From Nitrospirota bacterium (GTDB lineage: Bacteria > Nitrospirota > Nitrospiria > JACQBW01), in contig JACQBY010000134.1 of assembly GCA_016201875.1 (NCBI GenBank), positions 1 to 37,219 of the forward strand: a DNA stretch of 37,219 bases. The letters run 5' to 3'. The notes under the pieces are model-generated. The model worked only from the letters and a program-made list of their open reading frames with translations, was not told the origin of the DNA and made no database searches. Position numbers and translations under genes: made by a program. Positions 1 through 37,219 of the stretch are shown piece after piece; the stretch's first letter is position 1, and each line of letters begins with the position of its first letter.

Positions 1-1061
1 AGATCGACCAGCATGACATGTTCCGCCCGTTCTTTGGGATCTGCCAGAAGTTTCTTTTCAAGCATCCGGTCTTCTTCTTCGGTCGCCCCCCTTTTATAGG
101 TCCCCGCGATGGGGCGGGTCTGGACTTTTCCGCCGACCGACCGGACCAGCAGTTCCGGAGAAGAGCCTGCGATCTTTAAATCTTTTAACTTCAGATAAAA
201 CATATAAGGGGAAGGATTGACCTGCCTTAACGAACGGTATAGATCAAACGGATCAACCGAAAGAGTCTTTGAAATTCTCTGGGAAATCTGAACCTGGAAA
301 ATATCCCCGGTCTTGATAAATCCTTTGGCGGCCTGGACACTCTTTAAGAATTCTTCTTTGGGGGTTTCGTAAACCAGTTTTGCGGACAAACCGCGAAGTG
401 CGGAAGACTCTTTTTTTCGAGTTTTTTTGATCTTCAGAGGTTTTTGCATGAGCTGAATAATCTGATCGATCTTTTTGACCGCCCGGTCGTATGCTTTTTT
501 GGGGGCGGACAACCCGTTCCGCACTCCGTTTGATTCAACCCGGGCATTTGAAATCACCTTGATCCGGTGATTGATATGGTCAAAGACCAAAAGGGTGTCG
601 GTGATCAGAAAAAAAAGGTCGGGGACTTTAAGCGGATCGGGAAGCCGGTCGGGGACTTTTTCCATAAAACGGACGGCGTCGTAGCTCATATATCCCACCG
701 CCCCTCCATGGAACGGGGGTATTCCTTCGGTCACCGCCGGCTTAAAAGAGGCCATGATCTCCTGCAATTTCTTAAGGGGATCGGAGACATTCCGGAGAAC
801 CTCTTTTTTCCCTTCGCGGATGAGGGTCACGGTCTTTCCCTTGCTCTGGAAGACCAGAAGAGGGCGGCTCCCCATAAAGGAGTAGCGGCCGATCTTTTCT
901 CCCTGTTCAACGCTTTCGAGAAGATAGGAGTAATCTCCCTGGTCGATTTTTAAAAAAGCGGTGACCGGGGTTTCAAAATCGGCGAGGATCTCTCTGTAAA
1001 CGGGGATTAAATTCCCCTCTTTTGCTTTTTGCTCGAATTCTTTAAAAGCGGGATAATACAC
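1..1061 (-). CDS. trpE: Anthranilate synthase component I, N-terminal part (cut by window edge)
   Basis: Catalyses, with the glutamine amidotransferase TrpG, chorismate to anthranilate, the first step of tryptophan synthesis. My reading of the minus strand gives about 353 residues with the TrpE N-terminal signature (NLIPVYREILADFETPVTAF, then SYLLESVEQGEKIGRYSFMG), the start of the chorismate-binding domain (GDIFQVQISQR) and RPIAGTYKRG followed by KERAEHVMLVDL at the edge; the rest lies outside the window. The start is taken as GTG at 1061: an in-frame TAG lies at 1070-1068, followed only by ATT ATT GTG. No Shine-Dalgarno sequence is visible because repeat F2 abuts the start. Two F1 elements (505-528 and 382-405) add eight codons each in the poorly conserved linker between the two domains. 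PabB is the main alternative, but the N-terminal sequence favours TrpE. Confidence 0.9.
   Translation of the reverse strand, partial: MYYPAFKEFEQKAKEGNLIPVYREILADFETPVTAFLKIDQGDYSYLLESVEQGEKIGRYSFMGSRPLLVFQSKGKTVTLIREGKKEVLRNVSDPLKKLQEIMASFKPAVTEGIPPFHGGAVGYMSYDAVRFMEKVPDRLPDPLKVPDLFFLITDTLLVFDHINHRIKVISNARVESNGVRNGLSAPKKAYDRAVKKIDQIIQLMQKPLKIKKTRKKESSALRGLSAKLVYETPKEEFLKSVQAAKGFIKTGDIFQVQISQRISKTLSVDPFDLYRSLRQVNPSPYMFYLKLKDLKIAGSSPELLVRSVGGKVQTRPIAGTYKRGATEEEDRMLEKKLLADPKERAEHVMLVD
382..405. repeat. F1 element, rearranged L+R' form, inside trpE
   Basis: 24 bp: L (GCGGACAAACCG) followed by the inverse complement of R (CGAAGTGCGGAA), so the second half is inverted relative to the common L+R form. 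It encodes SALRGLSA-like residues in the trpE linker. Removing exactly these 24 bp leaves the reading frame joined as KKESKLVYETP. Confidence 0.8.
505..528 (+). repeat. F1 element L+R inside trpE
   Basis: GCGGACAACCCG followed by TTCCGCACTCCG (one change from the common R). On the coding strand it reads GVRNGLSA, in frame, in the interdomain linker of trpE. Excision on paper gives ESNAPKKAYDRAV. Confidence 0.85.
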
Positions 1062-1070
1062 AATAATCTA

Positions 1071-1147
1071 TTTATATTCAGGGGCCTTCGTAAACTGCAC
1101 TCAATGCCCCCGAACCCCATGCTCGGCCAGGCAAAGCCTGATCCTCT
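1071..1147. repeat. F2 repeat copy 1, abutting the trpE start
   Basis: 77 bp identical at all but one base to 28251-28327. It contains an outer inverted repeat (TTCAGGGGC with GCCCCCGAA) and the hairpin CAGGCAAAGCCTG. It lies directly upstream of trpE on the minus strand, leaving only 9 bp to the GTG. Read on the minus strand it contains a ten-codon mini-ORF, MQFTKAPEYK, ending at the TAG just before trpE. Confidence 0.85.
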
Positions 1148-1223
1148 GATTTAAAATGGTCATGAAATCAATGAAATATCATAACAGATTTATTTTTTAA
1201 ATGGAATAGACGTTTGGGGGAGA

Positions 1224-2696
1224 TCAAGAGGAAAATCGCAAATACCAGGAGGGGCTTTGAAAGACAAGCGTTCCTTCCGGTTTTTGGATCGCTTGCGCGG
1301 AACGGGTTGTCCGCGACAGAGTCATCCGGTAATCGACGGTAATGGCAGCTCCTTCCCGTTTGATTTGCTGAAACTCCATGTTGATTTCGCGGGAATCGCG
1401 GAACATCTCCTGGAATCTCTCCCTCGCGGACAAACCGTTCCGCACTTCGCCGGGAGGAGACAACCGGATCTCTTTTTCTATGGCGCCAAGGTCCTTTTGT
1501 TCGACGTTTCTTTTAAACTCCATGAGAAACGCTTCCAATTCATGGTCATCAAGTATTAGCGGAGGTCCGACCTGGGGAGGAGAGTGAGCCTCTTTTTCTT
1601 TTTTCAAAAATACAATTTCAATTGGCAGACAACCCGTTCTGCACTTCGGCGGAACATCGGTATTTATCAGAGCTGACGGTTCATGCGAAGTGCGGAGCGG
1701 GTTGTCCGCAACCTCTTGAATGACCGGCTGTTTATGAGATTGAACCCTTTCTATGCGAGGGGGATCAAATATTTTTCCGATCAAAAATAAAACAACCATA
1801 AAGGCCAGGCCGAAAGCCAGGATCATCCTCCTTTCACCAGACAAAGTGCGTCCGCACGGTTTGTCCGCTCGAACTTGATCCAGTAAGGTTTGGACATCAG
1901 GGAAACGGCGCGACGGCTCCTTTTCAACTAATTTTCGGATGACCGATTGAAAGTACGGAGGGATTTCAGGAGGAAAGGTTAATGAAAACGGATGCGTCTC
2001 GTAAACGATCTTCCCCCAGACTACGGCTTTTCCCATCCCATTAAAAAAACTCTTCCCGTGGATAAGGGTATAAAAAATCATTCCGAGCGAATATAAATCA
2101 CTCCTCCCGTCCGGCGGTTCCCCCCTGACCTGTTCCGGGGAGATATACTCGAGCGTTCCGAGCGGACCGGTCAGAGGAGCGGTGATTTGAAGGTCTCCTT
2201 GAATGGAGGCAATCCCAAAATCAGAGAGATAAGGCTTGCCGGCATGAGAGATCAAAATGTTTTCAGGTTTTAAATCAAGATGGAAAATATTTTTTTGATG
2301 GAGATACGCCAGAGCGGAGGAGATCTCCAGAAAAAGAGAGAGAAACCGTTCAAAAGAGGAGGGACCATTTGCAATGAGCCACTCTTTTAAATTCACCCCT
2401 TCGATATAGTCCATGACAATGGCGGACAAACCGTTCCGCACTTCGCCATACCCATCAATCCCCCGGGACGAAATCGGTTGGAAAGCGATAAACGAAACGA
2501 TATGGGGGTGCTTTAAAAGGGATAGGCTGAGCGCTTCTTTTTGAATCAGTTTTTGATAGCGGGGGTCCGCCGCAAGCTGAGGATGGAGTTTTTTGACGGC
2601 GAGCCAGCGGTTGGCGCCGGGGGACCAGGCTTTGTAGACAATCCCCATGCCGCCCCTGCCGATTTCTTCGAATTGTTCGAGTGGCCCGAAATCCAT
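1224..2696 (-). CDS. Membrane Ser/Thr protein kinase (PknB-like) with six F1 insertions
   Basis: 490 residues. The cytoplasmic kinase domain (about 9-275) shows the glycine loop GRGGMGIVYKA (13-23), AVKK with the ATP-binding lysine (33-36), the catalytic loop HLDLKPEN (139-146; Leu replaces the usual Arg of HRD), DFGIA (159-163) and the activation segment end GTLEYISPEQVRG. One membrane helix follows at about 292-310, and the C-terminal part (about 311-490) is predicted outside the membrane; it ends in a small domain of unknown role. ATG start 9 bp after tadC, so it probably belongs to the tad transcript and may tune piliation or envelope functions; that link is inference. F1 elements lie at 2422, 1842, 1686, 1625, 1426 and 1273-1314; the first is in the beta4-beta5 loop just before the hinge strand IVMDYIEG. 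All preserve the frame. Confidence 0.9.
   Translation of the reverse strand: MDFGPLEQFEEIGRGGMGIVYKAWSPGANRWLAVKKLHPQLAADPRYQKLIQKEALSLSLLKHPHIVSFIAFQPISSRGIDGYGEVRNGLSAIVMDYIEGVNLKEWLIANGPSSFERFLSLFLEISSALAYLHQKNIFHLDLKPENILISHAGKPYLSDFGIASIQGDLQITAPLTGPLGTLEYISPEQVRGEPPDGRSDLYSLGMIFYTLIHGKSFFNGMGKAVVWGKIVYETHPFSLTFPPEIPPYFQSVIRKLVEKEPSRRFPDVQTLLDQVRADKPCGRTLSGERRMILAFGLAFMVVLFLIGKIFDPPRIERVQSHKQPVIQEVADNPLRTSHEPSALINTDVPPKCRTGCLPIEIVFLKKEKEAHSPPQVGPPLILDDHELEAFLMEFKRNVEQKDLGAIEKEIRLSPPGEVRNGLSARERFQEMFRDSREINMEFQQIKREGAAITVDYRMTLSRTTRSAQAIQKPEGTLVFQSPSWYLRFSS
1273..1314 (-). repeat. F1 core with extended flank (F1x) at the kinase C-terminus
   Basis: The core GCGGAACGGGTTGTCCGC (1297-1314) is followed by a flank that runs through TTGGATCGCTTGCGC to CTTCCGG. 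The same flank recurs beside the F1 array at 3492-3526 with about three mismatches over 33 bp, showing a longer version of the element. Here it encodes RTTRSAQAIQKPEG near the kinase C-terminus. Confidence 0.65.
1426..1449 (+). repeat. F1 element L+R in the kinase extracytoplasmic region
   Basis: Exact canonical pair GCGGACAAACCG + TTCCGCACTTCG. It codes EVRNGLSA on the minus strand. Paper excision joins SPPG to RERFQEM in frame. Confidence 0.9.
1625..1648 (+). repeat. F1 element, A-variant (GCAGA/TCTGC stem), in kinase
   Basis: GCAGACAACCCG + TTCTGCACTTCG. Both stem arms carry the change G to A and C to T, so the hairpin is kept. It is read in a different frame from the EVRNGLSA copies (KCRTGCLP). 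Excision restores NTDVPPIEIVFLKKE. Confidence 0.85.
1686..1709 (-). repeat. F1 element in inverse orientation, in kinase
   Basis: R'+L' on the plus strand (CGAAGTGCGGAG then CGGGTTGTCCGC). The coding strand therefore reads L+R as ADNPLRTS. Excision of these 24 bp joins EV to HEPS in frame. Confidence 0.85.
1842..1868 (-). repeat. Degenerate F1 element in kinase
   Basis: 27 bp: L' (CGGTTTGTCCGC, 1857-1868) preceded by a damaged R' with six extra bases (CAAAGTGCG then TCCGCA). It encodes ADKPCGRTL between the kinase domain and the membrane helix. The length is still a multiple of three. Confidence 0.6.
2422..2445 (+). repeat. F1 element L+R inside the kinase catalytic domain
   Basis: Exact canonical 24 bp, coding EVRNGLSA at residues 85-92. 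It sits in the beta4-beta5 turn. Excision gives GIDGYGIVMDYIEG, which matches the usual run into a kinase hinge strand. Confidence 0.9.
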
Positions 2697-2705
2697 CCGG
2701 TTCCG

Positions 2706-3590
2706 TTAAAAGAGCTGTAAAAAGCGTAAAATCAACGGTTCAAAAATCAATATAAAGACGGCAGGGAAAATACACCCTAAAAGGGGGATCAGCATTTTAA
2801 CCGGCATCTGGTAGGCCCGTTTTTCGGCCAGCTGGAACCTTTTGGTTTTGATTTCCTCCGAGAGCTGGCGAAGCGCCGCCGAGAGGGGGCTTCCGATCTG
2901 ATCGGTTTGAATAAAAACCAGAATCAGCGAATGGACTTCCGGAAGGTTGATCCGGTTTGAGAACTCCCGCCAGGCGTCTGACCGGCTTTTCCCCATCCGG
3001 ACCTGCCGGACCATCGTCTCCAGTTCTTCTTTGAGAGGGCCCGGTTTAGAATTTTCCATGACTCTGGCCAATACCGTTAAATAATCGAGCCCCGCTTCAA
3101 CTCCTAACGTCATCAAATCGAGATAATAAGAGAGGTCCTTCACCATATTTTTTTGTCTCGCCTCGACGGCGCTCAACAAGAAAAGGAGGGGAAAAACCAG
3201 ACCGATGATAAAAAAGAGACTCAAAAGGAGAAGCATGAAACTAAAGACGGGCCATCGGTTTTTAAAAAAAAGGATTCCGGCCAGCGCCAGTATTATCGCC
3301 GCACCGCCGGATAAGAGCTGGAGGGAGATAAATCTCCCAGGGGCCATCGTCCAGCGGGCGGTAATCATTTTCTGTTGAAGATAAGCGAGGTAAGGTGACA
3401 ATCGAACGCGGACAAACCGCGAAGTGTAGAACGGTTTGTCCGCCGAAGTGCGGACGCGGACAACCCGTTCCGCACTTCGCGGTTTGTCCGCCCGTTCCGC
3501 GCAAGCGATCCAAAGGCCGGAAGGTCGGAACAAATGATGAGCCGCCCAGGCGGCCGAAATGAAAACTAAAAGATTGATGAAGAGAGTCAA
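2706..3590 (-). CDS. tadC: Tad pilus assembly inner-membrane protein TadC
   Basis: 294 residues of the T2SS_F/GspF type, the platform partner of TadB in Flp/Tad pilus assembly. It has an N-terminal membrane segment, two more helices (about 92-145), the conserved cytoplasmic domain (DLSYYLDLMTLGVEAGLDYL, then GSPLSAALRQLSEEIKTKR) and a C-terminal helix PVKMLIPLLGCIFPAVFILI. The start is TTG at 3590: an in-frame TAA lies just upstream and a GAGGA lies 8 bases before it. The 84-bp F1 array plus flank at 3408-3526 encodes a basic insert (ADKPRSAERVVRVRTSADKP and more) between the first helix and the rest. It is followed 9 bp later by the kinase. No TadA/CpaF ATPase is in the window. Confidence 0.88.
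   Translation of the reverse strand: MTLFINLLVFISAAWAAHHLFRPSGLWIACAERADKPRSAERVVRVRTSADKPFYTSRFVRVRLSPYLAYLQQKMITARWTMAPGRFISLQLLSGGAAIILALAGILFFKNRWPVFSFMLLLLSLFFIIGLVFPLLFLLSAVEARQKNMVKDLSYYLDLMTLGVEAGLDYLTVLARVMENSKPGPLKEELETMVRQVRMGKSRSDAWREFSNRINLPEVHSLILVFIQTDQIGSPLSAALRQLSEEIKTKRFQLAEKRAYQMPVKMLIPLLGCIFPAVFILIFEPLILRFLQLF
3408..3526. repeat. F1 array of seven 12-bp half units plus extended flank, inside tadC
   Basis: Consecutive 12-mers in exact register: L 3408, R' 3420 (CGAAGTGTAGAA), L' 3432, R' 3444, L 3456, R 3468, L' 3480. These are followed by CCGTTCCGCGCAAGCGATCC and the F1x flank ending CCGGAAGG at about 3522. The units 3456-3479 (a full L+R) split an inverse element R'...L' (3444-3455 and 3480-3491) exactly in the middle. 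The 84 bp of modules equal 28 codons, and the tadC frame is intact throughout. Confidence 0.88.
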
Positions 3591-3648
3591 GAGTTAATCC
3601 TCGCCGCCCCGTTCCCTGACCGGTCGCCGGGTGCGCTCCTCGACCCCA

Positions 3649-4311
3649 TCACTGCGTCACCTCGAAAATCATTGGAGCCTCAGCCTCATCTCCGTTCGGA
3701 TTGCGGATCACCACAGCATAGCTCTCTTTCAAAGGCGCCGGCCGGGCCGGAACCGTCCCAAAGTTGTATTTGGCAGTATTGTTGGCTCCTGATTTATAAG
3801 GAGATAACGTATATTGAGCCGCCGAAGTCGTACTCTTTAACACCATCACCGCGTTCTTATCAAAATTCGTACCGTAAGCCTGAATCGTTGCCCCCCCGGG
3901 GCCGTTCGCCGGAGTAAATGAACTGACGGTCATCGTGATCTTGAAAACCGCCGAAGCAACCGCCTCATCTCCATTCTGATTACGGATCACAACAGCATAG
4001 TTTCCCTTTAACGGCGCCGGTTGCACAGGCACCGTCCCCATGTTGAAAATGGGGGTATTGTAGGTCCCTGAATTATAAGGAAATAACGTATATTGAGCCG
4101 CCGAAGTCGTGCTCCTCAACACCATCACAGCCGTCGAATCAAAATTCGCGCCATTAGCCTGAAAAGTTGTCCCCCCCGGGCCGCCCGCCGGGGTGAATGA
4201 ACTGATGGTTGGAGTTGCGGCCTCTGCTTTGCCAAAAGGAAACAGAGTTAAAAAAACAATCCCGGTGAAAATCAGAAAGAAATTAAACTGTTTTGCCTGT
4301 TTGGCTTCCAT
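3649..4311 (-). CDS. Secreted protein with two IPT/TIG-like domains, between tadB and tadC
   Basis: 220 residues. An N-terminal signal peptide (helix NFFLIFTGIVFLTLF, likely cleavage after AEA) is followed by two tandem repeats of about 90 residues. Each starts ISSFTPAGGPGG or VSSFTPANGPGG and ends with a YAVVIRN(Q/P)NGDEA strand, as in IPT/TIG immunoglobulin-like folds. The ATG at 4311 has GGAG six bases upstream; a TTG at 4323 is in frame but less likely. It lies 38 bp after tadB and 58 bp before tadC, so it appears inserted into the tad operon. A pilus-associated surface role is inference. Confidence 0.8.
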   Translation of the reverse strand: MEAKQAKQFNFFLIFTGIVFLTLFPFGKAEAATPTISSFTPAGGPGGTTFQANGANFDSTAVMVLRSTTSAAQYTLFPYNSGTYNTPIFNMGTVPVQPAPLKGNYAVVIRNQNGDEAVASAVFKITMTVSSFTPANGPGGATIQAYGTNFDKNAVMVLKSTTSAAQYTLSPYKSGANNTAKYNFGTVPARPAPLKESYAVVIRNPNGDEAEAPMIFEVTQ

Positions 4312-4349
4312 CTCTATCTCCAAAATTTCCGGATGAATATCGCCGGGAA

Positions 4350-5300
4350 TTAAACCTCGCCGCTCTCCACGATTTTTTTAATCAGCCAGAAGCCGGAAAT
4401 CTCCAGCAAAAAAATCGCCAGCAACCCCGCTCCGCCGGCGGGGGTCGTCCAGAAAGGGGTCATTAAAGCCGGGTCGATTAAAAAAAGGATTGCGCCAAGA
4501 ATTAACGGAAGAATTCCGACGACCAACCCCTGCATCTTCCCCTGAGCCGTTAAAGCATTGATCTTCCCCTTGAGACGGGTTCTCTCTTCGATCGTCTCCT
4601 CCAGACGTTCAAGGACCGGGGTCAACGATCCCCCTGCATCGTTGGATAAAATCATCGCAGAGACCATCAGGCTCAGGTCTTCTAACCCGAGCCGGTGATC
4701 GAGATATTTAAGGCTCTCTTCAAAACTCTCCCCCATTTTTATCTTTTTTAAAACAAGACCGAGTTCATGGGAAATCGGAGGCGGAATTTCTCTCACCGCC
4801 TGCTTGATCGCCTCTGAAAGGCTCAACCCCGCACGAAGAGATCCGGACATCATCTTGAGAAGGTCGGGAATCTGCCGTTCGATCTTCTCAAGCCTTTTCC
4901 GGGAGAAAAACCGGATCGCTAATTTTGGAAGATGATAGCCTGCCGCGCCAAAGAGGAGAACCGCCAGAACGAACCCGCTCCAGGAGTCATCCATTCCGAC
5001 AACCGATCCGATGAGAATAAAAATACAAGTTGAAAGGAGATGAATCATTCCGGCCTGACGGGGGGTCAAAAAGAGGAATTGTTCGTCGAGCGAAGAGAGG
5101 GTTTCCCTGATGACTTTTGCCCTGTACCGGCGGTAACCCGGAAGGAGGCTGTTTCCTATCGAATAGATTCCGATTGAAACCCCGGAGAAAACCGCCAGAG
5201 AAATGGCGGCGGACAACCCGTTCCGCACTTCGGCAGACAACCCGTTCTGCACTTCGTTGGGAACAATGCCATAAAGGATGAAGTCAGCGAAGAGCGTCAT
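4350..5300 (-). CDS. tadB: Tad pilus assembly inner-membrane protein TadB
   Basis: 316 residues, T2SS_F/GspF type. After an N-terminal helix come two helices (about 85-125), the cytoplasmic domain RQIPDLLKMMSGSLRAGLSLSEAI, GLVLKKIKMGESFEESL, then SNDAGGSLTPVLERL, and two C-terminal helices. TadB and TadC form the inner-membrane platform of the Flp pilus machine. The ATG at 5300 overlaps the stop of the upstream lipoprotein gene by four bases (ATGA), indicating translational coupling. Two F1 elements in tandem add EVQNGLSA and EVRNGLSA right after the first ten or so residues. Confidence 0.88.
   Translation of the reverse strand: MTLFADFILYGIVPNEVQNGLSAEVRNGLSAAISLAVFSGVSIGIYSIGNSLLPGYRRYRAKVIRETLSSLDEQFLFLTPRQAGMIHLLSTCIFILIGSVVGMDDSWSGFVLAVLLFGAAGYHLPKLAIRFFSRKRLEKIERQIPDLLKMMSGSLRAGLSLSEAIKQAVREIPPPISHELGLVLKKIKMGESFEESLKYLDHRLGLEDLSLMVSAMILSNDAGGSLTPVLERLEETIEERTRLKGKINALTAQGKMQGLVVGILPLILGAILFLIDPALMTPFWTTPAGGAGLLAIFLLEISGFWLIKKIVESGEV
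5209..5256 (+). repeat. Two F1 elements in direct tandem inside tadB
   Basis: 5209-5232 is the GCGGA/TCCGC type (L+R) and 5233-5256 is the GCAGA/TCTGC type. They are adjacent with no base between, 48 bp in all, coding EVQNGLSAEVRNGLSA. The side-by-side pair shows the compensated stem change directly. Confidence 0.92.
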
Positions 5301-5638
5301 TTAGCCGTAGAGGTTTTTTTCTTTTTCTTTTTGGTATCGGTTTTTTTTGTGGTTGTTTTTTTAGGGGCCGGTTTTTTCTTAAGGGTCTCGATCTCTTTTT
5401 TCAGAGATTTATTTTCCTCTTCGAGCGCCGTCATTTTTTGCTTCGCCTGCTCGCTTTCTTTTCTTAACAGCTCCAGATCAGTCTGCACCCCTTTGTTCTC
5501 TTCCGACATCTTTTCAAATTGCTGTTTCAGCTTTACATTTTCTTCTTTTAATTTTTTTGCTTCACATCCCGACAACATCGGGATCAATACCAATAAAAAT
5601 AAAACACCCAACAGTGGTTTAAATGATTTAAATCTCAT
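5297..5638 (-). CDS. Small coiled-coil lipoprotein
   Basis: 113 residues. Signal peptide with the lipobox LSGC (Cys about 25), then a long heptad-rich coiled coil (KKLKEENVKLKQQFEKMSEE and on to about residue 85) and a Lys/Thr-rich tail (KKTTTKKTDTKKKKKK). The fold recalls small murein-type lipoproteins, but I do not recognise the family. The stop overlaps the tadB start by four bases, so it is the first gene of the tadB cluster in this window; it may act as an envelope anchor for the pilus, which is inference. GAAAGGACTGAGG precedes the ATG. Confidence 0.75.
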   Translation of the reverse strand: MRFKSFKPLLGVLFLLVLIPMLSGCEAKKLKEENVKLKQQFEKMSEENKGVQTDLELLRKESEQAKQKMTALEEENKSLKKEIETLKKKPAPKKTTTKKTDTKKKKKKTSTAK

Positions 5639-5714
5639 CCTCAGTCCTTTCTTGGAATTTAATCAAAGTTTTTTAGATTTTTGCATAAAACCAAACTTTT
5701 ATCAATACATCCTC

Positions 5715-5750
5715 AAAAAAAAAGCACGGTATCTCTACCGTGCTTTTTTT
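5715..5750 (-). terminator. Rho-independent terminator, probably bidirectional
   Basis: Perfect 11-bp stem AAAGCACGGTA / TACCGTGCTTT with loop TCTC (5721-5746), flanked by A-runs and T-runs on both sides. It ends the transcript of the gene at 5814-6041 and separates it from the lipoprotein-tadB cluster. Confidence 0.9.
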
Positions 5751-5813
5751 GCTGTAACTGTCTTCGCCGGATAACCGGGGGTCTTAATGGCCATTTTATG
5801 GCCACCAGAAAAA

Positions 5814-6041
5814 CTATTTCGCTTCTTCTTTCTTTTCTTCTTTCTTCATTTCTTTTTTGGCTTTCTTTGCTTTTTTGGCTTTTTTGGCTTTTTTCTCAGC
5901 TTTAGGAGCTTCTTTTGAAGCCTCCGCAGGAGCAGCCGGAGCCGCAGGAGCCGCAGGAGCCGCCGCGTCAGCCGCGAAGGTCACTGTTCCGAACGCAACA
6001 ACCATCATTAACGCAACAACTAAGGAATAGATTTTTTTCAT
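5814..6041 (-). CDS. Small secreted Ala/Pro- and Lys-rich protein
   Basis: 75 residues: a signal peptide (MKKIYSLVVALMMVVAFGTV, cleavage near TFA-AD), an Ala-Pro stretch (repeats of APAAP) and a tail of KKAKKAKK and KKEEKKEE repeats. Its length and low complexity make function unreadable; it may bind nucleic acid, lipopolysaccharide or another polyanion in the periplasm. The ATG follows the leader AGAGGGGGGGTGAAACAGA, which is nearly identical to the leader upstream of the gene ending at 26331. It has its own terminator. Confidence 0.7.
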   Translation of the reverse strand: MKKIYSLVVALMMVVAFGTVTFAADAAAPAAPAAPAAPAEASKEAPKAEKKAKKAKKAKKAKKEMKKEEKKEEAK

Positions 6042-6439
6042 TCTGTTTCACCCCCCCTCTTTTTATAATTTTAAGCCCGGATCATTTATTCAGGGGCCCT
6101 TCCGGTTTCACTTCGTGAAATCCTCAGATGTTCCGGCCACCTCACCGTCTCGGTGGCGTTCGTAGCTTGGTGTCACTTCCTCGTGACACCACTCACCCCG
6201 GAACCCCTCGCTCGAACTGGCAAAGCCATATCCTCGCTCTATAGAACCGCGCAAATTTATCCATGATATATGCAAAAAAAGAACCCTATTTTTTAAATTA
6301 AGAAAAAATATTAATTGCTTAATTTTATCAATTAGTTAAGAAATATTTACGTTAATTTTTTGATTGGCATAGAGTCGTGGATGTCTGTAATGAGGATATC
6401 AATACCTCAAAAAAGGCATTCACAAATCATTAAAAATTT
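6042..6439. other. Intergenic region between response regulator and small secreted protein
   Basis: About 400 bp. It holds repeat F2 copy 2 (6087-6243) and then a very AT-rich stretch (6250-6436) that probably carries the promoter for the small secreted protein. I see no convincing -35/-10 pair and no gene. Confidence 0.6.
6087..6243. repeat. F2 repeat copy 2, long form, intergenic
   Basis: About 157 bp. It starts TTCAGGGGCC and ends with CTGGCAAAGCC and TCCTCGCTCTAT, like the other copies. It carries three further hairpins: TTTCAC/GTGAAA, CACCG TCT CGGTG, and GGTGTCAC/GTGACACC. The last two reappear, with compensating changes, in the copy inside the HAD gene at 15087. Confidence 0.8.
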
Positions 6440-7810
6440 TTAAGTCATCTTTTTGAGGTCGAATTTATCGAGACGGTATTGGAGGGTTTTATAAGAGAGG
6501 CCGAGCATTTTAGCCGCTTTGGCAATGACCCAGTCGCTTTTTTCCATCGCTTTTATCAGGAGTTGTTTTTCAAACTCTTCCATCGAGAAACCTTCGGGGG
6601 GAAGGTCAAAATCAATGCCGCTTAACGGAAGAGAGGGTTTTCTGATTTCGAGCGGGAGGTCTTCAATCTCTATGACGTCCGATTCACATAAGAGGACCGT
6701 CCGTTCCATCACCCCCTCCAGCTGTCGGACATTACCAGGCCAGGAATAATTCAATAACGTCTGGAAAGCCTCTTTAGAAATGCTTTTGATCTGTTTCTCT
6801 GCCTGTTGATTGAATTTTTTAAGAAAGTGCGAGATCAGATCCGGAATATCGGAGCCTCGCTCCCTTAAAGGAGGCAACTGGATTGAAATGATATTGAGCC
6901 GGTAAAAGAGATCCTCTCTGAAATTCCCTTTTTTGATCTCCCGGGGAAGGTTCTTATTGGTCGCCGCAATCACTCTGACATCGATTTTAATGTCCTCTTT
7001 TCCCCCGATCCGCCTGATCTCTTTTTCCTGCAATGCCCGGAGAAGCTTGGCCTGAATTGGCTTGCTCAGATCCCCTATTTCATCGAGTAAAAGGGTCCCT
7101 TTATCGGCGGCTTCAAAAAGGCCTGTTTCCATTCCGGTCGCCCCTGTGTAAGAACCTTTTTCATGCCCGAACAACTCATTTTCTATCAGGCTTTCGGGAA
7201 TCGCCGCGCAGTTAATGGCCCTGAAGGGATAATCTTTCCGCTGGCTGTTAAAATGAATCGCTCTCGCGATCAATTCTTTTCCGGTTCCGCTTTCTCCATA
7301 AATCAAAATCGTGCTGGCGCTGTTGGCGATTTTTTGAACAATCTTGAAAATCTCCTGCATGACCGGGTGCTTCCCGATAATATTCTGGAGATTGAATTTT
7401 TCTCCCAGCTGTTGTCTCAGGTTTTTGTTTTCTCTCAAGAGGTCTAACCGTTCAAACGCCCGCTGAATTGAAATGAGGAGTTCCTCCCGGTCAAGCGGTT
7501 TGGTCAGGTAGTCAAACACACCCTTTTTCATCGCCTCGACGGCCGAATCAATGGTTCCGTGCGCCGTCATCATGATCACGCAGGCATTGGGGTTTACCTT
7601 GAATAGGGCGTCTACGCCGCTCAGATCGACTGTATCGGGGAGCTTTAAATCGCTCAGGACCAGATCGACGGAATTGTTTTTTAAGATTTTGACCCCCTGA
7701 AGGCTGGTGGAGGCGGTTTCGACTTTATATCCGGCATCTTCGAGAATGATTTTCAGGATATCCCGCTGGTGTTTTTCGTCATCGATCACTAAAATCGTTT
7801 TAGGTTTCAT
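6440..7810 (-). CDS. Sigma-54-dependent response regulator (NtrC family)
   Basis: 456 residues. Receiver domain 1-120 with phospho-acceptor Asp54 (VLSDLKLPD) and the conserved TKPLD lysine; AAA+ domain about 145-375 with Walker A GESGTGKE, the sigma-54 contact loop as GSYTGA (usually GAFTGA) and Walker B GTLLLDEIGD; C-terminal Fis-type helix-turn-helix ending AAKMLGLSYKTLQYRLDKFD. It activates sigma-54 promoters when phosphorylated, presumably by the kinase encoded immediately upstream, whose stop overlaps this ATG by four bases (ATGA). Tyr for Phe in the loop is a known tolerated variant. The target genes are not evident. No F1 element is present. Confidence 0.93.
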   Translation of the reverse strand: MKPKTILVIDDEKHQRDILKIILEDAGYKVETASTSLQGVKILKNNSVDLVLSDLKLPDTVDLSGVDALFKVNPNACVIMMTAHGTIDSAVEAMKKGVFDYLTKPLDREELLISIQRAFERLDLLRENKNLRQQLGEKFNLQNIIGKHPVMQEIFKIVQKIANSASTILIYGESGTGKELIARAIHFNSQRKDYPFRAINCAAIPESLIENELFGHEKGSYTGATGMETGLFEAADKGTLLLDEIGDLSKPIQAKLLRALQEKEIRRIGGKEDIKIDVRVIAATNKNLPREIKKGNFREDLFYRLNIISIQLPPLRERGSDIPDLISHFLKKFNQQAEKQIKSISKEAFQTLLNYSWPGNVRQLEGVMERTVLLCESDVIEIEDLPLEIRKPSLPLSGIDFDLPPEGFSMEEFEKQLLIKAMEKSDWVIAKAAKMLGLSYKTLQYRLDKFDLKKMT

Positions 7811-9402
7811 TTCTGGTTTACGGCATCCCTGGCGGACAAACCGTTCCGCACTTCGCGGGTTGTCCGCTTCTGCACTCCGTCTAAAAAAAGCGGCGATTCA
7901 TATCTCACCGGAAGGGTCAACACAACTTTCGTTCCCTTCCCCTCTATTATGTTCAGGGGCCTGTTCGCTGCGCTCTCATTGCCCCCGAACCCCTCGCTCG
8001 AACTGGCAAAGCCAGATCCTCGCTCTATCTCCGAGCTGATCTCAATTTTACCATGGTGTTCTTCGATGATCCTTTTGGTCAATGCAAGGCCGAGGCCGAT
8101 CCCGAGCTGTTTTGTCGTAAAATAAGGCTGAAAAACTTTTTTTAAATCGTCGGGGCTGATCCCCGGCCCGTTATCGATAATTTCGAGAACCACAAAAGAA
8201 GGGTCCGGTCGGAGCGCCCGGATCGCCAGTTTTCCGCCGGTCGGCATCGCCTGAATCCCGTTTGCGACGATATTCATCAGGCAGGTTTTGATCCTTTCGC
8301 TATCTCCTTCGATCAGGGGGATCTCTCCGGGCACATATTCGATTTCAACCCCCTGTTCGATCGCTTTTTGATTCGCCAGACTGATCACCTCTTTTAATAA
8401 GAGGTTCAGGTTCATCCATTCTATTTGAAGCCTTAACGGCCGTCCATACTTTAAAATATCCTCCACCATATTGTTCAGCCGGAAAATTTCCGATTTAATG
8501 CTCGACATCAGGTCGGACATTCTCTCCTTTTCGTCGGGCGATGCACGACCCGCTTTTTCTTTAAGATGATCGATACTCAGGGAGATGAAATTGAGCGGGT
8601 TTCTGATTTCATGGGCGATCCCCGAAGCGAGCTGGCCGAGCGCGGTAAAATGTTCGGTCTCCCGGAGCCTCTCTTCGAGCGCTTTATTCTGCCTTAGTTT
8701 TTCAACCATTTCGTTAAAGCTTTCGGTCAGCTCGTTGATTTCATCGTTTCCTTTATGGACCGGTATCGTCTGGCTCAAATCTCCGCTGGCGACTTTTTTG
8801 GCGGCCGCCATGATCTGGTAAATGGGCCGGGTATACCGCGAGGAGAGAAAGATCGAAACGATAATCCCGAGAGAAAAGACTACTAATGTGGCGGCCAGGC
8901 GGTTCAGGTAATGCGATTCGATCAGTTTTTCATAATCGTCAAAAATCATGCTGATATGGGCATACCCCAGCTGTTCTCCCTCGACGACGATGGGGACAAG
9001 GAGATTGTAGGCTTTCTGGGTAGGCGACGGGAGCTGATCCCCTAATTTTGCGGTGATCAGCAGATCTTTTCTTTTAGGATCGAGTCTGGCTCCCACCCGA
9101 TGGGGATTTGAGCTGGCGATCACCTCTTTTTCATTGCTGACGATCGATATCTCTTTCACCCCCCTCGTTTCAAGCCTCTTCACATAATCCTGAAGTCGTT
9201 TTTCGGTCGTTCGTTCGGGGCTGGTCAGCTCTTCAACGCTCACCGAAATCGCGTTGGATAACTCATTGATATTCTGCTCCATTTCTTGTACCAGGGCTTT
9301 TTCTGTCCGGGCATAAAGATAAAAAGAGACGCCGAGGGATAGAAACGACAGAAGGAGCATGATCAGGACGAGTTTTGCGGTCAGAGTCAGTCTGATCTTC
9401 AA
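7807..9402 (-). CDS. Membrane sensor histidine kinase, partner of the sigma-54 regulator
   Basis: 531 residues from the TTG at 9402, which overlaps the stop of the preceding gene. A longer open frame to 9672 merely overlaps that gene. Helix 1 (about 8-30), a periplasmic sensor region (31-165), helix 2 (168-187), HAMP (RYTRPIYQIMAAAKKVASGD), the H-box GIAHEIRNPL with His264, N-box NIVANGIQAM, DNGPGIS, the F-box FQPYFTTK and GIGLGLAL. It autophosphorylates and passes phosphate to the regulator. A 27-residue in-frame insert from repeat F2 lies in the ATPase domain between EISSEIE and GKGTKVVLTLP. The C-terminus carries a 48-bp F1 module run before RDAVNQK. Folding of this mosaic is untested, but all kinase boxes are intact. 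Confidence 0.9.
   Translation of the reverse strand: MKIRLTLTAKLVLIMLLLSFLSLGVSFYLYARTEKALVQEMEQNINELSNAISVSVEELTSPERTTEKRLQDYVKRLETRGVKEISIVSNEKEVIASSNPHRVGARLDPKRKDLLITAKLGDQLPSPTQKAYNLLVPIVVEGEQLGYAHISMIFDDYEKLIESHYLNRLAATLVVFSLGIIVSIFLSSRYTRPIYQIMAAAKKVASGDLSQTIPVHKGNDEINELTESFNEMVEKLRQNKALEERLRETEHFTALGQLASGIAHEIRNPLNFISLSIDHLKEKAGRASPDEKERMSDLMSSIKSEIFRLNNMVEDILKYGRPLRLQIEWMNLNLLLKEVISLANQKAIEQGVEIEYVPGEIPLIEGDSERIKTCLMNIVANGIQAMPTGGKLAIRALRPDPSFVVLEIIDNGPGISPDDLKKVFQPYFTTKQLGIGLGLALTKRIIEEHHGKIEISSEIERGSGFASSSEGFGGNESAANRPLNIIEGKGTKVVLTLPVRYESPLFLDGVQKRTTREVRNGLSARDAVNQK
7832..7879. repeat. F1 run L R L' R at the sensor kinase C-terminus
   Basis: Four 12-mers in exact register: L 7832, R 7844, L' 7856 (CGGGTTGTCCGC), R variant 7868 (TTCTGCACTCCG). 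48 bp, 16 codons. Excision joins SPLFLD to RDAVNQK and the stop without a frame change. Confidence 0.88.
7946..8028. repeat. F2 repeat copy 3, inserted in frame in the sensor kinase
   Basis: About 80 bp: TTCAGGGGCC, a variable middle, GCCCCCGAA, and the hairpin CTGGCAAAGCCAG. On the coding strand it adds 27 codons. ATAGAG occurs at both junctions, which may be a 6-bp target duplication; however a similar ATAGAG also borders copy 2 at 6243, so it may instead be part of the element. Confidence 0.85.
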
Positions 9403-10040
9403 TAGATTTTTTCCAACGAAGTGCGGACGAAGTGCGGAACGATTTTTCCCGGCCTTAATATTTTTATTTCTTCGCCGGTCACATCGACCACCGTGGAGGG
9501 TTCGGATTCTAAAGCTCCGCCATCCAGGATTAAATCGACCTGTTTTCCAAAAACCTTTTCGGCTTCCCGGGCATTTCTGCAGGGAAATCCGGCTGACAGG
9601 TTGGCGCTGGTAGCCGTCACCGGGAAGCCGGCAAAAGATAAGAGCCGCCGGACCATTGCCGAACCGGGGCACCGGATTCCGATTTTTCCGCTGTGGGCGG
9701 TTAACCGGGTAGAAATCTTTTCAGAAGCCTCAAAAACAAAAGTAACAGGGCCGGGCCAGTACTGTTTGATCAGCTTTGCCGCGGCGGGGGAAACATTTTT
9801 AACCAGAGGGAAGATATCCTCAGGCTTTTCGACCAGGATGAGAACCGGCTTTTGGCTCTCCCTCTTTTTAATCTCGAACAGTTTTTCAATCGCCGCTTCA
9901 TGGTAGATGCCGGCGCCGATGCCGTAGAGGGTGTCGGTCGGGTAGATGATGATTTTCCCCTCGCCAAGGAGGCCGGCTCCCTTTTTCAGCGCAGGATCAG
10001 GATCATTAAAATCTATTTTAACGATTTTTGTTTTTGTCAT
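9399..10040 (-). CDS. tsaC: L-threonylcarbamoyladenylate synthase (YrdC/Sua5 type)
   Basis: 213 residues with a YrdC fold. It makes threonylcarbamoyl-AMP from threonine, bicarbonate and ATP for the t6A37 modification of tRNAs reading ANN codons. Visible motifs: KIIIYPTDTLYGIGAG, KKRESQKPVLILV, YWPGPVTFVF, IGIRCPG and PVTATSANLSAG. The C-terminal Sua5 domain is absent, so it is the short TsaC type. The start ATG at 10040 lies 23 bases inside purE. Its C-terminus (VPHFVRTS before LEKIY) is made of F1 half units; removing 24 bp (9417-9440) gives RPGKILEKIY. Confidence 0.9.
   Translation of the reverse strand: MTKTKIVKIDFNDPDPALKKGAGLLGEGKIIIYPTDTLYGIGAGIYHEAAIEKLFEIKKRESQKPVLILVEKPEDIFPLVKNVSPAAAKLIKQYWPGPVTFVFEASEKISTRLTAHSGKIGIRCPGSAMVRRLLSFAGFPVTATSANLSAGFPCRNAREAEKVFGKQVDLILDGGALESEPSTVVDVTGEEIKILRPGKIVPHFVRTSLEKIY
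9417..9440. repeat. F1 remnant, two R' halves, at the tsaC C-terminus
   Basis: CGAAGTGCGGA (11 bp) followed directly by CGAAGTGCGGAA (12 bp) and one more base, 24 bp in all. It codes VPHFVRTS. No L half is present. It sits just before the end of tsaC and the ribosome-binding area of the sensor kinase gene. Confidence 0.7.
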
Positions 10041-10533
10041 ACGAAGACTTTGCCTGGGCTTCGACTTCTTTTGCCATGGCGGCTTTATATTCCGCCATTT
10101 TTTTTGCCAGTCCGGGGTATTTTATTGCCAGGATTTGAACCGCCAGAATCCCTCCGTTTTTTGCCCCTCCTTTGCCGATCGCCATGGCGGCCACCGGAAC
10201 GCCTCCCGGCATCTGGACCGTCGATAAGAGGGCATCCATCCCCTGAAGAGAGGAAGAGTCGATCGGAACGCCGATCACCGGCAGGGTGGTTAACGACGCG
10301 ACCACTCCGGCCAGATGGGCCGCTCCCCCGGCCCCCACGATAAACACTTCGATCCCCTGATCCATGGCAGAGGCGACAACTTGATGCGTCCGCTCCGGAG
10401 AGCGGTGGGCCGATGTCACGGTCAGATCATATTCAACCTTAAAATGTTCCATGATTTTTACGGCTTCTTCCATCACCGGAAGATCGTTGGGGCTCCCCAT
10501 GAGGATTCTGACAAGCGGTTTCCCTTTGGTCAT
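10018..10533 (-). CDS. purE: N5-carboxyaminoimidazole ribonucleotide mutase (PurE)
   Basis: 171 residues, class I PurE size. It converts N5-CAIR to CAIR in purine synthesis. Motifs: LMGSPNDLPVMEEA near the N-terminus, TSAHRSPERT with the catalytic His, GAGGAAHLAGVVASLTTLPVIGVP and SLLSTVQMPGGVPVAAMAIG (here DALLSTVQMPGG). The ATG at 10533 has AAAGGAAG five bases upstream; an upstream in-frame ATG at 10560 lacks this. No purK is visible, so the N5-CAIR source lies elsewhere. It overlaps tsaC by 23 bp. Confidence 0.95.
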   Translation of the reverse strand: MTKGKPLVRILMGSPNDLPVMEEAVKIMEHFKVEYDLTVTSAHRSPERTHQVVASAMDQGIEVFIVGAGGAAHLAGVVASLTTLPVIGVPIDSSSLQGMDALLSTVQMPGGVPVAAMAIGKGGAKNGGILAVQILAIKYPGLAKKMAEYKAAMAKEVEAQAKSSYDKNKNR

Positions 10534-10572
10534 AAGCTTCCTTTCTCGCGGTGATTCCATAGCCGGGTGACC

Positions 10573-10689
10573 CGGTTATCTTTCAAAGGGGCTTGCGTCG
10601 CCCCCTTGATTAAGGGCATCTGTCCGCTGTGGAACCGCTCCCAAAGCCAGCTCGGATGCTCCTCGCTCTCTTTGCTCGCTGAGAAATCT
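10573..10689. repeat. F2-related repeat between prmA and purE
   Basis: A GC-rich, hairpin-forming stretch. TGTCCGCTGTGGAAC, CCCAAAGC.AGCTCGGA and CTCGCTCTCTTTGCTCGC are shared in the same order with the long repeat in the HAD gene (15087-15230). GGGTGACCC and GCGTCGCCCCCTTG are local inverted repeats. It occupies most of the gap between prmA and purE. Confidence 0.6.
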
Positions 10690-11580
10690 TCAATTACACC
10701 CCTTTTCCCAAACCTGGGTAACCCAGTTCCCGTCAATCTTTTCATCCGCTTTTTCAAGCTTTAACAGTCCGAACGTTTTCTCCACCTCTTCTTTTTTCTC
10801 CACCAGAATCCCGGAAAGAATCAGCGTCCCGCCGGGCAGAAGCGCTCCCTGAAGCTCTCTGCCTGACCGGATTAAATCTTCGGCGGTTAAATTGGCCAGA
10901 ATCAGGTGATAGCTTCGTCTGTCGGCCTGAAAAATCGACCCGAGCCTGATCCGGATTTTATCCTGAACCTGATTTAAAATAAAATTGTTCCGCATCGATT
11001 CGACCGCGTCGCCGTCTATCTCGGCCGCAACGATATATCCGGCCCCGAACAGGGATGCCCCTATCGCCAGAATCCCCGAACCCGAACCGAGGTCGAGCAC
11101 TTTTAAGGACGGCGGGTCGGGATGGGCCAACATAAACCGTTCGAGAAAAACCAGGCAATTGAACGTCGTCGGGTGGGTGCCTGTTCCAAACCCGAGTCCC
11201 GGGTCGATGATGATGTCTCTTTCTCCCTTATTTTTCCGGGAAACGGTTTGCCAGGGAGGGGCGACGGTCAGCGCGGGGGTCACGCTAACCGGTTTGAAAA
11301 ACTTTTTCCATTCCCCGTTCCAGTCCTCCTGGATATTCTTCTGGATATGGAATGATTTAGAAGGAACTTCAACCCCTTCTTCCCTAAACCGGTCGAAAAA
11401 GGGGACCATTCTTTTTTCAATCTCTTCACCGGCGCAGTCGGCGGGATTAAAAAAGGCTTTTACTTTTGCCCCATCGATCCAGGCTCCTCCTGCCCCGATT
11501 TCAATAAAAAACGACGAGAGGCTCTCCTGCAGTTGGGGCGCCACCTCCAGCGACACTTCGATATATTCTTTTTCCTTCAC
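10690..11580 (-). CDS. prmA: Ribosomal protein L11 methyltransferase
   Basis: 296 residues, close to the 293 of E. coli PrmA. It uses S-adenosylmethionine to methylate L11. Motifs: IIDPGLGFGTGTHPTT, the SAM loop VLDLGSGSGILAIGAS, AAEIDGDAVESMRNN and LILANLTAEDLI. The start is GTG at 11580, overlapping the stop of the upstream gene (GTGA). A longer open frame to 11829 only runs across that gene and is not the start. This tight coupling puts it in one operon with the gamma-carbonic anhydrase-like gene. Confidence 0.93.
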   Translation of the reverse strand: MKEKEYIEVSLEVAPQLQESLSSFFIEIGAGGAWIDGAKVKAFFNPADCAGEEIEKRMVPFFDRFREEGVEVPSKSFHIQKNIQEDWNGEWKKFFKPVSVTPALTVAPPWQTVSRKNKGERDIIIDPGLGFGTGTHPTTFNCLVFLERFMLAHPDPPSLKVLDLGSGSGILAIGASLFGAGYIVAAEIDGDAVESMRNNFILNQVQDKIRIRLGSIFQADRRSYHLILANLTAEDLIRSGRELQGALLPGGTLILSGILVEKKEEVEKTFGLLKLEKADEKIDGNWVTQVWEKGCN

Positions 11581-12092
11581 TTTTTCGTCTTTAAATAGTT
11601 TCGTGCGTCTTCGATATAGTTTTTTGCCGAGAGGGTTAAAAACGCCTTTTCTTCTGCCGTCAGCGGCCGTTTTGGTTTTGCCGGGACCCCGAAGGCCAGC
11701 ATTCCGGCGGGGATCACCATCCCTTCCGGGACCAGCGATCCGGCTCCGATCAGGGCGCCGTCTTCTACCACCGCGCCGTCCATCACCACCGCCCCCATTC
11801 CGATCAGACAGCCATTTCCGATCGTGCATCCGTGGAGGATCACCCGGTGCCCCACCGTATTATCGTTCCCGACCCGGAGGGGGTGGTCTTTGCGGGTAAC
11901 ATGGAGCATCGAGAGGTCCTGAAGGTTGGTGCCGGACCCTATCCGGATATCATGGACATCTCCCCGGATAACCGTGTTGAACCAGACGCTCGAATTTCCG
12001 CCGATCTCCACATCGCCGATGATCATGGCGCCGGGCGCGACAAAAACAGAGGATGGAACCTTTGGCAGGATTCCTTGATAAGGGATCAGCAT
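11577..12092 (-). CDS. Gamma-carbonic anhydrase family protein (YrdA/PaaY-like)
   Basis: 171 residues of left-handed beta-helix hexapeptide repeats (IIGDVEIGGNSSVWFNTVIRGD, IRIGSGTNLQDLSMLHV, GHRVILHGCTIGNGCLIGMG). The three metal-binding histidines expected for the family are present (MLHV, GHRVILHGC). It forms trimers and may be a zinc/iron hydratase; many relatives have no measurable anhydrase activity, so substrate is open. Its stop overlaps the prmA GTG. Confidence 0.9.
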   Translation of the reverse strand: MLIPYQGILPKVPSSVFVAPGAMIIGDVEIGGNSSVWFNTVIRGDVHDIRIGSGTNLQDLSMLHVTRKDHPLRVGNDNTVGHRVILHGCTIGNGCLIGMGAVVMDGAVVEDGALIGAGSLVPEGMVIPAGMLAFGVPAKPKRPLTAEEKAFLTLSAKNYIEDARNYLKTKK

Positions 12093-12132
12093 TTCTTTAT
12101 CTTAAAGGAAATGAAGAAGTTCAAAAAACCGG

Positions 12133-14385
12133 CTACGGAACGGTAACCGTTCCGGATGAGGCCTTTATGTTGTTGGTCTCATTGGTCTCGATGATCACAT
12201 TACCCGAATCAGTTACCGCAATGATGTAGTAACTCCCCGCCGGCGTTCCTCCCGGGATGGGAATGGAAGTTGTCTTACTGTTGGTCGCATTTCCTCCTGC
12301 CAGACCGGATAGGTTTCTGCTCCCCAGAAGGATATCTCCTGAATCATAAGCCGTGTCCAATGAAAGATAAAACGATACCGTAAACCCTGATGCCACCTGA
12401 TTCCCGATATTCATTTCTGTATCGCTTACATAAACGGTGTTAGCCGAAAGAAAGGCTGAAACCACAAACGTCACCAGGTCAGGCCCGATCTTGTAAGTTC
12501 CCGCCGCGCATTTGACATTGTTCGTTTCGCTGGTCTCAGCAACACCACTCCCGGAATCAGTCATCGCGCAGAGATAGTAAGTCCTTTCCGCCAGGCTTCC
12601 CGGAACCGCGAAGATTGTGGTGGCGGAATTCGTCGCTCCTGACGCCAACCCCGAGAGACTCCTGGTTCCCACCAGGATATCCGTGGATGGATTCGGCGCG
12701 GCGGCAGTCGAAAGATAAAACGAAACTGTAAAGGCTCCCGCAGGCTGGCTTCCGCTGTTGATCCCGGTATCGCTGACATAAAGAGCGGTTCCAGAAAGCA
12801 ACCCTGAAAACATATAAACCGATAAATCAGGCCCAATATGATAAGCCCCGGTCACACATCTGGCGTTGTTGGTTTCATCGGATTCTGCTACGGTATTTCC
12901 AGAGTCGGTCATGGCACACAGATAATAGTCTCCTGCGGGCAGAGTTGCAGGAATGAGTAATGTCGTGGTCGCCGAATTGGTCCCCCCTGCGGGGAGGCCA
13001 TTCAGCAGGTTTCTGTACCCGATCAAAGCATCTGTAACGGGATTCGGCGCTGTGGTGGCCGAGAGATAAAATGAAACCGCAAAGGCGGCGGCAGCAGGTT
13101 GATTGCCGCTGTTATATTGGGTATCGCTGACATAGAGCCTGGGTCCTGAAAGCGTCCCTAATAACGCATAAGCCTTCAAATCAGGCGCTACAACAGTCGC
13201 CACGGCCAAGGTTCCAGCCCCGGAGACACCCCCCCATTTTGCGTTTATTGTTACTGTGCCGACTGAAATAGCCGAGGCTACGCCCGGACTTCCAGCCGAA
13301 TTGCTGATCGTGGCAACCGCGGCATTTGACGAACTCCAGGCGACAGAGGAGGTCAAATCCTGCGTGCTGTTATCGGAATATTTCCCCATGGCCGTAAACT
13401 GCTGAACGGTTCCCAGGGCAATCAAGGATTTCAGCGGAGTCACAGAAAGAGAAACCAGCGAAGCCGGCGGCGTCACCGTCAGAACCGCGCGACCTGATAG
13501 CCCCCCCGATGCCGCCGTAATGTCCGTTGTCCCCGCCGCCAGGCCTGAGACCAATCCCTGACTTCCGGCCGTATTACTGACGGCGGCAATTGAGGGATCT
13601 AATGAACTCCATGTGACAGAAGCGGTTAAATCCTGCGTGCTGTTATCGGAGTAATGTCCCGTCGCCAAAAAGTTTTGAGTCGTTCCCGCGGCAATAGTCG
13701 GACTTGACGAAGTCACAGAAATAGCGATCAGCGCCGCCGTGGTTACGGTCAGATCCATGCTCCCTGATAGCCCCCCCGATGCCGCCGTAATGGTCGTCGG
13801 CCCCGCCGCCAGGCCTGATACCCATCCCTGACTTCCGGCGGTATTGCTGATGGTGGCAATTGAGGCATCTGACGAACTCCATATGACAGAAGCGGTTAAA
13901 TCCTGCGTGCTGTTATCGGAGTAATGTCCCGTCGCCAAAAAGTTTTGAGTCGTTCCCGCGGCAATAGTCGGACTTGACGAAGTCACAGAAATAGAATCCA
14001 GCGTAGCCGTGGTCACGGCCAGAGTCATGCTCCCTGAAATAGCCCCCGATGCCGCGGTGATAATTGTGCTCCCCACTGCAGTCGCAGTGGCCAATCCTGT
14101 ATTAGTGATGGTGGCAATGGTGGTATTTGATGAATTCCAGGCGGCAGAGGAGGTCAAATCCTGCGTGCTGTTATCGGAGAAAAAACCGGTCGCCGTAAAT
14201 TGCCGGGTCGTCCCTTTCGCAATAGACGGATCCAGCGGCGTGATTTCCAGTTTAACCAATGATGGCGCCCCTGCTCCCTGCGGATTGTTCGAACTGCCGG
14301 CACAGCCATAAAACAAAAAGAAAAACAGATAAAAGGGAGCTAAAACATAAGAAATTTTTCTATAAAGTTTTTGAATAAGGGCCAT
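12133..14385 (-). CDS. Large lipoprotein with four Big_2 and three CARDB domains
   Basis: 750 residues. Lipobox FYGC at about 28. Four Ig-like Big_2 repeats (about 45-400), each with GTT..F.ATG.(Y/F)SDNSTQDLT, then three CARDB-type repeats (about 405-750), each starting (A/G)PDL and containing SDT..N.G and ETNN. Both domain types are extracellular stalk or adhesion modules; there is no catalytic motif. Ribosome-binding AAGGA lies seven bases before the ATG. The second and third Big_2 repeats share 111 identical bases, a recent duplication. The CARDB repeats resemble those of the giant protein at 30088-35241, suggesting related surface functions. Confidence 0.85.
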   Translation of the reverse strand: MALIQKLYRKISYVLAPFYLFFFLFYGCAGSSNNPQGAGAPSLVKLEITPLDPSIAKGTTRQFTATGFFSDNSTQDLTSSAAWNSSNTTIATITNTGLATATAVGSTIITAASGAISGSMTLAVTTATLDSISVTSSSPTIAAGTTQNFLATGHYSDNSTQDLTASVIWSSSDASIATISNTAGSQGWVSGLAAGPTTITAASGGLSGSMDLTVTTAALIAISVTSSSPTIAAGTTQNFLATGHYSDNSTQDLTASVTWSSLDPSIAAVSNTAGSQGLVSGLAAGTTDITAASGGLSGRAVLTVTPPASLVSLSVTPLKSLIALGTVQQFTAMGKYSDNSTQDLTSSVAWSSSNAAVATISNSAGSPGVASAISVGTVTINAKWGGVSGAGTLAVATVVAPDLKAYALLGTLSGPRLYVSDTQYNSGNQPAAAAFAVSFYLSATTAPNPVTDALIGYRNLLNGLPAGGTNSATTTLLIPATLPAGDYYLCAMTDSGNTVAESDETNNARCVTGAYHIGPDLSVYMFSGLLSGTALYVSDTGINSGSQPAGAFTVSFYLSTAAAPNPSTDILVGTRSLSGLASGATNSATTIFAVPGSLAERTYYLCAMTDSGSGVAETSETNNVKCAAGTYKIGPDLVTFVVSAFLSANTVYVSDTEMNIGNQVASGFTVSFYLSLDTAYDSGDILLGSRNLSGLAGGNATNSKTTSIPIPGGTPAGSYYIIAVTDSGNVIIETNETNNIKASSGTVTVP
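13614..13994. repeat. 270-bp internal duplication in the Big_2/CARDB gene
   Basis: 13614-13724 and 13884-13994 are identical over 111 bp, at a period of 270 bp (90 codons, one Big_2 domain). The flanking parts of the two domains differ by scattered substitutions, pointing to recent duplication or gene conversion. Confidence 0.85.
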
Positions 14386-14508
14386 TTTTTTTCCTTTTGT
14401 TATTCTTTCGCAACTTCATTTATAATTTGGACATTATATATAAAACAGCCTCCCCATCGCAATGAAAATTATTGCCCGGTTAATTGAAGGTCCATTGCCG
14501 GCCGGTGT

Positions 14509-14540
14509 AAAACTGGTTTCCCGCTTTCGCGGGAATGACT
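14509..14540. repeat. Fragment of repeat F3
   Basis: Contains TTCCCGCTTTCGCGGGAATGAC, the right inner hairpin of F3, with a few bases of the spacer before it. The rest of F3 is missing. It lies in the 169-bp gap between the Big_2/CARDB gene and the HAD gene; the AT-rich part nearer 14386-14450 probably holds the promoter of the former. Confidence 0.7.
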
Positions 14541-14554
14541 ATTCTTTTCACCGT

Positions 14555-15412
14555 TCATAAATAGTCGAGTAATTCGGACAGCGACTCAATTCTAACAAAA
14601 TCTTCGCCCGGCTTAAAGAGGTGATTCCGGTCGATTAAAACCGCCTGGAGACCCGATTTTAACGCTCCGCCGATATCATCCGAAAGGGAGTCTCCCACAT
14701 GGATCGCTTCTGCCGGTTTAACCCGGTGGGTTTCGACCGCTTTTTTAAAAATCAGGGGGTCTGGTTTTGGAGCGCCCGCTTCGCTCGAAAGGGTCATCGA
14801 ATCAAACAGAGGGGAAATCCCCAGCGCTCTGGCCACCTCGTAAACCCGCGTGTCAAAATTGGTAATCATTCCCAGGGAATACCCTTTTGTTTTTAACAGG
14901 CCTAACACTTCAACCGTTTCGGGAAAAAGTTCCCATCCCTGGCTCCCTTTAAAAACAGTATAAACCTCCTGGAAGTAAGATTCAAAAGAAGGAATCATTC
15001 CGACTTCGGTAAACACCCCTTACACCACCTCGTACCACCATTGTTTTTCGATTTCCAGCCTCTCGGCTGGAGAAAGGGGAAAAGCTGATGTCCGCTGTGG
15101 AACAGAGTCTCCGGCCACCTCACTGTCTCGGTGGCGTTCGTGGCTTGTCGTCACTTTCTCGTGACGACACTCACCCCCCAAAGCAAGCTCGGAGGGAGCC
15201 CCCCCTTCTCGCTCGCTTTGCTTGCCGGGTAGAAAAACAGGGGGTGGTTTCTTTTTAAAGGCATTAAAAAAAGCATTATCAACGGCTTCTTTCGCCGCTT
15301 TCGAACCATATTTTTTGGCGATTTGGAGATAAATATCTCCCACGGAGCCTCTTGTTCTAAAAAGGGTCTCCGCCGCGTCAAAAAATATGACTTTAACCGG
15401 TAATTTGATCAT
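14555..15412 (-). pseudogene. HAD-superfamily hydrolase, interrupted by F2 repeat and an in-frame stop
   Basis: Two open pieces in one frame together make a HAD subfamily IA hydrolase. N-terminal piece from the ATG at 15412: VIFFDAAETLF (motif I, catalytic Asp) and the cap domain. C-terminal piece: MITNFD (motif II), GAPKPDPLIF (motif III) and IHVGDSLSDDIGGA (motif IV). A TAA at 15022-15020 separates WWYEVV from GVFTEVG, where one residue would be expected. A 144-bp F2-type repeat (15087-15230) also sits in the cap. A GTG at 15016 could restart the second piece, but without motif I it would not be a phosphatase. A sequencing error at the TAA cannot be excluded. The start overlaps no gene and follows the previous stop by 25 bp. 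Confidence 0.75.
15087..15230. repeat. F2-type long repeat inside the HAD gene
   Basis: 144 bp, 48 codons, open in the HAD frame. Shares with 6087-6243 the block GGCCACCTCAC, TCTCGGTGGCGTTCGT, CTTG and CGTGAC, with hairpins CACTG TCT CGGTG and GTCGTCAC/GTGACGAC. The ends (TGTCCGCTGTGGAAC, and CTCGCTCGCTTTGCTTGCC) are shared with 10573-10689. Confidence 0.8.
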
Positions 15413-15437
15413 TCGCGCCACTCCCGGCTTTTCGTCA

Positions 15438-16958
15438 TCAATCCAGCAGAATCTCGGAGCCGGTTCCCCTCCAGATCGCCAACCGCCATTCCAGGGCAAT
15501 CTGTTGTTCCAGATAATCCGCCGGGTTATAATCATCGGTCAGAACATGTCCCGAATCCTCTCTTAAATGGACTTCTCCGGCAAAAAGTTTTCCGGAGGAA
15601 GCAATCAAAGGGCCCAGAGGCCGGTTCGAAGCCAGCATGATATAATTGGTGAAATTATCTTTCAAAGAAACCGTTAAAACAGCTCTGTGGGAAAAATTTT
15701 GCTGGAGCGTTTTATAGATCGATTGGGTGAATTCCGAACCCTCGCCGGTAAAAAGTCCGATGGTGTTCATCACCAGAATGCCGTCGTCCGTCAAACTGTT
15801 CCTCAGTTGTTCAAAACACTCCCGGCTCAGCAAATAAAAAGGAGAAGATTCCCCCGCGAAAACGTCCAGAACAATGTAGTCATATTTTTTTCTGTTCCCA
15901 TTTAAAAAATGGCGGGCATCTTCGAGAATGAGATTGAACCGTTCGGGATGAAATTCAAAAAATTTTTTAGCGACCATGGGCATTCGGGGATCGATCTCGA
16001 CAATATCAATCAAGTCCCCGGATTTAAACTCCGATTCCGGAATGACCCCTCCTCCCAGCCCGATGACGGCTCCTTTGAAAACCTTCTTCAGGGATTTCTC
16101 CCGGCAGGCTTTAAGAACTTCTTCTATCATCCCGGTGTACGGGGCCAGGGATTGATGGAGGCCTGTTTGATAAGCCGTCTGGATCGCTCCGTCGACCATC
16201 AACATATGTATTCCCGCGTTATCGAGAACCTTTAATTGGCCGTAATAACTTTCTGATTTAAAAATAATTTTTCCGGTTTGAGTTCTTTGAGAAAAATAAA
16301 TGATCAGGACTCCGCTGATGAAAATAACGGAAAGACAGGCCAGAGCCGGCTTCCAGTTTTTTGTTTTCACGAAATGAATGGCCGGGAAAATAGAGAGGGA
16401 GATAGAAATGACAAATAAAATATTTTTCAGCCCCAGATTGGGAATCAGCCAGAAACCCACCAATAAGGTTCCCATGATTCCGCCAAGGGTGGAAAGCGCG
16501 TATAAATTTCCGGCGATTTTACCTGCCCGATCAATTTCCCTGAGAGAAAGTTTTAAGGAAAACGGGGCCACCATTCCCAACAAGGTCAGGGGAACGGTAA
16601 AAAGGATAAAAGCGGTCGTCAGGCATCCCATCCTCGGTCCGAACGAAGTCATCGCGAGAGAAACCGGCTTTTGAATCAGCGGAATCATCATGACAAAAAT
16701 TCCCGAGACCAGGACCAGAAGATAAAAAAGATCCCGGTTTTGATAACGGTCCGAGAGAATGCCTCCGATCCAGTATCCCAGGGACAGCGAAATCAAAGTG
16801 ACCGTAATTAACGAGGTCCAGATAAATAAGGAGATTCCAAAATAGGGGCTCAGAATACGCGATCCCAGCACTTCAAGGACCAGCACGATCATCCCGCAAA
16901 TAAAGATGGTCAAGAGCAATAAAACAAAATCGGCGCGTTGTTGACTATTTTTTTTCAT
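15438..16958 (-). CDS. Membrane-fused spermidine-synthase-like protein
   Basis: 506 residues. N-terminal half (about 10-225) with seven or more membrane helices (LLLLTIFICGMIVLVLEVLG, GISLFIWTSLITVTLISLSL and others), C-terminal half (about 235-480) a Rossmann methyltransferase/aminopropyltransferase fold: AVIGLGGGVIPESEF, DIVEIDPRMPMVA and YDYIVLDVFAGESSPFYLLS. This is the fused-MFS/spermidine-synthase architecture. Whether it makes polyamines is uncertain: the family includes proteins with unknown substrates, and no speD or speA is nearby. ATG start at 16958; 38 bp follow the FG-GAP gene, so it may share its transcript. Confidence 0.85.
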   Translation of the reverse strand: MKKNSQQRADFVLLLLTIFICGMIVLVLEVLGSRILSPYFGISLFIWTSLITVTLISLSLGYWIGGILSDRYQNRDLFYLLVLVSGIFVMMIPLIQKPVSLAMTSFGPRMGCLTTAFILFTVPLTLLGMVAPFSLKLSLREIDRAGKIAGNLYALSTLGGIMGTLLVGFWLIPNLGLKNILFVISISLSIFPAIHFVKTKNWKPALACLSVIFISGVLIIYFSQRTQTGKIIFKSESYYGQLKVLDNAGIHMLMVDGAIQTAYQTGLHQSLAPYTGMIEEVLKACREKSLKKVFKGAVIGLGGGVIPESEFKSGDLIDIVEIDPRMPMVAKKFFEFHPERFNLILEDARHFLNGNRKKYDYIVLDVFAGESSPFYLLSRECFEQLRNSLTDDGILVMNTIGLFTGEGSEFTQSIYKTLQQNFSHRAVLTVSLKDNFTNYIMLASNRPLGPLIASSGKLFAGEVHLREDSGHVLTDDYNPADYLEQQIALEWRLAIWRGTGSEILLD

Positions 16959-16996
16959 TCAATATCCCATCGGGGGAAAATCAGCCTGTCCCCTTT

Positions 16997-19900
16997 TTAT
17001 CTTTGAAGTTTCAGAAACATGTTGTTATTGGCGTCTATACCAAAATTAAAAAAAGCGGATGCGGAATCGGAAAAAGCCTGGACACCGGTCCCTAAAACGG
17101 AAATTTGAACCCCCTCGACGTTCCGGACAATGCTCCCTCCGCCCGTCGCGTCTCCCACCGCGTCAACCGTCGTTCCGCTATACTGAATGGCCGGAGATCG
17201 AGGGGAAATGTTTGAAATATTTCCAAAGGTCGCGCTCCCCTGATAAGCGGTTAAAAACCGGTTCCCGGAAGCGCCCTGAATCGCATGGACATTCTTCACC
17301 CCGGGGGAAACGTTATAGATGATGAAACGGCCGGAGTCGTCGGTCTGATTCCCGGGGAGAATATTACCTGAAGCGTCAAGGTACCGTGGAATTCCCACCG
17401 GGCTTCCGTCAAGATCAAGCGCTTCAATCGTAACGTTTGGAAGAACGACATCCTTCCCCGGCATTAAAGCCAGGCTTCCCGACCCTTTTTTATACACCAA
17501 AAGATCAGAATAGGTATCGTCATTAAAATCGGCAATCAATAGATTCGAGGGATTCCCCAGGACAGAATAAACGGTTTTTGTGCCAAACGTGCCGTCACCC
17601 AGGCCGGGGAGGGTCAAAATATTCCCGGAAACCGTGGTCACCACCAGATCGATTCTCCCGTCTGAATTGACATCATTGAGGGCCACAAACTCAGGAAACT
17701 CAGGAGGCTCCGGAAACCTTGACAGGAGTACGGGGGGACTCTGTGCCTGGCTGAATAATCCCCCTCCCTTTCCGAGCAATACCGATACCGTTCCCGATCC
17801 CTGGTTTGGAATCACAAGATCAGCCAGGCCGTCTCCATTCATATCACCCGCCGCAATTCCAACCGGAAAGGCCCCGACAGGATAAGGGCTGTTTGGGGCA
17901 AGGACAAAAAGTCCCGTCCCATACCCCAAAAAGAGGGCGACATTGTTGCTCCCCGAGTTGACGACCGCCAGATCGAGATTCCCGTCGCCGTTAAAATCAA
18001 GGCTTAACAGGGCGATGGGGAGATTCCCCCGGGTATTATAGGGATATTTTGTACTGCTGAACGTGCCGTCTCCATTCCCGGGAATAAAATAATAGGCGCT
18101 GGCCGCGGAACAGAGGACCACGAGATCGACTTTGCCGTCTCCGTTAAAATCAGCCGCCGATACGGCAACCGGAGCGCACCCGGACGGCAGAGCGAGAGGA
18201 ACGTATGGAGGAACGCCTGCCGGAATAAAATTCCCTTTGCCGGTTCCTAAAAAAATCGTCAGGGAATCGCTCCCAAGGTTTGCCACAATTAAATCTAAAA
18301 CCCCGTCGCCGTTGATATCTATCGACCGGACGGAAACAGGGTTGGCCCCGGTGATTAAAGGGGAACCGGAGCTTTCTCTGAAGGCGCCGTCTCCTCCGCC
18401 TAAAAGAACGGTCAGTTTATTGTCGTTGTCCCTCACATAGGCGACGTCGATTTCGTTATCTTCGTCAAACAGCCCTTCCGCCATTCTCTGCTGGGAAATT
18501 CCGGGCATCGGGGCAGAGGAAAATGAAAACTGGTTTAACGGGACAGGTGTTGAAAACCCCGTGCTCGCGACCGTGCCGCTCAAAATCCCTTTGGAAAAAT
18601 CGACCGTAAAAGGGGAGGGTCCATTGGAAACCTGGTTTTGAATGGCCGGCCTCGTAAGCGCCCAAAAGGTCATGGAGCCCATATTTGAAATGACCGTGTC
18701 AAACAGAGAATAGGTGTCGAGCGAATCCGCCTGAGGCCCCCTGGCTTTAACCGCGTACCGGCTGAACGTCGAAAAGGACCTGGAAAAACTTCCGTCCGAT
18801 GCCGATTGGAAACGGACTTTCTCTCCCATCACCGATAGACTGGCATTACCGATAGCCGTTCCATCAATATCCCGGGTCACTCCCGAAACCTGGATAGCCG
18901 GCGGAGAGGAGTTATTGACATCTATGTCCGAAAGGACTATTCCGTTCGAATACGAATGAATCCACCGGTTGCCCGAGTCATCCTGGGACACGGCCCGGAC
19001 CTGGACAGGCCCCGCGGGGAGATTAAAAATGATAAACCTTCCATTCTTTGCCGACGCCTGATTCAACGTCGGAAGCCCGGACGAATCAAAATAACGGATA
19101 TCTCCCACGATATTCCCCGACGTGTCCGAAGCCTGAAGGATGACTCCGTCTGTCCCCCGGCCGGTTTTATTCTCTACGATCATCCCGGCGAGGATCCCTT
19201 TAGAAGAATCATATTGCGCTGAAAGACCGGCCGCGCTCAGATATTGGCCAAGCCCTGTGGCGGAATAAAGAGCCAAAGTTTTTAATTGGCCGTCCATTTT
19301 TATATCCTGATAGGTATCCAGATAAGAAGGCTTGCTCACTTTAAAGGTATAAGAAGCCTGATCGAGAAAAACCTTATCCGCCAGCGGTATATTAAAATAA
19401 CCTGCCGGATCGGCTGTGGTCAGGGAGAGCGCATTACCCAGGGCAAAAACAGCCGCGAGACCGATGGGAGTTGTTCCGTCCGAATCGGCCACGTTCCCCG
19501 AGAGTCCCTGGAAAAAGTTATTTTTTCCCAGAGCCGTTTGTCTCACCGTCACTTTTTTAATCGACGCGCTCCCCGGAAAAATTTCAACCTTCTCCACTCC
19601 GGCAAAATAGGAGAGCCCCTGGGCCGTTTCCTCAAGGGCGGTCGCGGAAAGATTCACCCTTCCGGGGGGGAGGTTAAACGCAATATACGATCCGTCGGTG
19701 ATGCCGACCGAAATGGAAGGGCAGGTTTTGGCGGAAGGCATGGCGCAATCGTACGTTTGAATATTAAAACCGGAATCATAATAACTGATTTTTTTTCCGG
19801 CCGGATCATCAAACCAGAAAAAGGTAGGGATTAACGTCCCCGTGACTGGATCTTTGTATGACCCATTCTGATATATCCGGGGCTTTCCGTTAGAATCCAT

Positions 19901-20860
19901 ATTTAAAAACGTCCCCTGATCATCGGTTAAAATCACGGCGGAATAGGGCCGCCGGGTTTCATCCAGACCCTGTACCACCCCCACCAGAACCCCTTGAGCG
20001 GGGTTAAACGCCGTAAAACGGGTCTGTGTCAGGCTGTCCTGCAGGGAAGCCATTGAAAGAATATCAATATTTTCAGTCACATCCACAGCGCCCTGGGGGA
20101 GCGCGGCCAGATCGGTCGCTATTTCCTGGTAGGTGGGGAGATATCCCGCGGCAGAGGCTTCGATTAAAAAACGGCTATCGGACCCGAGGGAGGGGAACCG
20201 GTACAATCCTGCAGGTGGGGAAAAGACGGAGAGGCCTTTTAAACCTGCCGGAGCCAATAAAGCGCCGGAAACATTGACGCCGGTCTGATACGCCCTAACG
20301 TTCCCGGTCACTCCGATAAAAGGAGGGGGCACTTTAACCATCCCGATATTAATCAAGGAGACCGCGTCCGAATAAGATAAGACCGATGTTTTGCCCCTTC
20401 CCCCCTGGACGGCTTTAAGATAAACCTCGCCGGGAGGCGCGTTGAGAAGGGTAAACCCTCCGTTGGCGCTGGTCCCGGCCTGGTTTGAAAAATCGGGAAC
20501 CCCTCCCAGGTTATTATAAAAAAAATCGCCTATTTTATTCCCGTCCGCATCGGTCGCTTCGAGAACGATATTTGAAATATCTCCTCCAAAAATCGCCAGA
20601 AGGTTTCCGCTCACAGACCCCGTTCCGGAAACTTTTGAGACGTTGGCCGCGTTGAACAAATTCGCAAGATCGGCCTGGGAAATAATCCTGAGGAGCGATT
20701 GATCGGCCACTGTATTCTTCAAGCCTGTATGTTTATTAAAAATATAGGTCGTGGTATAGGGAACGTTTTTATCTCCCTTCTGCTCGCAGCAAAAGGGAAA
20801 ATCGGAATTGGCGCAACCGGTAAAAAAAAGGACGAGAATTAAAAAAGGTTTTCTTAACAT
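16997..20860 (-). CDS. Giant lipoprotein with carboxypeptidase-regulatory-like and FG-GAP/VCBS repeats
   Basis: 1287 residues. Signal peptide with lipobox FTGC, then several beta-sandwich repeats of the carboxypeptidase-regulatory-like kind (GRFIIFNLPAGPVQVRAVS, GGFTLLNAPPGEVYLKAV, GRFIIYNVSPGVKNVHAI), interrupted around 810-1140 by about seven FG-GAP/VCBS repeats with calcium-type loops (DINGDGVLD, DFNGDGKVD, DFNGDGNLD, DMNGDGLAD, DVNSDGRID). This is the style of surface proteins that bind partners through a beta-propeller; no enzyme motif is seen. It lies 63 bp after a beta-barrel gene and is probably exported with it. Start ATG 20860. Confidence 0.83.
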   Translation of the reverse strand: MLRKPFLILVLFFTGCANSDFPFCCEQKGDKNVPYTTTYIFNKHTGLKNTVADQSLLRIISQADLANLFNAANVSKVSGTGSVSGNLLAIFGGDISNIVLEATDADGNKIGDFFYNNLGGVPDFSNQAGTSANGGFTLLNAPPGEVYLKAVQGGRGKTSVLSYSDAVSLINIGMVKVPPPFIGVTGNVRAYQTGVNVSGALLAPAGLKGLSVFSPPAGLYRFPSLGSDSRFLIEASAAGYLPTYQEIATDLAALPQGAVDVTENIDILSMASLQDSLTQTRFTAFNPAQGVLVGVVQGLDETRRPYSAVILTDDQGTFLNMDSNGKPRIYQNGSYKDPVTGTLIPTFFWFDDPAGKKISYYDSGFNIQTYDCAMPSAKTCPSISVGITDGSYIAFNLPPGRVNLSATALEETAQGLSYFAGVEKVEIFPGSASIKKVTVRQTALGKNNFFQGLSGNVADSDGTTPIGLAAVFALGNALSLTTADPAGYFNIPLADKVFLDQASYTFKVSKPSYLDTYQDIKMDGQLKTLALYSATGLGQYLSAAGLSAQYDSSKGILAGMIVENKTGRGTDGVILQASDTSGNIVGDIRYFDSSGLPTLNQASAKNGRFIIFNLPAGPVQVRAVSQDDSGNRWIHSYSNGIVLSDIDVNNSSPPAIQVSGVTRDIDGTAIGNASLSVMGEKVRFQSASDGSFSRSFSTFSRYAVKARGPQADSLDTYSLFDTVISNMGSMTFWALTRPAIQNQVSNGPSPFTVDFSKGILSGTVASTGFSTPVPLNQFSFSSAPMPGISQQRMAEGLFDEDNEIDVAYVRDNDNKLTVLLGGGDGAFRESSGSPLITGANPVSVRSIDINGDGVLDLIVANLGSDSLTIFLGTGKGNFIPAGVPPYVPLALPSGCAPVAVSAADFNGDGKVDLVVLCSAASAYYFIPGNGDGTFSSTKYPYNTRGNLPIALLSLDFNGDGNLDLAVVNSGSNNVALFLGYGTGLFVLAPNSPYPVGAFPVGIAAGDMNGDGLADLVIPNQGSGTVSVLLGKGGGLFSQAQSPPVLLSRFPEPPEFPEFVALNDVNSDGRIDLVVTTVSGNILTLPGLGDGTFGTKTVYSVLGNPSNLLIADFNDDTYSDLLVYKKGSGSLALMPGKDVVLPNVTIEALDLDGSPVGIPRYLDASGNILPGNQTDDSGRFIIYNVSPGVKNVHAIQGASGNRFLTAYQGSATFGNISNISPRSPAIQYSGTTVDAVGDATGGGSIVRNVEGVQISVLGTGVQAFSDSASAFFNFGIDANNNMFLKLQR

Positions 20861-20923
20861 ATTAATCTTCTTATTTTATAATCAAATCCCTTATTTTCAA
20901 AGAGAAATGTGAGATGGCTTCAC

Positions 20924-22378
20924 TTAAAAGCTGTAGGTGAGATCAAATTCCATACGGCTTTCATTTTTAAAAAAACCGACAAACGTAAATTCTCCCGGCA
21001 TGGGCCCCCCGATGTCACCCACCATCAGATCAAGCCCGAATGAAAGCTTGAAACGGTCTGTCAGCCCATACTCGATTTTCGGCCTGACAAGGTAATCATT
21101 ATCGACCAGAAAATAGAGCACCAGAATCGACGGCACCAGGCGGTCATTCCTTAAAGGTTTTCTGGCAAAAAGAGAGAGGACGGTGTCATATTCCCTCTGG
21201 ATAATATTCGGGTCATAATTTAAAATTTTTTGCTGCTGCATCGATAAAGAAATATCGGCGGAATAAAGGGTAAAATCGGCCCCAACGGCATATTTCAAAT
21301 AATTTCTTTTTATCTCTCCATAAAAAAATTGCGCCGGGTCGGCCGGATCGACCCCGAGAAGGGTCCCGAAATATTTATCCCGGACAAGAGCCCCTTCCGC
21401 GTTTAAAATCAGTTTTCCAAAAGATTTTGAGAGGGTTCCCCCATAGACCCTGACTTTGGTGTAACGGGGCTGGAAAACCACATCGGGAGAGACTCCGAAC
21501 CCTCCGAGGCCGAAAACCGACCGGTAAGAGGCCGGAAAGGGGTCCCACATATAATAATAGCTGACGGCCAGATCGGCGCCAAAAAGGGGTTTGGATAAAC
21601 GGATCCCCCAATCGGCATTTTCAAGATTGCTCTTTGGGACCGTCGTGCCGGGCAAGATCTGAAACTGTTCGAACTGACTCGCCTTTGGCGCCGGTTTATG
21701 AAATTTCAGGTCGGGAATATAGAGGCCTTCGAGGGCCCACTCTCCAAGGTAAAGATCGGACTTTACCATCCATCGGGGAAGGTACCGGTCGGCGACCTCC
21801 CGTAAAATAAACTCCTTAAAATCAAGGGGGTTGATTTCATCGAGGATTCTGGCCCCTTCAACCACCCCCCAGCGGACAATCTGCCTGCCGAGACGGAGAT
21901 CGAGAGCGGAGAAATGAGCATCGAGGTAAAGTTCCCTGAATTCGGCATTTTTATTCTCGATATCCACCCCCCGAAGATTCCCCACATCGGTCCCGGCAAT
22001 TTGCGGGACCGAAGGACTGTCGGTTAAAACCGTCCGGGGGCCGATAATCCGGCTGAGAGAGTCGATCTGCGCCAGGTCGGGCGCGATATCATAATAAACC
22101 CATGGGATGACGGTTAATTGAAACTTCGGAGAGAACGTGTAATGCGCTTCTATTCTCAACACCGACATGATCTTGGTAAAAACAACGGGATTGTAAATCC
22201 GCATGGCCGTCTCCTGCCGGAAATAACCGGAATAACTGAAATGAGATAAAGCGCCCGATGGCGTTTCTTCCGCGGCCAGAGGACGAGCGAAAAAGGTGAA
22301 AAGTGAAAAGTGAAAATTGAAAATTAAAAGATAAAAAACAAAATAATTCAATTGAAGGCGGTCCCGTAAACTTTTCAC
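20924..22378 (-). CDS. DUF1302-like outer-membrane beta-barrel protein
   Basis: 484 residues. After a signal peptide ending near ARPLAAEE, alternating amphipathic strands fill the rest, ending in an aromatic residue (MEFDLTYSF), the usual beta-barrel signal. LRLGRQIVRWGVVEGARILDEI is typical of the DUF1302 family of outer-membrane proteins, of unknown function. GTG start at 22378 with AAGGA five bases upstream; the start region and signal peptide lie within an A/T-rich repetitive tract. Probably co-transcribed with the TPR-barrel gene 50 bp upstream and the FG-GAP lipoprotein downstream. Confidence 0.82.
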   Translation of the reverse strand: MKSLRDRLQLNYFVFYLLIFNFHFSLFTFFARPLAAEETPSGALSHFSYSGYFRQETAMRIYNPVVFTKIMSVLRIEAHYTFSPKFQLTVIPWVYYDIAPDLAQIDSLSRIIGPRTVLTDSPSVPQIAGTDVGNLRGVDIENKNAEFRELYLDAHFSALDLRLGRQIVRWGVVEGARILDEINPLDFKEFILREVADRYLPRWMVKSDLYLGEWALEGLYIPDLKFHKPAPKASQFEQFQILPGTTVPKSNLENADWGIRLSKPLFGADLAVSYYYMWDPFPASYRSVFGLGGFGVSPDVVFQPRYTKVRVYGGTLSKSFGKLILNAEGALVRDKYFGTLLGVDPADPAQFFYGEIKRNYLKYAVGADFTLYSADISLSMQQQKILNYDPNIIQREYDTVLSLFARKPLRNDRLVPSILVLYFLVDNDYLVRPKIEYGLTDRFKLSFGLDLMVGDIGGPMPGEFTFVGFFKNESRMEFDLTYSF

Positions 22379-22435
22379 TTTTTCCTTTTTACATTTACAT
22401 TTAACTTTTTACTTTTCACTTTTTACCTTTAAAAT
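22290..22435. repeat. Purine/pyrimidine simple-sequence tract (AAAAGTGAAA type)
   Basis: Repeats of AAAGTGAAAA and variants (AAATTGAAAATTAAAAG) at 22290-22345 and the complementary TTTTCACTTTTT, TTTACATTTAACTTTTTAC at 22368-22435. They can pair across the barrel gene start. Part of the tract encodes the hydrophobic core (YFVFYLLIFNFHFSLFTFF) of the signal peptide. Similar words occur at 29506-29530 and 29697-29720. Confidence 0.7.
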
Positions 22436-25400
22436 GAATAATTGACCGTTAATCCCAGCGTATGTTTTTTATAACCTCCGATGGGGGCAGTTTGCTCGCT
22501 TAAGACATCATTCACATTCCGGCTAACCAGGGCAGAAAGGTTCGAAGCGACGCTTTGCCATCCTGCCGAAGCCGTCAGGGTCACATTACTGTAAAAAAAC
22601 CAGGTCACTCCGGCATTGAGGCTGACCGATTGATTTTTACGATAGAGCGCCCCCAGACCCGCCTGTAATGCCGCCGGATCGGGATTCTTATACAGGACCT
22701 GTCCATAAGCGATACTCAAAGAACCGTTATAATAATCTAAAAATTTCCGATTGTAGGTCACTCCGGCATTCCAGGAAATCTGGCTGTCATCGCTGGCCAC
22801 GACATCCCTGTTGGCCGCGCTCATCACCCAGGACAATCCGCCATAACTCTGAAGACTTTTAAAAACGGACCAGCTGACGGCCTGCTGAATGGAATTATAA
22901 AAGGGGTTGATCGCGGACACGCTGTAGGCATAACCCAGATGGGTCGTGATGGAGTCAAACCAGTTCCCTTTTGTCTGGATGTCCGCGCCGAACTGGCTGT
23001 TCCAGCCCGCAAATCCGCCGGCCTGATAACTCATTCCCATCGACGGAGAAAGGACAACCGTCAGGCCGTTTAAATCGGGCCATCTGGCCTCGAAGGAAAC
23101 GCTTTCGCCGTTAAAGAGGCGTTGATTGTCATAATAAACCGAATTTGAAACGCTCAATCCGCCTGAGAGAATCACCTTCAATGATTTATAAAAACTGTAT
23201 TTCAAGCTCAGGGCATAAACTGAATAGACTTCGGAGCTTTCAAATGCTTCACTGTTGCCGGCGTTGCTGTCGCTGCCAAAGAGCGTCGCCGAAACATTTC
23301 CGGAAACCCTCTGCTGATAATAATCAAGACGGGCCTGAAGGAGCACCCCCTCTTTAGACTTTTTATTTACCAGGTACTTTGCTCCCTTCTTGAAGTTTTC
23401 ATACGCCCCATGGAAGTCCCCCCGCCGCTCCTGGATGATTCCAAGGTAGAAATAGGGAGATGAAAAGTTGGGGCTTTTTTCTATGGCTTTTTGATAAGCG
23501 TCCGCCGCCCGATCATCGTCCTCCACCGCTTCGTAATAATTCCCAAGGTCATACCAGGTATCCCCCTCCCAGGGGACAAGTTCGGTTGCTTTCAAAAGGA
23601 GTCTGCCGGCTGTCGGGTATTCTTTTCTTTGCATCAGCAAAGCCCCGACGATAGAATAGCCTTTCGCCTCTTCGGTCCTGGTAAGCTTTGGCCTTATTTC
23701 ATCGAGTTTTTTCACCGCCTCCCTGACCTCCTCCTCTTCCGGTTTCCCGAGAGCGATGACCTGTTCATACTCGCTGAAGGCTGATTTGTAAGCCCCTGCC
23801 AGATCATAAAGGATGGCCAGCCTGTAATGGGCGGCAAAAAGATCAGGTTTCAGTTCAATCGCTCTTTTAAGCGCATATTCCCCCGATACCAGGTCGAAAT
23901 TCCGGATGTACGCAAAACCGAGATTGTAATAATAATAGGCGTTATCCCGGTTGAGGCGGATAGCCGCCTCGAACTCTGCCACCGCTTTTTGAAGCATGTT
24001 TTTTTTATCCCGGGAAACAGGAACTCCCTCTTCAGGGGGATTCTCTTTTTCCAACTGTTCCAGCGTCTGCATCGCTTCATTTCCGGATTTAAAATGCGCT
24101 TCGCTTTCGGCCTTTTGTTCTAACCCCTCCATCTCTTTTTTAGCCGTCTGAACCAGTTTCCCTTCTTTTCCCAGCAGGATCACCTTTTTCATCTCCTCGA
24201 TGCTTTCGGTATATTTTCCAACCGCTCCGAGTAAAAGACCTGATTGGAAACGGGCTTCCAGGTAATCGGGATTTATTTTTAAAAGGGCCTCCAGGTCTTT
24301 TTGAGCTTCCACCGGATTTTTTTGTTTTATTTCCACCAGAGCCAGCGCATAAAGGGCCTGAACCTGCTCCGGCACGAGACCCAGCGCTTTTTGATACGCT
24401 TCTTTGGCTTCGCTCCATTTTTCTTCTTTAAAGAGCTGATTCCCCGACCTGATATAGGAAAACAGGGCTCTGGCTTTTTCGGGAGACCCGCCCATTTGAG
24501 AAAGAAAATATTTTGCCCGCCTGCTCCATTCGCTCTCTTTTTGATCCATTTGAATCACCTCCTCGAGCAGAACAATGGCTTTTTCATATTTTTCCTGGCT
24601 CTGGTAGATTAACGCCAGATCGATTCTCGGGGAGGGGAGTTCCGGATAAAGGGCAAGGATCTGTTTGGAATAGTCCCCGGCTTTTTCTAAATCGAGGCTG
24701 GTTTCCCGGAGATAAATCTTTCCCAGACTGTCAAGCGCCTGAAGGTTTTTTGGCGAAAGGGAAAGCGCCTGAATAAACTTTTCTCTTGCGGCATCGATGT
24801 TTTCACTTTTGAGGAAGGCCCCCCCTTCGTCCAGAAGAAGCTGAATCTCAAGCGTCCTGGCAGAATCATCCCCGAACTGAGCCAACTCCCTCTCCGCCTT
24901 CGCCAGCTCCTCTTTGAATTCTTCCGGATTTCCGAGCTGATGGATCAATTCTTTCACTCTCGAAAATTCATTGAAGGCTTTTTGAACCTCTTTCTCTTTG
25001 AGATAAATCTGCCCCAGAAAAAGATGCCCGGGCACGAGCGATGGCTCTTTTGCAACCACATCGAGAAAGAGTTTCCTGGCCTCGGGCAACCTCTCTTTTT
25101 GAAAAAGGATCACCCCGAGTCCGAATTTTGCCTTGATATTTTCAGGGACACTCTTTAAAATCCCGCGGTATTCCAGTTCCGCCGCGTCAAGCTTCTTTTC
25201 TATTTCAAACAGGGAGGCCGCCTTTTTTAACCTGGAAACGATCTCAAGAGCGATCTCTTTTGTCTGGCCTGACTGCTCCATTTTTTTTCTCGCCTCAATA
25301 ACCTCCCGGAATTGCGGTGTTTTCTGACCCCGTTGAAGAATGGTCTGATACTCCTCCCAGGCCTCTCCCACCCGCTCCTCGGCCTCGTAGGCTTCTCCCA

Positions 25401-26100
25401 GCAAAAGATGGGCAAATAGAAGCCCCGGATTAATCGAAATAATCTTCTGGAGATATTTCTCCGAGGCCTCATATCGGGCCAGTTCAAATAAAAGGGTCCC
25501 CGCGTTTTCAAGCGCTTCCATCTGATCGGGCGCAAGATCAATGACCGATTGATATTCCATCAGGGCCTTCTCCCGCTCCTTTTTTTTCAGGTAAGCGCTC
25601 CCTTTTGACAGATGATCTTTGATTTTTTGAGCCTTTTCAGGGGTTTCTCCGATCTGGGTGAGGCGGAATTTTGCCGTTGCCACAAAAGACGCAAAGGCTT
25701 TGTTGACATTTTCAAGTGAAACCGTCTTTTGATAATTGAGAATGGCATTGGGAAGATCGTTTTTGAGTTCAAAAACCTCCCCTAAAAACTGGTAAGCAGG
25801 GGCATAATCGGGCTGAATGGAGATGGCGGAGCGCAAAGCCTTTTCAGACTGATCGATCAGTTGTTTCTGAAGATAAACCCGCCCCAGGCCAAAATAGGCC
25901 CTGTGGTTATTGGGATTTTTGATCAGGGCTTTTTTAAACTCCTCCAAAGCGGCATCCAGCTTTCCCTGGGATAAATATTCTGTCCCTTTTTGAGTGGGGT
26001 CTTTATCCGCGGGAGTGTCAGAAGGTGTCACAACAGGAAGATCGGGAGGGGTCTGGCCAAATAAAAATGCCGGATAAAAAGAGAAGAAAATAAAAATCAA
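22429..26100 (-). CDS. TPR protein with C-terminal outer-membrane beta-barrel
   Basis: 1223 residues from TTG 26100. Hydrophobic signal segment (IFIFFSFYPAFLFGQ), then more than a dozen tetratricopeptide repeats to about 935 (for example GLGRVYLQKQLIDQSEKALR, YYNLGFAYIRNFDLVSGEYA), then a beta-barrel of about 265 residues (from YYQQRVSGNVSATLFG to the last strand HTLGLTVNYSF). The layout, periplasmic TPR scaffold plus barrel, is that of polysaccharide exporters such as BcsC and PelB, but the sequence is not one of these. There is no clear ribosome-binding site for the TTG; a perfect AGGAGG at 26201-26206 instead points to an ATT at 26193, in frame with no stop between, so the real start may be there. 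Confidence 0.83.
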   Translation of the reverse strand: MIFIFFSFYPAFLFGQTPPDLPVVTPSDTPADKDPTQKGTEYLSQGKLDAALEEFKKALIKNPNNHRAYFGLGRVYLQKQLIDQSEKALRSAISIQPDYAPAYQFLGEVFELKNDLPNAILNYQKTVSLENVNKAFASFVATAKFRLTQIGETPEKAQKIKDHLSKGSAYLKKKEREKALMEYQSVIDLAPDQMEALENAGTLLFELARYEASEKYLQKIISINPGLLFAHLLLGEAYEAEERVGEAWEEYQTILQRGQKTPQFREVIEARKKMEQSGQTKEIALEIVSRLKKAASLFEIEKKLDAAELEYRGILKSVPENIKAKFGLGVILFQKERLPEARKLFLDVVAKEPSLVPGHLFLGQIYLKEKEVQKAFNEFSRVKELIHQLGNPEEFKEELAKAERELAQFGDDSARTLEIQLLLDEGGAFLKSENIDAAREKFIQALSLSPKNLQALDSLGKIYLRETSLDLEKAGDYSKQILALYPELPSPRIDLALIYQSQEKYEKAIVLLEEVIQMDQKESEWSRRAKYFLSQMGGSPEKARALFSYIRSGNQLFKEEKWSEAKEAYQKALGLVPEQVQALYALALVEIKQKNPVEAQKDLEALLKINPDYLEARFQSGLLLGAVGKYTESIEEMKKVILLGKEGKLVQTAKKEMEGLEQKAESEAHFKSGNEAMQTLEQLEKENPPEEGVPVSRDKKNMLQKAVAEFEAAIRLNRDNAYYYYNLGFAYIRNFDLVSGEYALKRAIELKPDLFAAHYRLAILYDLAGAYKSAFSEYEQVIALGKPEEEEVREAVKKLDEIRPKLTRTEEAKGYSIVGALLMQRKEYPTAGRLLLKATELVPWEGDTWYDLGNYYEAVEDDDRAADAYQKAIEKSPNFSSPYFYLGIIQERRGDFHGAYENFKKGAKYLVNKKSKEGVLLQARLDYYQQRVSGNVSATLFGSDSNAGNSEAFESSEVYSVYALSLKYSFYKSLKVILSGGLSVSNSVYYDNQRLFNGESVSFEARWPDLNGLTVVLSPSMGMSYQAGGFAGWNSQFGADIQTKGNWFDSITTHLGYAYSVSAINPFYNSIQQAVSWSVFKSLQSYGGLSWVMSAANRDVVASDDSQISWNAGVTYNRKFLDYYNGSLSIAYGQVLYKNPDPAALQAGLGALYRKNQSVSLNAGVTWFFYSNVTLTASAGWQSVASNLSALVSRNVNDVLSEQTAPIGGYKKHTLGLTVNYSF

Positions 26101-26111
26101 AAAAAAAGAGA

Positions 26112-26155
26112 GAACCTGTCCGACCCGTGGACCGGTCGATCCAAAGACCGGAGGA
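26112..26155 (-). repeat. Possible F1x-related sequence
   Basis: On the minus strand TCCGGTCTTTGGATCG matches the F1x flank at 1273 and 3522, followed by a different self-complementary tail containing GACCGGTCCACGGGTC. A weak match; it may be a diverged relative. If translation starts at 26193, it lies inside coding sequence, like every other F1 copy. Confidence 0.4.
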
Positions 26156-26255
26156 GAAAAATAAATCTTAATGTTCGATTTCCTGAAAATAATAAAGTTT
26201 CCTCCTGAGAGGTTCTTGAATAAAATATCCTATTTGCCTTAAAAAACAAACAAAA

Positions 26256-26296
26256 AAAAGGGAGAACCGGGCATGGTTCCCGAATTCTCCCTTTTA
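26256..26296 (-). terminator. Rho-independent terminator after the secreted-protein gene
   Basis: On the minus strand AAAAGGGAGAATTCGGG pairs with CCCGGTTCTCCCTTTT across a short loop, followed by a run of T. It lies 35 bp after the stop at 26331. Confidence 0.85.
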
Positions 26297-26330
26297 GGTC
26301 CTGACAACGACCTGCTAGCCTGTCACAGAT

Positions 26331-27269
26331 TTATGGAACTAAAGCCTGTGTCGCAGGATCATAGCTGCTGGCCGGGAGTCCTGGCGCAACAGGAGGAGTA
26401 TTCCCGTCAGTAACCGAAACGCTATTGTTAAACAGCTGACCGTAGGAACCGATATCAAGACCAGCTGATTGCTGACCGGCTTGATTATCACCCACAGCCT
26501 GGGCAACCGAACCGGTGTTAAAGTAATCCGGTCCACCGAACGGATCGATGTTGCCTGTCCATGTGGCATCAACAAGTCCCAAGTCGACAGCGATAGACAA
26601 ACCACCGCCTGCCACGGTTGCCTGATTCATGACCTGGAAACCAGCCGCGGGATTGAGGTTATCCGCATATTCGAACATCGCCAGTCTCTGATCGATATAA
26701 TCCGCATCCGCTGGTGAAGCAGTGTGATTCATCTGCTGGCTCAAACGGTTTCCGAAATCTAAAGGACCTTCTTCAAAGCCGCTGACAAGCGCTGTGGTAA
26801 AAGTCCCCTGATTGAAAAAGTCGGTACCGACAGGGATGGTCGCACCACCCTGAGAGTCAAGCAGAGTGACCGCGCCTGAAGGAACAAATGTGGAGCAACC
26901 ATTGTCACCGCACATTCCGAAAAGGAGCTGGTCTAACGCGTAACCCGTTGTCGAATCAGCTCCGCCGGTATACTGAGTACCTGCGTAGCTAACCTGTGTA
27001 GGAACGCTTCCAAGGCCGAATCCGGTACCGGAACCGCCCGCACCCTGATCAGCCGCAAACGTACCGGCGTTAACGGTACAGGTGTTAATTAAACCAACGT
27101 TCGGACCAGCCGGACAGGTGACATTCGGTCCAAGATTAACGCTTTTCCCGAATAATGTTCCATCCAGGTCAAGACTTGCAGATGTTGTTGTTGTGGTAGC
27201 CGCCATTGCGCCACCGGCCATGGCCAGAATAGCGACCATAGATAACATAAGTATCGATTTAAGTTTCAT
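26331..27269 (-). CDS. Unrecognised secreted protein A (Gly/Asn/Thr-rich)
   Basis: 312 residues. Signal peptide KSILMLSMVAILAMAGGAMA, then a low-complexity polar protein with many Gly, Asn, Ser, Thr and four Cys in two pairs (TCPAGPNVGLINTC; CGDNGC). I do not recognise the family. AAGGAG lies six bases before the ATG at 27269. An upstream in-frame ATG at 27338 is preceded by AGAGGGGGTGAAACAAA and would add 23 residues; both could be used, and a small hairpin (ATGACCTAAAGGTCAT) lies between them. A segment around QQMNHTASPADADYIDQRLAMF has a counterpart in the next gene. Flanked by its own terminator, so probably a single-gene transcript. Confidence 0.65.
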   Translation of the reverse strand: MKLKSILMLSMVAILAMAGGAMAATTTTTSASLDLDGTLFGKSVNLGPNVTCPAGPNVGLINTCTVNAGTFAADQGAGGSGTGFGLGSVPTQVSYAGTQYTGGADSTTGYALDQLLFGMCGDNGCSTFVPSGAVTLLDSQGGATIPVGTDFFNQGTFTTALVSGFEEGPLDFGNRLSQQMNHTASPADADYIDQRLAMFEYADNLNPAAGFQVMNQATVAGGGLSIAVDLGLVDATWTGNIDPFGGPDYFNTGSVAQAVGDNQAGQQSAGLDIGSYGQLFNNSVSVTDGNTPPVAPGLPASSYDPATQALVP

Positions 27270-27338
27270 ACTTTTCTCCTTCATGACCTTTAGGTCATTG
27301 TTAGTTTTGTTTGTTTTGTTCATTGATAATATTCGCAT

Positions 27339-27545
27339 TTTGTTTCACCCCCTCTCCATGCTTAGGTTCTACTTACTGACATTCAGAGCCGACAATTCGG
27401 CGCTGAATGTCTTCGCCGGGTGTATCGCCACCCGAAGAAACTGATTAAACCCGTTGAACGGTTGAAAAGTTGAAAGGTTTAAACCCCTCGACTCATCAAC
27501 TCTTCAACTTCCTCTCAACCCATCAACTCTTCAACCTTTCAACAA
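27339..27545. promoter_or_regulatory. Structured leader region upstream of secreted protein A
   Basis: On the minus strand, two stable hairpins precede the leader: GACATTCAG.GCCGA with a complementary arm (27378-27413, 15 bp) and CGGGTG/CACCCG (27415-27440). Further out, 27455-27543 is a repetitive CATCAACTCTTCAAC tract whose ends pair with each other. The hairpins may control the secreted-protein gene; I cannot match them to a known riboswitch. Confidence 0.5.
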
Positions 27546-28250
27546 TCATTTCGTAGTACATCGCGAACCGGTTCCCTGGGCCGTTCCGGAGGTTAACGTA
27601 AATCCATTATCCGGATCCCAGGTATAGGTGCCGGCGCAGGTGGTTGTCTGCGTCCCTCCCGGCACAATCTCTTGCCGGGTTTGAATAAAATTCCCCGCGG
27701 CCTGGCCGATTAAATTTCCTGTCGCATCGGTCATCGAGTTGACGCCGAATTTATTGTCGAAAATATAACCCGCCGCGGCCTGATTTTGATAAATCTGGGT
27801 TTGCAATTGATTCAGCCTGCTTGTTCCGGACGCAGTCGAATTCATCCGGGTCACCACCGATTGAAAACCGGCTATCCCTGAGGTGGTGGTTGCATCCAAC
27901 AGGCCGATCTGGCTAAATCCGGAAGGGAGATCCCTTCCGAACTGGGTATCCACCGTCGTTCCGGTAATCGACCGGGGAAGGACTGTTTCGGGATGAGGGT
28001 CGGTATTGGAGGACATCTGCGCCCCGTCCATTCCCCACGGACCCGGGTCCGCCGGATTCGACGGTCCCTGCTGTAGATGCATCTGGCTGGTCCTTGAAAC
28101 CGTTGCCGTATCCGCCGCATCTGCAGAAAAAGCCAGGCTCATGGAAAGAAGAATGGCGGAAAAGAGAACTTGGCAGACAACCCGTGCGGACAACCCGTTC
28201 CGCACTTCGTCTGCACTTCGCAATTTTTTAGTTTTTAGCAATTTTATCAT
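27546..28250 (-). CDS. Unrecognised secreted protein B, with nested F1 insert in its signal peptide
   Basis: 234 residues. The start of the signal peptide is MIKLLKTKKL; then 16 codons of F1 sequence (RSADEVRNGLSARVVC); then QVLFSAILLSMSLAFSADA. Without the insert it reads as a normal signal peptide. The mature part is Gly/Ser/Thr/Asn-rich with a Cys pair near the end (TTTCAGTYTWDPDNGFTL and GSRCTTK). No known family. Segment TRMNSTASGTSRLNQLQTQIY resembles one in secreted protein A, so the two may be distant relatives. ATG 28250 is directly abutted by repeat F2, so no native ribosome-binding site is visible; a GTG at 28280 within F2 is in frame (MQFTKAPEYK). Confidence 0.65.
   Translation of the reverse strand: MIKLLKTKKLRSADEVRNGLSARVVCQVLFSAILLSMSLAFSADAADTATVSRTSQMHLQQGPSNPADPGPWGMDGAQMSSNTDPHPETVLPRSITGTTVDTQFGRDLPSGFSQIGLLDATTTSGIAGFQSVVTRMNSTASGTSRLNQLQTQIYQNQAAAGYIFDNKFGVNSMTDATGNLIGQAAGNFIQTRQEIVPGGTQTTTCAGTYTWDPDNGFTLTSGTAQGTGSRCTTK
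28173..28220 (+). repeat. Nested F1: one 24-bp copy inserted in another
   Basis: Outer element of the GCAGA/TCTGC type, split after base 13: GCAGACAACCCGT (28173-28185) and TCTGCACTTCG (28210-28220). Between them sits a complete GCGGA/TCCGC element (28186-28209). Joining the two outer pieces restores exactly the variant seen at 1625 and 5233. Confidence 0.92.
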
Positions 28251-28327
28251 TTTATATTCAGGGGCCTTCGTAAACTGCACTCAATGCCCCCGAACCCCAT
28301 GTTCGGCCAGGCAAAGCCTGATCCTCG
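28251..28327. repeat. F2 repeat copy, abutting secreted protein B
   Basis: Identical to 1071-1147 except for one base. It ends one base before the ATG of protein B, just as copy 1 ends close to the trpE GTG. Confidence 0.88.
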
Positions 28328-28441
28328 CATTTTTTTATTTTAAAATCCCTTTAGGAGCAGGGGCAATCCCCACCAGGTTACCCCTGCTCCGGTTATTGTA
28401 CGGGCAAATTATGCCCCTTACAATGACCCTTTAACTCATCA
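28328..28441. other. Gap after moaA with two hairpins
   Basis: GGAGCAGGGG/CCCCTGCTCC (28354-28363 with 28381-28390) and ATTGTA.GGGCA/TGCCC..TACAAT (about 28395-28425). On the minus strand the first is followed by TAAAGGGATTTTAAAAT rather than a clean T-run. It may weakly terminate moaA, or be the remains of a small repeat. Confidence 0.45.
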
Positions 28442-29461
28442 CTAACCGCCGATGCTGATCATGGACTTTAATGTCTTTTCTTCCGCAAACTGCTCTAACA
28501 TGTGCCCCTCGGGCTTAATCTGCAACGACTGGTCAAAAAGGTCGTCAAGCTCTTCGTCGGAACAGTTTCTCCGCAACGCTTCCCTGAAATTGACCTCGAT
28601 ATCCGAGAAAAGGCAGGGGCGGAGCGAACCGTCCGCGGTTAAACGGACGCGATTACAGGTATCGCAGAAATGCTCGCTGATCGCATGAATAAAACCGACC
28701 ACCCCTTTACCGCCGGGGAGTTTGAAATTGTAGGCCGGACCGGACGTCCCCTCATTTCCACCTTTGTCTTCGAGGTTGGTTTCAAGCTTGCCGAATTCCG
28801 CCTCGATTCTTTTCATCACGTCGTCCATCGGCATATATTTCGATTTCCAATCGTCATAATCGCCGCAGGGCATATATTCAATAAACCGGACATGAATGTC
28901 GCGGTTCAGGGTCATTTTTACAAAATCGATCACTTCGTCGTCATTACACCCTTTTTGAAGAACCATGTTGATTTTCAGCGGGCTGAAACCGACCCGCTCG
29001 GCCTCTTCGATCCCTTCCCATACTTTGCGGAAGCAGTTCCCCCGGGTCACTTCTTCAAACCGTTTTGGATTTAAGGAATCAAGACTGATATTCATTCTCC
29101 GGAGGCCCGCTTTATAAAGGGGGCCTGCCATTGTTTTTAACAATACCGCGTTGGTGGTCATGGCAAGATCTTTTAAGCCGCGTTCTTTCAAGGCGGCCAC
29201 TTTGGCGATAAAATCGACAATTCCGCTTCTGACTAAAGGCTCTCCGCCGGTAATCCGGATCTTTTTTAATCCCCGGGCCACGGCGCGTTCAATAATCCGG
29301 TAAAATTCGTCAAAGGACAAGATCGTATCCTGCTGCATCCAGTTTACCCCGTACGCCGGCATACAGTAGGTACAGCGAAGGTTACACCGGTCGGTCACAG
29401 AGACCCTCATATAATTAACGGTTCGATTGAAACTATCGACTAACGGAAGCGGCTGACTCAT
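28442..29461 (-). CDS. moaA: GTP 3',8-cyclase MoaA
   Basis: 339 residues. Radical-SAM enzyme of the first step of molybdenum cofactor synthesis (GTP to 3',8-cyclo-7,8-dihydro-GTP). The N-terminal cluster motif CNLRCTYC, the TGGEPLVR SAM-binding motif, the C-terminal cluster motif CDTCNRVRLTADGSLRPC and the C-terminal Gly-Gly (MISIGG) are all present. AAGGAGG lies eight bases before the ATG at 29461; the ATG at 29479 overlaps that site and is not the start. It stands alone here without moaC, and no Moco riboswitch is apparent. Confidence 0.96.
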   Translation of the reverse strand: MSQPLPLVDSFNRTVNYMRVSVTDRCNLRCTYCMPAYGVNWMQQDTILSFDEFYRIIERAVARGLKKIRITGGEPLVRSGIVDFIAKVAALKERGLKDLAMTTNAVLLKTMAGPLYKAGLRRMNISLDSLNPKRFEEVTRGNCFRKVWEGIEEAERVGFSPLKINMVLQKGCNDDEVIDFVKMTLNRDIHVRFIEYMPCGDYDDWKSKYMPMDDVMKRIEAEFGKLETNLEDKGGNEGTSGPAYNFKLPGGKGVVGFIHAISEHFCDTCNRVRLTADGSLRPCLFSDIEVNFREALRRNCSDEELDDLFDQSLQIKPEGHMLEQFAEEKTLKSMISIGG

Positions 29462-29544
29462 GGATGTGACCTCCTTCATGGAAGTAATCGGTGATTAGTA
29501 ACTAAAGTTAAATGTGAAAAGTAAAACGTTATAAAGTTAATCAT

Positions 29545-29677
29545 GATGGTCTCGTACAAAGTCTGAAAAAGCGGTTTTCTGTCATTCCCGTGCAAACGGG
29601 AATCCAGTTTTTTCAAATAGTTATGTACTCCCTAGATTCCCGCTTTCGCGGGAATGACAACTTTTCACGAAACCATC
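29545..29677. repeat. F3 MITE-like repeat, copy 1
   Basis: 133 bp with terminal inverted repeats GATGGTCTCGTACAAAGT and its imperfect complement ending ACGAAACCATC. Inside, GTCATTCCCG...CGGGAATGAC forms a second inverted repeat, with small hairpins CCCGTGCAAACGGG and CCCGCTTTCGCGGG. No coding capacity. Confidence 0.85.
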
Positions 29678-30020
29678 AATCATTGTGTAACATTTTTCTT
29701 TTAACCTTTAACTTTTTACCTGCTTATACCCTTCAGGGCTTTTATTCTCACTGTTCCTACTTATTTTGCAAGTTAAGGGCCAGAATGTTTCATTTATGAA
29801 CTTATTTGAACTTATCGATAATAAAACATAACCCATTGAAAAATAAATACTTTTTATTAATCCCCTTTCTTAAACCCAGGTTTTTTGTTATGGCTCTATT
29901 CCATGACACTTATTATAGGAATCAATGAGTAAAGTTTTTCACAAATTAGAGGAATATTTTTTCCTATTTTACCTGAGTGTTGACCTATACCCGGATTAAA
30001 CGGCTTTTTTCCTAAAAAAA

Positions 30021-30052
30021 TGGGATCAGAAGGGGGTTTCCTTCTGATCCCA
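30021..30052 (-). terminator. Rho-independent terminator of the giant surface-protein gene
   Basis: Perfect 13-bp stem TGGGATCAGAAGG/CCTTCTGATCCCA with a six-base loop; on the minus strand followed by seven T. It lies 36 bp after the stop at 30088. Confidence 0.93.
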
Positions 30053-30087
30053 TAAAATAACATAATCTCATTCGTTTAAGAACAATT

Positions 30088-33000
30088 TTATGGTATAGCG
30101 GGTATAGCCAATACCCCGGTCGTGGAGAGGGTGTTATTGGTTTCAACCAGCTCCAAAACGGTATTACCTGAATCACTGACGCCGATCAGATAATAGCTCC
30201 CCGCGGGGGTGCCTGAGGGTATGGCAAAGGTCGTGGAAGCGCTATTCGATGCCGATCCTCCTGCCAGAGACGATATTGACCGGGTCCCGAGCAATATATC
30301 TCCCGTGCCAACCAGTTTATCGAGAGAGAGGTAAAATGTCACCGTAAAGGCTCCCGCCGGTTGAGTCCCGATGTTTTGCTGGGTATCTGTGGCGATGATA
30401 TTCGTCCCGGACAGAATGTCCGTTATGGTATAGGTCTTCAGGTCGGGAGAAACCGCGTATTTTGTCGTGGTGCATTTGTAATTACCCGTCTCCACCAGCT
30501 CCGCCACCTGATTGAGGGAGTCCGAAATGGCGCAGAGGTAGTAGCTTCCGATCGGCATCGCCGGGGGAATCGCCAATGTCGACGTGGCCGAATTGGTGGC
30601 GCTTCCGCCGTCCAGGCCCGCAAGATCCCTTGTTCCGATCAACGTATCGCTTAACGTGCTGGGGATGGTGGTCGACGTCAGGTAATAGGCCACCCTGAAG
30701 GCCCCCGCCGGCTGATCCCCGGTGTTTTGCTGGGTATCGCCGACGACGATATTCATCCCGGACAGTGTTCCCGATATTAAATAGGTCTTCAGGTCGGGAG
30801 AGATGGCAATTTTTGCCGCGGTGCATTTGGTATTATTCGTTTCAGCCAGCTCCCCGACCTGATTCAGGGAGTCAGAAATGGCGCAGAAGTAGTAGTTCCC
30901 GATCGGCATCGTCGGCGGAATTGCCAGGGTCGCGCTGGCCGTATCGATGGCGCTCCCTCCGGCCAGGCCCGCAAGATCCCTTGTTCCGATCAGAAAATCG
31001 GTTGACGTATTGACCGTGGTGGTCAACGCCAGGTAATAGGCCACCCTGAAGGCCCCCGCCGGCTGAGTCCCGGTGTTTTGCTGGGTATCGGATATTTTAA
31101 GGGTCATCCCCGCAATGGTTGCCGATACCGCGTAGCCCTTCAGATCAGGCGTAACGGCATAGGTGGTAGTGGTGCATTTGAAATTGCTGGCATAACTCAA
31201 CTGGGCAACCGCATGCGCCAGATCGGGCATGGTGCAGAAATAGTAGTTCCCGATAGCCATCGTCGGCGGAATCCCCAATGTCAGGGAGGCCAAGTTGACA
31301 GCCAATCCGCCGGCCAGGCTTGCGATATTCCGCGTCCCGATCAGCATATCGGTTGACGCATTGGGGGTGGTCGTCTTCGCCAGAAAATGAGAAACCATAA
31401 ACGGCCCCGCCGGCTGATTGCCTGTGTTTTGCTGGGAATCGGAGGTCTTGATCGTCATCCCCGCCAGAGTTCCCGTTACCGTGTAGGACTTCACATAGGG
31501 ATTGACCGCATAGAGCGCCGTGGTGCATCTGGAGTTATTGATTTCACTCGTCTCTGAAACCTGATTGTCCGAGTCAGAAATAGCGCAGAGATAGTAGTTC
31601 CCGATCGGCATGGTCGGAGGAACCGTGAATTTTGAGGCCAACGCGTTCGTTGCGCCTCCGCCCGCCAGGCCATTTACTTTCCGGACTCCGATCAGATGGG
31701 CCACGGAAGGGTTGACTAAAAGCGTCGGCGAAAAATAAAAGGAGACATTGAAGGGGACAGCGGCCTGGATCCCGGTATTTCGCTCGGTGTCTCCAGCAAA
31801 GGCATAAACCCCGCCAAGGGTGGTTGTCAGGGAGTAGACCGTTAAATCGGGACTGTCGGATGGCGCATACCCGGTAAACGGCGCGGTCGAGGTGCTCCAA
31901 ACGCCGCCGACGGTGACAACCGGAACTCCGGAAGCGCCGATTGTGGGATAAATCACCACAATCTGCGTGTCGCTCCAGCTCACCACCGTTGCCACCACCC
32001 CTTCAAAGGTCACGGTGCTGGTACCCTGAGTGGCTCCAAAACCATAACCGGTAATGGTGACCTGCAATCCGGAGTAGGCCGAAGCGGGAGAAATGCCGGT
32101 AATCACAGGGCTCACAGAACCGGTCACGGTAGAAACGGTAAACACCACGCCGTTGCTTGAAGTGCCATTCACCATAACGACCACCTGCCCGGTAGTTGCT
32201 CCCGACGGAACGGTGGCGATAATCTGCGTATCGCTCCAGCTCACAATGGTATCGGCCGGCAGACCGTTGAACAGAACGGCGCTTGTCCCCTGGGAGAAGC
32301 CGAAATAGGACCCGGTAATCGTCACCTGCGTGTTGACATAACCCGCCACAGGAGAAAGCGCGCTAATCGCCGGGCTCGCCGCAGGAGGAGGCGCCGTCAC
32401 CGTGAAGGTCACGCCGTTGCTGGTAAGTCCATTCACCGTCACCGTCAGCGGCCCGGTGGTTGCTCCGGACGGAACGGTGGCCACAATCTGCGTGTCGCTC
32501 CAGCTGACAATCGATCCTGCCGGCGCCCCGTTAAACAACACGGCGCTTGAACCCTGGGTCGCTCCAAAATCAGACCCCGTAATGGTCACCGGTGTCGTGA
32601 CAATTCCCGAAGAAGGGGAAATGGCGCTAATGACCGGACTGATCACCGGAGGAGGAGAGGGAGGGGTCACCGTAAAGGTCACCCCGTTGCTCGAAACCCC
32701 GTTGACAATCACGACCAGAGGGCCGGTGGTTGCCGCGGAAGGAACGGCGGCCACAATCTGCGAGCCGCTCCAGCTCACAATGGTGCCCGCGGGCGTCCCG
32801 TTAAAGAGAACCGAACTTGTCCCTTTGGACGAACCAAAATTCGACCCTGTTATGGTGACCTGGGTGTCTATCACCCCCGATAGAGGAGCAATGTCGCTAA
32901 TGACCGGGCTTGCCGGAGGAGGAGGCGCCGTCACCGTGAAGGTCACGCCGTTGCTGGTGAGTCCATTCACAGTCACCGTCAAGGGACCTGTGGTGGCTCC

Positions 33001-35241
33001 GGTAGGAACGGTGGCTAAAATCTGGGCATCACTCCAGCTCACGATTGAGCCGGCCGGCGCTCCGTTGAACAGAACCGTGCTTGAGCCCCTGGTCGCTCCA
33101 AAATACGACCCTGTAATGGTTATCTCTGTGCTGACACTCCCTGACGTGGGAGAAATGCTTCTGATGATAGGGGTCTGCTGAGGTGGAGGGGGCGCGGGAT
33201 AACAGACGTCGACGGCTTCGGTATCGGAATATCTCCATCCGGAAGAGCCATCGGTTCCGGCAAAAAGGGTCCCGTCGCAGGGGTATCCCGGGGAAACACC
33301 CAGCCGGGTTATATCTAAATTCCCCAATCCGTTATTCACCAGGATCCAGTTGTTCCCGCCGTCAAGCGTTTGAAAAACGCCGTTGCCCGAAGTTCCCGCA
33401 AAAAGAGCCGGCTTGGCCGCGTATGCGGGAGAGATCGAAAGAGAGGTGACTGATTTATTCCCAAGCCCGTTTCGCGCAGAAACCCAGGTCGATCCTCCGT
33501 TAACCGTCTTAAACACGCCGGCAGAGGCTGTTCCGACATACAGGGTAGAATCACTCGAATAATTCGGCGAAATGACCAGCTCCGAAATCGATAGATCGGT
33601 TATACCCGAATTGACCGCCGTCCAGCTTGACCCCCCGTTTACCGATTTAAAAACCCCCCCTTCGGCCGTACCGGCAAAAAGGGTTTGATCTGAAGCAAAA
33701 TTCGGAGAAATGGCAAATGTATCGATATTCGGTTTGGTTATTCCGGTGGCTGAAGCTATCCAGGTAGCCCCTCCGTCAGTGGTTTTATAAACACCGCCAA
33801 GGGTTCGCATGCCGGCAAAAAGCGTCCGGTCGTTTTTGTAGTTCGGAGAGATTTTCAACGTCTGAACGTTTAAGCTCGCGATACCCGAATTGACCTGGGA
33901 CCAGCTGTTTCCGCCATCAACGCTTTTGTAGATACCAGGCCTGCCGTGGTAACCGGCAAAAATCGTGCTATCCGCGGCATAATTGGGAGAGACCGCCAGA
34001 GCCACCGGACTTTTACCGGACAGCCCCGTATTTAACTGCGTCCAGGTCGATCCTCCGTTGACCGTCTTGTAGATACCCTTTTCTTTCAATCCGATGAAAA
34101 CGGTGCTGTCCGCGCTGAAATCCGGCGAAACTCCCAGAGCGCTCACATGAGGATTTCTCATCCCATCGTTGGAATCATGAGAGTTGTTCCCGCCATCGTC
34201 CGATTTGTAAACCCCATGACCGTCAGTCCCCGCAAAAAAAGTCTGGTCATTCGAAAAATCCGAGGAAAGGTTTAAAGATAATATAATATGATTGGCCAGA
34301 GTGGCATCCGCGGAAACCCAGGTGGCGCCGCGATCCGTTGATTTAAAAATACCGCCGTTACTCGTTCCCGCAAGGAGGGTATTGTCGGTAGAAAAGTTCG
34401 GTGAAATCGATAACGTTGACACCGCGGGAGAACCCAGGCCGGTACTCGCGGCTGTCCAGGTAGTGGTGCTGTTTCCGCCGGTTGTGGTTTTAAACACACC
34501 GCCGATCAACGTGCCCACAAAAACGGTTTGGTCGGTGGAAAAACCGGGAGAAATAGCAATCGCAGTCACCGAGAGCGACGTAATGCCGGTGTTAAAGGCC
34601 TTCCAGGTGGCGCCCCGGTCGAGGGACTTAAACACCCCCGCATTCGTTGCGGCATAAAGAATCCCATCGGATGAATACGCCGGAGAGATCGTCACGCCAT
34701 TGACATAAAGGTTGGTTAATCCACTGTTGATAAGGGTCCAGGTGTTCCCGCCGTCTGTCGACTTGAAAATCCCCCCCCCGTTTGTTCCCGCCAAAAGGGT
34801 AGAATCAGATGAAAAGGAAGGGGAAATAACGAGAGACTCGATATTCCGCACGGTGATGCCATTACTCATTTCTTTCCAGGAACGCCCGCCGTTGACGGAT
34901 TTAAAGACCCCATGCGCCGTTCCGACATAAGCGGTTTGATTGGAGGAAAAATCGGGAGTTACGGCTACCGAATTGACCCTCAAACTATCCAGCCCCGTAT
35001 TTACGGCTGACCAGTTTTTTCCGCCATCGGTTGATTTCAGCACCCCTTCATTGTCGGTGGCTAAAAAAACAGTCTTATCCTGGGAGAACCGGGGAGAGAC
35101 CGCGGCCTGATGAACATGCCCTCCATCCGGCCCTATCCATGTCCAGGTTCCCGCCTGGGCGGCCACCGGCAGAAAAAGAGCCAGAACCGACAAAAGAATT
35201 TTTGCCGAGATCTTTTTAAAACCATTTAAATTAGCAATCAT
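30088..35241 (-). CDS. Giant secreted protein: 13 BNR-type repeats, five IPT/TIG and five CARDB domains
   Basis: 1717 residues. Signal peptide (LSVLALFLPVAAQAG). About 30-665: 13 repeats of about 48 residues of the type G(V/I)(F/Y)KS.(D/N)GG..W (BNR/sortilin-like, Ycf48-like beta-propeller blades). About 690-1125: five IPT/TIG domains (P.I..ISP.SG, ITGS.FG, VSWSD.QI.A.VP). About 1130-1717: five CARDB domains (SPDLK.Y, SDTQQN.G, YYLCAISDS.NQV.E, ETNN). This is an elongated surface or matrix protein; adhesion is likely but not shown. GGGAG lies nine bases before the ATG. Its transcript passes through a c-di-GMP riboswitch, tying it to the biofilm/motility switch. It carries no sorting signal that I can see, so its secretion route is unknown. 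Confidence 0.87.
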   Translation of the reverse strand: MIANLNGFKKISAKILLSVLALFLPVAAQAGTWTWIGPDGGHVHQAAVSPRFSQDKTVFLATDNEGVLKSTDGGKNWSAVNTGLDSLRVNSVAVTPDFSSNQTAYVGTAHGVFKSVNGGRSWKEMSNGITVRNIESLVISPSFSSDSTLLAGTNGGGIFKSTDGGNTWTLINSGLTNLYVNGVTISPAYSSDGILYAATNAGVFKSLDRGATWKAFNTGITSLSVTAIAISPGFSTDQTVFVGTLIGGVFKTTTGGNSTTTWTAASTGLGSPAVSTLSISPNFSTDNTLLAGTSNGGIFKSTDRGATWVSADATLANHIILSLNLSSDFSNDQTFFAGTDGHGVYKSDDGGNNSHDSNDGMRNPHVSALGVSPDFSADSTVFIGLKEKGIYKTVNGGSTWTQLNTGLSGKSPVALAVSPNYAADSTIFAGYHGRPGIYKSVDGGNSWSQVNSGIASLNVQTLKISPNYKNDRTLFAGMRTLGGVYKTTDGGATWIASATGITKPNIDTFAISPNFASDQTLFAGTAEGGVFKSVNGGSSWTAVNSGITDLSISELVISPNYSSDSTLYVGTASAGVFKTVNGGSTWVSARNGLGNKSVTSLSISPAYAAKPALFAGTSGNGVFQTLDGGNNWILVNNGLGNLDITRLGVSPGYPCDGTLFAGTDGSSGWRYSDTEAVDVCYPAPPPPQQTPIIRSISPTSGSVSTEITITGSYFGATRGSSTVLFNGAPAGSIVSWSDAQILATVPTGATTGPLTVTVNGLTSNGVTFTVTAPPPPASPVISDIAPLSGVIDTQVTITGSNFGSSKGTSSVLFNGTPAGTIVSWSGSQIVAAVPSAATTGPLVVIVNGVSSNGVTFTVTPPSPPPVISPVISAISPSSGIVTTPVTITGSDFGATQGSSAVLFNGAPAGSIVSWSDTQIVATVPSGATTGPLTVTVNGLTSNGVTFTVTAPPPAASPAISALSPVAGYVNTQVTITGSYFGFSQGTSAVLFNGLPADTIVSWSDTQIIATVPSGATTGQVVVMVNGTSSNGVVFTVSTVTGSVSPVITGISPASAYSGLQVTITGYGFGATQGTSTVTFEGVVATVVSWSDTQIVVIYPTIGASGVPVVTVGGVWSTSTAPFTGYAPSDSPDLTVYSLTTTLGGVYAFAGDTERNTGIQAAVPFNVSFYFSPTLLVNPSVAHLIGVRKVNGLAGGGATNALASKFTVPPTMPIGNYYLCAISDSDNQVSETSEINNSRCTTALYAVNPYVKSYTVTGTLAGMTIKTSDSQQNTGNQPAGPFMVSHFLAKTTTPNASTDMLIGTRNIASLAGGLAVNLASLTLGIPPTMAIGNYYFCTMPDLAHAVAQLSYASNFKCTTTTYAVTPDLKGYAVSATIAGMTLKISDTQQNTGTQPAGAFRVAYYLALTTTVNTSTDFLIGTRDLAGLAGGSAIDTASATLAIPPTMPIGNYYFCAISDSLNQVGELAETNNTKCTAAKIAISPDLKTYLISGTLSGMNIVVGDTQQNTGDQPAGAFRVAYYLTSTTIPSTLSDTLIGTRDLAGLDGGSATNSATSTLAIPPAMPIGSYYLCAISDSLNQVAELVETGNYKCTTTKYAVSPDLKTYTITDILSGTNIIATDTQQNIGTQPAGAFTVTFYLSLDKLVGTGDILLGTRSISSLAGGSASNSASTTFAIPSGTPAGSYYLIGVSDSGNTVLELVETNNTLSTTGVLAIPAIP

Positions 35242-35294
35242 TGTCTTTTCTCCCTTTTAAAAACTCTCAATATTTTTTAAAAACATTTCTTAAC

Positions 35295-35355
35295 AAAAAA
35301 AGCCGGGCAGCCAAAATGACATCGTGTTAGAACGTCACCTCGGCAGCTCGGCTTT
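35295..35355 (-). terminator. Riboswitch-controlled terminator
   Basis: The minus strand forms a stem of about 24 bp: AAAGCCGAGCTGCC then GAGGTGACGT pairs with ATGTCATTTT then GGCTGCCCGGCTTT (two mismatches, some G-U), followed by a T-run. The 5' arm contains the 3' strand of the aptamer, so terminator and ligand-bound aptamer exclude each other. Confidence 0.85.
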
Positions 35356-35454
35356 CTTAATTTCCGGAATCGACTCTTAAAGAGGATCCCGGTTTGATAT
35401 AAGACCCGCGGCTTTGCGCCCTGCCGTCACCGGCAGTTTACCCTGATAGAAGGT
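35337..35454 (-). ncRNA. Cyclic di-GMP-I (GEMM-I) riboswitch aptamer
   Basis: On the minus strand: ACCT (P1), CAGGGTAAACTGCCG, the GNRA tetraloop GTGA closing CTGCCG/CGGCAG, GGGCGCAAAGCC (tetraloop receptor and ligand pocket), GCGGGTCT, a variable third stem, and AAAGCCGAGCTGCCGA with closing AGGT. These match the GEMM-I consensus in order and spacing. Because ligand-bound aptamer holds the terminator's 5' arm, the predicted outcome is ON with c-di-GMP. Confidence 0.93.
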
Positions 35455-35475
35455 ATTACCTGTATATATATACTT

Positions 35476-35606
35476 GATGGTCTCGTAAAAAGTCTGAAAA
35501 AGCTGTTTTCTGTCATTCCCGTGTAAACGGGAATCCAGTTTTTTCCAGTAGTTATCTGCTCCCTAGATTCCCGCTTTCGCGGGAATGACGACTTCTTACG
35601 AAACCG
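35476..35606. repeat. F3 MITE-like repeat, copy 2
   Basis: 131 bp, about 90% alike to copy 1, with terminal repeats GATGGTCTCGTAAAAAGTC and GACTTCTTACGAAACC. Flanked by TATATATATACTT at 35463-35475 and again at 35613-35625, consistent with a target duplication or insertion in a TA microsatellite. Confidence 0.85.
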
Positions 35607-35925
35607 CCATTATATATATATACTTTTATAAAATAATTTTTAGAAGTTTAATCAAATCCCCATCCATTTGTCAAGAAATATTTAAAATCTTAAGACCCTA
35701 GTTTATTATTTGATGATAAAGTATATGCAATTCATAAACCAGTTTATTTTAAACCTTAATAAAAAAAATATACTCCAAAGTCATTGAAATATTTAGTAAT
35801 TTTTTTCTAAAAAATGAATAAATCCTTTTTAGTTTGCGCCGAAAAAGAAAAATAGATGAATAAGGACAATAGGAGGAAAAGATTTACCCAAAAAAGCGGT
35901 ATTATTTTTCTCCTTAATGCCAATT

Positions 35926-37080
35926 TTAAAAGTGGAATTGGATGTAGAATGTGATGTCGAATCCATCCAGATCGATAGAAAGATCCTGGGGATCTCCCAC
36001 ATAATCCGCCGCCCCGACGGTTTTCATCGGGGCGTATGTAATGGTATCACCCGGAACAGGCGTATTGACCGGCTTTGGAATGGGTATCGACGGGTCGGGA
36101 GGAGACGAATCGGGAGGCGGCGGAGGTGGATTGGCAAACCCGCTGGCAAAAAACCGGGAGACTTTTAAGGTGGCAATTTTACCGACCACGTAATTGACAT
36201 TGGCCCCTATCGAGAGCCATCTGGCAAAATAGTATTCCCCTCCCGCTCCAAACCGGGTGGTAAACCCATAACCCGATGCTTCAGTCACGCTCACCGAGTC
36301 AAAACTAAGATTATTGTTGGTGATCACCCTTTCTAAAGAGTCCATGGTCAAATAAGCAGCCGACCCCCCGATCAGGCCCAGATTGACATAAAACTTTTTC
36401 TTGCCCGGCTCGTTGTAAAAATGATACCGCAAGCCCGACCAGAGCTGGTTAATCAGCACGTTATACCTGGCATCTCTGGGGACGATACTGGACGGCTGAT
36501 TCGACCGGGTGAAGATGCTCGCCGAATCTTCGGCCCTGGATTCCCCCGCCCAGGAAGAAAACGCCAGGGTAAACGAATATTTGGGATTTAAATCTAAATG
36601 CAATTCGAATCCATATTCACCCAGCCCGAAAATATCCGGGGCCGCGATATTTCTCTGGGTAACGTTAAAATCGGGGTTCCCCGGGAGGAGAAAATTGGGG
36701 TCCTGTAAGATTCCTATCCGGTTATCGGCAAGAATATGATTTAATGTATTGAGGGATGGATGATAAATCCCGATCAGAAGCCCGACGCTCCAGTTTTCCC
36801 AATCGAGCGGTTTGAGAGGAAACGCTTCAAGAAGCGGGAGGGTTGTCTTCTCGGACGATGTCGTCGAAAATTCGGGAGAGGCGGTTCCTGAATCTGCGGC
36901 GGAAAGGGAAAAATCGGGCAGGCCGATCCCAGGACCGGTGGACTCTTCGACCGGCGTCGACGAAAAACCGGGCAACAAGGGGTATTCAGGCGATGGCAGG
37001 GGGGCAAACTGTCCGAAGGCCGGCTGATTGAACGTGGTGACTGCAATCAGACTCCCGATGATGACAAAAAAGTAGTTCAC
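35926..37080 (-). CDS. Outer-membrane beta-barrel protein of unknown family
   Basis: 384 residues from the GTG at 37080, which overlaps the stop of the upstream exporter gene (GTGA). Signal peptide MNYFFVIIGSLIAVTTFNQP with cleavage near AFG-Q, a Pro/Ser/Thr-rich linker to about 95, then strands rich in alternating aromatics (WSVGLLIGIYHPSL, YSFTLAFSSWAG, GLRYHFYNEPGKKKFYVNLG, GAGGEYYFARWLSIGANVNY), a Pro-rich periplasmic or surface loop (NPPPPPPDSSPPDPS) and a last strand ending IQFHF. The size suggests 8 to 12 strands; part of it recalls OmpW-like barrels. Coupling to an RND-type exporter suggests that the two act together in export. Confidence 0.8.
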   Translation of the reverse strand: MNYFFVIIGSLIAVTTFNQPAFGQFAPLPSPEYPLLPGFSSTPVEESTGPGIGLPDFSLSAADSGTASPEFSTTSSEKTTLPLLEAFPLKPLDWENWSVGLLIGIYHPSLNTLNHILADNRIGILQDPNFLLPGNPDFNVTQRNIAAPDIFGLGEYGFELHLDLNPKYSFTLAFSSWAGESRAEDSASIFTRSNQPSSIVPRDARYNVLINQLWSGLRYHFYNEPGKKKFYVNLGLIGGSAAYLTMDSLERVITNNNLSFDSVSVTEASGYGFTTRFGAGGEYYFARWLSIGANVNYVVGKIATLKVSRFFASGFANPPPPPPDSSPPDPSIPIPKPVNTPVPGDTITYAPMKTVGAADYVGDPQDLSIDLDGFDITFYIQFHF

Positions 37081-37219
37081 ACTTGTGGTCTTCCCATCGG
37101 ACCGAAGATAAATTTTGGGCGGAGCCATACAATTAAAGCGGGTAAAAGGGTGATCGCTCCGACGGAACTGGTCAACATCGCCAGGGGAACCAGAATCCCT
37201 TCGGTGTGGAGGTAATACC
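37077..37219 (-). CDS. RND/MMPL-type exporter, C-terminal fragment (cut by window edge)
   Basis: The minus-strand frame from the window edge reads about 46 residues, YYLHTEGILVPLAMLTSSVG, then AITLLPALIVWLRPKF and a short tail ending GRPQV and TGA at 37079-37077. LLPALIVWLRPKF after a hydrophobic helix is the usual C-terminus of RND-superfamily lipid/hydrophobe exporters (MMPL type). The rest lies outside. The stop overlaps the start of the outer-membrane protein gene. Confidence 0.7.
   Translation of the reverse strand, partial: YYLHTEGILVPLAMLTSSVGAITLLPALIVWLRPKFIFGPMGRPQV

Follow-up and report, generated by a model that had tools for sequence, protein, structure and literature searches.

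The small dispersed repeats (SDRs) of Nostoc and its relatives are reportedly mobile-looking repeats of 21-27 nt that form a small hairpin with compensatory changes in its stem and occupy a defined insertion point in a short target. Copies of SDR1 and SDR4 are said to lie nested inside copies of themselves, and those who described the SDRs reportedly favoured RNA intermediates. Ever since these cyanobacterial repeats were described, it has been debated whether sequences of only 20-25 nt are able to move as units and which machinery would move them. According to a statement quoted in PMC4390886, SDR5 is inserted between bases 3 and 4 of HIP1. GTAG-23 of T. roseum is an example of a REP inserted in larger palindromes (PMC3733652), and the Rickettsia palindromic elements (RPE) measure ~100-150 bp (PMC2229807). 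In IS200/IS605, a target tetranucleotide flanks LE and RE has its own final tetranucleotide, and both are chosen by guides located 5' of the hairpins (PMC6006769).

We describe here a 24-bp repeat from a single draft MAG of an uncultured Nitrospirota bacterium (1.88 Mb, 200 contigs, 83% complete), of which the window, meaning the whole 37,219-nt stretch analysed, is contig 169. With up to 3 mismatches allowed, the unit was matched 11 times in the window against an expectation of 0.00, shuffles yielding none (Table 1). The block at 28173-28220 reads GCAGACAACCCGT / GCGGACAACCCGTTCCGCACTTCG / TCTGCACTTCG, or in half-unit terms A'(GCAGACAACCCGT) A(GCGGACAACCCGT) B(TCCGCACTTCG) B'(TCTGCACTTCG), in agreement with the initial annotation, which had described a 24-bp copy interrupted after its base 13 by another copy that is itself complete. 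Its statement that the outer halves join to the exact variant seen at 1625 and 5233 also held, with the joined sequence (GCAGACAACCCGTTCTGCACTTCG) matched at both positions and three further times elsewhere in the genome. Since A'B', of the GCAGA/TCTGC type, is that variant, and AB, of the GCGGA/TCCGC type, is the commonest form of the unit, the nest combines two different variants. The same annotation had named the unit's own loop as a target, and three further nests, one of them five deep, do identify the unit's own middle as one, but in the orientation CGAAGT...TCCGC the cut falls at the stem-loop junction, GCAGA^ACGGGTTG, rather than mid-loop.

The ORF that hosts this nest (27546-28280, minus strand) runs uninterrupted across the block, which is placed in the n-region of a signal-peptide-like N-terminus, ahead of the hydrophobic core. 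With the block removed, the protein would begin MIKLLKTKKLQ-VLFSAILLSMSLAFSADAADTATV, and the reconstructed empty site is that of an ordinary signal peptide. The proposed position of the pair within a signal-peptide-like region is upheld, but the accompanying gain of 16 codons is a prediction, because an in-frame TTG within the inner insert could serve as an alternative start. Two genomes of the same family, G001 and G002, were used as ortholog references, and both contain orthologs of the host gene that lack the block; at 57% and 47% protein identity, respectively, they are too diverged to yield the kind of empty site, resolved to the base, that the initial annotation had suggested seeking in relatives at 28173-28220. 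The G001 ortholog (L106 ~16190-16430, G001:C18) carries, joined in frame directly before its own signal-peptide core, a member of a different family of repeats (TCATTGCGAG...CGAAGCAATC). Repeats are thus tolerated at this junction in both lineages. Separately, an 87-nt dispersed repeat (TTCAGGGGCCTTCGTAAACTGCACTCAATGCCCCCGAACCCC...) occurs in the window at 1066-1152, 7941-8027, and 28246-28332, and the last of these overlaps the beginning of the gene that hosts the nest.

Table 1. Copies of the 24-bp unit, related features, and the gene hosting the nested pair in the window
Feature	Position	Strand	Remarks
Second 24-bp form, A joined to inverted B (GCGGACAAACCGCGAAGTGCGGAA)	382..405	+	TrpE-like ORF
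Single copy	505..528	+	within TrpE-like ORF
F2 long imperfect palindrome, apex	1290..1314	+	separate repeat family with the same 18-nt hairpin core, itself a target of the unit
Single copy	1426..1449	+	Ser/Thr kinase-like ORF
Single copy, outer-type variant	1625..1648	+	GCAGA/TCTGC
Single copy	1686..1709	-	
Single copy	2422..2445	+	Ser/Thr kinase-like ORF
Compound array, inverted and tandem copies	3408..3491	+	peels to three units in F2 hairpin apex
Tandem pair, not nested	5209..5256	+	two copies in TadB-like gene, 16 codons
Copy with inverted half and degenerate half	7832..7879	+	A B a B'
Imbalanced array (2:1)	9417..9439	-	two B halves and a decayed A half
Host gene, predicted secreted protein	27546..28250	-	from ATG 28250; frame open upstream to GTG 28280; no Pfam match
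Left half A' of outer copy, 13 nt (GCAGACAACCCGT)	28173..28185	+	same variant as 1625 and 5233
Complete inner copy (GCGGACAACCCGTTCCGCACTTCG)	28186..28209	+	24-mer hairpin GCGGA-(8)-TCCGC with ACTTCG tail
Right half B' of outer copy, 11 nt (TCTGCACTTCG)	28210..28220	+	

A single unit is predicted to fold into a 5-bp stem with an 8-nt loop, CGAAGT-GCGGA-ACGGGTTG-TCCGC. The two arms change together from GCGGA/TCCGC to GCAGA/TCTGC (pair 3-16: GC 8, AU 3, GU 1, other 1), the covariation being limited to this one pair. Folded as DNA, nests form one lengthening hairpin and tandem arrays do not, with a fold energy of -12.5 kcal/mol for the 48-bp nest as compared to -7.8 kcal/mol for a tandem pair, and -36.5 kcal/mol (z = -5.7) for a longer 5:5 array described below. 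The unit corresponds to 8 codons with zero stops across its six frames, a property shared by 30% of same-composition shuffles, which makes the unit permissive rather than remarkable in this respect.

The nested pair had been read initially as strong evidence for movement of the 24 bp as one piece, and this was borne out by comparisons of empty and filled sites. The PEP carboxylase (PEPC) of the MAG reads GNWDQEMPM[GGQTVPHF]ARIDIVPLFET where that of G001 reads GNWDQDFPM-ARIDIVPLFET, with the same gap in G002, and in SMC exactly eight residues, GGQTVPRF, are absent from both relatives. Units also lie in frame in conserved TrpE-like and PutA-like genes and in a gene resembling the formylglycine-generating enzyme (FGE), where the 5:5 array forms an insert of 40 residues at a TEAS/SDGCE junction relative to G001. 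Within the MAG itself, empty F2 palindromes (GCGGAACGATTTGTCCGC) and filled ones (GCGGAACGA, the unit, TTTGTCCGC) match base for base, with 14 F2 matches having an unfilled apex and four carrying the unit in the apex loop (window 1290-1314, 3491-3524; loci L206-L218). Similarly, CCCTCCC hairpins occur both empty (CCCTCCCTTGATGGGAGGG, four times) and filled (CCCTCCCTTGA, the unit, TGGGAGGG), and target duplication is absent from the pairs of both families. Because these pairs and the ortholog gaps define them, the ends of the unit are fixed to the base. We regard clean insertion of 24 bp, with the frame of host genes kept, as demonstrated at the level of sequence. At several loci (L006, L016, L018, L021, L001, L017), filled sites often show C at the position preceding the unit, in place of the A of the empty target (TTGC/TTGA, ACGC/ACGA), a hint that composites are copied or that an extra base is occasionally gained.

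Across the whole MAG, which was covered through the loci recovered by search and a few stretches, the intact centre AB was matched 29 times at no more than 3 mismatches, and once outer shells are counted there are ~37 units. Three further nests of the form A^nB^n were found, a 2:2 nest on contig C90 and two on contig C69, one 2:2 (5610-5657) and one 5:5 (5214-5333, 120 bp), and all are 24n bp long and in frame. Together with the pair at 28173, this gives four such arrays (5:5, 2:2, 2:2, 2:2) in which the A and B half counts are equal. The two C69 nests, which share the one FGE-like ORF 276 bp apart with the same g at the junction (L002 1457-1576, 1853-1900), are the best single exhibit of the finding, and all levels of the 5:5 array are near identical. 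Tandem pairs occur at 5209-5256, in the PutA-like gene (L026), and on C90, where the array consists of one tandem copy and the 2:2 nest. Stepwise removal of intact units returns the A^nB^n nests and the tandem arrays to plain flanking sequence; the arrays with inverted halves (382, 3408, 7832) and the 2:1 remnant at 9417 are not simple nests. In all, ~11 of the ~37 units lie inside or abut another unit, as compared to 0.0075 expected under random landing, and we take the nesting of the unit in its own centre to be established from these arrays. A tandem pair altered by point changes, named in the initial annotation as the competing origin of the 28173 block, cannot yield A-A-B-B, an order that is the tandem duplication of no single segment, and is further contradicted by the 5:5 array.

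Two side observations concern the irregular arrays. The second 24-bp form, with one inverted 12-nt half (TTCCGCACTTCG CGGKTTGTCCGC), recurs in the window at 382-405, 3468-3491, and 7844-7867, which suggests half-unit inversion or inverted nesting, and the imbalanced array at 9417-9439 has near-identical GGRAAAAATC on both flanks.

To characterise the insertion target, 18 independent sites were scored with the unit oriented CGAAGTGCGGAACGGGTTGTCCGC and compared with 2000 random control site sets. The 5' flank was defined by T(-5) in 12/18 sites, C(-4) in 16/18, C(-3) in 10/18, G(-2) in 10/18, and a purine(-1) in 16/18, giving TCCGR, and the 3' flank of the 18 sites had no shared bases. None of the 2000 control sets was as strong as the observed information content, so that a target rule can be considered established for these sites, and the target resembles the unit's own last five bases, TCCGC. 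At 28173, the inner insertion fits TCCGR in part, GCAGA^ having C(-4) and A(-1), and the outer insertion (AATTG^) is one of two sites that lack C(-4). Hairpin loops were considered as a general target and rejected; they hold for the F2 and CCC repeats, but the stems at coding sites are no better than background.

Based on these data, we propose, with a probability of roughly 0.7, that we are dealing with an ultra-short mobile repeat of 24 bp, non-autonomous and active in the form of a single-stranded hairpin, that is copied 3' of TCCGR-like targets and targets itself. The unit would be copied directly 3' of a short target resembling its own last five bases, with no duplication of that target, and its own hairpin would be one of its favourite targets, entry past the 3' end of a resident unit producing a tandem and entry past the inner GCRGA arm producing a nest. 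At 28173, a GCAGA-type copy would have entered the predicted secreted-protein gene between the charged n-region and the hydrophobic core, and a GCGGA-type copy would then have entered the first, or alternatively the ready-made pair arrived together. The frame of the host gene would be preserved because the unit is 8 codons long and stop-free in all six frames. The single-stranded intermediate, the specificity by matching of end and target, and the order of outer before inner copy are what we infer from this arrangement. Counting against this explanation are that no helper was found, the missing C(-4) at the outer 28173 site, the tetranucleotide AAGT, whose pairing with the target in the manner of IS200/IS605 guides is not evident, the irregularity of some arrays, covariation in a single pair, and the origin of all data in a single draft MAG. 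In a more specific version, the stem arm of the 24-nt hairpin would pair with TCCGR in DNA that is single-stranded, and the hairpin, by spreading in this way and re-targeting itself, would give rise to A^nB^n nests and ever longer hairpins in coding genes. It would then be a self-targeting unit close to the minimum possible size whose mechanism is new, neither a cognate transposase nor a reverse transcriptase having been detected; we consider this version unlikely. By inspection, TCCG is complementary to bases of the stem arm GCGGA, and AAGT at the hairpin foot has no obvious pairing to CCGR.

The one-sided target, the resemblance of target and end, and the lack of duplication fit IS200/IS605 and also template switching through a match of 4-5 nt, and the engine would be either an HUH-type enzyme or template switching at about even odds. 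For replication template switching with no dedicated enzyme, a polymerase would stall at the hairpin and the nascent 3' end (TCCGR) would anneal to its match in another copy's end or right next to that copy, copy 24 nt, and return through the same 4-5-nt match. TCCG is indeed common to target and unit end, the hairpin is stall-prone, target-site duplication is lacking, self-insertions are in strong local excess, the levels of the 5:5 array are near identical, and neither RVT_1 nor a cognate transposase was detected. The self-nest site GCRGA^, however, has only C(-4), G(-2), and R(-1) of TCCGR, insertions at scattered, unlinked loci end exactly at 24 bp, keep the frame, and lack microdeletions, which is tidier than usual for microhomology products, and simple local slippage does not account for the 28173 nest because its two variants differ. 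Template switching seems to us a tentative possibility.

Mobilisation in trans by a resident Y1/HUH transposase, of the RAYT or IS200 type, is in our estimate unlikely. The MAG has six Y1_Tnp genes where G002 has none, and a one-sided target resembling the element's final bases, the lack of target-site duplication, and a hairpin with a 5' tail would all be expected from such an enzyme. Against this, the Y1 genes are not flanked by the unit, there is no GTAG/CGTC tag and no evident guide complementarity, and G001 has Y1 genes yet no unit. We rejected the unit as the cognate repeat of a resident RAYT, with no exact copy found on the contigs of the Y1_Tnp genes or in their inspected flanks, which have GGGGTCA-type ends. 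Palindromic repeats of the GTCATTCCCG...CGGGAATCCAG type at window 14509-14539, 29581-29611, and 35512-35542 are possibly REP-like repeats of these Y1 transposases. An RNA intermediate made by a resident reverse transcriptase was likewise rejected, as no RVT_1 match was found in the MAG (83% complete), G001, or G002. The exact unit had no match in 57 related genomes or in viral contigs, and its exact pattern had none in a collection of 84,980 species genomes that may omit the window's own genome. The 18-nt core pattern occurred in 96 unrelated contigs, which we attribute to chance because each has a single copy and none has the CGAAGT or CTTGC tail.

It is very improbable that A-A-B-B arrays arose with no mobile unit, each half (13 bp and 11 bp) having been duplicated in tandem independently of the other. 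The halves do lie head-to-tail and the 9417 array is imbalanced, but the half counts are equal in all four nests though the frame needs equality only modulo 3, the outer and inner halves at 28173 are matched variants as nesting predicts, and single 24-bp units are clean insertions elsewhere (PEPC, SMC). An assembly or binning artefact, to which a draft MAG of 200 contigs and 83% completeness is open, is hardly credible where 48 bp and 120 bp fit within short-read length, conserved ORFs are kept open by the arrays at several loci, and array lengths are pure 24n.

As read from the letters, then, the 24-bp repeat enters genes, other hairpins, and its own copies cleanly, up to five layers deep, and is among the smallest DNA units that bear every mark by which a mobile element is recognised in sequence. 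Its base-exact ends, a measurable one-sided target rule, and a five-fold nest that records repeated events lead to direct, testable predictions, and it illustrates how 8-codon inserts can come into conserved enzymes (PEPC, SMC) with the frame kept open.

Among known systems, IS200/IS605 elements share with the unit a target on one end only, the lack of duplication, a hairpin, and terminal bases resembling the target, but the unit is only 24 bp long, with no internal transposase gene and no obvious guide pairing. MITEs differ in that no target duplication accompanies the empty and filled pairs of the unit. The RPE similarly enter conserved protein genes in frame and are kept in the product, but are far longer than the 24 bp found here (PMC2229807). 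REPs and REPINs with their RAYTs resemble it as short, non-autonomous hairpins with an unpaired 5' tail, sometimes within larger palindromes; the tail of the unit is CGAAGT in place of a GTAG or CGTC tag, it does not flank Y1 genes, and it is low in copy number, largely intragenic, and nested, in contrast to the inverted doublets of REPINs. The closest kind is the SDRs of Nostoc, which are reportedly likewise dispersed units of this size with a small hairpin, compensatory change, and self-nesting, here represented by ~37 units of 24 nt with a predicted 5-bp hairpin and change in one pair. The unit differs from SDRs in its sequence and host lineage, in its few copies, lying mostly in frame inside conserved genes, in its five-level nesting, in its one-sided TCCGR target resembling its own end, and in that no reverse transcriptase was detected, and is best seen as a variant of such minute mobile repeats, for which it adds evidence at the level of single bases on where the ends lie, what is targeted, and how deep the nesting goes.
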